Of a stretch of DNA of 64,000 bases, positions 1-64,000 are shown in pieces; positions within the stretch are counted from its first letter, which is position 1, and each line of letters begins with the position of its first letter. The notes below the pieces were generated by a model, which was not told where the DNA came from, ran no database searches, and was given only the letters and a program-made list of their open reading frames with translations. Source of the DNA: Pseudarthrobacter sp. AL07 (GTDB lineage Bacteria; Actinomycetota; Actinomycetes; Actinomycetales; Micrococcaceae); assembly GCF_029960665.1 (NCBI RefSeq), contig NZ_JASBRB010000008.1, forward strand, positions 55,283 through 119,282, in the 5' to 3' direction. The translations under genes were made by a program, and so were the position numbers.

Positions 1-249
1 CGGTCCCCACTGCGCCAGCACGGTGGTGCCCTCAGGAAAAAACAGTCCGTGCAGGGCCAGCAGCGACAGCACCAGCGGAACCAGAATGACCGCCGCGGCC
101 GGCAACATCCGGCGCGCCGCTCCCTGCGCGAAAGATAAACCCACGGCCGCCGCGATCACGGTGAGGGACACCGGCCAGCTGGCAGCCGCCGTCGTTATCA
201 CTGCCGTGCTGCCGGCAGCCGCCAGCGACGTCAGGGGGTGAAGGCGCAT
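1..249 (-). CDS. ECF transporter transmembrane subunit (EcfT/CbiQ type), N-terminal part only
   Basis: This minus-strand gene runs off the left edge of the window; 83 residues are visible from an ATG at 249. It starts MRLHPLTSLAAAG, followed by two hydrophobic stretches (about residues 8-38 and 50-70). A basic 'hPlT' start followed by hydrophobic helices is typical of the T subunit of energy-coupling-factor importers, which links the substrate-binding S subunit to the ATPases. The start lies 10 bases after the stop of the preceding S-component gene, so the two are almost certainly co-transcribed; the ATPase genes would be expected outside the window. The family call rests on a short fragment plus its neighbour. 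Confidence 0.7.
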   Translation of the reverse strand, partial: MRLHPLTSLAAAGSTAVITTAAASWPVSLTVIAAAVGLSFAQGAARRMLPAAAVILVPLVLSLLALHGLFFPEGTTVLAQWGP

Positions 250-259
250 CAGGGGTGCG

Positions 260-1108
260 TCAGGCGTCCTGGCCGGTTGAGTGGCCGGTGGGCTGGTTGC
301 CGGGGTGGTTGGAGGCTGTGCCGGCCAGCACGCGGTACTGCCGGACAAAAGGGAATTGCAGGCGCGTGCGGCGAGGGAGGGCGTAGACCAGGACGGCGAC
401 GAGGGTAAAGACGATGGCCTTGTCCATGGGGTCCGAGATCAGGGCCTGCTTGGTGATGGCGGCGAGCAGGCTGTCCCCCATGGAGCGGAAGGCGCTGACA
501 ATGGCGCCGGTGGCGAGGCCGGAGGTGCCGCCGAAGACGAAAGCGGCAACGGGAGCGGAGACCACACCGCCGACAATACCGGTCAGGAAACCCGCCACCG
601 GGGCCAGATAGAAACGCCGGAACAGGCCATAGCGCGCGGCGAGGCCGGCCAGGCAGCCGATCAGGGCCGCACCGGCGGCGAAGGGCAGGACGGTCGGGTT
701 GAAAAAGGACCAGATAATGCTGCTGAGTGCACCCGTAGCGGCCCCGGCGGCGGGTCCGGCGAGAACGGCGATCAGGACGGTGCCTATGGCGTCGAGGTAG
801 AACGGCACCAACGTGCTGCCGACAAATTGTCCCAGGACAATGTTCAGCACCAGGGCCACCGGAATCAGCACCAGAGTGGAAACCGGCAGCGTGGGCAGCA
901 CGCCGATGATCAGGAGCACGGCTCCCACGAGGAAGCCGGACAGTGCGATCAGGGCCGAGGCGCTGCCCGGGCCGCCGGTGATGTCCGCGGGCTGGTTCAG
1001 GACCAGGTAGATGTACGTGCCGGCGATGGCTACCGCTCCGAGGACTTCCAGCAGTCGGCGGTTGCGGGCGGTGGCCGGCGTTTGCGGCGGCAGCGTGAGC
1101 GATGACAT
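260..1108 (-). CDS. ECF transporter S component (substrate-binding membrane subunit)
   Basis: This 282-residue protein is almost entirely hydrophobic, with about six or seven membrane spans (roughly residues 19-36, 47-70, 75-97, 105-135, 140-160, 168-190, 228-245) separated by short Gly/Ala/Pro-rich turns. This is the shape of the S component of an energy-coupling-factor importer, which binds a vitamin or nucleoside-like substrate. The adjoining downstream gene encodes a T subunit, which supports the call. The start is ATG with AGAAGGA seven bases upstream. It is longer than the usual S component of about 190 residues, with an extra charged C-terminal tail. The substrate cannot be read from the sequence; a nucleoside hydrolase 1.7 kb away makes a nucleoside one possibility, but that is inference. 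Confidence 0.75.
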   Translation of the reverse strand: MSSLTLPPQTPATARNRRLLEVLGAVAIAGTYIYLVLNQPADITGGPGSASALIALSGFLVGAVLLIIGVLPTLPVSTLVLIPVALVLNIVLGQFVGSTLVPFYLDAIGTVLIAVLAGPAAGAATGALSSIIWSFFNPTVLPFAAGAALIGCLAGLAARYGLFRRFYLAPVAGFLTGIVGGVVSAPVAAFVFGGTSGLATGAIVSAFRSMGDSLLAAITKQALISDPMDKAIVFTLVAVLVYALPRRTRLQFPFVRQYRVLAGTASNHPGNQPTGHSTGQDA

Positions 1109-1419
1109 GGCGTTCCTTCTGGGGGTGCAGGCTGTGGCGCCCGGATGCCCGGGCGGTGCGGAACGCTGCCTATGTCACCTCGGCGGCAACCGGGGGCGTC
1201 TGCGCCGGCCCGGGTCCGGCATCAGTCTACCGTCCGTCTCCCGTAGCCTCTTCCCGACGGGTGGTGTCGTGTTCATCGTTGTGGCGTGCTTCCTTGAGGT
1301 GGTGTTCCAGCTACTCCTCCGCTGCCCGCCGCCGCAGCACCCGCGCCGTAACCCGGCCGTACGATGGGGAGTGGGCTCGCAAGCCGCTGCCCGCCCTGCT
1401 GTCCTTCCGAAAGGCACAA
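1109..1419. other. Divergent intergenic region between the ECF S component and mtr
   Basis: This 311-base stretch has no convincing gene. It must hold the promoters for the leftward ECF operon and the rightward mtr gene. A small hairpin (CGCCCGG/CCGGGCG, about 1138-1155) lies in the leader of the ECF mRNA, about 30 bases before its start codon. I looked for TPP, cobalamin, preQ1 and purine riboswitch cores in the leader and recognised none. Confidence 0.5.
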
Positions 1420-2844
1420 ATGCCCCACTACGACCTGGCCATCATCGGATCCGGATCCGGCAATTCGCTGATCACCCCGTTCTGGGACGACAGGAAGGTG
1501 GCCATGATCGACGGCGGCGTGTTCGGCGGCACGTGCCTGAACGTCGGCTGCATCCCCACGAAGATGTTTGTCTACCCGGCGTCCTTGGCCGCCGCGCCCA
1601 GGGACGCCGCCCGGCTGGGGGTGGACCTGACCCTGGACAAGGTGCGCTGGAATGAGGTGCGGGACAGGATCTTTGGCCGGATAGACGCGATTTCCGAGGC
1701 CGGCCGGCGGTACCGGGCCGATGAACTGGCCCACGTGGACCTGTACCAGGAGCACGTCCGGTTCACCGGTCCCCGGACGCTCAGCACTGATTCCGGCGTG
1801 GAGCTCACTGCGGACCGGGTGGTGGTGGCCGCGGGTTCCCGGGCCGTGTTCCCCGACGTGCCCGGGATCGGCCTGCCGCAGGTGCACACCTCGGACACTG
1901 TGATGCGCATCGATGGTCCGCCCGAACGGGTGGTCGTAGTTGGCGGCGGGTACATCGCCGCCGAGTTCGCTGCCGTGTTTCACGGTTTCGGGGCCGAGGT
2001 GACCCAGGTGAACCGTTCGCAGCGGCTGTTGCGCGGGAACGACGCCGAGATCGCCGGACGCTTCGCCGCGGCCGCGGCCGGCCGCTGGAAGCTCAAGCTT
2101 GGCTACTCGCTCCAGGCGGTGGAGGACAACGGCGACGGCAGCGTCACCGTATTTTTTGCGGACAACGACGGCCAACGGCTGCGGGTCGCAGCGGACATCG
2201 TCCTGATGGCCACCGGGCGGGTGCCGAACACGGACCGGCTGGGTGTGGACGCCGCCGGCTTTGACACGGATGAGGACCATACGCTGTCCGTGGACGCGAA
2301 CCTTAGGGTCCTCGCCGGCGGCACGCCCGTTGCCGGCGTTTATGCCTTGGGCGACATCGCCAACAGCTACCAGCTCAAGCACGTCGCCAACCGGGAGGCC
2401 CGGGTAGTGGCGCACAACCTGGAACACCCGGACCGGCTCCGGACCATCGACTACACCGCGGTGCCGTTTGCCGTGTTTAGCAATCCGCAGGTGGCCTCCG
2501 TGGGCCTGACCGAGGCTGATGCCCGGGAGCAGGCCGCAGCAGGGTCGGACATTGTCACCGCAGTCCAGGATTACGGCTCCACCGCGTACGGCTGGGCCAT
2601 GGAGGACGAAGAAGGTGTGGTCAAGCTGGTGGCGGAACGTTCCACCGGCCGGCTGCTCGGCGCTCACATCATGGGTCACGAGGCCTCGCTCCTGATCCAG
2701 CCGCTGGTCCAGGCGATGGCCACTGACGTATCTGTCCACCAGCTCGCACGGGGCCCGTACTGGATCCACCCGGCCCTGACGGAAGTGGTGGAGAACGCCC
2801 TGCTCGCCTTGGACGTTGAGGTGCCCGAAGACGCGCCATTGTAG
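1420..2844 (+). CDS. mtr: Mycothione reductase
   Basis: This 474-residue flavoprotein of the pyridine nucleotide disulfide oxidoreductase family reduces mycothiol disulfide with NADPH, keeping the main actinobacterial thiol reduced in the cytosol. Visible features are the FAD dinucleotide motif GSGSGNS (residues 10-16), the redox pair in GGTCLNVGC (Cys39 and Cys44), the NADPH-binding motif VVGGGYIAAEFAA near residue 170, the second FAD motif GVYALGDIANSYQLKH, and the C-terminal His450/Glu455 in HPALTE. An upstream in-frame ATG exists at 1102, but ATG 1420 has GAAAGG just before it and matches the family N-terminus. It stands alone on the plus strand and ends 9 bases from the oppositely oriented nucleoside hydrolase. 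Presence of this enzyme marks the host as mycothiol-using. Confidence 0.95.
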   Translation: MPHYDLAIIGSGSGNSLITPFWDDRKVAMIDGGVFGGTCLNVGCIPTKMFVYPASLAAAPRDAARLGVDLTLDKVRWNEVRDRIFGRIDAISEAGRRYRADELAHVDLYQEHVRFTGPRTLSTDSGVELTADRVVVAAGSRAVFPDVPGIGLPQVHTSDTVMRIDGPPERVVVVGGGYIAAEFAAVFHGFGAEVTQVNRSQRLLRGNDAEIAGRFAAAAAGRWKLKLGYSLQAVEDNGDGSVTVFFADNDGQRLRVAADIVLMATGRVPNTDRLGVDAAGFDTDEDHTLSVDANLRVLAGGTPVAGVYALGDIANSYQLKHVANREARVVAHNLEHPDRLRTIDYTAVPFAVFSNPQVASVGLTEADAREQAAAGSDIVTAVQDYGSTAYGWAMEDEEGVVKLVAERSTGRLLGAHIMGHEASLLIQPLVQAMATDVSVHQLARGPYWIHPALTEVVENALLALDVEVPEDAPL

Positions 2845-2853
2845 GGCTGGTCT

Positions 2854-3879
2854 TCAGCCGACCCTGCGGGCAAGGCGCCCCAGGGAACCCACCAGTTCGT
2901 CGAAAGCCTGCGCCGGGTTGTTGTCTGAGACGACCCGGGCATTGTGCGGCCGGTTCCACAGGTTCCGGTAGTCCGCCACCGTGGTCCCCATCAACATGGC
3001 CGACTCAACCTCCACGTCCACCGTGGCAGGCCGGGTGCTGTATTCCACGGTGCCGGCTGCCACGCCGGCGGCGAAATAGTCGTGGACGTGCGCCAGGTAG
3101 CCCTGGTCATAGTGACGGTGGAATTCGAAGTAGAAGCGCAGCGCATCGGACAGGTGCCGCACCAGCGAGTTCCCGGACGTGCTTCTGAGCCCTTCGGCCT
3201 GTTCCGGCAGCACAAGTTCCTCCACAGCGCAGCCTGCCGCCGCGGCCAGCCGCCGCACATGCTCCGGGCGCATCTCCATCCGCTCCGTGGTGTCCAGGGA
3301 GCAGACGATGGGCAGCCGGTCGGCCGGCAGGCCCCGGTAGGCGGCATAGACTTCCTTGGCAGCATGCGGATCAACGTGCGTGTTCCACTCTGCCGTGGGT
3401 GTGGTGTTCCCCTGGTGGTAGAAGCTTCCTCCCATGATCACCACGCGTCCCAGCAGCTCGGGCAGCCGGGGTTCACGCCGGATGGCGAGGGCGAAATTGG
3501 TCAGCGGCGCGGTGATCAGGGCTGTCAGCTCCCCAGGATGGGCACGGGCGGCCTCCACCCAGACGTCGGAGGCGTGCCGTGGAGACACCGTGCCCGCCGG
3601 TGGGGGCAGGACTGCGTATCCCAACCCCTGGGGGCCGTGGGTTTCCGGCGTTGTCACCAGCGGGATGCCCAGTGGGGTCAGGGCGCCGACGGCGACCTCC
3701 ACGTTGGGCCTGCCGCACAGCTCCAGCAGCGCGATGGTGTTGCTTGCCACCTGGTGGGCATCCACGTTTCCCGGGGACGCCGTCACAGCCACGAACTCCA
3801 CCTCCGGCAAGGACGCCAGATAGGCCAGCGCCAGGGCGTCGTCGATCCCGGTATCCACGTCCAGCAGCAGCCTGGTCAT
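2854..3879 (-). CDS. Nucleoside hydrolase (inosine-uridine preferring family)
   Basis: This 341-residue enzyme is expected to hydrolyse the N-glycosidic bond of ribonucleosides for salvage. The Ca2+-binding signature DVDTGIDDA is at residues 7-15. The second conserved block, VIMGGSFYHQGN followed by EWNTHVDPHAA, is near the middle and matches the IUNH family pattern of EFN(I)xxDPEAA. The longer frame to 3984 is not used: ATG 3879 gives the family N-terminus MTRLLLDVDTG. It starts 13 bases after the stop of the aldo/keto reductase, at the end of the dxs run. The base preference cannot be told from sequence. Confidence 0.92.
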   Translation of the reverse strand: MTRLLLDVDTGIDDALALAYLASLPEVEFVAVTASPGNVDAHQVASNTIALLELCGRPNVEVAVGALTPLGIPLVTTPETHGPQGLGYAVLPPPAGTVSPRHASDVWVEAARAHPGELTALITAPLTNFALAIRREPRLPELLGRVVIMGGSFYHQGNTTPTAEWNTHVDPHAAKEVYAAYRGLPADRLPIVCSLDTTERMEMRPEHVRRLAAAAGCAVEELVLPEQAEGLRSTSGNSLVRHLSDALRFYFEFHRHYDQGYLAHVHDYFAAGVAAGTVEYSTRPATVDVEVESAMLMGTTVADYRNLWNRPHNARVVSDNNPAQAFDELVGSLGRLARRVG

Positions 3880-3892
3880 CGGCGGGGCTTCC

Positions 3893-4870
3893 TTAAAAGA
3901 GAGCGACTTGGGGGACCTTCGGGAAGATCGCATCCAGTTCCGCGAGCTCCGCCCGTGACGGCACCCAGGCGACAGCGGCCGCATTTTCGCGGATCTGCTC
4001 CGGCCTGGTGGCTCCGGCGATCACGCTGCTGACGGCCGGCTGGGCCGCGAGCCAGGAGAAGGCCACCTGGATCTCGGTCAGGTCGCGTTCTGCGGCGAAG
4101 GAGCTGAAGCGCTGGAGCTGGTCCCAGTCGGCGTCGTGCACCATGTTGGTGCGTGTATGGCTCAACCTCGAGCCGGCGGGAGCCGTGCCCGGCGAGTATT
4201 TGCCCGTCAACAGGCCGTTGGCCAGCGGGAAGTACGGCAGGACGCCCAGTCCGTAGGCTTCCGCCGCGGGCGTGACCTCCTGCTCGGCGCGCCGGTCCAG
4301 GAGGTTGTAGTGGTTCTGGGTGGAGATGAACCGCGTGCCGCCGGCGGCCCGCGCCACAAATTCGGCTTCGGCAATCTGCCAGCCGGCGCGGTTGGAGTGT
4401 CCGATGTAGCGGACCTTGCCACCGGTGACCAGGTCATCGAGGGCACTCAGCGTCTCATCAATCGGAGTCAGGGGGTCCGGGGTGTGGAACTGGTAGAGGT
4501 CGATCCAGTCCGTGCCCAGCCGCCGCAGCGAGGCCTCCACGGCACGGACAATGTAGCGACGGGACCCACGGGCCCCAAAGTCGTTGCCATTGGCACCCCG
4601 GACGTTCATGCCGAACTTGGTGGCTACCAGCACGTCATCCCGCCTGCCGGCCAGGGCCTTGCCCAGCATCGTCTCGCTGAGTCCGGGCTCGCGCCCGTAG
4701 TTGTCGGCGACGTCGAAAAGCGTCACGCCGGCATCCAGTGCAGCATGGACGACGGCGTCAGTGCCCGCCTGCGATTCTGTCACCGTGTTGGCGCGGCCCA
4801 GGTTGTTGCACCCCAGCCCCACCACGGAGACGGTCAGCCCGGAGTTTCCCACGCGTCGGTAGTCAGGCAT
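3893..4870 (-). CDS. Aldo/keto reductase
   Basis: This 325-residue NADPH-dependent oxidoreductase has the (beta/alpha)8 aldo/keto reductase fold. The N-terminus has the family motif VVGLGCNNLGR. The catalytic tetrad is visible as Asp53 and Tyr58 in FDVADNYG, Lys85 in VATKFG, and His in LYQFHTPDP. The cofactor-end motif GHSNRAGWQ, then STQNHYNLLDR and LPYFPLANGLLTGKY, are typical of the YghZ/AKR11-13-like group. GAGGAG lies 6 bases before the ATG. It is 11 bases downstream of the unknown 186-residue gene and 13 bases upstream of the nucleoside hydrolase, so the three are likely co-transcribed. The physiological substrate is unknown. Confidence 0.92.
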   Translation of the reverse strand: MPDYRRVGNSGLTVSVVGLGCNNLGRANTVTESQAGTDAVVHAALDAGVTLFDVADNYGREPGLSETMLGKALAGRRDDVLVATKFGMNVRGANGNDFGARGSRRYIVRAVEASLRRLGTDWIDLYQFHTPDPLTPIDETLSALDDLVTGGKVRYIGHSNRAGWQIAEAEFVARAAGGTRFISTQNHYNLLDRRAEQEVTPAAEAYGLGVLPYFPLANGLLTGKYSPGTAPAGSRLSHTRTNMVHDADWDQLQRFSSFAAERDLTEIQVAFSWLAAQPAVSSVIAGATRPEQIRENAAAVAWVPSRAELAELDAIFPKVPQVALF

Positions 4871-4881
4871 GTTTTTCTCCT

Positions 4882-5442
4882 CTAGAGGCTGAAGGTGTTG
4901 GCAGGCTTCGCAGAGTGCTTGAGTTTGAAGTTGTCCGGTTCGCCGTAGGAGGCTGCCCCGATGCTCAGCTTGGTGAAGTCGAGGTCTTCGCCACGGCTGC
5001 AGACCTTGATGGCGCTGACGGCCTTGTTCACGTCGGGGCAGAGGCAGAAGATGTTCAGTTTGTAGTCGCTGAACTCAGAGCGTTCCACGGTTCCCAGGCC
5101 ACGCCAGGCCAGGTGGCTGATGAGCGCGTCCTTCGCCTTTTCCTCAAGATAGCGGTCACGGTCGGTGCCCTCCTTGGTTTTCAGGGCGAACTGCGCCACC
5201 ACCCAGAACTGCTCCTCGTCGGGGATTTCTGCGAAGCCGTCCTCCTCGCACTGCACGGCAAAGGCATCCATAAGGCCCTCCACCGCAGCGGCGTCAGCCA
5301 CCTCGGTCTCTTCGGTTTTGCTCTGGTGGCCCACCACGCCGTAGTTCATCACAAACTGGCTGTAGTCCTCGTCGAACCAGCCTTCACGGAAGTGCAGTAT
5401 TCCTTCGTCGTCCCGTTTGTAGACCCTGATGATTCCGCTCAT
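4882..5442 (-). CDS. Unknown 186-residue cytosolic protein in the dxs operon
   Basis: I do not recognise this family. It is an acidic soluble protein starting [14 protein letters not shown], with no signal peptide or membrane span. It has many aromatic and acidic residues (for example FREGWFDEDYSQFV) and three cysteines in the C-terminal third, two in FCLCPD. The start used here (5442) has GAAAGGA five bases upstream and overlaps the stop of the preceding DUF402 gene by ATGA, arguing for translational coupling; a further in-frame ATG at 5463 would lie inside DUF402. The N-terminal 60 residues faintly resemble WGR-like domains (a short beta-rich start with GWF and Y-G-V), but I do not claim this. 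Confidence 0.8.
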   Translation of the reverse strand: MSGIIRVYKRDDEGILHFREGWFDEDYSQFVMNYGVVGHQSKTEETEVADAAAVEGLMDAFAVQCEEDGFAEIPDEEQFWVVAQFALKTKEGTDRDRYLEEKAKDALISHLAWRGLGTVERSEFSDYKLNIFCLCPDVNKAVSAIKVCSRGEDLDFTKLSIGAASYGEPDNFKLKHSAKPANTFSL

Positions 5443-6056
5443 GACCGTCCTTTCGTGAACCATTCAACGTCTGTTCCGTCGAACGGTGCGTGCTCTGCCT
5501 TGACGGCCTGATAAAGCTCATCCGCGGCGGCCTGGATGTCATCCACCAGCCGGTCCGGGTAATTCATGGCAATACGGTGCTCGGCGAACTCGTCCTGGTC
5601 ATCGATAAAGACGCCCCGGCCGGCCATGCGGATCACGTCCAGGTCCATGTCGATCACGTGGAACTCGGTGACCGCGGCCCGGATGTCCGTCCACTCGTGG
5701 GCGACGGCGAGGTCAACGTAGACCCTGACTCCACTGGGATGGGCGTCGTCATAGAACGTGGCAACCCAGTCTCCGGACCGCGGTACCAGGAGCACGGCGT
5801 CGGACGCGGTGTAGAAGGCAGCACCCGGGCGCGAACAGAATTCGTTGGTTCCCTGGAAGATCCACCAGCCGTGCCGGTCTTCGCCGAGGTAGCGCCCCGG
5901 GACCACCCAGTGGGCTTTTCCGTTCCATTTCCGGTTCCGGGCCACCACCAGCTGGCCCGGCTGCAGTCCCGCAGGAACGCGGGTGGTGCTGGTGTGCCTC
6001 GCCGAACGTGAATCCCCGACGGCGGCCGGATACTTCAGTGCGTCTTCTTCCCTCAC
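5439..6056 (-). CDS. DUF402 domain protein
   Basis: This 205-residue protein has the DUF402 beta-barrel layout: a [20 protein letters not shown] block, then [17 protein letters not shown], then the acidic core [12 protein letters not shown] followed by DQDEF. DUF402 proteins include RNA-associated regulators and nucleoside phosphatases that use acidic metal-binding residues such as those seen in DMDLD. The gene starts with GTG overlapping the dxs stop (GTGA) and ends overlapping the next start (ATGA), so translation of the three is probably coupled. Alternative downstream starts are possible because the first 25 residues are poorly conserved in character. Confidence 0.85.
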
Positions 6057-8026
6057 AGGATGGGCAGGCTGCCGGTGGTGGGGTGCTCCTGGCCCGGCAG
6101 TGGGCGAGCGAAGGGGACCTTTGTGCCCAAAACCTGGGCGACGACGTCGTGCGTGATCTGCTGGGCCGTCAGCCCGACGCGCTCCAGCACCTGGCTCCGC
6201 GTGCCGTGGTCCAGGAACTCCGCAGGGAGCCCAACCTCGTTCAGCGCGGTGTCAACGCCGGCTGCGCGCATTTCCTGGCGGATTCGAGATCCGACGCCGC
6301 CTGCCCTCACGCCGTCCTCGATGCATATGACCAGCCGGTGGTGGGAGGCCAGCGCGATGATGGAGCGGCGCACGGGCAGCACCCAGCGCGGGTCCACCAC
6401 GGTGGTGCTGATGCCTTGGGCACCAAGTCGGTTGGAAACGTCGAGGGCGAGCTCGGACATGGCTCCGACGCTGACGATCAGGACATCGTTTTCGGTGGAC
6501 CCGGCGGGGCGGCGGGCCAGCACGTCAACACCGTCGCCCAGCCGTTCGATGGCTTCCACTTCGGCGCCCACGGTGCCCTTGGAGAAGCGGACCACGGTGG
6601 GGGCGTCGTTGATGGCCACGGCCTCGCGCAGCTCTTCCCGCAACCGGGAGGCGTCGCGCGGCGCGGCGAGGTGGAGTCCGGGCACGATCTGGACCATGGC
6701 CATGTCCCACATGCCATGATGGCTGGCCCCGTCCGGGCCGGTGACACCGGCCCGGTCCAGGACGATGGTGACGCCGGCTTTGTGCAGGGCCACGTCCATC
6801 AGGAGTTGGTCAAAGGCGCGGTTCAGGAAGGTGGCATATATGGCCACCACGGGGTGGAGCCCGCCGAACGCCATGCCGGCGGCGGACGTCAGCGCATGCT
6901 GCTCGGCGATGCCGACGTCGATCACCCGGTCCGGATGCTTGGCCGCGAACTTGTGCAGGCCCACGGGAATGAGCATGGCCCCGGTGATCCCCACAATGTC
7001 GGGGCGTTCATCGGCGATCTTCGCGATCTCGTCCGCAAAAACAGACGTCCAGGACTGTGCGCCGGAATGTCCCGTCGGTTCGCCAGTTTCCGGATCGATA
7101 ATACCGACGGCGTGGAACTGGTCCGCTTCATGGGCCCGGGCAGGGGCGTAGCCGTGGCCTTTTTCGGTCATGGCGTGGACAATCACCGGGCCGGCGTAGT
7201 TCCTGGCCGTGGACAGGGCGTGCTCCATGGCCTGGAGGTTGTGGCCGTCAACCGGGCCGATGTACTTCATGCCGAGGTCTTCGAACATGCCCTGCGGCGC
7301 CCACCAGTCCTTGATGCCCTTCTTCATGGCGTGCAGGCTCTTGTACGTGAACTGGCCGACAGGGCCGCTGTTCTGGAGCTTCTTCTTCCACCAGTCCAGC
7401 GTGCCCTCATAGGCAGGGGCGGCGCGGAACGAATCGATGGTGGGGCGCAGTGAGGCGAGGTAGTCCGCGAAGCCGCCCACCGTGGGGGCATAGGAGCGGC
7501 CGTTGTCGTTGACGACGATGACCACGCGGCGGCGCTTGTCCGCGGCAATGTTGTTGATGGCTTCCCAGGCCATGCCGCCGGTCAGCGCCCCGTCTCCGAC
7601 GACGGCGACGGTGTAGCGGTCGCCTTCCCCGGTCAGCTGCCGTGCCCGGGAGATGCCGTCCGCCCAGGAGAGGGAGGAGGACGCGTGCGAGCTTTCCACA
7701 ATGTCGTGCTCGGACTCGGCGCGGGACGGGTAGCCGGACATGCCGCCCTGCTGGCGCAGGGTACTGAAGTCCTGGCGGCCGGTAAGGAGCTTGTGCACAT
7801 AGGACTGGTGGCCCGTGTCGAACACGATGCTGTCCCGGGGCGAATCGAAGATGCGGTGCACGGCAAGAGTCAGTTCCACAACGCCGAGGTTGGGGCCGAG
7901 GTGTCCACCTGTCTGGGAGACGTTGGTGATCAGGAAACTCCTGACCTCAGCGGCCAGCTGTTCGAGCTGCTCTTGAGTCAGCTGGTTCAGGTCCTGCGGA
8001 TTCCGGATGGTGTCCAAGATTCCCAA
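6053..8026 (-). CDS. dxs: 1-deoxy-D-xylulose-5-phosphate synthase
   Basis: This 657-residue thiamine-diphosphate enzyme joins pyruvate and glyceraldehyde-3-phosphate in the first step of the MEP isoprenoid pathway. The N-terminal domain shows GGHLGPNLG (His42), [11 protein letters not shown] (His73) and the ThDP motif [12 protein letters not shown] with downstream Asn residues. The pyrimidine-binding domain shows DVGIAEQHA with the catalytic Glu, and [15 protein letters not shown]. The start is an unusual TTG at 8026, chosen because AAGGAGGGG lies just upstream and the family N-terminus GILDTI follows; the frame extends to 8086 without another good site. The start of DUF402 overlaps its stop. 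A hairpin separates it from acnA upstream, so it probably has its own promoter in 8027-8090. Confidence 0.97.
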
Positions 8027-8090
8027 TGACCCCTCCTTCGGGTGGTAGACGTGCCTGTTAACTCTAACGCCTCGCGGAAAATGCAAAGCC

Positions 8091-8125
8091 GAAGCCCCGG
8101 CTGGTCGGTGACCGGCCGGGGCTTC
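8091..8125 (-). terminator. Terminator hairpin after acnA
   Basis: A 10-bp perfect stem, GAAGCCCCGG (8091-8100) with CCGGGGCTTC (8116-8125), closes a 15-base loop. It lies 31 bases after the acnA stop and before the dxs start. The T run on the minus strand is poor (GGCTTTGC). Confidence 0.65.
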
Positions 8126-8155
8126 GAAAGAGTACTGCGGGGGTTCAGATTCCGG

Positions 8156-10966
<2,811 letters not shown>

Positions 10967-11018
10967 CGCAGGACTCCTCTCGCAACAGTTTCATCTTTGT
11001 CGCGCGGTAGACCGCTTT

Positions 11019-11040
11019 CTAGTTAGGCAGGCCTAATTAG
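11019..11040. promoter_or_regulatory. 22-bp inverted repeat upstream of acnA
   Basis: CTAGTTAGGC-AG-GCCTAATTAG: two 10-base arms with one mismatch around a 2-base centre, 53 bases before the acnA start codon. The TTAGG...CCTAA arms recall DtxR/IdeR iron boxes, but the arm spacing does not fit the 19-bp consensus. Aconitase genes in related bacteria are controlled by AcnR and by iron regulators, so an operator role is plausible but unproven. Confidence 0.45.
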
Positions 11041-11118
11041 TGCTGGCCACAAAAACTGCAGGAGGTCAGCCGTGAATACGGGGCGCGACGTGGGATTACT
11101 ACCGCCATCCTAGTAGCA

Positions 11119-12534
11119 TCACGGACCCGGCGTCAGCAACGCCACCGTCTCCAGGTGGTGGGTGTGCGGATAGAGATCGAACGCCCGCAAGCCCGCCAGG
11201 GACCAGCCTGCCTGCTGGAAGTACCCCACGTCCCGGGCAAACGATGCCGGATCACAGGATACGTAGGCGATAGCGCGCGGGCCGGCAGCGACCAGTTGGC
11301 TGACCACGGGCTTCCCGGCGCCGGCCCGGGGCGGATCCAGCACGATAGCGTCGAAATTCCGCGGCTTTTGGCGGAGGACACGTTCCACGCGTCCGACCTC
11401 GATCTCCACCTGCGGCGCACCGTGAAGGTTCTTCCGGGCGTCCCGGCTGGTTCCCTGTGCACCTTCGACCGAGAAAACGGACCCGGTCTCCCCCACCGCG
11501 TCAGCCAGCGGAGCGGTGAACAGCCCGGCGCCGGCGTAGAGGTCAGCCACTACGGCACCCGGTTCCAGGAATCCACCGGCGTGGAGGAATTCTGTGACGG
11601 CCCCCACAAGCGTCCCGGGCGCGTCGCGGTGGATCTGCCAGAAACCTGCGCCGGTGACCCTGTAGTCGTGGCCGGCCGCGGTCTCCTGGACCCAGGTCCG
11701 GCCCCGAAGCTGCCCAACCTCCCCGGTCAGGGGGTCGAAAGTGGCCACCGAAACGTCATCCGGAAGCTGGGCCGCGATGGCGCTGAGCCGTTTGGGCTTG
11801 GTGCCGGGAGCAGGAGCCAGCAGCACCAAGGGGCGTGAACCGTTCGACGGCGCCGCCACCTCCACGCGTTCGATGCCTGTCAGGTCGAGGTCCCACAAAC
11901 GCAGCCGGTTGATGCCCTCCGATGCGAGCGGCATCTCCCGGACAGCAATGATGTGGTCGGACCTGTGCGCGTGCATGCCAAGTTTGCCGCCCGGGGTCAC
12001 CGAGAAGCTGGCGCGCGTCCGCCACCCCAGGCCAGTACCGGCGTCGGACGTTGGCGCCGTCTCCTCGCCTGAATCCGCCCCGCCCGCGTCCACGGCCTCA
12101 ACTACGTTTCCGAGGTCCAGCCCGTCGGGCAGGCGTTCGACGGCGGCGAGCCGCCGAAGCTGTTCGGCCAATACCGCCGACTTGAGCGCACGCTGGCGGG
12201 CAAGTGAGACGTGGCCGAATTCGGCGCCGCCCACCGGCGGATGCCCGTGGGCCCAGGCGCGGAGGGAGTCCGCCGGACGCCAGAAATGCTCCACCCGGTC
12301 CGGGGAGGCCTCCAGCACCTCAACAACGTCGGCGCGCCAGAACTTGGCCGGCTCCCCCGCGTCTGTGAGTCGGACGCGTACCTTTTCGCCGGGGATGCCG
12401 TGCCGGACAAAGATCACCCTGCCCTCGTGCCGGGCCACACAGTGGCCGCCGTGGGCCACCGGACCGACGTCGAGCACCAGCTCGGTGGGGGCTGGAGTGG
12501 CAGCTGCGGAGGGGGTCTGGGTCTGGGGGTTCAT
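11119..12534 (-). CDS. TrmA/RlmD-type 5-methyluridine RNA methyltransferase
   Basis: This 471-residue SAM-dependent enzyme methylates C5 of a uridine in rRNA or tRNA. The N-terminal TRAM domain (about residues 15-75) contains VAHGGHCVARHEGRVIFVRHGIPGE. The catalytic domain has the SAM motif VADLYAGAGLFTAPLA, the motif LDPPRAGAGKP, and the nucleophile block YVSCDPASFARD, with LETVALL at the end. I do not see the four-cysteine Fe-S motif of E. coli RlmD, so the exact target base is open. ATG 12534 is chosen because it overlaps the upstream permease stop as ATGA; a longer frame to 12582 lies inside that gene. The M. tuberculosis counterpart (Rv2689c) has the same neighbours. Confidence 0.88.
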   Translation of the reverse strand: MNPQTQTPSAAATPAPTELVLDVGPVAHGGHCVARHEGRVIFVRHGIPGEKVRVRLTDAGEPAKFWRADVVEVLEASPDRVEHFWRPADSLRAWAHGHPPVGGAEFGHVSLARQRALKSAVLAEQLRRLAAVERLPDGLDLGNVVEAVDAGGADSGEETAPTSDAGTGLGWRTRASFSVTPGGKLGMHAHRSDHIIAVREMPLASEGINRLRLWDLDLTGIERVEVAAPSNGSRPLVLLAPAPGTKPKRLSAIAAQLPDDVSVATFDPLTGEVGQLRGRTWVQETAAGHDYRVTGAGFWQIHRDAPGTLVGAVTEFLHAGGFLEPGAVVADLYAGAGLFTAPLADAVGETGSVFSVEGAQGTSRDARKNLHGAPQVEIEVGRVERVLRQKPRNFDAIVLDPPRAGAGKPVVSQLVAAGPRAIAYVSCDPASFARDVGYFQQAGWSLAGLRAFDLYPHTHHLETVALLTPGP

Positions 12535-14507
12535 CGGATATCCTGCATGTTTTTGGCTTCTTCGGACGATTTCAACTGCCACGGGACACTGGCCACCATC
12601 ACGCCAGGTTCAAAGTGCAGCCGGGTTTTGATGCGCAGCGCCGTCTGGTTGTGAACCAACTGTTCCCACCATTTGCCAACCACGTATTCGGGGATGTAGA
12701 CCACGATCAGGTCGCGGGGGGAATCACGGCGCATGTTCTTGACGTATTCCATAATGGGCGTGATGGTTTCCCGGTACGGGCTGGCGAGGACGGTCAGCGG
12801 CACGGGGATCTCCAGCTTTTCCCAATCGGCAACCGTGTGCGCGGTTTCTTCTGCGTTGATGTCCACCGTGATGGCGTCCAGCCGCGACGGCCTCGACGCC
12901 CGGGCGTAGGCCAGGGCACGCAACACCGGCTTGCGCACGTGGGACACCAGCAATACCGCGTGGACCCTGGATGGCAGGGCACGCGGCGAGGAGTCCTCGT
13001 CCACGGCCAGTTCCTTGGCCACGTTGTCATAGTGTGCCCGGATGCTCCACATGATCAGGAACAGGATGAACATAGCCAGCAGCGCGATCCACGCGCCTTG
13101 CTGGAATTTGGTGATCAGCACGATCACCAGCACCAGTGACGTCATGCCGAACCCGATGCTGTTGATGGTGCGGGACTTCACCATCCGGCGTCGGGTGGCT
13201 TTGTCCTTGGCGAGCTTGAGGTGCCTCCCCCAATGCCGGATCATGCCCAGTTGGCTGAGGGTAAAGGAGATAAAGACGCCCACGATGTAGAGCTGGATCA
13301 GCTTGGTGACGTCGCCATTGAACGCGATGATCAGCACCAGCGCTCCGGCGGCCAGGGCAAGGACACCGTTGCTGAACGCCAGGCGGTCTCCCCTGGTCCG
13401 CAGCTGGCGCGGCAGGTAGCCGTCCTGGGCCAGGATGGAGCCAAGTACCGGGAACCCGTTGAACGCGGTGTTCGAGGCGAACACCAGGATCACACCCGTG
13501 GCGGCGACTACGATGAAGAACAGGATTGAACCCGGGCCGAAGATGGTCTGGGCGATCTGGCTGATGGCAGGACTCTGGATGTAATCCTCCGGCAACGGCA
13601 TGCCGTTCATCAGGAATTCCGTCGCCGGATCCAGCACGATATGCACCTTCGTGGCGTTGGCCAGGAAGATGATGCCGGCCAGCATGGACGAGGCGATGAC
13701 GCCGAGCAGCAACAGCGTGGTGGCCGCGTTTTTGCTCTTCGGTTTCTGGAAGTTCGGCACACCGTTGCTGATGGCCTCAATGCCGGTCAGCGCGGCGGCT
13801 CCGGAGGAGAACGCCCGGAGCAGGAGGAAGGCGCCGGCCAGGCCCACCAGCCCTTCGTCGAAACCGGGAGCCGGCACAATCTCGAAGGCCGCCGACGGTG
13901 CTTCGCCCAGCTGGCCTGTCGCGGCCTGGAAGACGCCCACCCCTGTCATGCCGAGGATCGCCGCCATAAAAATGTACGTGGGGACAGCGAAAACGCTGCC
14001 GGCTTCCTTAATGCCGCGGAGGTTGACAAGGGCAAGGATCACGACGCCGATGGTGGCGAACAGGGCCTGTTGCCCATGCAGGGAAGGCACCGCCGTGGTG
14101 AGGTAGGTGGCCGCCGAGGACATCGAGACGGCCACCGTCAGGACGTAGTCCACCAGGAGGGCTGAGGCCACGGTCAGCCCGGAAAACTTGCCCAGGTTTT
14201 CGTTGGCGATCTCGTAGTCTCCGCCGCCGGAAGGGTAAGCGTGGACGTTCTGCCGGTATGAAGCGACCACCGTGAGGAGGACAACCATGACGGCCAGGCC
14301 CACCCACGGCGAAAAGGCCACAGCGCTCACGCCGGCCAGGGCCAGGGTGAGCAGGATTTCATCGGGCGCGTAGGCCACCGATGACAATGCGTCCGAAGCG
14401 AAAACCGGGAGTGCTATCCGTTTGGGGAGCAAGGTATGGGCGAGCCTGTCATTCCTGAAGGGCCTGCCCACCAGCACCCGTTTCACGGCATTCAATATTG
14501 TCAGCAC
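12531..14507 (-). CDS. APC-superfamily permease, KimA-like probable K+ importer
   Basis: This 658-residue membrane protein has about 12 spans in the first 480 residues and a soluble C-terminal domain of about 170 residues. The N-terminal third follows Bacillus KimA closely: KRVLVGRPF, SDALSSVAYAPDEIL, SYRQNVHAYPSGGGDY, and LLVDYVLTVAVS. KimA is a high-affinity K+/H+ symporter whose activity is shut off by c-di-AMP. The gene is divergent from two TrkA-type K+ regulators, which fits a potassium role, although many genomes label it only 'APC amino acid permease'. It starts with GTG and no strong Shine-Dalgarno sequence, and its stop overlaps the methyltransferase start. Potassium specificity is inferred from similarity and context. 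Confidence 0.82.
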   Translation of the reverse strand: MLTILNAVKRVLVGRPFRNDRLAHTLLPKRIALPVFASDALSSVAYAPDEILLTLALAGVSAVAFSPWVGLAVMVVLLTVVASYRQNVHAYPSGGGDYEIANENLGKFSGLTVASALLVDYVLTVAVSMSSAATYLTTAVPSLHGQQALFATIGVVILALVNLRGIKEAGSVFAVPTYIFMAAILGMTGVGVFQAATGQLGEAPSAAFEIVPAPGFDEGLVGLAGAFLLLRAFSSGAAALTGIEAISNGVPNFQKPKSKNAATTLLLLGVIASSMLAGIIFLANATKVHIVLDPATEFLMNGMPLPEDYIQSPAISQIAQTIFGPGSILFFIVVAATGVILVFASNTAFNGFPVLGSILAQDGYLPRQLRTRGDRLAFSNGVLALAAGALVLIIAFNGDVTKLIQLYIVGVFISFTLSQLGMIRHWGRHLKLAKDKATRRRMVKSRTINSIGFGMTSLVLVIVLITKFQQGAWIALLAMFILFLIMWSIRAHYDNVAKELAVDEDSSPRALPSRVHAVLLVSHVRKPVLRALAYARASRPSRLDAITVDINAEETAHTVADWEKLEIPVPLTVLASPYRETITPIMEYVKNMRRDSPRDLIVVYIPEYVVGKWWEQLVHNQTALRIKTRLHFEPGVMVASVPWQLKSSEEAKNMQDIR

Positions 14508-14625
14508 TCCACAAAGCTAGTCTGATTCCCCGCCCATGTCATGACGGCGTCCGGGCGGATGCAGTACGCGCGCTGCCGGTAGAGTTCTAGCAGCAGCAAC
14601 AGGCTACGGAAGTTGAGGAGATACG

Positions 14626-15297
14626 GTGGCGCATTTCGTGATCATGGGATGTGGCCGGGTAGGGGCCACTCTGGCGCATACGCTGGAGGACGCCGGTCAT
14701 TCCGTCGCCATCATCGACCAGGACGACCGCGCGTTCCGCCGGCTTCGGCAGGGCTTCACCGGCCGGAAAGTCACCGGTGTGGGCTTCGACCGGGACACGC
14801 TCCAGCAGGCCGGCGTGGCCGAGGCGTACGCCTTCGCGGCCGTTTCAAGCGGTGACAACTCCAACATCCTCGCCACCCGCGTGGCGCGTGAGACCTTCCA
14901 CGTCCCCCACGTGGTGGCCAGGATCTACGACCCCGGCCGCGCCGAAATCTACCAACGGCTCGGCATCCCCACCGTTGCCGCCGTCCGGTGGAGCGCAGAC
15001 CAGGTCTTGCGCCGCATCCTGCCCGAACAGCATCTCGCCGGCGATTTCCGCGAGCCTTCCGGCCGTCTGGTCCTCGCTGAAGTGGACCTGGACGCCGGCT
15101 GGATCGGCCACCGGATCAGCGCGGTCGAAAAGGCTGCCAACATCCGGGTGGCATATCTCACCCGGTTTGGCGAGGGCATGCTTCCCGAAACCGGGACTTC
15201 CTACCAGGACGGCGACACCGTCCATGCCATGCTGCCGGTGGACCGCAGTTCCCAGGTCGCCCAGATCCTGGCCAAAGCACCTGCCAAGGAGTTGTAG
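14626..15297 (+). CDS. ceoB: TrkA-family K+ uptake regulator (RCK protein, first of two; ceoB-like)
   Basis: This 223-residue cytosolic protein has an N-terminal Rossmann RCK domain starting with the nucleotide motif GCGRVGATLAHTLEDAGHS and the acidic ID at the end of beta-2, followed by a C-terminal TrkA_C domain (about residues 140-220). Such proteins gate Trk/Ktr-type K+ systems in response to NAD(H) or ATP/ADP. It starts with GTG after TTGAGGAGA, and its stop overlaps the start of the second RCK gene by one base. Gene order permease-ceoB-ceoC matches M. tuberculosis Rv2690c-Rv2691-Rv2692. No TrkH/KtrB channel gene is present in the window. Confidence 0.9.
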   Translation: MAHFVIMGCGRVGATLAHTLEDAGHSVAIIDQDDRAFRRLRQGFTGRKVTGVGFDRDTLQQAGVAEAYAFAAVSSGDNSNILATRVARETFHVPHVVARIYDPGRAEIYQRLGIPTVAAVRWSADQVLRRILPEQHLAGDFREPSGRLVLAEVDLDAGWIGHRISAVEKAANIRVAYLTRFGEGMLPETGTSYQDGDTVHAMLPVDRSSQVAQILAKAPAKEL

Positions 15298-16046
15298 TGA
15301 AAGTTGTTATCGTCGGTGCCGGCAGCGTCGGGTCTTCGATCGCCCGGGAACTGCTGGCCCACAAGCACGAAATTCTGCTGATCGACCTCAAACCTGAGGT
15401 CATCGGGCGCAGCGGACTGCGCGGCGCGCACTGGCTGGTGGGCGACGCCTGCGAGCTCAGCACCCTGCAGGGAGCGAAAGTGGAGGATGCCGACGTCGTT
15501 GTTTCAGCCACGGGCGATGACAAGGTGAACCTGGTGGTCTCGCTCCTGGCCAAGACCGAATTCGGCGTGGGCCGCACAGTGGGCCGGGTCAACAACCCAA
15601 AGAACGACTGGATGTTCAACGACTCCTGGGGCGTGGACGTCGCCGTCAACACCCCCCAGCTGATGACGGCACTTGTGGAGGAGGCGGTGGAGATCGGCGA
15701 CCTGGTCCGGCTCCTGACGCTGCAGACCGGCGTCGCTTCGCTGGTGGAGTTCACGGTGCCGCACGATTCGCACGTCATTGGCCTGACGGTGGGCGACATT
15801 CGGTGGCCCGAGGACGCCACCCTGGTGGCAATCCTCCGGGACCACGCACCCATCACTCCCAGCCGGGATGACGTCATTGATGGCGGGGACGAACTGTTTT
15901 TTGTCACCACCATCGCGGCAGAGGACCACTTGCGCGCGCTGTTGTCGACCGAATCAGCAGACGAGCCGCCTTCGGCCTCCCATGAGCCCGAAGGCGTGCA
16001 GCCTGCCGAAACTCAGGCGCCGGAGGACGACGGCTTCGACGGCTGA
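15297..16046 (+). CDS. ceoC: TrkA-family K+ uptake regulator (RCK protein, second of two; ceoC-like)
   Basis: This 249-residue RCK protein begins KVVIVGAGSVGSSIARELLAHKHE with the acidic residue of the NAD-binding fold in LLIDLKPE. Further marks are SATGDDKVNLVVSLLAKTEFGV and the RVNNPKNDWMF loop, typical of TrkA N-domains; a TrkA_C domain occupies about residues 130-220, and a disordered acidic tail ends the protein. GTG start shared with the preceding stop (TAGTG). Its last 34 bases overlap the 3' end of the DUF3159 gene on the other strand. It probably forms a heteromeric ring with the first RCK protein. Confidence 0.9.
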   Translation: MKVVIVGAGSVGSSIARELLAHKHEILLIDLKPEVIGRSGLRGAHWLVGDACELSTLQGAKVEDADVVVSATGDDKVNLVVSLLAKTEFGVGRTVGRVNNPKNDWMFNDSWGVDVAVNTPQLMTALVEEAVEIGDLVRLLTLQTGVASLVEFTVPHDSHVIGLTVGDIRWPEDATLVAILRDHAPITPSRDDVIDGGDELFFVTTIAAEDHLRALLSTESADEPPSASHEPEGVQPAETQAPEDDGFDG

Positions 16047-16765
16047 TCCGACGTCCGCGCATCGGCGGCGGCCGGTACCGGCCGGGTGACCAGCCATGCG
16101 ATCCAGACGCCCAGGATATAGAGCGGCGCACCCATGATCAGGCGGGTCGTGGCCAACGCGGCCAGTCCGTCCGAGCCCATCAGGTACAGGGGAACCTGGA
16201 CGACCAGCCGAAGTACCAGGACCGCCACGATGATCCACGTGCCCAGGCGGTACGCCTTGAGCCGCGCGGAATCTTTTCGCCAGTCCAGGCCCTCGGTACG
16301 GATGATCCCGAACAGCAGGCCGGCCACCGGCCACTTGATCGCGATGGAAATCACCATGGCGAGGATGTAAGCGGTGTTGGTGAAGAAGCCCGGGAGGTAG
16401 AAATCCTCGGCCTTGCCCGTGGTATTGGCGAGCCAGGCCGAGATGCCCACCCCCACAACGCCGGCGAGGGCCTGGGTCAGCGGACGCCGCTGGACGAGGC
16501 GGACCACCGTAAAGACCGCGGCGGAGGCCAGCGCCGCCACCAGCGACTGCGTCAGGTCCCGGCTGATAGTAAAGGCAATCAGGAAGACCATGCCCGGCAC
16601 AATGCTCTCGGCGATGCCCTGGATTCCACCGGCGCTCTTCAGGACATCGATCCGGCCGTCATGCGTGCGGTGCAGGCCGGCCTTGGCTGCGTAGCCCGCC
16701 GCAAAACCCTGCACTGCGGACGGCTCGGGCTGCTCGGAAGGCTCAGGCTGCTGGGGCGAGGTCAT
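16013..16765 (-). CDS. DUF3159 integral membrane protein
   Basis: This 250-residue protein has a polar N-terminal 60 residues followed by about six membrane helices (about 60-80, 85-100, 105-125, 140-165, 180-200, 205-230). It carries the DUF3159 blocks GGIQGIAESIVPGMVFLIAF, RRPLTQALAGVVGVG and FFTNTAYILAMVISI. The function of the family is not known; in M. tuberculosis the counterpart is Rv2693c, beside ceoC. Its start overlaps the OB-fold gene stop (ATGA), and its 3' end overlaps ceoC tail-to-tail. The strict conservation beside K+ genes hints at an ion or envelope role, which is inference. Confidence 0.9.
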   Translation of the reverse strand: MTSPQQPEPSEQPEPSAVQGFAAGYAAKAGLHRTHDGRIDVLKSAGGIQGIAESIVPGMVFLIAFTISRDLTQSLVAALASAAVFTVVRLVQRRPLTQALAGVVGVGISAWLANTTGKAEDFYLPGFFTNTAYILAMVISIAIKWPVAGLLFGIIRTEGLDWRKDSARLKAYRLGTWIIVAVLVLRLVVQVPLYLMGSDGLAALATTRLIMGAPLYILGVWIAWLVTRPVPAAADARTSDQPSKPSSSGA

Positions 16766-17124
16766 TCGTTCTCCTGGCGGGAAAGGATTTCATAGCGTGG
16801 ATTGAACATGGTGGGCAGGCCGTGGCTTTGGGACAGCATGCCCTGGAGGCGTACTTCGGTTCCGGCGGCGATGCCCGGCACCCTGCGCCGCCCCAGCCAG
16901 ATCACGCGAAGGCGGCCGCCCTTTCCCTGGGCCCGCCTGGCACCGGACTCGCGAATGTCTGGGTCCGAGACGATGGCAGTGAAGGCCGCGTTCTGGTTTG
17001 CGGGCATATAGGTGACCGATTCGATGTGCCCTTGGCACACCACCCTCCCCCGTTCGGGCAGTCGGCTGACCGGCATTCCAGCGTGCGGGGACGATTCCAG
17101 GCGGTCCTGGCGGGAATCAGCCAA
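16762..17124 (-). CDS. Small OB-fold nucleic-acid-binding-like protein
   Basis: About 120 residues with an OB-fold pattern: GRVVCQGHIESVTYMP, then a central RLRVIWLGRRRVPGI and HGLPTMFNPRYEI. The VIWLGRRRxxGI...MFNPRYE core matches the Rv2694c-type actinobacterial protein, which resembles the tRNA-anticodon/RecG OB-fold group. The start is uncertain: TTG 17124 overlaps the DUF3710 stop and gives a family-like length, whereas ATG 17076 would give 104 residues; neither has a strong ribosome-binding site. Position between DUF3710 and DUF3159 with overlaps on both sides shows a single transcription unit. Ligand unknown. Confidence 0.8.
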   Translation of the reverse strand: MADSRQDRLESSPHAGMPVSRLPERGRVVCQGHIESVTYMPANQNAAFTAIVSDPDIRESGARRAQGKGGRLRVIWLGRRRVPGIAAGTEVRLQGMLSQSHGLPTMFNPRYEILSRQENE

Positions 17125-17854
17125 TCTGTGTGGTTTCCGGACCACGTTCGGGGCCTTTAAACTCGGGGGCATTGAATTCCGGGGCACCAGGCGCCGGGCT
17201 GGCGCTGGCGTCCTTGGGCAGGCGCAGCTGCAGCAGGTCCCGGGGCGGCATGGGGCTGTCGCCCCGGATAACCACAATCTGGCGGAACAGTGACTCAAGC
17301 GGTGCCGCAGCCTCGCGCTCCATCGCTGCCGGGCCGCCCAGGACGCCACGCAGGAACCACCGAGGACCGTCGATGCCGATGAAACGCGCCACCCGGTAAC
17401 CTTGGCTGCCGTCCGGCGTACCGGCGGGCAGTTTGGCGATCAGTTCAGTTCCGAAGCCACCCTCGACTTCTTCAACCTGACCGCCCTGGCTTCCCACGGA
17501 CTGACCGATCTGTTCGCGGATTTCGTCCCACAGTCCCTCGGTCTTGGGCGCGGCGAAGGCCTGCAGCTGAAGGCTGGAGCCGTCCAGGTCCATGGTCACC
17601 GCGACCACGCGCTGGGTGGCTTCCTCAACTTCGAGCCGGAGCTGGAGCCCCTCGCTCGGGGCGATCAGCAGTGCACCGAGGTCAACGTAGCCGTCGCGGC
17701 TGGAGACCTCGGAAACATCAAAGGGGCCTTCGTCCCGACGCCCGGCGACCGCCGAAGCCACGTCAGCGGAATCCGTTGATTCCCCTGAGGCCTGGGATTC
17801 AGCCGGGTCGGCTGATTGGTCCTTCTTGGATTTCCTGCCGAGCCCAAAAACCAT
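17117..17854 (-). CDS. DUF3710 protein
   Basis: This 245-residue soluble protein has a charged, low-complexity N-terminus (about residues 1-45) and a conserved core: GPFDVSEV, YVDLGALLIAP, LQLRLEVEE, GLWDEIREQI, and GPRWFLRGVLGG, which is the DUF3710 signature. It ends with a Pro/Glu-rich tail. Ribosome-binding site AAGGAGA lies before the ATG. Function unknown; the family sits between dut and the OB-fold gene across Actinobacteria, as in M. tuberculosis Rv2696c. It is the probable first gene of the DUF3710/OB-fold/DUF3159 unit, although read-through from dut (105 bases upstream) is possible. Confidence 0.92.
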   Translation of the reverse strand: MVFGLGRKSKKDQSADPAESQASGESTDSADVASAVAGRRDEGPFDVSEVSSRDGYVDLGALLIAPSEGLQLRLEVEEATQRVVAVTMDLDGSSLQLQAFAAPKTEGLWDEIREQIGQSVGSQGGQVEEVEGGFGTELIAKLPAGTPDGSQGYRVARFIGIDGPRWFLRGVLGGPAAMEREAAAPLESLFRQIVVIRGDSPMPPRDLLQLRLPKDASASPAPGAPEFNAPEFKGPERGPETTQIG

Positions 17855-17959
17855 GGGGTTTGTCTCCTTAGTTGTGAAAGTGACTCGCCGGCCCGGAGGT
17901 CCCGTCGGAAGTCGTAGCTGCCGCGGGCAACCACCGCTGGTTGCCGCCGCCGGCGGGTG

Positions 17960-18502
17960 TCAGGCGTTCGGCGGGGTGAAGCCGCCGGTGGATCCGAATC
18001 CGCCGGCTCCCCGTACCGATTCACTCAATTCGTTGACGGCGACAAACTGGGCATATTCCACCCGCTGGATCACCATCTGTGCAATTCTATCGCCGCGCCG
18101 GAGCTCGATGGCGTTCCTGGAATCGGTGTTGAGGAGAGTCACCGAAATCTCCCCGCGATAACCGGCATCCACGGTGCCCGGCGCGTTAACGATGGTCAGC
18201 CCGTGCTTCGTGGCCAGCCCGGAGCGCGGGTGGATCAGGGCAACGAAGCCGGCCGGCAACCCGATGGAAACACCGGTAGGCACCAGCTTCCGCTCTCCGG
18301 GCGCCAGGACCACATCTTCGCGGGCCCGCAGGTCCGCCCCCGCATCGCCCGGGTGGGCATACGAGGGTGCCTCCAGCCCGGCGTCGAGCATTTTCAGCTG
18401 CACTTGCAGCGTCGGTGCCCCGTAGGCTGCGGCTGTATCCGGCGCAGAGCCGGACAGCTCATTGTCAGGAACGGTTTCAACAGTGGCAAGTTCGTCAGTC
18501 AC
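17960..18502 (-). CDS. dut: dUTP diphosphatase
   Basis: This roughly 180-residue trimeric enzyme hydrolyses dUTP to dUMP, keeping uracil out of DNA and supplying thymidylate synthesis. Its five motifs are visible in order: [30 protein letters not shown] (with the catalytic Asp), [10 protein letters not shown], and the C-terminal GAGGFGSTG arm that closes over the nucleotide. The N-terminus carries about 30 extra residues. The frame also opens at GTG 18508; no Shine-Dalgarno sequence precedes either GTG. TAGAGT at 18511-18516 (a TANNNT -10 pattern) eight bases before GTG 18502 suggests a leaderless or near-leaderless start there. Confidence 0.95.
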
Positions 18503-18615
18503 AGTCACTCACTCTAACGCCCAGCCGCAGTTCCGTCCTAGCTTCAATGGGACGCCCGGCCAGGGCGGTGTGAGCCCAAGATGAAATAGCCAGCCAAAGG
18601 TGGAAAGCTGGTGGC

Positions 18616-19104
18616 ATGCCCGAATCCAGCTCCACCGCACCCGTCCCTGACTCCCCCACTGCCGGCACCCCGGCTGTTTTCCGGGAGAGGCTGTGGCCGA
18701 ACGTCTGGATCTGGGTGATCGCGGCGGGAATCTCCGGCGCCGGGATCCTCGTTTTCGCGCCGATCAGCATGGCTGCAGGCTACACGGCGGCCGGCGTCCT
18801 GTTCACGATCATGGCTGTCCTGCTGGTGCTGTCAACCCCAACCATCATTGTCACCAGTGACGCGTTGACGGTAGGTCGTGCCACGATCGAGCGCCGCTAT
18901 GTTGGCGAAGTGGCTGCGTTCCGCAGCAAGGACGCCACGGCCCAGCGGGGGACCCGGCTCAATGGCCTCGCCTACCTGTGCATCCGTGGCTGGGTCGACC
19001 CGGTGGTTCGGATCGAAATTGCGGACCCGTCAGACCGGACCCCCTATTGGCTGACGTCGTCCAAGCGGCCCGAGGAACTCACAGCCGCGCTTTCGCGGAA
19101 ATAG
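18616..19104 (+). CDS. DUF3093 membrane protein
   Basis: This 162-residue protein has a proline-rich N-terminal 20 residues, then two membrane helices (about 30-52 and 57-78), then a soluble C-terminal domain. Conserved points are FRERLWPNVWIWV, the TPTIIVTSDALTVGRATI strand, and the end block RIEIADPSDRTPYWLTSSKRPEEL, which is diagnostic for DUF3093. It diverges from dut, as in M. tuberculosis Rv2697c/Rv2698. Function not known. The PH-like strand pattern after two helices suggests a membrane-anchored beta-barrel domain facing the cytosol. Confidence 0.9.
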   Translation: MPESSSTAPVPDSPTAGTPAVFRERLWPNVWIWVIAAGISGAGILVFAPISMAAGYTAAGVLFTIMAVLLVLSTPTIIVTSDALTVGRATIERRYVGEVAAFRSKDATAQRGTRLNGLAYLCIRGWVDPVVRIEIADPSDRTPYWLTSSKRPEELTAALSRK

Positions 19105-19203
19105 CAGCCCGGAATATCGCGGCGCGCCCTCGCTCCTAACCCAAATAAGTGCCGGTGAGTGGCAGAGTTTCGATTGATAGTAATGCCAGGGTGGAGGATT
19201 TGT

Positions 19204-20586
19204 ATGCAGGATCTACGGCTTGTAGGCGTACACGACGACGGGGAGCATCTCCTGTTGAGCGGTGCCGGCGGCGAGATGTTCCAGCTGCCGATCGATGAAG
19301 CACTGCGGGCGGCCAGCCGGTCTTCGGCGAAGACCGCTTCCGCAGTCGCGCCCATTGCCATGTCCCCTCGGGACATCCAGTCACGGATCCGCAGCGGCGC
19401 CACCGCAGCGGACGTAGCTGAGCTTTCGGGGCTGCCCCTCGCAAAAGTCGAGCGGTATGAGGGCCCAGTCCTTGCCGAGCGGGAGTATGTAGCGCAGCAG
19501 GCGCGGAAGGTGGAAGTCGCCTCGCCCTCCCCCGGCCACGACACCTACCGCTCCGTTTTTGGCGACAATCCGGCGTCCCTCCAGGACATGGTCAACCACC
19601 GGCTTTCAGCCCACGGGGTTGAGCCTTCCACCGTGGAATGGGATTCCTGGCGTCGCCAGGACGGCAACTGGACCGTGGTGGCCCGTTTTGAAACCCAAAG
19701 GGACGGCACCTCCGGCATCGGCGAGGAGCCGCCTGCGCAATGGACGTTCAGTCCGGTCCGCAAGTCGCTGCACAACGCCAATCGTTGGGCTCAGCAACTC
19801 AGTGAGCTCGAGCCGCTGGACGGTCCCGTCCCGGCCCGCCGCCTCGCTGCGGTCTCGGACCGGCCGTTTGACTTTGAAACCGATGCAGAAGCTGCTGCCG
19901 CCCGCAATGCGACCGGTCCGCAAACCGTCACGCCGGCCAGGGAATCCGACGGTCTCCTCGATATGCTCCGTTCACGCCGCGGCCAGCGCCTCGGAGTCGA
20001 CGAAGACGCCGACGACGCCCTGGCCCTGCTCCTGACCCACGGCGTGCCGGCTGCCCATCCGCGCCCTTCGGAGGTGGTCCCGGAACCGGAATCCAGGGAC
20101 CAGAAATACCGCGAGCCGGAAACACGGGATCCGGCTCCTACCGATTCCAGTTTGCCAGACGAAGCCACGCCCGCTGGCGCAGCAGATCCCCTCACCCGCA
20201 AGCGGGACGTCCGGCCATCAATGCTGTCCCGGCTCAGCCTCATCCCGCAGCACCGGGACTCTGACGATGATGACGTCCTGAAACTGCACGACGGCGTCAG
20301 CACCGACACGAGGGAAATAACCATCGTGGCGTCCCCGCCCCGTCCCGCAGGACACGGTGCCCCCGGAGAATCAGGGTCGGGGCGTCCTGCGCCGAACGTG
20401 GGCCTTGACGAACTGCTGGGCGGCGGAAGCCCGCGCAGGGCAGCCTACACGGCTGGCCCCGATGACGCAGGATCCGGCCAGCACCACGATCATGACGTGG
20501 ACCAGCCTGAACGGCAGCCGGCGAAACCGAAGCGCTCCACGGTTCCCAGTTGGGACGAGATCGTCTTCGGGACCAAACGGGACTAA
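19204..20586 (+). CDS. sepH: SepH, FtsZ-binding cell division regulator (DUF3071)
   Basis: This 460-residue protein starts MQDLRLVGVHDDGEHLLL, the hallmark of DUF3071/SepH. A helix-turn-helix segment follows (about residues 60-95: SPRDIQSRIRSGATAADVAE, then SGLPLAKVERYEGPVLAERE). The second half is a long disordered Glu/Pro-rich region ending in a basic motif KPKRSTVPSWDEIVFG. In Streptomyces and mycobacteria SepH binds FtsZ and promotes filament assembly at division sites. The start at 19204 has GGTGGAGGA upstream; an in-frame ATG at 19159 does not match the family. It ends 4 bases from the convergent phosphodiesterase gene. Confidence 0.92.
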   Translation: MQDLRLVGVHDDGEHLLLSGAGGEMFQLPIDEALRAASRSSAKTASAVAPIAMSPRDIQSRIRSGATAADVAELSGLPLAKVERYEGPVLAEREYVAQQARKVEVASPSPGHDTYRSVFGDNPASLQDMVNHRLSAHGVEPSTVEWDSWRRQDGNWTVVARFETQRDGTSGIGEEPPAQWTFSPVRKSLHNANRWAQQLSELEPLDGPVPARRLAAVSDRPFDFETDAEAAAARNATGPQTVTPARESDGLLDMLRSRRGQRLGVDEDADDALALLLTHGVPAAHPRPSEVVPEPESRDQKYREPETRDPAPTDSSLPDEATPAGAADPLTRKRDVRPSMLSRLSLIPQHRDSDDDDVLKLHDGVSTDTREITIVASPPRPAGHGAPGESGSGRPAPNVGLDELLGGGSPRRAAYTAGPDDAGSGQHHDHDVDQPERQPAKPKRSTVPSWDEIVFGTKRD

Positions 20587-20590
20587 CGCC

Positions 20591-21835
20591 TCAGCGTCGC
20601 CGCGGCCTGCCTTCGGCCGCAAAGCACAGCAGCGGTACTTCGCGTTCCGCTTTGGTCAGCGAGCCGTGCTGGCCCACCACTTCCATGGCGGCGGGACGCC
20701 CGCGGCGAGTGTCGTAGAGCGCCAGGGCGTCACGCGCGGCAATCATGATGTCGCCAATCCTGGGCCCGACGGCGGGGCGCAGTGGGCCGAACAGTCCGGC
20801 GGCGACGGCATCCGCCCTGGTAAAAGCCCAGATCCTGTCGCCGAAACGGGTACGCCACGCACGCAACAAGCGCTCCCGGCCTGCGGCGTCCGCCGGATCC
20901 TCAAGGTAGAGGTGGACCATCCGCGGCTCCCCCGCTGTATGCCGCACGCCATCAACAAGCGACGTGTCCGCGGAGAAGTCGATCCGCTGTTGTTCCGGGA
21001 CGTCGAGCATCCCATGGTCCGCCGTGAGAAGTACTGTGGTCCCGGCCGGAAGCGAGGCGTGCAGCCGTTTGACGGTTGCGTCGAGTTCTTCGAGCTGGTG
21101 TTCCCACTGTTCAGACTGGCAGCCGTGCCGGTGGCCTGCCTTATCCAGTTCGTTGACGTAGAAGTACATCAGGGACTTTCCGGCGGTGTCCATGGCCTCA
21201 GCGGCGGCAGCCGTGCGGGCGTGGGCAGTCACTCCTGGGATGAAATTCCCGCCGCGGAGGGCCGCCTGGGTCATGGGCGAGTCGCCGAACTGCGGCAGGC
21301 TGACGGTGGTCACATTAAGTGATTCGGCGGCCCGTTCGAGGACGGTAGGGAACGGCTGCCACTCGGCGGGGTCCACCTTGGCATCCCAATTGCCGAGCAT
21401 GTTGACCACCTTGTCCTGGCCCGGGTCCAGGACGTCGTAGCCCACCATTCCGTGCTGGCCGGGAGGGAGGCCTGTGCCGAAGCTGGCAAGGGCAGCGGCC
21501 GTGGTCGAGGGGAAGGTGGAGTCCAGCCATACCGGAACTTCCCCCTGACCGGACTGCATAACGGAGCGCAGGAACGGTGTGTGGGCGGACTTCTGTTTCA
21601 GCAGGTTCCGGCCCAGGCCGTCGGCCAGGACCACGCAGACGCGAGACGCCGGCGGAAGGCCCAGGGTATTGGTGAAACCTTCCACTCCGAGACTTGCGGC
21701 TGCGCTGGTGAGGACGTCCGCGATAGACCGCTGGCCAAAGGCGGGCGCGGGCGGCATGCTCAGTTGCGCGGCGGACCCTTGGGAAACCGCTGCGGAAGCG
21801 GCTGAGGAGACCGTTGTTTTCCCTTGGTCCGGCAT
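20591..21835 (-). CDS. Alkaline phosphatase-superfamily phosphodiesterase/nucleotide pyrophosphatase
   Basis: This 414-residue protein carries the type I phosphodiesterase/nucleotide pyrophosphatase fold. The metal and nucleophile residues appear as VLADGLGRN (first Asp), STFPSTTAAAL (Thr nucleophile), VNELDKAGHRHG (Asp and His), TADHGM (Asp-His) and GQHGSLTKAE (last His). It lacks a signal peptide, so the enzyme is probably cytosolic. ATG 21835 lies one base after the DUF5998 stop; the frame extends further upstream but into that gene. The pairing with DUF5998 is usual in Actinobacteria. The natural substrate is unknown. Confidence 0.88.
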   Translation of the reverse strand: MPDQGKTTVSSAASAAVSQGSAAQLSMPPAPAFGQRSIADVLTSAAASLGVEGFTNTLGLPPASRVCVVLADGLGRNLLKQKSAHTPFLRSVMQSGQGEVPVWLDSTFPSTTAAALASFGTGLPPGQHGMVGYDVLDPGQDKVVNMLGNWDAKVDPAEWQPFPTVLERAAESLNVTTVSLPQFGDSPMTQAALRGGNFIPGVTAHARTAAAAEAMDTAGKSLMYFYVNELDKAGHRHGCQSEQWEHQLEELDATVKRLHASLPAGTTVLLTADHGMLDVPEQQRIDFSADTSLVDGVRHTAGEPRMVHLYLEDPADAAGRERLLRAWRTRFGDRIWAFTRADAVAAGLFGPLRPAVGPRIGDIMIAARDALALYDTRRGRPAAMEVVGQHGSLTKAEREVPLLCFAAEGRPRRR

Positions 21836-21836
21836 C

Positions 21837-22583
21837 TCAGCGCTGCTGATGCCCGCGGCTGAGCCTGTTTCCGAACACACCTGTCCGGGGCCGGGGCTGG
21901 AGCGTTTGGCCGGCGTGCGCCACCGGAGCGGTGGAGCCGGTGTTCACAGCCCGCAGGGCGCGGGCGAAGAGTTTGGCGTCCTGGACGGCCTGTGCCCCGT
22001 CGGCTTCAGCGCTGATCCGCAGGACGATGTCCTCCTGGGCAATGGTGCCGCTGTAACCGTGGTCTGCCTCGCATTGCGGGTCTCCGCAGCTCGCGGGCCC
22101 CATGTCCAGCCTCTGCCCGCCGGACCAGGCAATGGCGAGGGTGACTTCCCGGACCGGATCCGAAGGCTTGTAGTCCTGCGGCTGGGAGTACATATAGCTC
22201 AGGACCACGGAACGGATCTGCGCGACGGGCACCGATTCGGTGGAAATCTGGGCCACGATCTGTTCGCCGGCGTCGTCGAGCTGCTGGTCGTCCACGTGGG
22301 TGATCACCAGCATGTCGGCGGTCAGGACCAGCACCGTGATGTGGCGGCGGACCTCGGCCCGGTCGAAGTGGGTTTCCAGGTGGACCAAATGGGCCACGCA
22401 TTCGCGACCGTCCAGGGCGTCGTCAACGACGTCGGCCACCAGTCGCGGGTAGAAACCCGCCTTCTGGAGCGCACCGTCCAGGCTCTGGCCCTGGGGCGTG
22501 TGGCTGTGTGAGCTGTGCGGGCGGGTTGCCTGGTTGTCACTGCCGGAGGTGGAAGGCGTCGACGGGGAAGGCTGTGAGCTCAT
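21837..22583 (-). CDS. DUF5998 protein
   Basis: This 248-residue soluble protein has a Ser/Thr/Pro-rich first 35 residues. The core runs from SLDGALQKAGFYPRLVADVVD through LVHLETHFDRAEVRRHI and VLVLTADMLVITHVDD to ISAEADGAQAVQDAKLFARAL. A possible metal site, CGDPQCEADHGY, lies near residue 165. The family is restricted to Actinobacteria and has no assigned function; the call is by resemblance and by its usual position before the phosphodiesterase gene, which follows after one base. Confidence 0.8.
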   Translation of the reverse strand: MSSQPSPSTPSTSGSDNQATRPHSSHSHTPQGQSLDGALQKAGFYPRLVADVVDDALDGRECVAHLVHLETHFDRAEVRRHITVLVLTADMLVITHVDDQQLDDAGEQIVAQISTESVPVAQIRSVVLSYMYSQPQDYKPSDPVREVTLAIAWSGGQRLDMGPASCGDPQCEADHGYSGTIAQEDIVLRISAEADGAQAVQDAKLFARALRAVNTGSTAPVAHAGQTLQPRPRTGVFGNRLSRGHQQR

Positions 22584-22625
22584 TCCCCCATTTTCACAGA
22601 TCGGCCGGGGACATGCTAACCGCGG

Positions 22626-25310
22626 TCAGCCGAGCATGGCCCGGCGGGCACTGTCAGTGCGCTGGGCCGCGTTACCGATCCGGATATCTGCGGCCAGGAT
22701 GGACACGCCCTGAGCCCCGCAGAGAACCGGGTTGAATTCCACCAGCGCGATCTCCGGATGGTTGTCCTTCATCCAGGCCAGCCGCCCGGCGATCTCCTCC
22801 AAAGCGGCAATATCCACGGCGGGAAGACCCTGGTAGCCGAAGAGTTTGCGGGCGGCCCGGGGTCCGCGGATGAAGTCCTTCACGTCCACGGCGGACAGCG
22901 GAGGCACGCGGTGCGACCAGTCATCCAGCAGATTGACGGCGTCCCCGGCCAGCCCGAAGGAGACCACCGGCCCCAACAGTGGATCCTCGATGGCCCGGAA
23001 CGTGCACGCCTGCCCCACAGGAGCCATGGACTGCACCTCCAGTGCCGGGGAACCGTAAGGTGCCAGCGAGCGCCGCATCTGCACGATGTTGCGGCGTAGG
23101 GAATCCGGATCCTCGATGTCGAGGCGGACTCCCCCCAGGTCGAGGCGGTGGCGAAGTGCCGGGTCCGTGGTTTTCAGCGCGACCGGCCAGCCCAGCCTTC
23201 CGGCGGCAGCTACGGCCTCATCTTCAGAGTCGAACCCGGCAGATGGCAGCACCGCAATGCCGTAGTGCGCCAGCAACTCTGCCGCTGACGCCGGTTCCAG
23301 GGTCTTAAGTTGCTCCTCGTGGACATCGTGCAGAAGCTGATCCAGCAGGATCCGTGCGCCCTCCGGATCGCAGCCTTCGGGCTGAACAAAGTTGCCGGGG
23401 TCCCGTGCCACCCATTCCGCGTAGCGCACCACGGCGGCGAGCGCAGCCACAGCCGCACCGGCGTTCGAGAAGCACGGCACTGTCTGCTGTTCGGCCCCCA
23501 CCATGCCCTCCACATAGATGGAGGGGTCAAGGATGCCGGTGAAGGCAGCGACGACCGGTTTCCCGGCGGCGGCCGAGCATTCAGCCAGGACCTCGGCGAT
23601 ATGGTCCACCGTCAGGCCGCGGACCGGCAGCAGCGCGGCCACCACGGCATGGACGGCGTCGGACGCGAGAGTGTCCCGGAGGCTGCGGCGGAGGGCTGGC
23701 AGTGCCAGGGACATGCCGGCGTCGAGATCCACATCAGTGACGATGCCATCCACGGTCAGGCCGTGTGCCTCGGCGCTGTCCGCCACCACTTTGCCCAGCG
23801 CCAGGGAGTTGCTGAAGATGGCCAGTCCGGGCCCCGCCGGGAGCGGCTGCCCGGACACTATCTGGGTGATGTCCATCAGCTGTTCGATGGTCTCTACCCG
23901 GATGACGCCGGCCTGGCGCATCATGGCGTCCAGTGCTCCGGCGGGCGCCTGGGTGGTACGTACGGCGTGGCCAGGCGGCAGCCGCAGGCCCATGGTTTCC
24001 GATTTCGCCACCACCACGGGCTTGCTGCGGGCAAGCCGCCGGGCGATCCGGGAGAATTTGCGGGGGTTCCCGATCGACTCCAGGTAGAGGCCCACCGCGG
24101 TAGTGTCGGCGTCGTCCTCCCAGAACTGCATCATGTCGTTGCCCGAGACGTCCGCGCGGTTGCCGGCCGACAGGACCGTGGAAACGCCCAGCCGGCGGCG
24201 GTGTGACGCCGCGTAGAGCGACACACCGATCGCCGCCGACTGGCTGAACAGTCCCAGGCCACCGCGGCTGGGCAGTGAGGGCGCCATGGAGGCGTTCAGC
24301 CGCACGTCCGGATGGGTGTTAACGATCCCCAGGGATGCGGGCCCGATCACCCGCATGCCGTTGGCCCTGGCCTTGCGCACGAGGTTGCGCTGGCTGGCGA
24401 GGCCGCGTTCGCCGTCGTCCTCGAAGCCCGCGGAGGCGATCACCAGACCCTTGACCCCCGCCGCGGCGCACTGATCAACCACCGTGGCCACTTCCTCATA
24501 CGGAACAGCGATCACTGCGAGCCCCACCGGCTCCGGAACCTCGGAAATCCTGCCGAAGGACAACATCCCGGCGAGCTCCAGCGCCTCCGGGTTGATGGCG
24601 TAGACCTGCCCGGAGTAGCCGCCTTCGATGATGTGTTCCAGCAGCTGGTAGCCCACGGTCCCCCATTTGCGGCTCGCCCCGATGACGGCAACGGACGACG
24701 GCGCCAGCAGGTCCCGGACGCTTCTCGCTTCGGCGCGGTGCTCGCGTGATTCCATCACTGCACGGGACTTTTCGGTGGGGTCGATGTTGAACTCCAGGCT
24801 GACCACGCCGTCGTCGAAATGGCGTTTGACGTCGTAGCCGGCATCGGCGAACACCATCAGCATTTTGCGGTTTTCCGGCAGCACCTCGGCACTGAAGCGC
24901 CGGATCCCGTTTTCGTGGGCCGCCGTGGCAAGGTGTTCGAGCAGGATTGAGCCGATACCCCGGCCCTGGTGGGCGTCGGCGATGTTGAACGCGACTTCGG
25001 CTTCGAGGGGGTCATTCAGCCTGTCGTAGCGGCCGATTCCCAGGATTTCGCCGCCGAAGGTAATCACCATGGCAACCCGATCCTTGTAGTCCACTTCGGT
25101 GAAGCGCTTGAGCTCCTTGCTGGACAGCCGGGCCTTGAACGCGAAGAAGCGCATGTAGATTGAGTTCTGCGACTGCCCGGTATGGAAAGCCTGGACCGCG
25201 TCCGCATCGCTGGGGTGGATGGGCCTCAGATGGGCCGTTCCACCGTCACGGAGTACGACATCAGCTTCCCAATGTTCCGGATATTCGCCGTCCCCGGGCT
25301 GATCCACCAT
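22626..25310 (-). CDS. GNAT acetyltransferase fused to acyl-CoA synthetase-like domains (Pat-type protein acetyltransferase)
   Basis: This 894-residue protein has an N-terminal GNAT domain (about 15-175; acetyl-CoA loop HQGRGIGSILLEH), a CoA-binding domain (about 195-320; VAVIGASRKWGTVGYQ), a succinyl-CoA ligase-like domain (about 330-640; GLFSQSAAIGVS), and a C-terminal ATP-grasp domain (about 670-890). Pat/PatA-type enzymes with these modules acetylate and switch off acetyl-CoA synthetases and other enzymes. The phospho-His of working ADP-forming synthetases (in SHTGALAG) appears absent: the matching stretch reads TTQAPAGALDAMMRQAG, as in Salmonella Pat. The domain order is GNAT first, reversed from Salmonella. 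There is no Shine-Dalgarno sequence; a -10-like TAGGCT abuts the start. Confidence 0.9.
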   Translation of the reverse strand: MVDQPGDGEYPEHWEADVVLRDGGTAHLRPIHPSDADAVQAFHTGQSQNSIYMRFFAFKARLSSKELKRFTEVDYKDRVAMVITFGGEILGIGRYDRLNDPLEAEVAFNIADAHQGRGIGSILLEHLATAAHENGIRRFSAEVLPENRKMLMVFADAGYDVKRHFDDGVVSLEFNIDPTEKSRAVMESREHRAEARSVRDLLAPSSVAVIGASRKWGTVGYQLLEHIIEGGYSGQVYAINPEALELAGMLSFGRISEVPEPVGLAVIAVPYEEVATVVDQCAAAGVKGLVIASAGFEDDGERGLASQRNLVRKARANGMRVIGPASLGIVNTHPDVRLNASMAPSLPSRGGLGLFSQSAAIGVSLYAASHRRRLGVSTVLSAGNRADVSGNDMMQFWEDDADTTAVGLYLESIGNPRKFSRIARRLARSKPVVVAKSETMGLRLPPGHAVRTTQAPAGALDAMMRQAGVIRVETIEQLMDITQIVSGQPLPAGPGLAIFSNSLALGKVVADSAEAHGLTVDGIVTDVDLDAGMSLALPALRRSLRDTLASDAVHAVVAALLPVRGLTVDHIAEVLAECSAAAGKPVVAAFTGILDPSIYVEGMVGAEQQTVPCFSNAGAAVAALAAVVRYAEWVARDPGNFVQPEGCDPEGARILLDQLLHDVHEEQLKTLEPASAAELLAHYGIAVLPSAGFDSEDEAVAAAGRLGWPVALKTTDPALRHRLDLGGVRLDIEDPDSLRRNIVQMRRSLAPYGSPALEVQSMAPVGQACTFRAIEDPLLGPVVSFGLAGDAVNLLDDWSHRVPPLSAVDVKDFIRGPRAARKLFGYQGLPAVDIAALEEIAGRLAWMKDNHPEIALVEFNPVLCGAQGVSILAADIRIGNAAQRTDSARRAMLG

Positions 25311-25322
25311 AGGCTTAGCCTA
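25310..25322. promoter_or_regulatory. 13-bp palindrome and -10-like hexamer at the start of the Pat-like gene
   Basis: TAGGC-TTA-GCCTA is a palindrome that touches the start codon. Read on the minus strand, TAGGCT lies at -12 to -7 relative to the A of ATG, the position of a -10 hexamer in leaderless actinobacterial mRNAs; no Shine-Dalgarno sequence is present. A matching -35 is not obvious. Confidence 0.4.
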
Positions 25323-25422
25323 ACCACAAACTCACGGCGCAGGCCGTGTGCCCGGAGCTCATCCTCCACACCTGCACCCAGACCACTGCTTCACCAGTCA
25401 CGCAGAAGGATCCACCAGCCCC

Positions 25423-27933
25423 ATGGCCCGCCGCCAAAGCCCAGCCCCTGCCGGGGACGCTCCCCAGGATTTCGTCGAGAACATCGTGGACATTGATGTG
25501 ACGTCCGAGATGGAAGGCTCCTTCCTTGAGTATGCGTATTCGGTGATTTACTCCAGGGCCCTGCCTGATGCCCGGGACGGGCTCAAGCCGGTCCAGCGCC
25601 GGATCCTGTACATGATGAGCGAGATGGGCCTGCGTCCGGACCGCGGCCACGTTAAGAGCGCGCGCGTGGTGGGCGAGGTCATGGGTAAACTCCACCCCCA
25701 CGGCGATACCGCCATCTATGACGCCATGGTCCGGATGGCCCAGGACTTCTCGCTGCGCCTGCCGCTGATTGACGGCCACGGAAACTTCGGCTCTCTCGAC
25801 GACGGTCCCGCGGCACCCCGGTACACGGAGGCCAGGCTCGCGGCGGCGGCCCTGACACTCACCGACCACCTCGACGAAGACGTAGTGGACTTTGTCCCTA
25901 ACTACGACAACCAGCTGACCCAGCCGGACGTCCTACCGGCCGCGTTCCCCAACCTGCTGGTCAACGGCGCCACGGGCATCGCGGTGGGAATGGCCACCAA
26001 CATGGCCCCGCACAACCTCGTTGAGGTCATCTCCGCGGCGCGGCACCTGATCGCCCACCCGGACGCGACCCTCGATGACCTGATGCGCTTTGTGCCCGGA
26101 CCGGACCTGCCAACGGGGGGCCGGATCGTGGGCCTGGACGGAATCCGGGACGCCTACGCCACCGGACGCGGTTCCTTCAAGACCCGCGCAAAGGTGGAGA
26201 TCGAGCAGCTCTCGGCCCGGCGCACCGGCCTGGTTGTCACCGAGCTGCCGTACATGGTCGGCCCCGAAAAGGTGATCGAGAAGATCAAGGACGCGGTCAA
26301 CAGCAAAAAGCTGACCGGGATCAGTGACATCGTCGACCTGACGGACCGCCAGCATGGCCTGCGCCTGGTCATCGAGCTGAAGAACGGGTTCAACCCGAAC
26401 GCCGTCCTCCAACAGCTCTACCGCTACTCGCCGATGGAGGATTCCTTCGGCATCAACAACGTGACCCTGGTGGATGGCCAGCCGCAGACCCTCGGCCTGG
26501 TGAAGCTGCTCTCCGTCTACGTGGAGCACCGGATCGATGTGGTGCGCCGGCGGACGGCCTTCCGGCTGGGCAAGAAGAAGGACCGCCTCCATCTGGTGGA
26601 GGGCCTGCTGATCGCCATCGTGGACATCGATGAGGTCATCCAGATCATCCGTTCTTCGGATGAGGTGGCGGCCGCCAGGGTCCGCCTCATGTCCATCTAC
26701 GATCTTTCCGAAATCCAGGCCAATTACATCCTGGAATTGCGGCTGCGGCAGCTGACCAAGTACTCCCGGATCGAGCTTGAAAAGGAGCAGGAGGAGCTGC
26801 GCCGCGAGATCGCGGAGCTTGAAGCCATCCTCGGCTCCGAGGAGCGGCTGCGCGGACTTGTGTCCTCCGAGCTCGGCGAAATCGCCGAAAAATACGGTAC
26901 GCCGCGGCGCACCGTCCTGCTCGAATCCGAGGCTGTTTCCCCCACCGTGGCCGCAGCTTTGTCGGCCGCCCCCAACGGCAAGGGCAAGGCCGCGCCGCTG
27001 GCCCTGGAGATCTCGGACGATCCCTGCTGGGCCATCCTGACGGCGTCGGGACAGATCGCGCGGACATCCAACCAGGATCCCCTCGCGGAGTCCGGGCCGC
27101 GTGCCAAGCACGACGTTTTCCGTTCCGTGGTCAAGTCCTCGGCCCGTGGGGAAATAGCCGCGGTCACCTCACAAGGCAGGATGCTTCGGCTTCAGGTCAT
27201 GGACATGCCCGTACTGCCACCCATGTCCGGGCTGCCCAACCTCGCCGGCGGTGTCCCGGCCAAGGACTTCATCACACTGCTCAAGGGTGAAACGCTGGTG
27301 GCGTTTGCACCGCTCGATGAAGTGCTGGCCATCGGCACGGCCCACGGCGTGGTCAAGCGGGTCCAGCCCGACTACCCCCTGAACCGCGAGGACTGGGAAG
27401 TCATCACGCTCAAGGACAAGGATGAAGTGGTGGGTGTGGCGCCGGCCGGGTCTGAGGAGACTGATCTGGTGTTCCTGACCCGTGAGGCGCAATTGCTCCG
27501 TTTCAGCGCCGCCAACGTCCGGGCCCAGGGCAGGACGGCCGGCGGCATGGTGGGCATCAAGCTGGCCGCCGGGGACCAGGTGCTGTTCTTCGGGGCTGTC
27601 ACCGCCGCCGACGACGCCGCCGTGGTGGTCACCGTTGCCGGCACCCACGGAGCCCTGCCGGGCACCGCGCCGGGGGCGGCGAAGGTCACATCTTTCGCCG
27701 AATACCCTGCCAAGGGCCGTGCCACAGCAGGCGTCCGCGCCCACAGATTCCTCAAAGGCGAAGACACGCTGCTGCTGGCGTGGGCCGGGCACGGACCTGC
27801 GAAGGCCTCATCGCTGGCCGGCATAGCCAGGTCGCTGCCGCAGGAGCACGGCCGGCGTGACGGTTCCGGGATTCCGCTCTCCCAGGCAGTGGACGCGGTG
27901 GGTCCGGCCATGACGTGGAGCGATCCGTCCTAG
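25423..27933 (+). CDS. parC: DNA topoisomerase IV subunit A
   Basis: This 836-residue type IIA topoisomerase subunit breaks and rejoins DNA. Visible are the winged-helix start ([27 protein letters not shown]), the DNA gate region [26 protein letters not shown] (quinolone-determining region), the catalytic Tyr134 in APRYTEARL, a coiled-coil dimer segment rich in Glu/Arg (about 455-500), and a C-terminal beta-pinwheel. The partner parE lies 8.5 kb away, and the pair is conventionally named topoisomerase IV; assignment as ParC rather than GyrA rests on that, because the gyrase pair is normally beside recF. The start at 25423 is preceded by AGAAGGA at a long spacing; 25348 is the other in-frame option. 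Confidence 0.9.
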
Positions 27934-27936
27934 ACT
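27931..27936 (+). promoter_or_regulatory. -10-like hexamer for a leaderless DinB-like gene
   Basis: TAGACT spans the parC stop codon and sits at -12 to -7 relative to the next ATG (27943), which has no Shine-Dalgarno sequence. A consensus -35 is not evident. Confidence 0.35.
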
Positions 27937-27942
27937 GCTGCC

Positions 27943-28461
27943 ATGCCTATCATTCCTGATGAAAAGGACTGGACCTGGGTCCTGTCCCGGCCTTGCCCCG
28001 AGTGCTCCTTCGACGCTTCCACCGCCACACCGGCCACGGTGCCGGGCAGCGTGGAAAACATGCTGCCGCGCTGGCGGGCTGTCCTCCGCAGGCCCGAGGT
28101 GGCCGAACGCCCGGATGACAGGACGTGGTCGGCCCTGGAATACGCCTGCCACGTCCGCGACGTCTTCACGCTGTTCGACCAGCGGCTGAACCTCATGCTC
28201 GACGCCGACGGCGCCCAATTTGAGAACTGGGACCAGGACCTCACCGCCGTCGAAAAGGACTACGCCAACGCCGATCCCGCCGTGGTCAGTGCAGAACTGA
28301 CGGCGGAGGGTGAACAGATCGCGGAGTCCTTCGCCGGCGTCCGGGAAGCCGAGTGGGACCGGCGGGGCGTCCGCAGCAACGGCTCCGAATTCACGGTCCT
28401 GACGCTTGCCCAGTACTTCCTGCACGACGTCGTCCATCACCTCCACGATGTGGACGGCTGA
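27943..28461 (+). CDS. DinB-superfamily protein (possible metal- and mycothiol-dependent enzyme)
   Basis: This 172-residue protein has the four-helix-bundle DinB/DUF664 pattern. Metal ligands are suggested by His in SALEYACHVRDVF and by the HDVVHHLHD cluster at the C-terminus. DinB-superfamily members in mycothiol-using bacteria often catalyse thiol-dependent transferase reactions such as maleylpyruvate isomerisation or mycothiol S-conjugation; which one applies here cannot be read off. Two cysteines in RPCPEC lie near the start. It follows parC by 9 bases but may have its own leaderless promoter. A short GGCTGAG/CTCAGCC stem overlaps its stop codon and may help termination. Confidence 0.85.
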   Translation: MPIIPDEKDWTWVLSRPCPECSFDASTATPATVPGSVENMLPRWRAVLRRPEVAERPDDRTWSALEYACHVRDVFTLFDQRLNLMLDADGAQFENWDQDLTAVEKDYANADPAVVSAELTAEGEQIAESFAGVREAEWDRRGVRSNGSEFTVLTLAQYFLHDVVHHLHDVDG

Positions 28462-28561
28462 GGAGCAGACGGCTCAGCCGGGGACGCTGCACCGGGCAGG
28501 CCGGGCAGGGAACGAGCCGGGAACGCCGGGCTGCGCATGCCCGACGTTCAGGCCACCGGCC

Positions 28562-31500
28562 TCAGCCCACCAGCGAAGCAGCCGCGCCCGTCCGGGAAGC
28601 TGCCGGGAGTTCCAGCCGGGCGTCATCCGGCTGGATGTCGGCCGGATTGTGGGTGACCATGACAACTGTGCGGTCTTTCAGGCCGGCGCGGAGGTCTGCC
28701 AGCATTTCCCGTCCCGACTGTGCGTCCAGATGAGCCGTGGGCTCGTCGAGCAGGATAACTTCGGCCCCCGTCAGCAGGGTCCGCGCCACAGCCAGGCGCT
28801 GCCGCTCGCCGCCGCTGAGGAAGGAGCCGCCCGGCCCGATCCGGGTATCCAGCCCGGCCGGTAGCCGCGAAACCAGGGCGCTGAGGCCGACGGCGGTCAG
28901 TGCCGCTTCAAGCTCGGCGTCACCGGCCGTAGGCGCACCATCGGCAGGCGTGCCATCGCTGCGAGCAGCGGAAGCGCCGGTAACCGCGTCCGCGGCTGGG
29001 ACGCCCAGCATGAGGTTGCCCCGCACCGTCGAATCGAACAGATGTGCCTCCTGCGGGCACCAGGCCGCCGTCCCTGTCACCGCTGTGCGGCCGGTGACGG
29101 CCGGCAGGAATCCCAGCAGGACGGCGAGCAACGTGGATTTCCCCGCGCCGGACGGTCCGGTGACCGCCAGCCAGGTGCCGGGTCCGGCAGTTGCGGAGAT
29201 CCTGGAGAACACCAGTTCTCCGCCGGGCCAGGCCGCCCCCACATTTTCCAGTTCAACGCCGGCGGCGGCGCCGGAACGGGCGGGGACAACGTGCCGGCCG
29301 CCGGCGTTCCCTGGATCGATGGCGCCATCGCCCAGCACGCCGGAGTCACCGATCCGGCGCATAACGCTGCGCAGCGCCGGGTACTGGCGCACCGCCGTCG
29401 TCACCGCTGCGTACGGTTCAACCAGCGCCAGCTGCAGCAGCACAACAACCGCCGCAGTGGCGGGCTCCAGGGTTCCCGCCAGCACCTGGGGTGCGGCCAG
29501 CACGGCAGCGGCCAAGGCGGCGCTTCCGCAGCCAGCGACGGTGATGGCCTGGCCGAGGCCTTCGGCCCACGCGGAACGCTGCGATGCCCGGGTGGCCAGG
29601 CGGTCCTCGGAGCGCAGCGCGTCCAGGACGGTGCCCGCGACTCCATTCGCGTGCAGCTCTGCCCGGGCATCCAGCGCAGCCGACGTGCGCCGCAGGACGC
29701 GTGCCCGCAGACTCTGCTCCGCTGTAGCTGAGCGGCGGTCCCCCCACAGGGCCGCGGCCGGCGCCAGGAACAGGCTGAGCGCCGCTGCCAAGACACCGGC
29801 AGGCAGCGCAGCAGGCGCCACCAGCGCGGTTGCCACCAGCGCCGAACCGGCCACGGCAAGGGCCGTCACTGGCGGCAGGACAACCCGCGGCAACAGATCC
29901 CGGACGGTGTCGACGTCGTCAATCACCGTGCCCAGGACGTTCCCGCCCTGCAGTAGCCGCCGGAGCGAGAGTGCCTTCCGGCTCAGTGCTTCCCAGAGCC
30001 GGCCGCGCAGCCGGGTGAGGGCGCCGAAGACGGCGTCGTGCAGCAGGAGCCGTTCCCAGTAACGCAGCACGGCGCGTCCGATACCGAAGAACCGCACACC
30101 GACGATGGCGGTGAGCAGGTACAGGATGGGTGGCTGTTCGCTCGCCCTGATGATGAGCCAGCCCGACAGGCCGGACAGTGCCACGGCGAAAATGGCGGCA
30201 AAGGTGCCCACCACGGCGGCACCGGCGAACCGGCCGGACACCGGTGACAGCAGTCCGGTCAGGAGACGGGCAGTCCGGCTTGGCCGGGGATCACCTGCGG
30301 CAGGGTTCTGTGTCCCCGCCAGGTGACGCCCGACAGTTTCCAGGACATGCTCCTGCGCCGCGGTAGTCCCGGTGGGCCGGGTCCCGGCCAACACCACGGC
30401 TCCGCCGGAGGGAACGGTGATGCCGTGGGCCGATACAGGCACCAGATGGTCAGCCAGCTCGCGGGTCTGTTGGTCGTGAGCCACCAGGATGACGGTCACC
30501 TGGCCCCGGAGCGCACGGATCGAATCCTGCACCAGCGCCGCCGACACCCCGTCAAGGTGTGCGGTGGGCTCGTCGAGCAGCAGAACGGTGGCACCGGACC
30601 TGATGCGGGCCAGGCCCCGAGCCAACGCAACGCGCCGCAGCTCGCCCGGGCTCAGTTCGGCCGGATGGTGGCCGGCGAGGTGCCCGGCTGCCGCCGCCGC
30701 CAGGCAATCCCTTGCCGCCTCGGCTGCCGCCGGAGTATCAGGTCCCGTTCCGCCACCGAGATACAGCATGACCTCCCCGAGCACGGAGTCCGCCACCATC
30801 ACCGGATGCTGCGGAACCCAGGCGATGGCGTCGCGCTGCAGGCCGGCGAGGCGGCCGGACACTGTGGTTCCGCCGCCGTCTCCGACGGTCCCGGCCAACA
30901 CGCCAAGGACAGTGCTTTTGCCGGCGCCGCTGGGGCCGTCCAGGGCGGTGATCAGCCCTTGCGGTGCAGTGAACGTTAAGGGCCCGACGGCGGGAGCGGA
31001 GCGTCCGGAGTAGGTGACGGCGAGGCCCGTGACTCTCACTCCCCCGGACCCGGGCACGGAGCCCGTGCTGCCGCCGTCGGACGCGGCAGCTTCGTGTCCC
31101 GGTGCGGGCAGCGGCTGCGGCTCGGGTGCTTCGGTGACCTTTCTGGTCGCGGCCAGGGCGGCCCGGCCGTCCTCACTGGCGTGGTGGGCCGTGCCCAGCT
31201 CGCGCAGCGGCAGGTAGCAGTCGGGGGCGAGGATCAATGCCAGCACGCCGGCCTCGAGTGGCATGTCGCCGTGCACCAGGCGGACGCCAATGAACACGGC
31301 AACCACTGCGACGGAAATCGTCGCGATCAGTTCCAGGGCCAGTGCGGACAGGAACGCGGTGCGCAGTGTCCCCATGGTCCTGGCGCGGTATTCCTCCGAG
31401 ATCTCCTCGAGGGCCCTGCGCTGGGCGGCGGCACGGCCCAGTCCCACCAGGACCGGCAGGCCCTTGGCGAGCTCAAGCATGTGGGCGGACAGCCGGGTCA

Positions 31501-32053
31501 GGCTTTCCTGGGCCGCGCTGACATGGTCCTCGGTGTACCGGCCAATCAGCACCATAAACAGCGGGACCAGCGGAACTGTCAGGACAATCACCACCGCGCT
31601 GACCCAATCGGTGAACAGGATGCGCGCCCCGAGCAGCAGCGGAATCGCGGCACAGTTGACGAGGGCGGGCAGGAACTGCGTGTAGTAGCTGTCCAGAGCA
31701 TCCAGACCGCGCGTGGCCAGCACGGCCAGCCCGCCGTCGGCCGGGCCGGTGCTGCGTGCACCGTTCCGCAGGGCCCGGGCCAGCAGTTCGGCGCGGAGCT
31801 CCTCCTTGATGCCCAGCGCGGCGCGGCGCGCTGCGATGCCCTGGGCCCACACGGTGGCAGACCTCAGGACAACGCCCGCCAGGCCCCACGGCAACTGCTC
31901 GGGCCAGGACCCGCTCCCGAACGCCAGGCCGGCCAGCATGGCAGCCACGGACTGCCCCATCAGAACCAGCGACAGCGCCTTCAGTGCCGCCAGCAAGCCA
32001 AGCCAGTAAATGGCGGAACGGGTTGCCGGTCCGGCCGGAAAATCCGGGCGCAC
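28562..32053 (-). CDS. cydDC: Fused CydDC thiol ABC exporter for cytochrome bd assembly
   Basis: This 1163-residue protein is two ABC half-transporters in one chain. The first (CydD-like) has membrane helices to about residue 290, Walker A GPSGAGKST, signature LSPGE and Walker B VLLLDEPTAHLD. The second (CydC-like) has helices from about residue 560 to 860 and a second GPSGAGKST, LSGGERQRLAVARTLL and ILLDEPTAHLD. CydDC exports cysteine/glutathione-type thiols in E. coli and is needed to assemble haem-containing cytochrome bd; the thiol exported in a mycothiol user is unknown. In most bacteria cydC and cydD are separate; the fused form is common in Actinobacteria. GTG start, 6 bases after cydB. 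Last gene of cydA-cydB-cydDC. Confidence 0.95.
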   Translation of the reverse strand: MRPDFPAGPATRSAIYWLGLLAALKALSLVLMGQSVAAMLAGLAFGSGSWPEQLPWGLAGVVLRSATVWAQGIAARRAALGIKEELRAELLARALRNGARSTGPADGGLAVLATRGLDALDSYYTQFLPALVNCAAIPLLLGARILFTDWVSAVVIVLTVPLVPLFMVLIGRYTEDHVSAAQESLTRLSAHMLELAKGLPVLVGLGRAAAQRRALEEISEEYRARTMGTLRTAFLSALALELIATISVAVVAVFIGVRLVHGDMPLEAGVLALILAPDCYLPLRELGTAHHASEDGRAALAATRKVTEAPEPQPLPAPGHEAAASDGGSTGSVPGSGGVRVTGLAVTYSGRSAPAVGPLTFTAPQGLITALDGPSGAGKSTVLGVLAGTVGDGGGTTVSGRLAGLQRDAIAWVPQHPVMVADSVLGEVMLYLGGGTGPDTPAAAEAARDCLAAAAAGHLAGHHPAELSPGELRRVALARGLARIRSGATVLLLDEPTAHLDGVSAALVQDSIRALRGQVTVILVAHDQQTRELADHLVPVSAHGITVPSGGAVVLAGTRPTGTTAAQEHVLETVGRHLAGTQNPAAGDPRPSRTARLLTGLLSPVSGRFAGAAVVGTFAAIFAVALSGLSGWLIIRASEQPPILYLLTAIVGVRFFGIGRAVLRYWERLLLHDAVFGALTRLRGRLWEALSRKALSLRRLLQGGNVLGTVIDDVDTVRDLLPRVVLPPVTALAVAGSALVATALVAPAALPAGVLAAALSLFLAPAAALWGDRRSATAEQSLRARVLRRTSAALDARAELHANGVAGTVLDALRSEDRLATRASQRSAWAEGLGQAITVAGCGSAALAAAVLAAPQVLAGTLEPATAAVVVLLQLALVEPYAAVTTAVRQYPALRSVMRRIGDSGVLGDGAIDPGNAGGRHVVPARSGAAAGVELENVGAAWPGGELVFSRISATAGPGTWLAVTGPSGAGKSTLLAVLLGFLPAVTGRTAVTGTAAWCPQEAHLFDSTVRGNLMLGVPAADAVTGASAARSDGTPADGAPTAGDAELEAALTAVGLSALVSRLPAGLDTRIGPGGSFLSGGERQRLAVARTLLTGAEVILLDEPTAHLDAQSGREMLADLRAGLKDRTVVMVTHNPADIQPDDARLELPAASRTGAAASLVG

Positions 32054-32059
32054 AGCCGG

Positions 32060-33109
32060 TCAGCCCTTCGTGGTGAACGCCCTGACGGCAATGGCCGGCA
32101 GGAAGCTGTGGGCCACGGGGATCTGGGACGCGCTGACCCGGCGCCGGAACACCCAGTAAGTCCACGCCTGGTAGGTGATCACCAGGGGCAGGCCAACAGC
32201 TGCCACCACGCTCATGAGGCCGAGCGTGTAATCGGACGACGACGCGTTGGAGACGGTGAGATCAAACGCAGGGTCCAGGGTGGAGGGCAGCACTACGGGG
32301 AAAACGGCGCCGAAAATGGACGCGCTGCCGAGAAGGAGGAAGGCCCCCATCGCCATAAATGCCCTGCCTTCGGATCCGCGCCGGGCCAGGAACCATGCGG
32401 CTGCTGCGGCCACCACGGCCACGATCACCGCTGCCCAGGTCCACGGCTTGCCCTCCAGGAACTGGAGGATGAGTGCCCAGCCGGCCAGGGGCAGCAGCAG
32501 GACCGGAAGCAGCCGGACGAACCAGCGGCGCGCACGGTGGCGGATGTCGCCGTCGGTCTTCAATGCGAGGAACGCCAGCGCGTGGAGCAGGGAGAATCCC
32601 ACCACGGCCAGCCCGCCCAGCACGGCGTACCCGCTGAACCAGGCGAACGCACCGCCTTCGCGGTCACCGTTCGCGTTCAGCGGCAGGCCGGTGGTGGTCA
32701 GAGCCAGTGCGGCGCCGACACCGAAGGCGGCAAAGAAGGAGCCCAGCGCGATCGCCCAGTCCCAGCGTGCGCGCCACGTGTCGGTGTCACCCTTGCCGCG
32801 GTATTCGAATGCCACGGCACGGAAGATGAGGGCTACCAGCACTACCAGGAGGGGGAGGTAGAGGGCGGAAAACAGCGAGGCGTACCACAGCGGGAACGCC
32901 GCAAACGTTGCGGCCCCGGCGGTAATCAGCCAGACCTCGTTGCCGTCCCAGACCGGGCCGACGGTGTTCAGCAGAACGCGACGCTCGGTGTTGTTCCGCG
33001 CGAACAGTTTCATCAGCATTCCCACGCCGAGGTCAAATCCTTCAAGGAAGAGGTATCCGGTCCAAAGCACCGCGACGACGATGAACCAGATGGTGGGCAG
33101 CAGTTCCAT
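32060..33109 (-). CDS. cydB: Cytochrome bd quinol oxidase subunit II
   Basis: This 349-residue membrane protein has about eight or nine spans. The N-terminal signature ELLPTIWFIVVAVLWTGYLFLEGFD is diagnostic for CydB, followed by GPVWDGNEVWLI and ALIFRAVAFEYR. It pairs with CydA in the high-affinity terminal oxidase that reduces O2 with menaquinol without pumping protons. The frame is open to 33301, but ATG 33109 with AGAGGA upstream gives the family N-terminus and begins 22 bases after the cydA stop. Confidence 0.97.
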   Translation of the reverse strand: MELLPTIWFIVVAVLWTGYLFLEGFDLGVGMLMKLFARNNTERRVLLNTVGPVWDGNEVWLITAGAATFAAFPLWYASLFSALYLPLLVVLVALIFRAVAFEYRGKGDTDTWRARWDWAIALGSFFAAFGVGAALALTTTGLPLNANGDREGGAFAWFSGYAVLGGLAVVGFSLLHALAFLALKTDGDIRHRARRWFVRLLPVLLLPLAGWALILQFLEGKPWTWAAVIVAVVAAAAAWFLARRGSEGRAFMAMGAFLLLGSASIFGAVFPVVLPSTLDPAFDLTVSNASSSDYTLGLMSVVAAVGLPLVITYQAWTYWVFRRRVSASQIPVAHSFLPAIAVRAFTTKG

Positions 33110-33131
33110 GCTCGGGTATCCTCTGCTCTTC

Positions 33132-34724
33132 TTAGTAGGCGAATGCCAGGACGTCGCCGGCGGGTTTGCCGGCGCCAGGGCCCTTGTCGGTGTCCCCGTT
33201 TTCGTCGGCCGGGGTGTGGGCCAGTTCCGGCATCGCGGATACCACACCGCCCCGGATGAACTTGACCAGGAGTTTGACCTCAACCACAAGCAGTGCGGCA
33301 TAGACGGCGGTCAGAACGATCAGTGAGGTCAGCAGTTCACCGGCCGACACTCCGGGTGAGACGGCTGCCGCGGTGAACATAAACACCTGGTCAATGCCGT
33401 TCAGTGCCGGGTTGGGGGCCACCACAAACGGCTGCCTGCCCATCTCGGTGAAGATCCATCCGGCCGCGTTGGCGCCGAACGGGGCCAGGATGCCGAACAC
33501 CGCGAGGCGCATCAGCCAGCGCGATGCCGGTACCGTGCCCTTTCTTGTCACCCAGAGCGCCAGGAGCGCGGCAAGCGCCGCTAAACCCCCGAAGCCGATC
33601 ATCATCCGGAAGCCCCAGTACGTGACTTCCATGACCGGGACGTACTGGATCTCCTGGCCTGCCCTCTCGCCGTAGATCGGGTTGTTGGGCAGGTGGGTTC
33701 CGTAGTCGGCCTTGTACTGGTCCAGGAGGCTGTTTACGCCCTTGACCTCGGTGGTGAAGTCGCCCTTGGCGAGGAAGGACAGGATGCCGGGTACTTCGAT
33801 CACGGCCTTGATGTCATCGCAGTTCTTGGAGCCCAGGTTCCCGATGCTCAGCACGGAGAAGCCCGTACCGTCGTGGCAGGCGGCTTCGGCCGCGGCCATC
33901 TTCATGGGTTGCTGCTCAAACATCAGCTTCCCCTGGAGGTCGCCGGTCAGTGCGGTGCCGGCGAACGAGATCATGGCGACGACGGCGCCGATCCGCAGGG
34001 AGCGGATCCAGACTTTGTAATCGGTCCGGTCACGGCCGGGGATGGCTGCTTCACCGGGAATCACCTTCCCGTCGGCGCCGACGGTGTCGACTCCGTCGGT
34101 GCGCCGGCGCCATAGGTGGTACCAGGCAATACCGAGAAGGAAGCCGCCGGCAACGGCCAGTGCGCCCAACAGGGTGTGCGGGAAGGCCACGAGTGCGGTG
34201 TTGTTGGTGAAGACTGCCCAGGCGTCCGTCATGACCGGCCGGCCGTCGATAATCTTCGCGCCCACGGGATGCTGCATCCAGCTGTTGGCTACGATGATGA
34301 AGTACGCGGAGAACACCGATCCCACCACGGCCACCCAGAGGCAGGCCAGGTGGATGGCTGGCTTCAGCTGCTTCCAGCCGAAGATCCACAGGCCCAGGAA
34401 CGTGGACTCAACGAAGAAGGCCAGCAGCGACTCCAGCGCCAGCGGCGCCCCGAAGATGTCGCCAACGAAACGGCTGTATTCGCTCCAGGCCATGCCGAAC
34501 TGGAACTCCTGCACAATGCCGGTAGCGACGCCCATGATGAAGTTGATCAGGAAGAGCTTGCCCCAGAACTTGGTCATCCGGAGGTATTCCTCCTTGCCGG
34601 TGCGGTGCCAGAGCGTCTGCATCACGGCGACCAACAGGCCCAGTCCGATGGTGAGGGGCACCATCATGAAGTGGTAGACGGTGGTGATGCCGAATTGCCA
34701 GCGTGCGATTTCCAGAGCTTCCAC
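33132..34724 (-). CDS. cydA: Cytochrome bd quinol oxidase subunit I
   Basis: This 530-residue subunit carries the haems. His18 in TVYHFMMVPLTIG is the haem b595 ligand, the His in AFPHTLLGALAVAGG is the haem b558 ligand, and the Met in FTEMGRQPF is near the expected sixth ligand. The periplasmic Q loop is of the short type. It starts with GTG after GAGGGA. It is the first gene of cydA-cydB-cydDC and diverges from blaI; two BlaI-type palindromes lie 29-69 bases upstream of its start codon, so the operon is probably repressed by BlaI. Confidence 0.97.
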   Translation of the reverse strand: MEALEIARWQFGITTVYHFMMVPLTIGLGLLVAVMQTLWHRTGKEEYLRMTKFWGKLFLINFIMGVATGIVQEFQFGMAWSEYSRFVGDIFGAPLALESLLAFFVESTFLGLWIFGWKQLKPAIHLACLWVAVVGSVFSAYFIIVANSWMQHPVGAKIIDGRPVMTDAWAVFTNNTALVAFPHTLLGALAVAGGFLLGIAWYHLWRRRTDGVDTVGADGKVIPGEAAIPGRDRTDYKVWIRSLRIGAVVAMISFAGTALTGDLQGKLMFEQQPMKMAAAEAACHDGTGFSVLSIGNLGSKNCDDIKAVIEVPGILSFLAKGDFTTEVKGVNSLLDQYKADYGTHLPNNPIYGERAGQEIQYVPVMEVTYWGFRMMIGFGGLAALAALLALWVTRKGTVPASRWLMRLAVFGILAPFGANAAGWIFTEMGRQPFVVAPNPALNGIDQVFMFTAAAVSPGVSAGELLTSLIVLTAVYAALLVVEVKLLVKFIRGGVVSAMPELAHTPADENGDTDKGPGAGKPAGDVLAFAY

Positions 34725-34752
34725 AGCAGTCCCTCGGTTGGCGGTGCTACTT

Positions 34753-34769
34753 TTCTACGATTCGTAGAA
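34753..34769. promoter_or_regulatory. BlaI-type operator 1 (cydA side)
   Basis: TTCTACGA-T-TCGTAGAA is a perfect 17-bp palindrome beginning 29 bases upstream of the cydA GTG. It fits the TAC...GTA dyad bound by BlaI/MecI repressors, and blaI is the divergent neighbour. Confidence 0.75.
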
Positions 34770-34776
34770 CTTTGAC

Positions 34777-34793
34777 TTCTACAGAGTGTAGAA
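34777..34793. promoter_or_regulatory. BlaI-type operator 2 (cydA side)
   Basis: TTCTACA-GAG-TGTAGAA is a 17-bp palindrome with perfect 7-base arms, 24 bases centre-to-centre from operator 1, close to two and a third helical turns. Confidence 0.75.
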
Positions 34794-34865
34794 CAATGCG
34801 GCGAGCACTGTAAACCAACATTTCCATGACGAAGTGGCGCCCACAAGGCCGCGGCGCGCCGACTG

Positions 34866-34882
34866 TTCTACCGTACGTAGAA
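34866..34882. promoter_or_regulatory. BlaI-type operator 3 (blaI side)
   Basis: TTCTACC-GTA-CGTAGAA differs from a perfect palindrome at one pair. It lies about 105 bases before the blaI start and would let BlaI control its own gene. Confidence 0.7.
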
Positions 34883-34985
34883 ACTCAGCCGAAAAACAGG
34901 TAAATTTGTTCTTGTATATGTAGCGCTGGTGCAGTCACCGCGGCCGTCAACGGCCCGGTGCGGGGAAATCGAAGGATGTATGGCA

Positions 34986-35372
34986 ATGGCAAGTCTTGGC
35001 GAACTGGAACGGGCAGTGATGGATCTGCTCTGGGCGGGCCACGAAGCAGCCACAGCGAATACCCTGCGCGACAGACTGGCAACAACTACTGAAGCAAACG
35101 GGGACGCCGCAGGGCATGAGGGCAAGGAGCTTGCCGTCACAACAGTCCTGACCGTCCTCTCGCGGCTCGAGAAGAAGGGCCTGGTGGAGCGGGAACGCGG
35201 TACGCGGCCGCACCGCTACCAGGCCGTTTCGAGCAGGGAAGACCACACGGCGGAACTGATGCATGAAGTCCTGGGCTCGGCGCCGGACCGCGAAGCCGTG
35301 CTGGCACGGTTCATCGGCTCCGTGACGGACAGTGAAGCGGAAACCCTGCGCAAACTGCTTGGCCACATCTAG
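34986..35372 (+). CDS. blaI: BlaI/MecI-family transcriptional repressor
   Basis: This 128-residue winged-helix protein is of the BlaI/CopY family: MASLGELERAVMDLLW, then AVTTVLTVLSRLEKKGLVERER (recognition helix and wing), then RPHRYQAVSSREDHTAELM and a C-terminal dimer region. Such repressors bind TAC/GTA palindromes as dimers and are inactivated by proteolysis through a BlaR-type membrane protease. The site AAGGA at 34972-34976 is only 3 bases from ATG 34980 but 9 bases from ATG 34986, so the second ATG is preferred. It is followed 6 bases later by an M56 protease. Three matching palindromes lie upstream. Confidence 0.92.
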   Translation: MASLGELERAVMDLLWAGHEAATANTLRDRLATTTEANGDAAGHEGKELAVTTVLTVLSRLEKKGLVERERGTRPHRYQAVSSREDHTAELMHEVLGSAPDREAVLARFIGSVTDSEAETLRKLLGHI

Positions 35373-35378
35373 GGGACC

Positions 35379-36392
35379 ATGTTCTGGACCTCGTACCTGC
35401 TGGCGGTCCTGGCGATAGTCCTGGCGTGGCCAGTGCCTATCCTGCTTTCACGTGCCTCCTGGCCGGCACGGTCACCATTCACGGCCATGCTGCTGTGGCA
35501 GGCAATAGCACTCGCGGGCGGACTGTCCATGATCGGCGCCATGCTGGTCTACGGGCTCGAACCGATCGGAGACAACCTCATCTCGGGGCTGCGCGGGCTG
35601 GCGGCCATGGTCTTCTTCAACGCGCCCACCACGGCACTGGGCTTCTGGCATCTCTTCGCACTGTCCGCCGCGGCGCTGCTCACCGCCCACCTGGTCTTCA
35701 CCCTCCTGCTGACGTACTACAGGATCGAGCGGCAGCGGCGTCGGCACCGGGAACTCCTGGCCCTGTTGGCCGCCCCGTCCGTTGACGCAGACCGAACAGT
35801 GGTCATCAGCCACGATTCACCTGTTGCCTATTGCCTGCCGGGCGGGGCCCGCTCCGTTACGGTGCTCTCGGACGGCCTGATGGCGGCTCTGGAGCCGGCC
35901 GAATTAAGGGCGGTCCTGAGCCACGAGAATGCCCACCTCAACCAGCGCCACCATCTCCTGCTCTGGGCGTTTGCCGCATGGCGCCAGGCGCTCCCCTGGC
36001 TGCCCACCACCCGCCTCGCGCAGGAGGCGGTGAACTCGCTGATCGAGATGCTGGCTGATGACGTAGCCCTCAAGACGGAAACCAACGCCACGCTCATCAA
36101 GGCGATCGCCATAGTGGCCAGCGGCCCCACCGGAGGTATGGCCGCTGGTACGGCGACGGGTGTGGCGGCCGCCGCCCTGCCGTCCGCGCACCCCGGCCTT
36201 GCCCTGGATGGGCTTGAGGCGCCCGCCGGCGCCGTCTCAGGTTCTGCCCGGACCACCATGTCCCGGGTCAGCCGGCTGCTGTCCCCTCAGCCGCAGCTTC
36301 CTGCCGCCGCCCGCGGGCTGGTGCTCGCCGGCTGCGCCCTGCTCCTGGCCCTGCCCACCGCCCTGCTGATCGTGCCTGGCCTGCTGGGTTGA
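35379..36392 (+). CDS. M56-family (BlaR1-like) membrane metalloprotease without sensor domain
   Basis: This 337-residue protein has membrane helices at about 1-22, 35-58, 88-113 and 303-330. The zinc-protease motif is HENAH (residues 182-186), in VLSHENAHLNQRHH, with the downstream Glu-rich helix EMLADDVAL supplying the third ligand. This is the protease module of BlaR1/MecR1, which cleaves the BlaI repressor. The penicillin-binding sensor domain of true BlaR1 is absent: after the last helix only a few residues remain. The inducer is therefore not necessarily a beta-lactam. The same short form pairs with BlaI in M. tuberculosis (Rv1845c/Rv1846c). Ribosome-binding site AGGGGA overlaps the blaI stop. 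Confidence 0.9.
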   Translation: MFWTSYLLAVLAIVLAWPVPILLSRASWPARSPFTAMLLWQAIALAGGLSMIGAMLVYGLEPIGDNLISGLRGLAAMVFFNAPTTALGFWHLFALSAAALLTAHLVFTLLLTYYRIERQRRRHRELLALLAAPSVDADRTVVISHDSPVAYCLPGGARSVTVLSDGLMAALEPAELRAVLSHENAHLNQRHHLLLWAFAAWRQALPWLPTTRLAQEAVNSLIEMLADDVALKTETNATLIKAIAIVASGPTGGMAAGTATGVAAAALPSAHPGLALDGLEAPAGAVSGSARTTMSRVSRLLSPQPQLPAAARGLVLAGCALLLALPTALLIVPGLLG

Positions 36393-36487
36393 AGCGCGGC
36401 TACTGAACCTCGCATCGGCTGGATCCCGTCCCGGACTGAATCCCCGATTGTGGGCTGTGACGTCCTGGGCCGGTCCGTCACCGGTTG

Positions 36488-38596
36488 TCAGGCGTCGATC
36501 CGCTCCCGGTCCAGGCTGGAGGCGCCGGCGATGATGAAGTCTTTACGGGGGGCCACATCGGATCCCATCAGCAGGTCGAACGTGTCCTCCGCGTGCTTGG
36601 CATTCTCGATGCCCACTTTGCGCAGTGTCCGGTGCCGCGGATCCATGGTAGTTTCGGCCAGCTGCCCGGCGTCCATCTCGCCCAGGCCCTTGTACCGCTG
36701 GATCGGCTCCTTGTAGCGCTTGCCTTCCCCGGCCAGCCGGGCCAGGAGCACATGCAATTCCGTCTCCGAGTAGGTGTAGATCATGTCATTGGCCTTCTGC
36801 CCGGCGTTGATGACCTCCACCCGGTGCAGAGGCGGCACGGCAGCATAGACTCTTCCGGCGTCGATCATGGGGCGCATGTACCGGAAGAAAAGCGTCAGCA
36901 GCAGAGTCCGAATGTGCGCGCCGTCCACGTCGGCGTCGGTCATCAGGATGACCTTGCCGTACCGGGCCGCGTTGATGTCGAAGCTGCGGCCCGAACCTGC
37001 GCCCACCACCTGGATCAGCGCAGCACATTCCGCGTTGGACAGCATGTCTCCCACGGACGCCTTCTGCACGTTCAGGATTTTGCCGCGGATGGGCAGCAGC
37101 GCTTGGAAGTCCGAGGACCGCGCCAGCTTGGCAGTTCCCAGCGCCGAGTCGCCTTCCACAATGAACAGTTCGGAACGGTCGACGTCGTCCGTCCGGCAGT
37201 CGGCGAGCTTGGTGGGCATGGACGAGGTCTCCAGGGCGTTCTTGCGCCGCTGGGTCTCCTTGTGCACCCGAGCGGAAATCCGGGACTTCATCTCGCTGAC
37301 AATTTTTTCCAGCAATAGCGCTGAGTGGGCCTTGTCATTCCGGTTGGCTGAGTTCAGCTTCGCGGTGATCTCCTGCTCAACGACCTTCGCGACGATGGCG
37401 CGGACCGCGGAGGTGCCCAGGATCTCTTTGGTCTGGCCCTCGAACTGCGGCTCGGACAACCGGACCGTCAGCACAGCCGTCAGCCCGGCGAAGATGTCGT
37501 CTTTCTCAATTTTGTCGTTCCCGGCCTTCAGCTTGCGGGCGTTGGCCTCCACTGCTTTCCGGAACGTCTTAACCAGCGCCTGCTCGAAGCCTGACTGGTG
37601 GGTTCCGCCCTTGGGCGTCGCGATGATGTTGACGAAGCTACGGACGGTGCTGTCATAGCCGATGCCCCAGCGGAGCGCCACGTCCACTTCACAGTCGCGT
37701 TCAACCTCGGCGAGCTGGCTGTGCCCGCGCTCGTCCAGTACCGGCACGGTTTCCTTGAATTTGCCTGAACCGTGCAGCCGCCAGACGTCGGTGACGGCAG
37801 GATCGGCGGCCAGGAACTCGACGAACTCGGACAGGCCGCCGTCGTGGTGGAACACCTCTTCGTGGCCCGCCGTTTCACCGGGGGTCCCTGGCAGCCTGCG
37901 TTCATCGCGGACGGTGAGCTTGAGCCCCGGCACCAGGAAGGAGGTCTGCCGTGCCCGCGCGGCCAGTTCGTCATAAGAGAACTTGGCGTCCGGCGTGAAA
38001 ATCTGGCGGTCTGCCCAGTATCGGATCCGGGTCCCGGTCACACCACGCTTCGCCTTGCCTACCACGTCCAGCACGGAGCCGTCCACAAACGGCGCGAACA
38101 CTGCCGACGGGTCCAGCTTGGACCCCTGGTCCTTGAAGCGCCCCGGCTCGCCGCGCCGGAATGACATTTTGTAGGTTTTGCTGCCGCGGTCCACTTCAAC
38201 GTCCAGGCGGGCAGACAGGGCGTTCACCACGGAGGCGCCTACGCCGTGCAGGCCGCCGGAAGCCGTGTAGGACCCGCCGCCGAACTTGCCGCCCGCATGG
38301 AGTTTGGTGAAGACCACCTCAACGCCGGTGAGTCCCGTTTTCGGTTCCACGTCCACGGGGATGCCGCGGCCGTCGTCGTGAATTTCCACGGAGTTGTCCG
38401 CGTGCAGGATGATCTTGATGTCGTGGCCAAAACCGGCAAGCGCTTCGTCCACCGAGTTGTCGATGATCTCCCACAGGCAGTGCATCAGCCCGCGCGAATC
38501 GGTGGAACCGATATACATGCCGGGGCGCTTGCGGACGGCTTCGAGGCCCTCCAGGACAGAAAGATGCCGGGCGGTGTAATCGGAACTTGGTGCCAC
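36488..38596 (-). CDS. parE: DNA topoisomerase IV subunit B
   Basis: This 702-residue ATPase subunit is of a type IIA topoisomerase. The GHKL ATP-binding site shows EIIDNSVDEALAG, DDGRGIPVD and GGLHGVGASVVNALS. The transducer has KGGTHQSGFE, and the TOPRIM domain has FIVEGDSALG and MTDADVDGAHIRTLL, followed by QRYKGLGEMDAGQL. It pairs with parC. GTG start with AAGGAG at a spacing of 10. It ends in a short gap convergent with the M56 protease gene. Confidence 0.95.
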   Translation of the reverse strand: MAPSSDYTARHLSVLEGLEAVRKRPGMYIGSTDSRGLMHCLWEIIDNSVDEALAGFGHDIKIILHADNSVEIHDDGRGIPVDVEPKTGLTGVEVVFTKLHAGGKFGGGSYTASGGLHGVGASVVNALSARLDVEVDRGSKTYKMSFRRGEPGRFKDQGSKLDPSAVFAPFVDGSVLDVVGKAKRGVTGTRIRYWADRQIFTPDAKFSYDELAARARQTSFLVPGLKLTVRDERRLPGTPGETAGHEEVFHHDGGLSEFVEFLAADPAVTDVWRLHGSGKFKETVPVLDERGHSQLAEVERDCEVDVALRWGIGYDSTVRSFVNIIATPKGGTHQSGFEQALVKTFRKAVEANARKLKAGNDKIEKDDIFAGLTAVLTVRLSEPQFEGQTKEILGTSAVRAIVAKVVEQEITAKLNSANRNDKAHSALLLEKIVSEMKSRISARVHKETQRRKNALETSSMPTKLADCRTDDVDRSELFIVEGDSALGTAKLARSSDFQALLPIRGKILNVQKASVGDMLSNAECAALIQVVGAGSGRSFDINAARYGKVILMTDADVDGAHIRTLLLTLFFRYMRPMIDAGRVYAAVPPLHRVEVINAGQKANDMIYTYSETELHVLLARLAGEGKRYKEPIQRYKGLGEMDAGQLAETTMDPRHRTLRKVGIENAKHAEDTFDLLMGSDVAPRKDFIIAGASSLDRERIDA

Positions 38597-38623
38597 GGGT
38601 TGTGAACTCCTTCAGTGACGGAA

Positions 38624-38663
38624 CTGCGGGCGCTGCGGGCGCTGCAGGCGCTGCAGGCGCTGC
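38624..38663. repeat. 9-bp tandem repeat in the parE leader
   Basis: About 4.4 copies of CTGCRGGCG lie end to end, 28-67 bases upstream of the parE start codon. They would be transcribed in the parE 5' leader if the promoter is further upstream; copy number may vary between strains. Confidence 0.8.
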
Positions 38664-38869
38664 ATCAAGCCTAGTCGGCGCGGCAGCAGGCGGGTGGCTG
38701 CCACACGTGGCCAAGGCTGTGCGCGGCCCACTCGTTATCCTTCCGTGACGGAACCCTGCGCCTTGATCAATTCTTGTGGCTACGCGGACAGCGAACTTGA
38801 CCCGTCCTTGCGATGGAATTGCTACGAATACTGGTTACATAGACATACAGATCTACTAAGGAGGCCGAC

Positions 38870-39091
38870 ATGACAACAGCAGTGGCAGACCGCACACTCA
38901 ACGCACTGGACCGGTGCGATCGCTGCGGAGCTCAGGCATATGTCCGCGTTGTACTCGAGTCCTCCGGCGGTGAGTTGCTGTTCTGCGGCCACCACGCCCG
39001 TGCAATCGAGGCTACACTGAGGCCGCTGAGCTCCGACTGGCACGACGAGACGGGCAGGCTTCACGAGAAGGCTCCGGTGGCCGTCGACTGA
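38870..39091 (+). CDS. DUF7455 small zinc-ribbon-like protein
   Basis: This 73-residue protein contains DRCDRCGAQAYVRV and FCGHHARA, giving a CxxC...CxxH set likely to bind zinc. This matches DUF7455, a small actinobacterial family encoded beside sigA. Strong ribosome-binding site AAGGAGG lies before the ATG. A TTGACC at 38797-38802 could be the -35 element, but the -10 is not clear. Function unknown. A strong terminator follows 24 bases after the stop. Confidence 0.92.
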   Translation: MTTAVADRTLNALDRCDRCGAQAYVRVVLESSGGELLFCGHHARAIEATLRPLSSDWHDETGRLHEKAPVAVD

Positions 39092-39114
39092 CCAGGCGCA
39101 CCCAACCTTGCACA

Positions 39115-39158
39115 CCAAAGAAGAGGACTCCTCCAGCCGGAGGGGTCCTCTTCTTTGG
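39115..39158. terminator. Strong hairpin between DUF7455 and sigA
   Basis: A 20-bp stem with one G-T pair (39115-39134 with 39139-39158) closes on the 4-base loop AGCC. The arm ends AGAAGAGG/CCTCTTCTTT give a U-rich tail on the plus strand and, by symmetry, on the minus strand, so it can serve both convergent genes. Confidence 0.9.
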
Positions 39159-39265
39159 TACGGAGACCACGCATTGAATCCCAAAGCGGACAACGCAGGT
39201 CCCCTCCTCACCCCTCAACCCGAAGATGATGGGCGGAAGGTGACCCGCGCTGCCTGAGTCCCGAT

Positions 39266-40567
<1,302 letters not shown>

Positions 40568-40839
40568 AGAAAACCTTTCTAGCGGCGGTCTGTGGAATCA
40601 CCATACGGGCAACACCACTATGACCCTGTCAAGTCCGTGATGAATATCAGGTGCAACCACGGCCGGCAGAGTCTACAAGTAGAACTGCCGGGGCGGCCAT
40701 AATGTTCCCTGCTGGGCTTCATCATATGCACTTGATTCACGGACCCAACCGGGTCTCGGCAACCATTGTCTCACGGTTTTCCCCAAACCCGGCCTCAAAG
40801 CTGTCCCATCCCGGTCCACACGGGCAAGGCTACAACGGC

Positions 40840-42075
40840 TCAGGCTGCATCCGGTTCGAATTTCCGCCAGGCGGCTTCCTTCCGTGCAGCCCAGCCACAG
40901 AGGGTGCCGCGCCGCACCAGCTCAAGCATGAGTTCAGCCAACCGGTAGCCTGGTTGCTCCTCAAGGGCACGGCCGAGGTACGCGGCAGCGTACGACCCCC
41001 GCCCCCTGCACCACGCGATCCACCCACGTCCGGTCAGCGCGGCCGCACCGGCCTGACCGCCGCACGCCGACAGCTGTTCCAGCACTGCGTCAAGGCTGTT
41101 AAGGGTGTGCCAGGCAGGAACCACAGGGTCCAGCCCCAACAGGACTTCGCCATACCCCGGAATGCCTGGGATACCCTGACCGGCTGGCCCCCATCCTGCC
41201 GCTCCGGCTCCGGACGCTAGTCCGGAAGGTTCGAAGCCCAGGAGTGCAGGCCCCACCGGAGCCAGGATGCAGCCCGCATCGAAGATATCGAATTTCTCGG
41301 CACCCGCCAGGGCGGCCGCCTGACCGGCGGCGGCCATCACCAGGACGGCGTCACGCCAGGCCGGGACACGGAGCGACGCGCGAAGGTAGCCAATCTCGTT
41401 GACCGGCAGCACCTGACCAGGCACGTTGGCCAGCAGGGCCTCCCACTGGACCATCAGCTGGCCGAACTGGTCCCTGCTCCCCCGGCGCCGGTCCAGCTGC
41501 TCCGCCCACGTTTCCTCGTAGGCAAGGATGGCCGTCCGGTCCGCCCCGGAAAGCGTGGGCGGAGGGTGGGCACCGTCCTCTGGTGCGGGCCCGACGCTGC
41601 TGCCGCGGAAAACCATCTCGGCGTTGAGCATGCTGTCCCGGATCGCCTGAACGGACCGGCCCGGCGAGGGGCAGCAGGACGGGTCGGTGCAATAGGCATC
41701 ACGCCAGTAGGCGTCACCGACATACCAGGCGTCACGTACCGGCATGCCCGCGGCCCCCAGTTCCGACTGCAAGGCGTCAAGTAGCCCGCGGTAGGTTCCA
41801 GGTGGTTCCATCCAGCCGTCGTTGGTGAAGCAGGCCAGCAGGGCCGCGTCGGCATTCCCGTCAGCCCGGAGATAGTCCCGCACTGTGCGGGCGTAGTCCC
41901 GCGGGTCCGCGAGGGTTTCCGGGCCTGGAAGATCCAGCCTCAGGGTTGCTCCCAGCCGGTTCCCCTGCAGGGTCATGGCAACCAGGCTGTCGGCAGGCCA
42001 GTAGCCCAGGGAATGCGGAATGAAGCCGAGGATGTCTTCAGGGCCTCGGACGGTCAGGTGTTCTGAAGGTTTCAT
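40840..42075 (-). CDS. DUF4192 protein
   Basis: This 411-residue protein starts with HLTVRGPEDILGFIPHSLGYWPADSLVAM, the DUF4192 opening block. In the middle is the cysteine motif DAYCTDPSCCPSPGR, followed by GYLRASLRVPAWRDAVL and a C-terminal repeat-like region DPVVPAWHTLNSLDAVLEQL. The family is actinobacterial with no assigned function; the Cys cluster may bind metal. ATG 42075 fits the family start; the open frame to 42138 adds unrelated sequence. It is separated from sigA by 272 bases, in which I see no gene, only the sigA leader. Confidence 0.9.
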   Translation of the reverse strand: MKPSEHLTVRGPEDILGFIPHSLGYWPADSLVAMTLQGNRLGATLRLDLPGPETLADPRDYARTVRDYLRADGNADAALLACFTNDGWMEPPGTYRGLLDALQSELGAAGMPVRDAWYVGDAYWRDAYCTDPSCCPSPGRSVQAIRDSMLNAEMVFRGSSVGPAPEDGAHPPPTLSGADRTAILAYEETWAEQLDRRRGSRDQFGQLMVQWEALLANVPGQVLPVNEIGYLRASLRVPAWRDAVLVMAAAGQAAALAGAEKFDIFDAGCILAPVGPALLGFEPSGLASGAGAAGWGPAGQGIPGIPGYGEVLLGLDPVVPAWHTLNSLDAVLEQLSACGGQAGAAALTGRGWIAWCRGRGSYAAAYLGRALEEQPGYRLAELMLELVRRGTLCGWAARKEAAWRKFEPDAA

Positions 42076-42168
42076 GGTTCCAGCTTTGGCGCAGCGCGAA
42101 CGGCAGTGAAGCGCCAACTTGCCGTATGTGAAGAACACGCCTGGAAACCTGCCTGTGCAGGAAAGGTG

Positions 42169-43530
42169 TCAGTCTTTGCCCGCGCGGTCCTTGGACTCGG
42201 ATGGCTGGCGCCGCCGGGCCAGGTTGACCCGCCGCTGCTGCGCCATGGCCCGGAGGAGCGGCGGCACCACAACACCCTGCGCGGCCATTTGACGCCGTAC
42301 TTTGCGCCGGCAGACCAGCGTCATGGCGGCGCCGAAGCCCAGCAAAAGGAACTGCACGCTAAGTGCGATCCGGAACGGCTCGAGCCCGTAGAGGACGCCG
42401 CCGGAATAGCCGCTGGCCAGCAGGACGTCCAGCACGAGGCCGACCAGGAAGATCGCCACGAGGGCCGCGATGAAGCCGCCCACATTCACGATGCCCGTTG
42501 CGGTTCCGATCCTGTGCGCCGGATTAAACGTCCGCGCGAAATCAAACCCGATCATCGATCCTGGCCCCCCGATGGCCAGGACCACCACCAGGCACGCCAG
42601 CAACCACAGCGGGGAGCGGCCAGGCGTCACCAGCACGGCGGCCCAGGCAGCGGCCGTGGCCCCGGCGATGAGCAGCACCATGGTTGACCGGCGAAGTGGG
42701 TGGCGGGAAACGAACTGCCCGATGAAAGGGCCCACGGCCATCGCCGCCGCAACGTACAAGGTCATCAGGCCGGCCACGGTTGCTGCATCCAGGCCCTGTC
42801 CCGAGATCAGGAACGGATATCCCCAGGTCATGGCGAAGACCGTGCCGCTGAACTGGATGGTGAAGTGGCTCCACATCCCCAGCCGGGTACCCGGCTGGCG
42901 CCAGGCCCGCGCGAGCGAGGCGCCGGTGGCCTTCAACCCTTGCTGCGACTGGGGGGCGGGCGCACCGGGCGGGTGGTCCTTCAACAGGACCAGCACCAGC
43001 ACCACCGCCAGGCCCGCCATGCCCGCGAGCATCAGGAAGCCGGGGGTCCAGCCGAAGGAATGCAGGACGAAGGCGAACGGCAGCACACTGAACAGTTGCC
43101 CCAACTGGCCCGACATGCCCGTCAGCTGCGTGACCAGGGGAACCCGGGCAGGCGCGAACCACAGGGGAATGAGCCGGATCACGGAAATAAAGGTCATGGC
43201 GTCGCCGGCGCCCACAAGAACCCGCCCTGCCACACCGCCGGGGATGGTGTCGGCGAAGGCCAGCTGGAGCTGCCCAAGTCCCATGAGGACGGCCCCGCCG
43301 GCGATCATGATGCGCGAGCCGAACCTGTCCGCCAAGAGGCCGACGGGGATCTGCAGGCCTGCGTAGACCAGCAGCTGCAGCACCGTGAAGAAGGAGATGG
43401 CGGACGCGCCGGCATGGAACCGCTCGGTGGCTTCCAGCCCCACCACACCGAATGAGGTGCGCTGGGAGACGGCCACAAGGTAGGCGAAGATGCCGATGCT
43501 CCAGATCAGCCAGGCTCGGGGTGCAGTCAC
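42169..43530 (-). CDS. MFS transporter
   Basis: This 453-residue permease has 12 predicted spans. The major facilitator signature is present as GLLADRFGSRIMIAGG between helices 2 and 3, with RVLVGAGDAMTFISVIRLIPLWF in helices 4-5. It resembles bacterial anion:cation or sugar-phosphate-type MFS proteins, but the substrate cannot be assigned. GTG start at 43530 preceded by GAGGGG; a CATAAT at -12 to -7 is also present. Basic C-terminal tail. Lies 72 bases downstream of PAC2 on the same strand. Confidence 0.9.
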   Translation of the reverse strand: MTAPRAWLIWSIGIFAYLVAVSQRTSFGVVGLEATERFHAGASAISFFTVLQLLVYAGLQIPVGLLADRFGSRIMIAGGAVLMGLGQLQLAFADTIPGGVAGRVLVGAGDAMTFISVIRLIPLWFAPARVPLVTQLTGMSGQLGQLFSVLPFAFVLHSFGWTPGFLMLAGMAGLAVVLVLVLLKDHPPGAPAPQSQQGLKATGASLARAWRQPGTRLGMWSHFTIQFSGTVFAMTWGYPFLISGQGLDAATVAGLMTLYVAAAMAVGPFIGQFVSRHPLRRSTMVLLIAGATAAAWAAVLVTPGRSPLWLLACLVVVLAIGGPGSMIGFDFARTFNPAHRIGTATGIVNVGGFIAALVAIFLVGLVLDVLLASGYSGGVLYGLEPFRIALSVQFLLLGFGAAMTLVCRRKVRRQMAAQGVVVPPLLRAMAQQRRVNLARRRQPSESKDRAGKD

Positions 43531-43602
43531 CCCCTCATTATGCCCGGGCTGCTGCTCCGCCCCGGGCAGGCGTCTGCCAAGCGGACGCCGTGGGGCCGGC
43601 GG

Positions 43603-44541
43603 CTACGGGTGCGGGTTCTCGCGGGCCAGGTAGGCCTCTACTGCAGCGCCCAGCTCGTCCCCGTTCGGAAGTTCGTCATTTTCATCGGCCAGGAGCGAGC
43701 GCCGGACGGTCCCCTCGGCCTTCTCGTCGTACCGCTCTTCCAGCCGGGCGACAACCTGCTGCACATCTTCCGAGGCTGCGACCTGTTCAGCGATCTGGCG
43801 GCCCACTTCCCGGCCCGCCTCGCGCAGCCGGTCCGCCGGCAGCATCAGGGACGTCGCGGCACCGAGGAATTCAAGTCCGGCTACTGCGGCCGGCGGGTAT
43901 TCCGCGTCGGCAAGGTAGTGCGGAACGTGGATCACGTAGCCGGCAACATTGCGCTCAGCCTCCATCAGCCGCAGCTCCAGAATGTGCCCTACGGCAGCCG
44001 GAACGTCGACGGTGGGCTTCCAGACGGAAATGCCCTCGATCAGTTCCGGACGGTTGCCGTGGACGGTCACGCCCACGGGGCGTGTGTGCGGCACAGGCAT
44101 GGGAATGGAGTGGATCCAGGTCACCAGGTTCACGTCCAGCTTTTCCACAATGCCGACGACGGCGCGTGCGAACCGCTCCCATTGAAGGTCGGGTTCAAAA
44201 CCGGCCAGCAGCAGGAAGGGGCTGCCGAGCCCGTCCGTCAGCTTGTACAGCGCCAGCTTCGGCTGCTGGTAGTCCTGCAGATGATCCTCCACGAAGGAGA
44301 TGTGGGGCCGTCTCGAACGGTAGTCGATGAGCTGGTCAGCGTCGAACACAGCCACCGGCTCGGCGTCGAGGGTGTCCAGGAGCTCCGCATTGATCTGCCT
44401 CACCACGTGGCCGGCATCGGCAAAGCCGGTGAAGCCCATCACCAGGTTCAGCCCGCGGAGCGCCGGGCTGTGGAACAGCTCGATGTTGCTCGCATAGAGC
44501 GCATCGGGGTCCAGCAGGGAACCGGAAATCCGTTCAAGCAC
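43603..44541 (-). CDS. PAC2-family protein (proteasome assembly chaperone-like)
   Basis: This 312-residue protein is of the PAC2 fold: LVMGFTGFADAGHVVRQINAELL, LIDYRSRRPHI, LLLAGFEPDLQWERFARAVVGIVEKL, PVPHTRPVGVTVHG and GYVIHVPHYLADAEYP. The M. tuberculosis counterpart is Rv2714, a structurally solved actinobacterial PAC2 protein of uncertain role. GTG start with AAAGGA eight bases upstream. Its C-terminal 60 residues are helical and acidic. Confidence 0.9.
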   Translation of the reverse strand: MLERISGSLLDPDALYASNIELFHSPALRGLNLVMGFTGFADAGHVVRQINAELLDTLDAEPVAVFDADQLIDYRSRRPHISFVEDHLQDYQQPKLALYKLTDGLGSPFLLLAGFEPDLQWERFARAVVGIVEKLDVNLVTWIHSIPMPVPHTRPVGVTVHGNRPELIEGISVWKPTVDVPAAVGHILELRLMEAERNVAGYVIHVPHYLADAEYPPAAVAGLEFLGAATSLMLPADRLREAGREVGRQIAEQVAASEDVQQVVARLEERYDEKAEGTVRRSLLADENDELPNGDELGAAVEAYLARENPHP

Positions 44542-44801
44542 GGCGTCGTCCTTTCAAGGAGTCGGGTGAATATCTTGTACAACACGTTCAGGCACCCGGG
44601 AATTCCGCCAGGCGGTGTGGCGCAGGTCTCAGGGGATTCCGCGGCCGATGCCCGCAGCGGCTACGATCGTGAATGGCCCGCCGGACGGGATTACCGGCAC
44701 CCCGGCGACGTCCCGATCGGACGGCCCCCGGATTTCCATGGCCGAGCGCCTGACATCCATACCAGCGCGAACAGCCTTTTCGAGAATTGAGGACTTACCC
44801 C

Positions 44802-46328
44802 GTGGTCAAGAATACTGAAATCAACCTTAGTACCCTCGCCAAGGACCTGAAGAGGACCCCCAGTGACGCCGTCGTCATCGGCGTGGGACAGGGATCGGAC
44901 GGCCCTATCCTGCTTGCGAACCCGCTGACCGCAAAATCGGCGGAAGCACTGACCGATTCCCTTAAGGTTCTGGGTGTCACCGGCGCCGCTGACCAGATCG
45001 TCCGGCTGCCCGGCCTCCCGGAAACGGGTACCGGCGTCCTGGTTCTCGCCGGTGTTGGCAAGGTGGCCGCTGGCCGTCCGCTCACCGAAGAGGCCCTGCG
45101 CCGTGCCGCGGGTTCCGCCGTCCGCCAGCTCGGTGGCCTGCCCACTGTTGTCCTCGCGCTCCCGACGGCGGGAGTCGCCGACGTCGCTGCGGTCGCCGAG
45201 GGTGCGGCCCTGGGCGCCTATTCCTTCACCGAGTACCGGTCGTCCAAGGACGGACTGAAGGAACCGGTCCGCAACGCGTTGATCTACACGGACGTTGCCC
45301 CCAACGATGCGCTTCGCGCCGCGCTGACGCGTGCCGGCCTGATCGGTCAAGCAGTTAACGCCACGCGCTCGCTGGTCAACCAGCCGCCCAGCCACCTGTA
45401 CCCCGAATCCTTCGCCGAGGCCGCCAAGGAACTGGCCAAGGGCCTGCCGGTCAAAGTGACTGTCTGGGACGAAAAGCGCCTCGAAAAGGAAGGCTTCGGC
45501 GGCATCATGGGCGTCGGCAAGGGCTCCACCCGCCAGCCCCGCCTGGTGAAGGTCGAATACGCGCCCGCGAAGGCGACCGCAAAAATCGCCCTCGTCGGCA
45601 AGGGCATCACGTTCGACACCGGCGGCATTTCCATTAAACCGGCCCTTGGCATGGGTGACATGAAGAGCGATATGGCGGGCGCCGCCGTCGTCCTTAACAC
45701 CGTGCTGGCGATCGCAGGACTGGGTCTGCCGGTGAAGGCGACCGCCTGGCTCTGCATCGCTGAAAACATGCCCTCCGGTGCAGCTTCACGGCCTGCTGAT
45801 GTGCTCACCATGTTCGGCGGCAAGACCGTGGAAGTGCTGAACACCGACGCCGAGGGCCGCCTGGTGATGGCAGACGGCATCGTCGCGGCGAGCCGTGAAT
45901 ACCCTGACGCCATCATCGACGTCGCCACCCTCACGGGCGCGCAGCTCATCGCCCTCGGCAACAGGACTGCGGGCGTCATGGGCTCTGACAGCGTCACCGG
46001 ACCGATCAAGGCCGCCGCAGACCGCGCGGGCGAACTGGTGTGGCCCATGCCGCTGCCGGAGGAACTGCGCCCGAGCATCGACTCCCAGGTGGCCGACCTC
46101 GCCAACATCGGCGAACGCCACGGCGGCATGATGACCGCGGCTGTTTTCCTGCGCGAGTTTGTGGGCAAGGGCAAGGACGGGGAACAGATTCCCTGGGCGC
46201 ACATCGACATCGCCGGCCCGTCCTTCAACAACGGAAGCCCCTACGGCTACACGCACAAGCAGGGCACAGGCTGCACCGTCCGCACACTGGTGGCTTACGT
46301 GGAGGACATCCTGGCAGCTGCCGCCTGA
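44802..46328 (+). CDS. pepA: Leucyl aminopeptidase (M17)
   Basis: This 508-residue cytosolic metallo-aminopeptidase removes N-terminal residues from peptides. The catalytic domain shows LVGKGITFDTGGISIKP, the Asp in MKSDMAGAA, and the family signature NTDAEGRLVMADG with the two-metal ligands and the bicarbonate-binding Arg. N-terminal macro-like domain precedes it. GTG 44802 is chosen because GAGGA lies 8 bases upstream; the frame could also open at TTG 44787. Confidence 0.96.
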   Translation: MVKNTEINLSTLAKDLKRTPSDAVVIGVGQGSDGPILLANPLTAKSAEALTDSLKVLGVTGAADQIVRLPGLPETGTGVLVLAGVGKVAAGRPLTEEALRRAAGSAVRQLGGLPTVVLALPTAGVADVAAVAEGAALGAYSFTEYRSSKDGLKEPVRNALIYTDVAPNDALRAALTRAGLIGQAVNATRSLVNQPPSHLYPESFAEAAKELAKGLPVKVTVWDEKRLEKEGFGGIMGVGKGSTRQPRLVKVEYAPAKATAKIALVGKGITFDTGGISIKPALGMGDMKSDMAGAAVVLNTVLAIAGLGLPVKATAWLCIAENMPSGAASRPADVLTMFGGKTVEVLNTDAEGRLVMADGIVAASREYPDAIIDVATLTGAQLIALGNRTAGVMGSDSVTGPIKAAADRAGELVWPMPLPEELRPSIDSQVADLANIGERHGGMMTAAVFLREFVGKGKDGEQIPWAHIDIAGPSFNNGSPYGYTHKQGTGCTVRTLVAYVEDILAAAA

Positions 46329-46341
46329 CCGGCTTTTGAAC

Positions 46342-46361
46342 TGTCACGCGGCTTTGTGACA
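46342..46361. promoter_or_regulatory. 20-bp inverted repeat between pepA and lpdA
   Basis: TGTCAC-N8-GTGACA lies 13 bases after the pepA stop. It could be an operator for the lpdA promoter or part of a weak pepA terminator; there is no T run after it. Confidence 0.35.
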
Positions 46362-46577
46362 CCTCCGTGATTCCTTGGACACTACGCCGCGTGACTCTCA
46401 CCACAAGCGCCCCACAAACCCGACGGCAAGGTGGAGCATGTATTAGTGGTTCGCTAAGGTGAACTCCGGTAGTCACAAATGAAAGGGAACTGTCCTGCTG
46501 GCATAATCACGGCAGGGAAGTTCCAAGACCAGATGATGCGTACTCTCGTGTCATCGTTCACGCGAGGGAGCGTTTTA

Positions 46578-47963
46578 GTGGCCGATCAGGCAACTGCGCA
46601 AGAATTCGACATCCTGGTACTCGGCGGCGGCAGCGGCGGTTACGCAACTGCCCTGCGTGCCGTTCAGCTTGGCCTCACCGTTGGCCTGATCGAAAAGGGC
46701 AAGCTCGGCGGCACCTGCCTGCACAACGGCTGTATCCCCACCAAGGCACTGCTGCACTCCGCTGAACTTGCCGACCACGCCCGCGACTCGGCAAAGTACG
46801 GCGTCAACGTCACTCTTGACAGCATTGACATCACCGCTGTCAACGCCTACAAAGACGGGATCATCGCCGGCAAGTTCAAAGGCCTGCAGGGTCTCATCAA
46901 GGGCAAAAAAGGCATCACCGTCATCGAAGGCGAAGGCAAGCTCCAGGGCACCGATACCGTAGTCGTGAACGGCACCGCGTACAAGGGCAAGAACATTGTC
47001 CTCGCGACCGGCTCCTACTCCCGGTCGCTGCCGGGCCTGGAAATCGGCGGCAAGGTCATCACCTCCGACGAAGCCCTCACCATGGATTTCATCCCCAAGA
47101 GCGCGATCATCCTGGGCGGCGGCGTGATCGGCGTCGAGTTCGCTTCGGTTTGGAAGTCTTTCGGCGTCGACGTCACCATCATCGAGGGCCTGCCTTCCCT
47201 GGTCCCGAACGAGGACGCGACAATCGTCAAGGCCTTCGAGCGCGCCTTCAAGAAGCGCGGCATCAAGTTCTCCACCGGGACGTTCTTCCAGGGCGTTGAG
47301 CAGAACGCCGACGGCGTGAAGGTCACCCTCGTGGACGGCAAGACCTTTGAAGCTGACCTGATGCTTGTGGCCGTCGGCCGCGGCCCGGTCACGGCCAACC
47401 TCGGCTACGAAGAGGCAGGTCTGACCATCGACCGCGGCTTCGTCATCACCAACGAGCGTCTGCACACCGGTGTCGGCAACGTCTATGCCGTCGGCGACAT
47501 CGTCCCCGGCGTCCAGCTGGCACACCGCGGGTACCAGCAGGGCATCTTCGTCGCCGAGGAAATCGCCGGCCTGAAGCCCGTCGTCGTCGAAGACGTCAAC
47601 ATCCCCAAGGTCACCTACTCCGAGCCCGAAATCGCCACGGTGGGCTACACGGAAAAGGCCGCCAAGGCCAAGTTCGGTGACGACCAGATCCAGACCCAGG
47701 AATACAACCTTGCCGGCAACGGCAAAAGCTCCATCCTGGGCACCGGCGGCCTTGTCAAGCTGGTCCGCCAGAAGGACGGCCCCGTTGTCGGCGTGCACAT
47801 GATCGGCGCCCGCATGGGCGAGCAGATCGGCGAGGCCCAGCTGATCGTGAACTGGGAAGCCTACCCGGAGGACGTGGCCCAACTGGTCCACGCACACCCG
47901 ACTCAGAACGAGTCCCTGGGCGAGGCCCACCTGGCCCTGGCCGGCAAGCCCCTGCACGGCTAG
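46578..47963 (+). CDS. lpdA: Dihydrolipoyl dehydrogenase (E3)
   Basis: This 461-residue flavoprotein reoxidises dihydrolipoyl groups of 2-oxo acid dehydrogenase complexes with NAD+. It has the FAD motif VLGGGSGGYATALRA, the redox pair Cys47/Cys52 in GGTCLHNGC, the NAD motif ILGGGVIGVEFASVW, the second FAD motif NVYAVGDI, and the active His440/Glu445 in HAHPTQNES. GTG 46578 with GAGGGAG upstream matches the family N-terminus; the frame is open further back. It is followed by sucB after a 126-base gap holding a hairpin, so the two are probably one functional unit. Confidence 0.97.
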   Translation: MADQATAQEFDILVLGGGSGGYATALRAVQLGLTVGLIEKGKLGGTCLHNGCIPTKALLHSAELADHARDSAKYGVNVTLDSIDITAVNAYKDGIIAGKFKGLQGLIKGKKGITVIEGEGKLQGTDTVVVNGTAYKGKNIVLATGSYSRSLPGLEIGGKVITSDEALTMDFIPKSAIILGGGVIGVEFASVWKSFGVDVTIIEGLPSLVPNEDATIVKAFERAFKKRGIKFSTGTFFQGVEQNADGVKVTLVDGKTFEADLMLVAVGRGPVTANLGYEEAGLTIDRGFVITNERLHTGVGNVYAVGDIVPGVQLAHRGYQQGIFVAEEIAGLKPVVVEDVNIPKVTYSEPEIATVGYTEKAAKAKFGDDQIQTQEYNLAGNGKSSILGTGGLVKLVRQKDGPVVGVHMIGARMGEQIGEAQLIVNWEAYPEDVAQLVHAHPTQNESLGEAHLALAGKPLHG

Positions 47964-47995
47964 CAGATCCGCCCGCACCACCGCAAGACAACAGG

Positions 47996-48034
47996 GCTTA
48001 GTGCCCCCGGCGTGATCCGCCGGGTGCACTAAGC
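47996..48034 (+). terminator. Hairpin between lpdA and sucB
   Basis: GCTTAGTGC pairs with GCACTAAGC and, after a 2-base internal mismatch, CCGGCG pairs with CGCCGG. No T run follows (TCGAAC), so it may be a partial terminator or an mRNA-processing/stability element that sets the lpdA:sucB ratio. Confidence 0.55.
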
Positions 48035-48089
48035 TCGAACAAGCCAGCCATCATCCGCACAAAAGATCAATAAGGAGAACGGGGACGAC

Positions 48090-49853
48090 ATGTCTGAATC
48101 CGTTAACTTGCCCGCCCTCGGTGAGAGCGTCACCGAAGGAACCGTCACCCGCTGGCTCAAGCAGGTAGGTGACCGGGTAGAGGTGGACGAACCGCTGCTC
48201 GAGGTTTCCACCGACAAAGTAGACACCGAAATCCCCTCTCCGATTGCCGGCATCATCGAGGAAATTCTCGTCGCCGAAGACGAGACCGCGGAAGTAGGTG
48301 CGCCCTTGGTCCGGATCGGCCACGGCTCCGGCGGCGGCGCAGCCGCCGAAGCAGCAGCGCCGGCCGAGGAAGCCCCCGCCGCACCGGCTGCGGAGGCACC
48401 CGCAGAGGAGGCTCCGGCCGCCGAAGCACCGGCTGCAGAAGCTCCCGCAGCGGCAGCACCCGACGCGTCGGACGGCGAAACTCACGACGTCACCCTCCCG
48501 GCACTGGGCGAAAGCGTCACTGAAGGAACCGTCACCCGCTGGCTGAAGGCCGTGGGCGACACCGTTGCAGTGGATGAGCCGCTCCTCGAGGTTTCCACGG
48601 ACAAGGTTGACACCGAAATCCCGTCCCCCGTCGCCGGAACGCTGCAGGAAATCCGGGTCAACGAAGACGAAACGGCCGAAGTTGGCGCAGTCCTCGCTGT
48701 CATCGGGTCCGGCGCGACTGCCCCCGCAGCCTCCGCTCCGGCAGCAGCTCCGGCGCCCGCCGCTGAGCCTGCGGCACCAGCGCCCGCCGCGGCACCTGCT
48801 CCCGCTGCACCGAAGGCAGAGGCCGCTCCGGCGGCACCGAAGGCAGCGGCCGCTCCGGCGGCACCGGCCGCGGCAGCAACACCTGCTCCAGTTTCGGCCC
48901 CGGAACCCGCGGCCGAGCCTGCTGCGGGTGGCGAATCCGGCTACGTGACGCCCCTGGTCCGGAAGCTGGCCAACCAGCACGGCGTGGACGTCGCATCACT
49001 CTCCGGTACCGGCGTCGGCGGGCGCATCCGCAAGCAGGACGTCCTCGCGGCGGCAGAAGCCAAGGCTGCTCCCCCCGCAGCTGTACCGGCCAAGCCGTCC
49101 GCCGCTCCGGCGGGCCCGGCAGCCTCCTCTCTGCGCGGTACCACGCAGAAGGCTCCCCGCATCCGCCAGGTCATCGCCCGCCGCATGCGCGAATCCCTTG
49201 AAATCTCCACGCAGCTTACGCAGGTGCACGAAGTGGACATGACCAAGGTGGCCAAGCTGCGCCTGAAGGCCAAGAACTCGTTCCTGGCCCAGAACGGCGT
49301 CAAGCTCACCTTCCTGCCGTTCATCGCCAAGGCCGTGGCCGAAGCCCTCAAGCAGCACCCCAAGCTCAACGCTGCGTACGACGAGGACAAGCAGGAGATC
49401 ACGTACCACAACGCCGAGCACCTGGCGATTGCGGTGGACACGGACAAGGGCCTGCTGGTTCCGGTCGTCACCGATGCCGGCAACCTGAACCTGGCCGGGC
49501 TGGCCGGCAAGATCGCAGACGTTGCCGGCCGCACCCGCGACGGTAAGATCGGCCCGGACGAACTGTCCGGCGGAACGTTCAGCATCACCAACATCGGTTC
49601 GGTCGGCGCACTGTTCGACACCCCGATCATCAACCAGCCGCAGGTGGGCATCCTGGGCACGGGCGCGATCGTCAAGCGCCCCGTGGTGGTGGCCGATGAG
49701 AACGGTGACGACTCGATCGCCATCCGCTCCATGATGTACCTGTCCCTCACGTACGACCACCGCCTGGTGGACGGAGCGGACGCAGGACGCTTCCTCCAGA
49801 CCCTGAAGGCCCGCCTCGAAGAAGGCGCCTTCGAGGCCGACCTGGGACTCTAA
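48090..49853 (+). CDS. sucB: 2-oxoglutarate dehydrogenase E2 (dihydrolipoyl succinyltransferase), probably the shared actinobacterial E2
   Basis: This 587-residue protein has two N-terminal lipoyl domains with lysines 43 and 172, both in [11 protein letters not shown]. Ala/Pro-rich swinging arms follow each (about 82-130 and 205-285). Then come a peripheral subunit-binding domain (about 288-325, [14 protein letters not shown]) and a catalytic domain ending in YDHRLVDG (His557, Asp561). In Actinobacteria the E2 of this type often serves the pyruvate dehydrogenase complex, with the 2-oxoglutarate activity supplied by a fused KGD/OdhA protein; both uses depend on the lipoate made by lipB/lipA in this window. 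AAGGAG precedes the ATG. Confidence 0.95.
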
Positions 49854-49870
49854 TCCCGGGCAAGACCGGA

Positions 49871-49924
49871 CGACGGCGGTGCACGCAGCGGTGGGAAACC
49901 ACCGGAACCCGTGCACCGCCGTCG
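49871..49924 (+). terminator. Nested terminator hairpin after sucB
   Basis: A perfect 15-bp stem (CGACGGCGGTGCACG with CGTGCACCGCCGTCG) encloses a second small stem with a GAAA tetraloop (GGTGG-GAAA-CCACC). It begins 18 bases after the sucB stop; the tail is CGGTTTAAG. Confidence 0.8.
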
Positions 49925-49963
49925 CGGTTTAAGGCGCGGTGCTTTCGGGGACCCCCGCGGCTT

Positions 49964-49980
49964 TGCTACGCGACGTAGAA
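49964..49980. promoter_or_regulatory. BlaI-type operator 4
   Basis: TGCTACG-CGA-CGTAGAA matches the cydA/blaI operators at 13 of the 14 arm positions (G for T at position 2). It ends 9 bases before a -10-like hexamer and covers the expected -35 region, an ideal place for a repressor. Confidence 0.65.
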
Positions 49981-49989
49981 ACTACTGGC

Positions 49990-49995
49990 TATGCT
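49990..49995 (+). promoter_or_regulatory. -10-like hexamer of a leaderless promoter
   Basis: TATGCT lies at -12 to -7 relative to the ATG at 50002, which has no Shine-Dalgarno sequence. This spacing fits a transcript that begins at the start codon. Confidence 0.5.
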
Positions 49996-50001
49996 GGTGC
50001 C

Positions 50002-50355
50002 ATGACTATCGTGTTCAGCGCCCTGGTGTTCTTGCATATCGTCGGCGCAGCAATGATCGTGGGCTACTGGATCGCCACGATTAAAGAGCCGACCGTCCAC
50101 CCACGCCAGCGGGACGGTGCCTTCCTGCAGCTGCTAACCGGCGTCGCCATGATGGGCATGCTCCCCATGATGCCCGACTCCGACCCCAACTATTTCAAGC
50201 TCGGCATCAAGTTCGCCATCGGCGTCGCCGTCGCCGTGCTGGCCGTGATCGGATCCCGCAAGGTCAAGAAGGGTGAACCGGTGTCCACCGGGCTCGCCCA
50301 CGGCGTCGGCGGACTGGCCCTGATTAACATCGCCATCGCCACGCTCTGGAACTGA
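50002..50355 (+). CDS. Small membrane protein of unknown function, probable BlaI target
   Basis: This 117-residue protein has four hydrophobic segments (about 3-24, 38-53, 66-85, 97-116). A His lies within the first helix (VFLHIVGAAMIVGYW), and a conserved-looking loop contains RQRDGAFLQLL and PDSDPNYFKLGIKFA. I do not recognise a named family; the layout resembles small haem- or copper-linked membrane proteins, without proof. It is flanked by terminators on both sides, so it is a single-gene unit. Its promoter region carries a BlaI-type palindrome like those of the cytochrome bd operon, which suggests co-regulation with respiration. The frame opens earlier (49939) but that would run through the operator. 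Confidence 0.85.
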   Translation: MTIVFSALVFLHIVGAAMIVGYWIATIKEPTVHPRQRDGAFLQLLTGVAMMGMLPMMPDSDPNYFKLGIKFAIGVAVAVLAVIGSRKVKKGEPVSTGLAHGVGGLALINIAIATLWN

Positions 50356-50375
50356 TCGCCAGCCGAACCGCCCCC

Positions 50376-50412
50376 GACGGCGCTGCTCCCCTCATCCGGG
50401 AGCGGCGCCGTC
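50376..50412 (+). terminator. Terminator after the small membrane protein gene
   Basis: GACGGCGCTGCTCCC pairs with GGGAGCGGCGCCGTC (one mismatch) around a 7-base loop, followed by GCTGTTTA. It starts 20 bases after the stop. Confidence 0.8.
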
Positions 50413-50589
50413 GCTGTTTAACGGCCACGCGGATTAACCGCCTGGCCTTCGTCGGCTGCCGGCGAGGCGCACAGTCACAATCCACTGAGAGCGGACACCC
50501 TGTGCACGGCACCCGCTCAATCCCTAGGATTGGAACCGGCGGGGCCAGGCAACGGCCGGTCCCGGTTCGAACCGACTTGAGGAGTGGAC

Positions 50590-51018
50590 ATGGCAGCAAT
50601 ACGCACCGCGCACACAGTATGGAACGGCGACCTGATGACAGGGTCCGGTCAGACCACGCTGGACAGCTCCGGCCTGGGCACATTTGAGGTTACCTGGAAG
50701 GCACGCACTGAAGCGGCAGGGGGCAAGACCAGCCCGGAAGAACTCATCGCCGCAGCGCACGCGAGCTGCTTCTCGATGGCATTCAGCAACATGCTCGCCC
50801 AGGCCGGACATGCTCCGGAAGAGGTCAACACCAAAGCCGATGTGACGTTCGTTCCCGGCACCGGTATCACGGGGAGCCACCTGACGATGTCAGCCAAGAT
50901 CCCCGGCATCTCCGAAGAGGAGTTCCAGCGGATCGCCGGCGAGGCCAAGACCGGCTGCCCGGTCTCCGGCGCGCTGGCCAGCATCGAGATCACCTTGGAC
51001 GCATCCTTGGAATCCTGA
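50590..51018 (+). CDS. OsmC-family peroxiredoxin
   Basis: This 142-residue thiol peroxidase has the two reactive cysteines in AHASCFSMAFS (Cys60) and KTGCPVSGAL (Cys123), with Glu51 in SPEELIAAAH. It reduces organic hydroperoxides, in OsmC usually with lipoyl or other low-molecular-weight thiols as electron donors. lpdA and sucB 1-4 kb upstream make a lipoamide link attractive but unproven. The N-terminus HTVWNGDLMTGSGQ is typical of OsmC rather than Ohr. ATG 50590 has GAGGAG upstream. It is a single-gene unit with its own terminator. Confidence 0.93.
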   Translation: MAAIRTAHTVWNGDLMTGSGQTTLDSSGLGTFEVTWKARTEAAGGKTSPEELIAAAHASCFSMAFSNMLAQAGHAPEEVNTKADVTFVPGTGITGSHLTMSAKIPGISEEEFQRIAGEAKTGCPVSGALASIEITLDASLES

Positions 51019-51072
51019 TCCACCCAGGCGGCAGCCGCGTTCGCTAGTGACGCTGGCTGCTCCTGAAACGGA

Positions 51073-51119
51073 GAAGGCCCTGCCCCGCCCGGACTACCGG
51101 AGGGGCAGGGCCTTCTTTG
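51073..51119. terminator. Terminator between OsmC and tricorn protease genes
   Basis: A perfect 14-bp stem (GAAGGCCCTGCCCC with GGGGCAGGGCCTTC) and a 15-base loop, followed by TTTGG. It lies between convergent genes and can act in both directions. Confidence 0.85.
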
Positions 51120-51139
51120 GTGTATTGTCGCCGTCGGTC

Positions 51140-54100
51140 TTAGCCGCCATGCCGGCGGGCAGGAAGCGGAGCGGGCTTCAGGCGGCGGTAGCCTTCGCGG
51201 ACCGGGGGCTTGTCGGTCGGCAGCTCCTGGATCATTTCCGTGAGCGCACCGATCCCGTATTCCAGCTGGGGGTCCCTGCCGGCTGCATAAGCGTGCGGCG
51301 GGTAGAGCACTTCGATGTCGGGATCCACGCCGTAGTTTTCCACCGACCAGCCCACACCGCCACCAAACCAGGTGGCGTACCGCGGCTGGGTCACGCCGGT
51401 GCCGTCAGCCAGAGCGAACCTGTTATCGATCCCCACCACGCCGCCCCAGGTGCGCGTGCCGATCACCGGGCCGATCCCCCGCAGCTTGGAGACCTGGGTG
51501 ATGATGTCGCCGTCGGAGCCGGCAAATTCATCGGCGAGGATGATCACCGGACCACGCGGCGCGTGGTGCGGGTAGGTCCGCGGACGTTCGCCGCGGGGCA
51601 TGCTCCAGCCGGTGACCTTCCGGCCAATCAGTTCCGCCACCAGCTGGGACGTGTGGCCGCCACGGTTCCGGCGGACGTCCACGATGAGGCCGTCGAGGGC
51701 AGTTTCGGTGTCCAGGTCGCGGTGCAGCTGCGCCCAGCCGTTCGCCATCATGTCCGGGATGTGCAGGTACCCGTAGCGGCCGCCGGAGGCCTCGCGGACA
51801 ATCCCGCGGTTCGCGGCCACCCACTCCTGATAGCGCAGCCGTTCCTCGTCCCTGACCGGGATCACGGCGATCCGCCGCTGCTCCCCTGCCTCGACGCCAT
51901 GCCCCGTGCCGTTGCGCAGGGTCAGCTCCACCGCCCGCCCGGCAGCGCCCACCAGCTGCATCGCGGGGCTCACAGCGGCGGACAGCGGCACACCGTCGAT
52001 GGCCAGTATTACGTCCCCGGACATCGCGGCAGCACCGGGCCGGGTCAGCGGCGAGGTGGCCAGCGGGTCCGAGGACTCCCCGGCAAGAATCCGGGTGATC
52101 TCCCAGCCGGCCGCTGTCAAGGCAAAGTCTGCGCCGAGCCGTCCCTGGCTACTGCTGCCGTTTTCCGTGACTGCTGCGGGCCGGACGTAGGCATGCGAGG
52201 TGCCCAGTTCCCCGTGTAGCTCCCAGAGCAGGTCCACCAGGTCGTCGTGGGACCCCAGCCGGTCAACGATCGGACGGTAGCGTTTGTGGATGGATTCCCA
52301 ATCCTGTCCTGCCATGTCTTCGGCCCAGAAGAAGTCGCGCTGCAGGCGCCAGGCTTCGTCGAACGCCTGGCCCCAGACGCTGAGGGGATCCATCATCACG
52401 CGGATGCGGCCCAGATCCACCTTGACGAGCTGGCCGGATTCCTCATCTGCCTTGGCGGCAGAGGGAACCACGCTGACCTGTTTGTCGTGGATGAGCACCA
52501 CCTTTTTTCCGTCGCCGGAGAGCCGGTAGCTGTCCAGGGCTTCCACCAGCGTGACTGACTTCCGGCGGGCCAGGTCGAACCGGACCAGGCTGGGGCGGGC
52601 GTCCTTGTCGTCCTGGCTGGCTTTGCCGTCGCCGGTGACCCCGGCCAGGGCCCAGTCCAGCCACAGCAGTGCGCCCTCCGTTGAGGTCAGTGACGTGTAG
52701 TTGCCCTGGGGAACGGGAACGCCGATGACACGGTGCGCCAACCCGGCCGGATCCACACGGACCGCACTCACTGGTGCAGCGCCTGCCGCCGCGTCTGCAT
52801 CCGTGCCGTCCGTGTTGTCCGCGCTTGCGGCAGGGGCCAGGTCAACGGCAGGGCCAAACGGCGACGGCGTTGTGGCTGCCAGTGCCACCAGATACGGCTT
52901 GATGGGGCTGGGGAAAGACAGGTCAAACGAGTGCCCGTCGTAGACCGGGTCAAAGCTGCGGTTGGACAGGAAGGCCAGGAACTTTCCGTCCGGCGTGAAA
53001 CTTGGGGACAGGTCGCAGAAACGGCCGTCCGTGACCTCGACGATGCCGCCCGCCAGGTCCGTGGCGTTGGCGAGCCGGAGCCGGCTCCGGGAGCCGAACG
53101 AGGTGACTGGTTCGGACCAGGTAAGCCACTGCGAATCCGGGGACCACGCGATTTCCGCGATGCTTCCCTCGCCGATGCTGGTGACCAGGGACAGGTCCCC
53201 GGTGGCTGTGTCCGCCACATAAATGTCGCCGAAGGAGGTTCCCACGGCAATCCACCGGCCATCGGGGCTCGCTTCCAGGGCGCTGGCACGTGAGGGCTTG
53301 GGGAAGGCGACGCGGGTCAGGACTGACGGTCCCGAGTTGACCACAGCTTCTGCCGGGCTTGGGGGCACGTCGGCCAGGGATTTGTTAGACGGGGAGTCAT
53401 CCGGCACCGGGACAACGACGTCGGCAGCCACAGCTGCGGATGATGCCGCCGCGGGAACCGGCCGGGGCAGCGGTGCTTCCGGTTGGTCCCGATCCGCTGC
53501 CGCGGGTGCGGCGACGGGGGCTGCCGTAACGGCAGGAACCAGGGTGTCGGGCACCGGCGCGGCAATCTCCTTGATGTAGATCGCCTCCACGCCGTCATGA
53601 TCTGCGACGTAGGCGAGGCGGCCGCCGTCGAGCGGCCTGGGGAGCCGCGCGCGGACACCCGGGGTGGCCTCTACGATACGCGACGGGCCGTCCTTGTGGC
53701 GGAGCCAGTGAAGCGTGCCATGGGCCTCCACGACGCTGGCGGAGCCGCTGTCATCCGGCGCCACCGCGCCCAGGTGTTTGGAGGTTTTCAGCAGGCCCGG
53801 GCGGCGCGATTGAGATGCCGAGCCCAGCGAAAGGTCCAGCCGTACCGCGGCAGAGGACAGATCGTGCAGGATCCAAAGTTCACCGGCCGATTCGAAGATG
53901 ACCCGCTCCCCGTCAGTGGATGCATGCCGGACGTAGAAGTCCTCGTGATCGGTGTGTCGTCGGAGATCGCCGCCGCCGGGCAGCACCGAGTACAGGTTTC
54001 CGTAACCCTCGTGGTCTGACAGGAATGCGATGCGCCCGTCCACCCACAGCGGATCTGCGAGGTTTCCGTCGAGCTGGGGAACCAGTCGTTCGAACTCGCC

Positions 54101-54643
54101 GTTTCCGTCGGTGTCAATCCAGAGCTTGCCGGCGGTACCGCCGCGGTACCGCTTCCACCAGGCCGGTTCACGGGAGAGTACGCTGGCCAGGACTACGGGC
54201 CGCTCGTCCCCCACTTCGGGACCGAAGGCCACGGATTCGACCGGCCCAAAGGGGAGCTCCTCAGCCAACCCGCCGTCGACCGGGACGCTGTAAGCGTAGG
54301 TATGCCGGCTTTCGGCCTGGCGGAACGCGCTGGTCACCACTACGTCGCCGGCTGCGGTGAAGCCTTTGACCTTGGTTGTGGCGTGGCCGAAATACGTCAG
54401 TTGCCGATAGCCACCGCCGTCTACCTCCGCCGAGACAACTTCCGGGGCGGTTCCCTGGACAACAGTCCACACCAGCCGCTTGCCGTCAGGCGTAAACCGC
54501 GGATTGCGGGCGGGCAGCTGCAGTGATGACACACGCCATGCACGGCCGCCGCTGAGTGGTGCGATCCATACGTCGTCCTCTGCCACAAACGTGACCAGCT
54601 CGCCGTGGACATGCGGAAACCGGAAGTAGCTCGAAGAAGTCAT
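51140..54643 (-). CDS. Tricorn-type protease (S41 family)
   Basis: This 1167-residue peptidase is built from a six-bladed propeller (about 1-360), an Ala/Pro-rich linker (about 360-460), a second propeller (about 460-780), and a C-terminal core with PDZ and S41 domains. The nucleophile is Ser1043 followed by Asp1044 in DEFAGSDGD, Glu1102 lies in VENYGVDPD, and the catalytic His is probably in GTSHAYVRP. In Thermoplasma, tricorn trims proteasome products into short peptides in the cytosol; no signal peptide is seen here. ATG 54643 fits the family start SSSYFRFPHVHGELVTFVAEDDVW. Monocistronic and flanked by a terminator. Confidence 0.95.
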   Translation of the reverse strand: MTSSSYFRFPHVHGELVTFVAEDDVWIAPLSGGRAWRVSSLQLPARNPRFTPDGKRLVWTVVQGTAPEVVSAEVDGGGYRQLTYFGHATTKVKGFTAAGDVVVTSAFRQAESRHTYAYSVPVDGGLAEELPFGPVESVAFGPEVGDERPVVLASVLSREPAWWKRYRGGTAGKLWIDTDGNGEFERLVPQLDGNLADPLWVDGRIAFLSDHEGYGNLYSVLPGGGDLRRHTDHEDFYVRHASTDGERVIFESAGELWILHDLSSAAVRLDLSLGSASQSRRPGLLKTSKHLGAVAPDDSGSASVVEAHGTLHWLRHKDGPSRIVEATPGVRARLPRPLDGGRLAYVADHDGVEAIYIKEIAAPVPDTLVPAVTAAPVAAPAAADRDQPEAPLPRPVPAAASSAAVAADVVVPVPDDSPSNKSLADVPPSPAEAVVNSGPSVLTRVAFPKPSRASALEASPDGRWIAVGTSFGDIYVADTATGDLSLVTSIGEGSIAEIAWSPDSQWLTWSEPVTSFGSRSRLRLANATDLAGGIVEVTDGRFCDLSPSFTPDGKFLAFLSNRSFDPVYDGHSFDLSFPSPIKPYLVALAATTPSPFGPAVDLAPAASADNTDGTDADAAAGAAPVSAVRVDPAGLAHRVIGVPVPQGNYTSLTSTEGALLWLDWALAGVTGDGKASQDDKDARPSLVRFDLARRKSVTLVEALDSYRLSGDGKKVVLIHDKQVSVVPSAAKADEESGQLVKVDLGRIRVMMDPLSVWGQAFDEAWRLQRDFFWAEDMAGQDWESIHKRYRPIVDRLGSHDDLVDLLWELHGELGTSHAYVRPAAVTENGSSSQGRLGADFALTAAGWEITRILAGESSDPLATSPLTRPGAAAMSGDVILAIDGVPLSAAVSPAMQLVGAAGRAVELTLRNGTGHGVEAGEQRRIAVIPVRDEERLRYQEWVAANRGIVREASGGRYGYLHIPDMMANGWAQLHRDLDTETALDGLIVDVRRNRGGHTSQLVAELIGRKVTGWSMPRGERPRTYPHHAPRGPVIILADEFAGSDGDIITQVSKLRGIGPVIGTRTWGGVVGIDNRFALADGTGVTQPRYATWFGGGVGWSVENYGVDPDIEVLYPPHAYAAGRDPQLEYGIGALTEMIQELPTDKPPVREGYRRLKPAPLPARRHGG

Positions 54644-54717
54644 CGTTCGATCATAGTCAACTCCCGGTACGGTCCGAGGGAGGTGCAGGCGGCGTGCGGG
54701 CCGTGGTGAGATGGATC

Positions 54718-55611
54718 ATGCACATCCTTATTGCCGGAGCCTCAGGAATGATCGGGACCCACTTGTCCGCAACCCTTCGAGGGGCCGGCCATAATGTGAC
54801 CGCCCTCGTCCGCCGCGAGCCCACGTCTGCGGCCGAAATCCGTTGGGACCCGGCAGCGCAGCGGCTCGATCCCCAGGCCTTGGCGGGCGCGGACACCGTG
54901 ATCAACCTCTCCGGTGCCGGGATCGGGGACAGGCGCTGGACCAGACGCCGGATCGACGAGCTGTTGACGTCGCGGTTGGCTGCCACCAACACACTGACCG
55001 CCGCCATGGCCACGCTTGACCACCCGCCGCGCACGTTTATCAGCCAGTCGGCGTCAGGGTACTACGGCGATTCGGGGTCCGCCCAGCTGCGGGAGAGTGC
55101 GTCGGCCGGCTCGGGTGTTCTATCGCGCCTTTGCGTTGAGTGGGAGGCCGCCGCCCATCAGGCACCGGCCGGCGTCCGCGTGGTCACCCCACGCACCGGA
55201 GTCGTCCTCAGCCCCGCAGGTGGCGCTCTGGGTCCGATGCTGCCGCTGCTTCGGCTCGGACTGGGCGGCCCACTCGGCCACGGCAGGCAGTACTGGCCGT
55301 GGATCACGCTTCCGGACGTCGCCGCAGCATTTCTGTTCCTCGCAGACTCCGGGCTCTACGGACCGGTCAACGTCTGCGCCCCCGAAAGCGCTGACGTCAA
55401 CGCCTTGGTCGGCGCCCTGGCATCCGCGCTCCACCGCCCGGCGTTTTTCCGGGTACCGTCGCCGGCCCTGCGCCTGGTCCTGGGTCAGTTGGCCGACGAA
55501 CTGATCCTGCCCAGCCAGCGGATGGAACCGGCGGTACTGGAAGCAGCCGGCTTCCAGTGGCAGCACCCGTCACTGGCCGAGGCCGCAGCCTGGGTGGCGG
55601 GCAGGCACTGA
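54718..55611 (+). CDS. TIGR01777-family NAD-dependent epimerase/dehydratase (YfcH/SulA-like)
   Basis: This 297-residue extended-SDR protein starts HILIAGASGMIGTHLSATLRGAGH, the nucleotide-binding GxSGxIG motif of the TIGR01777 group. Further marks are NLSGAGIGDRRWT, ISQSASGYYGDSG (Tyr in YYG), PRTGVVLSPAGGALGPM and YWPWITLPDVAAAFLF. The C-terminal DUF1731 segment ends with the expected WQHPSLAEAA. Substrate unknown. ATG 54718 is used although its ribosome-binding site is weak; the frame also opens at 54694. It diverges from the tricorn gene. Confidence 0.92.
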   Translation: MHILIAGASGMIGTHLSATLRGAGHNVTALVRREPTSAAEIRWDPAAQRLDPQALAGADTVINLSGAGIGDRRWTRRRIDELLTSRLAATNTLTAAMATLDHPPRTFISQSASGYYGDSGSAQLRESASAGSGVLSRLCVEWEAAAHQAPAGVRVVTPRTGVVLSPAGGALGPMLPLLRLGLGGPLGHGRQYWPWITLPDVAAAFLFLADSGLYGPVNVCAPESADVNALVGALASALHRPAFFRVPSPALRLVLGQLADELILPSQRMEPAVLEAAGFQWQHPSLAEAAAWVAGRH

Positions 55612-56517
55612 GTCAACCGGCTGAGGCAGACTGCTGGTGTCATTTTCCGAAGACGCGTCTGTTGCGAATGTCCGGAGTCCTCTGCACAAGTCTCGGTGGC
55701 GCGTGCGTTCGGAGTCCGAGGAGGATCGGTACGGAAATTTCAGGCTAAGAGGTCATTCGGCGTCGCCTGAGCGGTTGATGGCTCGGTAGACGGCATGATC
55801 GTGGACGGAGCGTCCCAAGCTGAGCTTGACTTCGCGACCATTGAGGTCTTGGGCGTTCGTGGATACTCGGGCGTATCCGATGAGGACTCCGGTCATGGGG
55901 ATCCGTAGTAGACCGGCGGATTGTGGCTTCGGTGTTTTGGCGTTGTTCATGCTGGACAGCGGTATCGGCCCGGGAGGCCTTGCCAGTGGAAGGTTCGGCA
56001 AGGGCTTGGCTCTGTGTGGTCGTCGAACGGAGGACACCGCTAGAGACATCGATGCGAAGACCGCCGTCGGCTTCCAACATCGATGGTCAGGGACCAACCC
56101 GAGGCCGCTGCCATTGAACCGGTGCCCAATCGGGTAGATGGTTGTGCCACGTGTTCGCAATGACCCAGGAACGGTACTAGGATTTCGATGCAGCCCTGGG
56201 ATTGCTGGCCGAACTTCCCTGGGTATTGAAGCGGGATTTGTTTGTTGGCCTCGATGGAAACAGCGTGTCCAGACCACGTGCGACGGTGCGGACAAGCGTG
56301 GCCAACAGCCCAGGCAACCTCCCGCGCATCTTTCGTGTGTAGCAGACTCCGCGGATCTGCGGGGCGATTCCTGCCATGGGAATAATGATTCCCCATCATG
56401 CGTGCGGGGTGGATTCGCGACGATATCGTGGGTATTTCTGCCGATCTTTTCAGCCCATCCGTCCGCGGAGGGCTGGTACTCCTGCTGCCCGCCAATCCAT
56501 GCAAAGGCAATGACACC
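55612..56517. other. Gene-poor accessory stretch with recombinase remains
   Basis: About 0.9 kb in which I find only a 47-codon remnant of a serine recombinase (55753-55896, minus strand). Other open frames here have no family resemblance and poor codon character. A plus-strand stretch near 55690-55740 could encode an HTH-like fragment (VSVARAFGVRGGSV), but this is not convincing. The block separates conserved genes from the FUSC/SDR pair and looks like the scar of a former mobile element. Confidence 0.6.
55753..55896 (-). pseudogene. Internally deleted serine recombinase (resolvase family) remnant
   Basis: A 47-codon frame from ATG 55896 keeps three separated blocks of a recombinase that is normally about 190 residues. 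Residues 1-18 (MTGVLIGYARVSTNAQDL) are the N-terminal strand with the catalytic Ser. Residues 19-33 (NGREVKLSLGRSVHD) match the stretch near residues 100-115 of the family. The end (VYRAINRSG) matches the C-terminal helix-turn-helix (usually STVYRAIQRAG). All three are in one frame, implying two in-frame deletions. It cannot be an active recombinase. Family comparison is from memory. Confidence 0.7.
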
Positions 56518-57462
56518 ATGGTGATTTTTAGCCGTCCCCAACCGGGGACCCTACCGATAGCGCTCAAGCTCCTCGTGACCATCATGATTCCCTCTGTCAT
56601 CGTGAGCGTGTTCGGAGGGACCTCGGCCAGCATGGGATTCGGACTGGCCATGGGATTGGGCATGGCGGTCACTCCCGTCAGCAAGCCGCGCCAGGCAGCA
56701 CTGCTGGTGATCGTCGGTGCCGCACTTGGCGGCTTGGCGTCCTTGGCAGGTTCAACGCCCTGGGCCATCGCCGTGCTCATGTTCGTCTCTGCGATCCTCT
56801 TTGCAGCCACCAACCAGCGCTCCGCCGGACTGCTCTCGCTGACTCCGGTCATGGTGATCCTCTTTGGACCCGGTCCCATCAACCTCCCCTGGTGGTCCGC
56901 GGTGCTGTGGATCCTTGCCGGAGGGTTGGCCGGCGCCCTGATCACCCGCCTGCTCAAGTTTCAGGCTCCTACACTTCCGGTGGAAAAACGCACCGCGTGG
57001 GAGCACGGCATCGCGGTAGGCCTATTGTGTGCCGCGATCATGTACTGGGCGCTGGCCAACAACATCCCCCATGGTTACTGGGTCGCGGTGACCGTACTGA
57101 TGGCCCTGCGACCACTAGCCAATCAGCGGCGCGAGACCCTCAACGGACGCCTCATCGGCACCTTCCTGGGGGCCATTATCGCTTTGCTGGCCGTGTTGTT
57201 CCTGCCCGTCTGGGGCGCCGTCATTGTGGCTGTACTGTGCTTGTTCTTCCTGGTCTGGTATTCCATGGGCGGGGCCTACCTCATGCAGGCACTGGCCTTG
57301 ACACCGATGCTGTTGATCTTCGCTTCTCTTGGCGATATCGAGCGCGGATTCGAACTGACCATTGAGCGAGTCATTTTCACGGTCATTGGAATTGCCGCAG
57401 CAGTCTTGGTCGCCTTGTTGCTGCGACGCTGGGAATCACGGCGCGAGGCCGCATCCGGATAA
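56518..57462 (+). CDS. FUSC-type membrane protein (aromatic acid exporter-like)
   Basis: This 314-residue protein has about ten membrane segments in two blocks (about 10-165 and 180-305) with the FUSC pattern in the second half: HGIAVGLLCAAIMYWALANNIPHGYWVAVTVLMA as successive parts, then LNGRLIGTFLGAIIALLAVLFLP. FUSC/AaeB-like proteins export aromatic carboxylic acids and related toxic compounds; this one is a compact form without the long cytoplasmic domain. ATG 56518 has AAAGGC upstream. The SDR gene starts 57 bases later, likely in the same operon. Part of the gene is relatively AT-rich for this genome (57361-57420 is 50% GC), consistent with transfer. Confidence 0.8.
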   Translation: MVIFSRPQPGTLPIALKLLVTIMIPSVIVSVFGGTSASMGFGLAMGLGMAVTPVSKPRQAALLVIVGAALGGLASLAGSTPWAIAVLMFVSAILFAATNQRSAGLLSLTPVMVILFGPGPINLPWWSAVLWILAGGLAGALITRLLKFQAPTLPVEKRTAWEHGIAVGLLCAAIMYWALANNIPHGYWVAVTVLMALRPLANQRRETLNGRLIGTFLGAIIALLAVLFLPVWGAVIVAVLCLFFLVWYSMGGAYLMQALALTPMLLIFASLGDIERGFELTIERVIFTVIGIAAAVLVALLLRRWESRREAASG

Positions 57463-57519
57463 AAATCCAACACCACCCCGATTGCGACAGCAATTTTCCC
57501 CACGGAGGAGAGTGTTCAC

Positions 57520-58263
57520 ATGTTTTTTGAAAACCAAGTAGCCCTCGTCACGGCAGCCGGAGCCGGAATCGGACGTGCCATTGCCCTGCGACTGGCCGCA
57601 GATGGTGCCTCGATCATCGTCTCTGACGTCAACGACGAAGCCGGTGCCGAGACCGTGGCGCTCATTGAGGCCACCGGCGGTCGAGCGGCCTACAAGCATG
57701 CCAATGTCGCCAACGCCGAGGAGGTCAATGCGCTGGTTCCCTTCGCCATCGAGTCCTTCGGCCGTTTGGACATGGCAGTGAACAACGCCGGGGTAGGAGC
57801 CATGCCCACGCCCGTGCAGGAGATCACCGCCGCGGACTGGGACCGCACCATCAACGTCACCCTGCGCGGCACCTTCCTGGCCATGCAGTCCCAGGTCTCG
57901 CATTTCCTTGAGCAGGGACGGGGTGCCATCGTGAATATCGCCTCGCTGGCAGGCATCAGCGCCACCCCGCATTTGACCCCCTATGGTGCCGCAAAGCACG
58001 GCGTGGTTTCCTTGACCCGCAGCGTCGCCAAGGAAACCGCCGAACAAGGCATCCGCGTTAACGCCGTGGCCCCCGGTGCCATTGAAACCGCGGCGTTGGC
58101 TTCCCTGCCTACCGAGTCCAAGGCCGCCTACGCCGCTGAGATCCCGATGAAGCACCTGGGCCAACCCGAAGACATTGCCAACGCAACCGCTTTCCTCCTT
58201 TCGGATCAGGCCTCCTTCATCACCGGCGTCGTGCTGCGCGTGGACGGCGGAACCGAGGCCTGA
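57520..58263 (+). CDS. Short-chain dehydrogenase/reductase
   Basis: This 247-residue classical SDR has the cofactor motif TAAGAGIGRAIA, DVNDE at the end of beta-2 (Asp favours NAD(H)), NNAG, the catalytic Ser in NIASLAGIS, and Tyr/Lys in PYGAAKHGV. The ending GVVLRVDGGTEA is typical. Ribosome-binding site GGAGGAG. It follows the FUSC gene; together they could oxidise and export a small alcohol or aromatic compound, but this is inference from position. Substrate unknown. Confidence 0.93.
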   Translation: MFFENQVALVTAAGAGIGRAIALRLAADGASIIVSDVNDEAGAETVALIEATGGRAAYKHANVANAEEVNALVPFAIESFGRLDMAVNNAGVGAMPTPVQEITAADWDRTINVTLRGTFLAMQSQVSHFLEQGRGAIVNIASLAGISATPHLTPYGAAKHGVVSLTRSVAKETAEQGIRVNAVAPGAIETAALASLPTESKAAYAAEIPMKHLGQPEDIANATAFLLSDQASFITGVVLRVDGGTEA

Positions 58264-58392
58264 ACGTGGCACGCAGGCGCTGCGGCATTCGGGAACCCCC
58301 ATCAACGATCAGGTGTTGGAAGGCTAGAGCTCCCAGGACAGCAGCGCTCTTGTTCGGCTAATGACCCGTTGCTGATCCCTCTGGTGGACTGT

Positions 58393-59076
58393 TCAGGTGC
58401 CCAGTAGGCGGCGTTCGTGGGCGAATGCGACCAGCTGGAGCCGGGTGCGGAGTTCCAGTTTGTCCAACACGCTGCGCAGGTGAGTTTTGATGGTGGCTTC
58501 GGAGACGAACAGGCTCTCCGCCATTTCACCGTTGCTGAGGCCTTTGGCCGCGAGTAGAAAGACGTCCCGCTCCCGCACGGACAGGACGTTAAGTACGGAC
58601 AAGTCCGGACCCACAGCGGGAACGTTGCGGGCAGCATGCTCGAAGAGAGAGTGGATGGATCCTGGCGCGATGACGGAGTATCCGGAGTGGACGGTCCGGA
58701 TCGCTGCCAGCAGGAATTCCGGTTCCGCGCTCTTGAGCAGATACCCGCTCGCCCCGGCCTGCACGGCCTGGACCACGGCCTGATCTCTGTTGAAGGTCGT
58801 AAGTGCGATGATCTTTGGCTTGTCGGTGCTGGCCGCCGCGGCGTGCTGCACGATCCGCCGGGTGGCTTCAACGCCATCCATGATCGGCATCCGCAGGTCC
58901 ATCAGCATGACGTCCGGGCGCCGGTCGATTGCCAGGGTCACGGCTTCTTCCCCGTTACCGGCCTCTCCCGAGAGTTCAAAGTCCTTCTGGCTCTCTATCA
59001 GCATGCGGATACCCGCCCGGAACAAGGGCTGGTCGTCCACCAGGGCCACGGTGATGCGCGCACCGGCATCAGCCAC
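58393..59076 (-). CDS. NarL/LuxR-family response regulator
   Basis: This 227-residue protein has a receiver domain with the acidic pair Asp14/Asp15, phosphoacceptor Asp60 in LMDLRMP, Thr in ALTTF and Lys in GYLLKSAE. A LuxR-type helix-turn-helix follows at about 163-227 (LSVRERDVFLLAAKGLSNGEMAESLFVSEATIKTHL as the core blocks). It starts with GTG inside the 3' end of the kinase gene (8-base overlap), so translation is coupled. Targets are not evident in the window. Confidence 0.96.
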   Translation of the reverse strand: MADAGARITVALVDDQPLFRAGIRMLIESQKDFELSGEAGNGEEAVTLAIDRRPDVMLMDLRMPIMDGVEATRRIVQHAAAASTDKPKIIALTTFNRDQAVVQAVQAGASGYLLKSAEPEFLLAAIRTVHSGYSVIAPGSIHSLFEHAARNVPAVGPDLSVLNVLSVRERDVFLLAAKGLSNGEMAESLFVSEATIKTHLRSVLDKLELRTRLQLVAFAHERRLLGT

Positions 59077-60463
59077 AGTCGGCGGCTTCCCGTGCGGCCC
59101 CTACCGGAACGGGAAGGCCCGTTGCGGCCAGCGCCGGCTGGGCTTCCGCACCCGAAATTTCACCCAAATTTCCCCCGGCTTCGGCGCCGGCTGTATCGTC
59201 TGCTACCCTCGTCTCCCGGGTTCCATAAGGGATAAAGACCGTCACCCGGAAGTGTTCGCCGTCCGGTCCGGCCGTCAGCCAGCCACCGGCCAGATGGGCG
59301 CGTTCGCGCATGCCCGGAAGTCCCCTCCCGACCCGGGCGGTGGCCGGATTCGTAGCGCCGTCTTGTTCGGCCGGGTCAACGGCCGAGGCCACGTGCAGAG
59401 TCAGGCCCGGCCCGCTCCAGTCAAAGTGGAGCCGCACATCCGTGCCGCGCCCGCCATGTTTGAGGGCATTGGTCAGGCACTCCTGAACGATCCTGAAGAC
59501 CGCCATTTCCTGTCCGGTGGAGAGTTCCACGGGCGACCCGGACTCGCTGGGGTGGATCTTCAAACTGCCGCGCTGCATCCCTTCGATTAGTGCCGGGATG
59601 TCGCCCAGCCGCGGCTGGGGCGTCACCATGCCGTCATCGCGTACTCCTTCGATCACGCGCTGGGCATCCACAAGGGCGCTGCGGGCGGACCGGGCGATGG
59701 TGTCCAGGGCATTGAGGACGACCTTGGGCTGGTCCTTGCTCAGATAGCGGGTCCCGTCGGCCTGGGCGGCGATGACTGCGAGGGAATGGGCGAGGACATC
59801 GTGCAGATCGCGGGCGATGCGTGTCCGTTCCTGCTCCACGATGAGGTCGATCTCGGTTTCCTTCATGCTGCTCTGCGCAAGCTCCCGGGCCCGGAATAGA
59901 CTGCCCCGTTCCTGATATAGAGCGAGTAGAAGTCCGACGGCGGCGCAGGCCCCGGCGATCACCAGGAGGAGGGCTAACAGCTGCCAGCCATAGTCCTGCA
60001 TCATCCACCGGTCTCCGGCGTACGCCGGCGGATACCAGCCGACACCGTCGCCGTATCTCCACGAGAGCATCAGGAACGCCATGACAGCAGCGGCGACCAC
60101 GTTCGCGCCCCCAGTGATGAACCGCAGCCGCGGTGGAGCGGTCCACATGATGAAGCCAAGAGCGACAAAGGAACCCAAGTAGATGGCCCAGTGATTGGAA
60201 TACATAGGCGGCAGGGCATGACTCAACTGTCCGGCAAGGAGCGCAACCGTGAACCCAAGAGACACCAGGGGTTTCCAGGACGCCGTGGCAACAGCCAATG
60301 TCATCAAGGCCAGCGGCCAGTTCCCTGACCACGACAACCAGGACCCTCCCATTCTGCCTGCCTCGGCCACACACCACAGGGAGAAGAAGATGACGGCCGC
60401 CACGGGGGCTCCCCAACGCCGTACAAATTTCAGAACTGGTTCCATGCCAGTCACCATATCCAC
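59069..60463 (-). CDS. Sensor histidine kinase (HisKA_3 type), partner of the response regulator
   Basis: About 464 residues. Five or six membrane helices in the first 185 residues form a sensor with no large extracellular loop. The phosphoacceptor His is in ERTRIARDLHDVLAHSLAVI (about residue 221). The HATPase domain shows RIVQECLTNALKHGGRG and GRGLPGMRERAHLAGG. This is the NarX/DesK-like class that signals to NarL regulators. The start is uncertain: GTG 60463, ATG 60457 and ATG 60445 all lie near an AAGGG site, which suits 60463 best; the frame is open to 60523. The signal is unknown. Confidence 0.93.
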   Translation of the reverse strand: MDMVTGMEPVLKFVRRWGAPVAAVIFFSLWCVAEAGRMGGSWLSWSGNWPLALMTLAVATASWKPLVSLGFTVALLAGQLSHALPPMYSNHWAIYLGSFVALGFIMWTAPPRLRFITGGANVVAAAVMAFLMLSWRYGDGVGWYPPAYAGDRWMMQDYGWQLLALLLVIAGACAAVGLLLALYQERGSLFRARELAQSSMKETEIDLIVEQERTRIARDLHDVLAHSLAVIAAQADGTRYLSKDQPKVVLNALDTIARSARSALVDAQRVIEGVRDDGMVTPQPRLGDIPALIEGMQRGSLKIHPSESGSPVELSTGQEMAVFRIVQECLTNALKHGGRGTDVRLHFDWSGPGLTLHVASAVDPAEQDGATNPATARVGRGLPGMRERAHLAGGWLTAGPDGEHFRVTVFIPYGTRETRVADDTAGAEAGGNLGEISGAEAQPALAATGLPVPVGAAREAADCG

Positions 60464-60762
60464 GGCAATCACACCCTTCTCGCCATATCGGTGCAATCTC
60501 AACCCAAAAGCCAGATGATTCATTCTTTGAGCCAGCTTTTAGGCACCCTGCGGCCCGTGCTGACTCCGAATCACGGCATGCTCAGCGAGCGATTCGGGAC
60601 CGATAGTCGCCTTCACCCGAGAACAATTCTCAATCTTTCCCGTAGTGGGTTCCCCAAATGGGACTCACTAAGACCAGGCGTGAGTTGGTGCAGACGACTT
60701 TGGACATTCCGTGAAGCCGACTTCGGAAAATCACCGCTGAGGCAGCGTGCTGAGACAAATAG
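60464..60762. other. Intergenic region before the histidine kinase
   Basis: About 300 bases without a convincing gene on either strand. It should hold the promoter of the two-component operon and the end of the upstream kinase-like gene transcript; I see no clear hairpin with a T run. Confidence 0.5.
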
Positions 60763-62634
60763 TCAGGCCCCAGGCAGGACGTCCGTAATCCGCCACTGGC
60801 CGTCAACGGAGACCAGCACCAGCCGGAGGTTCCGGGCAGCCACCGGTGTGCCCGCCGCCACGACTGCCCCGGACGCGTCTTTCTCTTCATACGGCGACGT
60901 GGCTGACGTGACAGCAACAACCACCTGGCCGGGTGGACTGCCAGGCTGGACCTCCAGGTTCGATACGGAACTGGTGAATCCGGCCAGGACGTGGCCGGAC
61001 TTCTGGAGCCCGGCCTTGAGGCCTGCATCCGCGGCAGCGGCCGCAGATCCCGGGGCATTCACCAGATCCAGCAGCTCCAGCCGGCCGGAGCTGAAGGCCA
61101 CGGACCTCACCGCAGCCAGTCCCTGGACTGCTTGAAGCGGGTCCGCCGAGGCCAGCTGCGCCGCGGCGGCTGCCGGGACTCCTGTGGCGGCGAGCACTGG
61201 GTCCACCCCTCCGGCATCCGCACTCTCCGCCACCGCCTCTGGCCAAGCTGGCGCCCCCCACGGCCCATCCGGCCCAAAGACGCCGGCGGCCCAGATAGTG
61301 CCTGCCAGGATCGCACCCGCTCCCACTGCCAACAGCACGGTGCCCCGATTGTGCCCGGCCGTCCCTGAGCGCCCACGGCGCCGGGACGGGCCGGGGTCCA
61401 CCGATTTCGGCGACGCCACCGTCCGACGCCTCGAACCGGCGTGGGGTTCGTGATCGTGCGTGCCGGGTTCCACAGCATGCCTGCCGCGCGGTCCCGGATT
61501 GTCGACGTCGGCGGCCTGGACCGGTGCCGCCAGGCTGCCGGCCCCGGGTGCCCTGGCCACTGATTCGCGGAGCGTTGGCCCGGGAACCGCCAGCATCTCC
61601 CTTTCGTCTGCGGCCGGGAACGGAAGGGTTTGCCGCGCCCCGACCAGCCCGGACCAGCGCGACGTCGAAATCCGGCGCCGCCAGGCCTGAAGATTACGGC
61701 GGAGCGCACCACCGGGACGTTCCGGGACGCGGCGCCGTGTCAGCAGCTGCGGAATGACCGTGGCGTGGGCCGAGGACGAGAGGTCCACCGGCTGCGGCGG
61801 GGCGCTGCGGTAGACCGCCGTCGCCAGCTCAACGGCTGTGGGTCGCAGCCGCCTGTCCTCATTTAGTCCCGCCTCCAGGGCTGCGGCCAGCTCGACTGGA
61901 ACGTCAGGGAGCAGGAGGGAAAGAGGCGGACGGTCGGCGGTACGGCGTGGCGGCTGGCCCGTAAGGCAGTACCACCCCAGCGCCGCCACCGAGTAAACGT
62001 CGCGTTCCGGCTGCAGCCCGGCCCTTACGGCGTCCACGGGTGCCGGATCCATAAACCCAGCGGTTCCGAGGTCAGGCACCGCTGAAACATCACCCACCAT
62101 CCGTGCAATGCCAACGTCGGAGAGCATTGGCTTGCCATGGCCTGTAAAGAGGACGTTCCCGGGCGATACGTCACCGTGGGTGAACCCCTGGCCGTGCAGG
62201 TAGCCAAGTACCTGGGCAATAGGGGTGAGCACGGTGACCGTCTCCCCGATGGTGAGCTTCGCCCTGCTTCCGACCAGCTCTCCGAGGGAACCGCCGGGCG
62301 CGTAATCCAGCAGCAGCCCTATTGTCCCTCCGGCCGTCACTGCTGATCCGGCCGGCTCGCGAAGACGGAGGGCATCGTGGGCTTTGATGAGGTGCTGGTG
62401 GTCAAGGACAGAAAGAATACGGATTTCACGTCGGATGGCCTCCTCGGCGTCGGCCCCGGTTTCCCTGCCTTCGCCGAGGCCGGTCGCGACGCGGTGCCCG
62501 GCACCGAGACATTTCAGCGCAAACTCGCGCCCGGACCCTTCTTCCGTAACCAGCCACACCGTCGAACTTCCGCCGCGGCCCAACACGCGGCCCACCAGGA
62601 ACCCGGGAACTACGGGGGCAGTGAAATCATCCAT
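60763..62634 (-). CDS. Membrane-anchored Ser/Thr protein kinase-like protein with altered motifs
   Basis: This 623-residue protein has an N-terminal kinase domain (about 10-290) with glycine-rich loop GRGGSSTVWLV, Lys41 in FALKC, and Glu70. The catalytic loop reads HGDVSPGN (residues 153-160) instead of HRD, and the metal-binding DFG reads DVG (173-175); the catalytic Asp155, Asn160 and Asp173 remain, so activity is possible but activation-loop control by an HRD Arg is lost. A disordered basic region (about 290-425), one membrane helix (about 430-450) and an extracellular domain (about 470-623) with an Ala-rich start follow. It diverges from lipB. Confidence 0.9.
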   Translation of the reverse strand: MDDFTAPVVPGFLVGRVLGRGGSSTVWLVTEEGSGREFALKCLGAGHRVATGLGEGRETGADAEEAIRREIRILSVLDHQHLIKAHDALRLREPAGSAVTAGGTIGLLLDYAPGGSLGELVGSRAKLTIGETVTVLTPIAQVLGYLHGQGFTHGDVSPGNVLFTGHGKPMLSDVGIARMVGDVSAVPDLGTAGFMDPAPVDAVRAGLQPERDVYSVAALGWYCLTGQPPRRTADRPPLSLLLPDVPVELAAALEAGLNEDRRLRPTAVELATAVYRSAPPQPVDLSSSAHATVIPQLLTRRRVPERPGGALRRNLQAWRRRISTSRWSGLVGARQTLPFPAADEREMLAVPGPTLRESVARAPGAGSLAAPVQAADVDNPGPRGRHAVEPGTHDHEPHAGSRRRTVASPKSVDPGPSRRRGRSGTAGHNRGTVLLAVGAGAILAGTIWAAGVFGPDGPWGAPAWPEAVAESADAGGVDPVLAATGVPAAAAAQLASADPLQAVQGLAAVRSVAFSSGRLELLDLVNAPGSAAAAADAGLKAGLQKSGHVLAGFTSSVSNLEVQPGSPPGQVVVAVTSATSPYEEKDASGAVVAAGTPVAARNLRLVLVSVDGQWRITDVLPGA

Positions 62635-62769
62635 GACTCATGTCTAGCGGAATCCGGGAATGCCTGCAGAAGTTATCCACAGGCCATGGGCATCCACCGG
62701 ATCCGCCAGCGCATGAGTCAGTGCATGAGAGGTCCGACACTATAACCGGACCCCCCGCGGATCGGGGTC

Positions 62770-62775
62770 TAAGCT
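62770..62775 (+). promoter_or_regulatory. -10-like hexamer of a possible leaderless lipB promoter
   Basis: TAAGCT lies at -13 to -8 relative to the lipB ATG at 62783, which lacks a Shine-Dalgarno sequence. No clear -35. Confidence 0.35.
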
Positions 62776-62782
62776 TGACGGC

Positions 62783-63451
62783 ATGACTCTTGAGTTTTCA
62801 CAGGTGGGTCTCGCCCCGGACTTCGTTGACTACACGCGCGGCTGGGATCTGCAGCGCGGGATCCACAGCAAGGTCGTCACAGACGAGGCGCCCAGCACTG
62901 TCCTCATCCTTGAACATGCCGCTGTCTATACAGCGGGCAAGCTCACGGAAGAGCACGAGCGCCCGTTGGACGGCACGCCCGTCGTTGCGGTGGACCGCGG
63001 CGGCAAGCTGACCTGGCACGGCCCCGGCCAGCTGATCGTGTATCCGATTCTCAGGCTGAAGAACCGGTCAGGCATCCGAGACTATGTTGAGCGGCTTGAA
63101 GCGGTCATGATCGCCGTTATGGCCGACTACGGCATCAACGCTGAGCGCATAAAGGGACGGGCCGGCGTGTGGATCACCGCTGACAGCAAAGGCCCGGACC
63201 GGAAGATTGCAGCGATCGGCATCCGCGTCCTGGACGGGGTCACAATGCACGGCGTTGCCATTAACTGCAACAATGATCTGGCGCCTTATGCCCAGATCAT
63301 CGCCTGTGGCATCACCGACGCCAGCGTCACCACAATGTCCATCGAAACCGGCAGGAACATCGCCCCCGGCGATATCGCGGACCGGTTCGTGGAAGAATTT
63401 CGCAAGCATGAAGAAGCACTCGTTTCTATCCCTGAGGGAGCACTCCTGTGA
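62783..63451 (+). CDS. lipB: Octanoyl-[ACP]:protein N-octanoyltransferase
   Basis: This 222-residue enzyme moves octanoate from acyl carrier protein to lipoyl domains such as those of SucB in this window. The substrate-site block is [19 protein letters not shown] (His79). Lys141 lies in [10 protein letters not shown] and the catalytic Cys175 in IACGITDAS. The stop overlaps the lipA start (GTGA), so the two steps of lipoate synthesis are translationally coupled. Confidence 0.97.
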
Positions 63452-64000
63452 CACTGGCACCAGAAGGCCGGAAGCTGCTGCGCGTTGAGCAGCGTAACTC
63501 TGCAGTTCCTGTGGAGCGGAAGCCGGAGTGGATCAAGGCGAAGGTCCAGATGGGTCCGGAGTATGTCCAGCTCAAGAACCTGGTTAAGAAGGAAGGCCTG
63601 CACACGGTGTGTGAGGAGGCCGGCTGCCCGAACATTTTTGAGTGCTGGGAAGACAAGGAAGCGACGTTCCTGATTGGTGGCTCCGAATGCACCCGGCGTT
63701 GTGATTTCTGCCAGATCGATACGGGTAAGCCGTCCCCGGTGGACGTGTTTGAGCCCACGAAGGTGGCCCGCTCGGTCCTGGCCATGCAGCTGCGCTACGC
63801 CACCGTCACAGGGGTGGCCCGGGATGATCTGGCCGATGAGGGTGTGTGGCTGTATGCCGAGACGGTGCGGAAGATCCACGAGCTGAACCCGGGCACCGGC
63901 GTTGAACTGTTGATCCCTGACTTTTCCGGCAAGCCCGAGCACATCGCGGCGATCTGCGCTTCGAAGCCGGAGGTCTTCGCGCACAACGTTGAAACCGTGC
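63448..64000 (+). CDS. lipA: Lipoyl synthase, N-terminal part (runs off the window)
   Basis: 184 residues of a radical-SAM enzyme that inserts two sulfurs into octanoyl-protein. The auxiliary [4Fe-4S] cluster ligands are Cys55, Cys60 and Cys66 ([13 protein letters not shown]), and the radical-SAM cluster ligands are Cys81, Cys85 and Cys88 (CTRRCDFC). It starts with GTG overlapping the lipB stop and continues past position 64000 without interruption. Confidence 0.97.

What the first reader, a model, noticed from the sequence alone, without database searches (positions are those of the whole stretch)
49964..50355. A fourth BlaI-type operator over a leaderless promoter drives an unknown membrane protein
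Seen: TGCTACG-CGA-CGTAGAA, matching the cydA operators at 13 of 14 arm positions, 15 kb away, ending 9 bases before TATGCT; that hexamer sits exactly at -12 from an ATG with no ribosome-binding site. Terminators isolate the gene on both sides. The dyad covers the expected -35, as a repressor site should. The 117-residue, four-helix protein with a His in its first helix has no family I recognise. Inferred: a new member of a BlaI respiratory or membrane-stress regulon.
Basis: partly seen in the sequence, partly recalled or inferred. Interest (0 to 1): 0.75.

Follow-up and report, generated by a model that had tools for sequence, protein, structure and literature searches.

The report
BlaI-controlled unknown four-helix membrane protein
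A small membrane protein of unknown function in an Arthrobacter-like bacterium is likely switched by the same BlaI-type repressor that is predicted to control its cytochrome bd oxidase and haem-making genes, because the repressor's predicted binding site lies in front of this gene in 34 of 39 genomes of the genus.

Summary
The dyad TGCTACG-CGA-CGTAGAA (49964-49980) ends nine bases before TATGCT (49990-49995), which sits at -12 from the ATG (50002) of a 117-residue ORF. It is one base off TTCTAC-N5-GTAGAA, which has 8 exact copies in the 3.86 Mb genome (0.01-0.04 expected). Three lie between cydA and blaI; others precede hemQ-hemH, a flavohaemoglobin gene and resA-ccdA-type genes.

In 33 of them 11 of 12 arm positions are invariant while spacer and flanks drift. 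It recurs in 7 other genera at varying distances. Of 40 family genomes, the three without BlaI are exactly the three without an exact motif.

The protein is a confidently predicted four-helix bundle (pLDDT 97) with invariant H12, K66 and K70 in 20 diverse members; no curated family reaches its cut-off. It is not an obligate cytochrome bd partner. BlaI binding, transcript start and function are untested; haem or quinone handling is a guess. BlaI control of bd oxidase and ATP synthase is reported in mycobacteria, so this is a new member of a known kind.

The parts
49964..49980 (.). predicted BlaI operator, TGCTACG-CGA-CGTAGAA, at -38 to -22
   Evidence: conserved before 34 of 39 genus orthologues; arms invariant at 11 of 12 positions in 33
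49990..49995 (+). predicted -10 element TATGCT of a leaderless promoter
   Evidence: TAnnCT at exactly -12 in 32 of 33 genus loci, one base further in the other
50002..50355 (+). 117-aa four-helix membrane protein of unknown function
   Evidence: orthologue in 36 of 37 genus genomes; model pLDDT 97.0; no family above cut-off
49871..49924 (+). 15-bp inverted repeat, likely terminator of the sucB-like gene
   Evidence: not called by the scan
50375..50413 (+). 16-bp inverted repeat (94%), likely terminator of the 117-aa gene
   Evidence: not called by the scan
34753..34769 (.). exact motif copy between cydA and blaI
34777..34793 (.). exact motif copy between cydA and blaI
34866..34882 (.). exact motif copy between cydA and blaI
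34977..35372 (+). BlaI-type repressor gene (start chosen by me)
   Evidence: Penicillinase_R 74.3 bits, cut-off 22.6
35379..36392 (+). BlaR-like membrane metalloprotease gene
   Evidence: Peptidase_M48 above cut-off; Peptidase_M56 24.0 bits, below its cut-off of 31
33132..34724 (-). cydA, cytochrome bd oxidase subunit I
   Evidence: Cyt_bd_oxida_I 504.9 bits

Best explanation
The gene at 50002-50355 is likely a member of the BlaI regulon: the BlaI-type repressor encoded 15 kb away is predicted to bind the 17-bp dyad at 49964-49980 and so block a predicted leaderless promoter that would start transcription at the ATG. The dyad covers the place of a -35 element and ends nine bases before the -10 element, so a bound BlaI dimer would keep RNA polymerase off (inferred). 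When the BlaR-like membrane protease encoded next to blaI inactivates BlaI (inferred from known BlaR/BlaI pairs), this gene would be induced together with cydAB and the haem, cytochrome c biogenesis and flavohaemoglobin genes that carry the same motif. Shown here: the motif, its conservation, its distribution and its co-occurrence with BlaI. For the product, a four-helix membrane protein with conserved His, two Lys and Asn, I commit to an accessory role in the respiratory membrane, most likely handling haem or a quinone; that last step is a guess.
For: 8 exact genome copies against 0.01-0.04 expected. Dyad before 34 of 39 genus orthologues (33 of 36, 1 of 3). Invariant arms with drifting spacer in 33 of 33. 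In 40 family genomes 18 have a site with at most 1 mismatch, in 8 genera (this one and 7 others) and at -24, -36 to -38, -48, -69 or -78 to -81. BlaI and exact motif are present together in 37 and absent together in 3 of 40. In another family, G056 has cydA-motif-blaI and a one-mismatch site at -32 before the orthologue. HemQ keeps an exact site in 28 of 28 loci evaluated. Three exact sites stand in 8 of 8 cydA-blaI spacers read.
Against: No binding or transcript data. Five genus members lack the site although they have BlaI: G014, G015, G032, G163, G243. In the family sample 19 of 37 BlaI-bearing genomes lack a site with at most 1 mismatch (4 of these have a two-mismatch form). Outside the family 12 of 13 loci read lack it, and G041 has a 59% identical BlaI but no exact motif. 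The genome has a second, weak BlaI-like protein (38%). Function: presence does not follow CydA, and haem binding has no direct support.
Confidence: 0.78

Rival explanations
1. The dyad is an operator for another regulator, such as the second BlaI-like protein of the genome or an unrelated factor, that reads the same motif.
For: A second BlaI-like match exists in this genome (C14, 38% identity, E 2.1e-9). No binding was tested. Mismatch position 2 of the left arm is G or A here in 32 of 33 loci, T in the cydA-blaI sites.
Against: Three exact copies stand beside blaI in 8 of 8 loci read. Motif absence coincides with absence of this BlaI in 3 of 3 genomes, and the motif is present in 37 of 37 with it. 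The second protein matched in only 2 of the 37 genus genomes.
Confidence: 0.12
2. The dyad is only part of the promoter, or chance conservation at close range, with no repressor bound.
For: It lies where a -35 element would be, and the downstream promoter is conserved too.
Against: Both arms are invariant in 33 of 33 while the spacer drifts; the same dyad stands at other distances in other genera; the scan found no -35/-10 pair.
Confidence: 0.03
3. The regulation is as stated, but the protein is a general small membrane protein (for example an ion or proton leak modulator, or a sucB-linked gene) with no tie to haem or quinones.
For: No family above cut-off. Presence does not follow CydA. Homologues occur in lineages without the motif. 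Weak hits go to several unrelated families.
Against: Predicted co-regulation with haem and respiration genes; invariant His, Lys and Lys inside the bundle.
Confidence: 0.5

Closest known systems
Mycobacterium tuberculosis BlaI (Rv1846c) regulon
   Same: [quoted passage not shown] Here the motif lies before cydA, and one mismatch off it upstream of an atp operon.
   Different: Here the motif also precedes haem and cytochrome c biogenesis genes and this orphan membrane protein. The target list of Sala et al. 2009 was not readable, so overlap is unknown.
CopY/BlaI/MecI-type operators (KACANNTGTM core)
   Same: A dyad with TAC/GTA half-sites (PMC7253601 passages).
   Different: Five bases lie between TAC and GTA here, against four in RNYKACANNTGTMRNY; outer bases are TTC/GAA.
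Staphylococcal BlaR1/BlaI
   Same: Repressor gene followed by a membrane metalloprotease gene.
   Different: No penicillin-sensor domain was matched in the 337-residue BlaR-like protein; mycobacterial BlaR also lacks it (PMC5473688 passage).
TMEM14 family (PF03647)
   Same: Small four-helix membrane proteins; best sub-threshold Pfam match of the protein (E 0.0018). That TMEM14C serves haem synthesis is recalled, from no call.
   Different: 19.3 bits against a cut-off of 24.8; 4 of 20 members match at E up to 1.

Membership tests
BlaI regulon | operator matching the motif beside blaI | tested here: met
   one mismatch from the 12 arm positions of the exact copies
BlaI regulon | operator conserved before orthologues and overlapping the promoter | tested here: met
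   34 of 39 genus loci; -38 or -37 in 33 of the 34, -48 in one
BlaI regulon | motif co-occurs with BlaI | tested here: met
   40 of 40 family genomes agree; exception outside the family: G041
BlaI regulon | BlaI binds and represses | not testable with these tools
   needs gel shift, footprint and blaI deletion
BlaI/Penicillinase_R (PF03965), the regulator | profile above the curated cut-off | tested here: met
   74.3 bits, cut-off 22.6
BlaR1 peptidase M56 (PF05569), the neighbour | profile above the curated cut-off | tested here: not met
   24.0 bits, cut-off 31; Peptidase_M48 is met with 44 bits, cut-off 20.3
Canonical CopY/BlaI/MecI operator | four bases between TAC and GTA | tested here: not met
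   five bases in this site and in the 8 exact copies; consensus from PMC7253601
Leaderless promoter | -10 hexamer at about -12 from the start codon and no SD | tested here: met
   32 of 33 exactly, 1 shifted by one base; none of five SD words
Leaderless promoter | transcript starts at the ATG | not testable with these tools
   needs 5' end mapping
Tmemb_14 (PF03647) | profile above the curated cut-off | tested here: not met
   19.3 bits, cut-off 24.8
DUF2269 (PF10027), four-helix with His in helix 1 | profile-profile similarity | tested here: inconclusive
   hhalign probability 30.6%, 19% identity over 89 columns
b-type cytochrome or haem-binding bundle | haem ligation | not testable with these tools
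   one invariant His, H12; Foldseek's first two rows are designed haem bundles, at E 0.37 and 0.39

The most novel reading that the evidence does not exclude
In Micrococcaceae BlaI is a master repressor of haem supply and respiration rather than of beta-lactamase, and this four-helix protein (invariant H12, K66, K70; near-invariant N109) is an undescribed membrane carrier or sensor of haem, porphyrin or quinone that serves that response, perhaps a bacterial counterpart of TMEM14C.
Probability: 0.2. Interest if true: 0.8.

Novelty: new member of a known kind. Interest (0 to 1): 0.5.

Why it matters
It gives an orphan membrane-protein family a likely regulator and a physiological setting, and it defines the operator of a BlaI lineage that appears to govern haem supply and respiration. 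One gel shift and one blaI deletion would test the core of the claim.

Full report
What is there. The ORF has coding-like composition (GC by codon position 0.60, 0.41, 0.87). It lies between a 2-oxoacid dehydrogenase E2 (sucB-like) gene and an OsmC gene. Inverted repeats of 15 and 16 bp flank it; the terminator scan did not call them.

The motif is real genome-wide. The dyad is one base off TTCTAC-N5-GTAGAA. The genome, 3.86 Mb in 107 contigs, holds 8 exact and 8 one-mismatch copies where composition models predict 0.01-0.04 and 0.7-1.7. At two mismatches the backward control exceeds the motif (138 against 71), so that class carries no signal. In 14 other genus genomes the exact motif occurs 6-9 times against 0-2 for the backward control; in 20 of 21 genomes of other families it is absent, and the 21st (G056) has one.

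What the copies sit beside (positions; families, otherwise named by recognition). Exact: three between cydA and blaI; one before hemQ-hemH-hemC; one before a flavohaemoglobin gene behind an Rrf2-like regulator gene (recognised); one before a phosphatase-like gene followed by resA-like and DsbD_TM (ccdA-like) genes, facing a YceI gene; one at a pyridoxamine-oxidase-family gene; one between two small membrane-protein genes (recognised). One mismatch: upstream of an atp operon, with two small genes before atpB; before qcrC; before ABC-transporter genes (recognised) followed by a COX15-CtaA gene; about 195 bases before sucC; before a small membrane-protein gene behind an mca-like gene; before a parA-like gene; inside a long helicase-like frame (probably chance); and this gene. 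HemQ keeps an exact site at -62 to -64 in 28 of 28 loci that the script could place, of 30 fetched. The cydA-blaI spacer keeps three exact sites in 8 of 8 loci fetched.

Conservation before this gene. An orthologue was found in 36 of 37 genus genomes; the miss, G027, is 68% complete. The dyad with at most one mismatch stands before 33 of those 36: 29 at -38, 3 at -37, 1 at -48. In these 33, 11 of 12 arm positions are invariant; the twelfth is G (19), A (13) or T (1). Spacer and outer flanks carry much less information, while the -10 region is also conserved. The three without it (G014, G015, G032) have proteins of 55-58% identity and keep BlaI and 7-8 exact motifs elsewhere. Of three further genus genomes G143 has it, and G163 and G243 do not. 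Total: 34 of 39.

Turnover. Among 40 family genomes that I chose across 24 genera, 18 have a site with at most 1 mismatch within 120 bases of the start, at -24, -36 to -38, -48, -69 or -78 to -81 according to genus: 8 genera, this one included. Four have a two-mismatch form at -36 or -38, three of these TTCGAC-N5-GTCGAA. The other 18 have 3 or more mismatches; the three BlaI-less genomes are among them. Placement at several distances suggests repeated selection to keep the gene under one regulator (inference). Outside the family 1 of 13 loci read has a site, G056, whose only exact motif lies between its cydA and blaI.

Which regulator. BlaI (Penicillinase_R) lies beside three copies. In the 40 family genomes, 37 have both a BlaI match at E up to 1e-15 and 2-10 exact motifs; the other three, G063, G071 and G251, have neither. 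Two of those three also lack CydA. G041, in another family, has a 59% identical BlaI and no exact motif, so the operator may differ there.

Mechanism (inferred). BlaI bound at -38 to -22 would keep polymerase off a promoter whose -10 ends seven bases before +1, and the mRNA would begin with the ATG. The BlaR-like protein behind blaI matches Peptidase_M48 above cut-off and M56 below it, with no penicillin-sensor domain matched. Mycobacterial BlaR is likewise reported to lack that domain (PMC5473688 passage). The signal is unknown.

The product. AlphaFold2 with 54 sequences gives four helices, mean pLDDT 97.0, pTM 0.88. Across 20 diverse members H12, A17, G21, G47, K66, K70 and A113 are invariant, and G15, N109 and W116 nearly so; in the 54-member set H12, G15, G47 and N109 are invariant. 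No family model reaches its cut-off. Designed haem bundles head the Foldseek list, but at E 0.37 and 0.39, which is no evidence of haem binding. Two CydA-less family genomes keep the protein, and 17 of 20 checked family genomes without it have CydA, so it is not simply a bd oxidase part.

Known background. In M. tuberculosis BlaI is reported to bind bd oxidase and ATP synthase promoters (PMC5473688, passages) and to repress Rv1303 of the atp operon (PMC12565901, passages including part of the abstract). PMC5874750 (passage) names blaI as regulator of the atp operon. The gene is therefore a new member of a known kind of regulon. I found no report of a BlaI-controlled haem branch in the listings (searches returned nothing), but the main paper could not be read.

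Noticed in passing
L082:3210, L078:3460, L080:4394, L072:2668, L079:2862; one mismatch: L073:2521, L074:2493, L075:2441, L081:2668: Other copies of the motif mark a predicted haem and respiration regulon (hemQ-hemH, flavohaemoglobin, resA/ccdA-like, atp, qcrC, ctaA, sucC).
   Followed up: partly
upstream of the orthologue in L014, L110, L122, L117, L121, L048-L050, L125: A second dyad of the type GACA-N3-TGTC lies just before the -10 element, alone or together with the BlaI-type site; its regulator is unknown.
   Followed up: no
L108, L111, L116, at -36 or -38: TTCGAC-N5-GTCGAA replaces TTCTAC-N5-GTAGAA at the same place, a possible shift in operator specificity in those genera.
   Followed up: no
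L051, L055, L057, L060: In some other families genes that look like a PspC-type sensor kinase and/or a LuxR-type response regulator (recognised, not scanned) lie just upstream of the orthologue.
   Followed up: no
G030:C1:2492694-2493387: hemQ appears in two overlapping pieces in this 92% complete genome, perhaps a frameshift or a sequencing error.
   Followed up: no
L001 (C85:133485-133497): The only exact CTACGnnnCGTAG of the genome outside this window; no clear gene was identified beside it.
   Followed up: no
G013 and G033 blaI; also G179, G162, G142: The BlaI match runs through or up to a stop codon in the tool's table (1 TAG or TAA); it may be only a query overhang and was not examined.
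   Followed up: no
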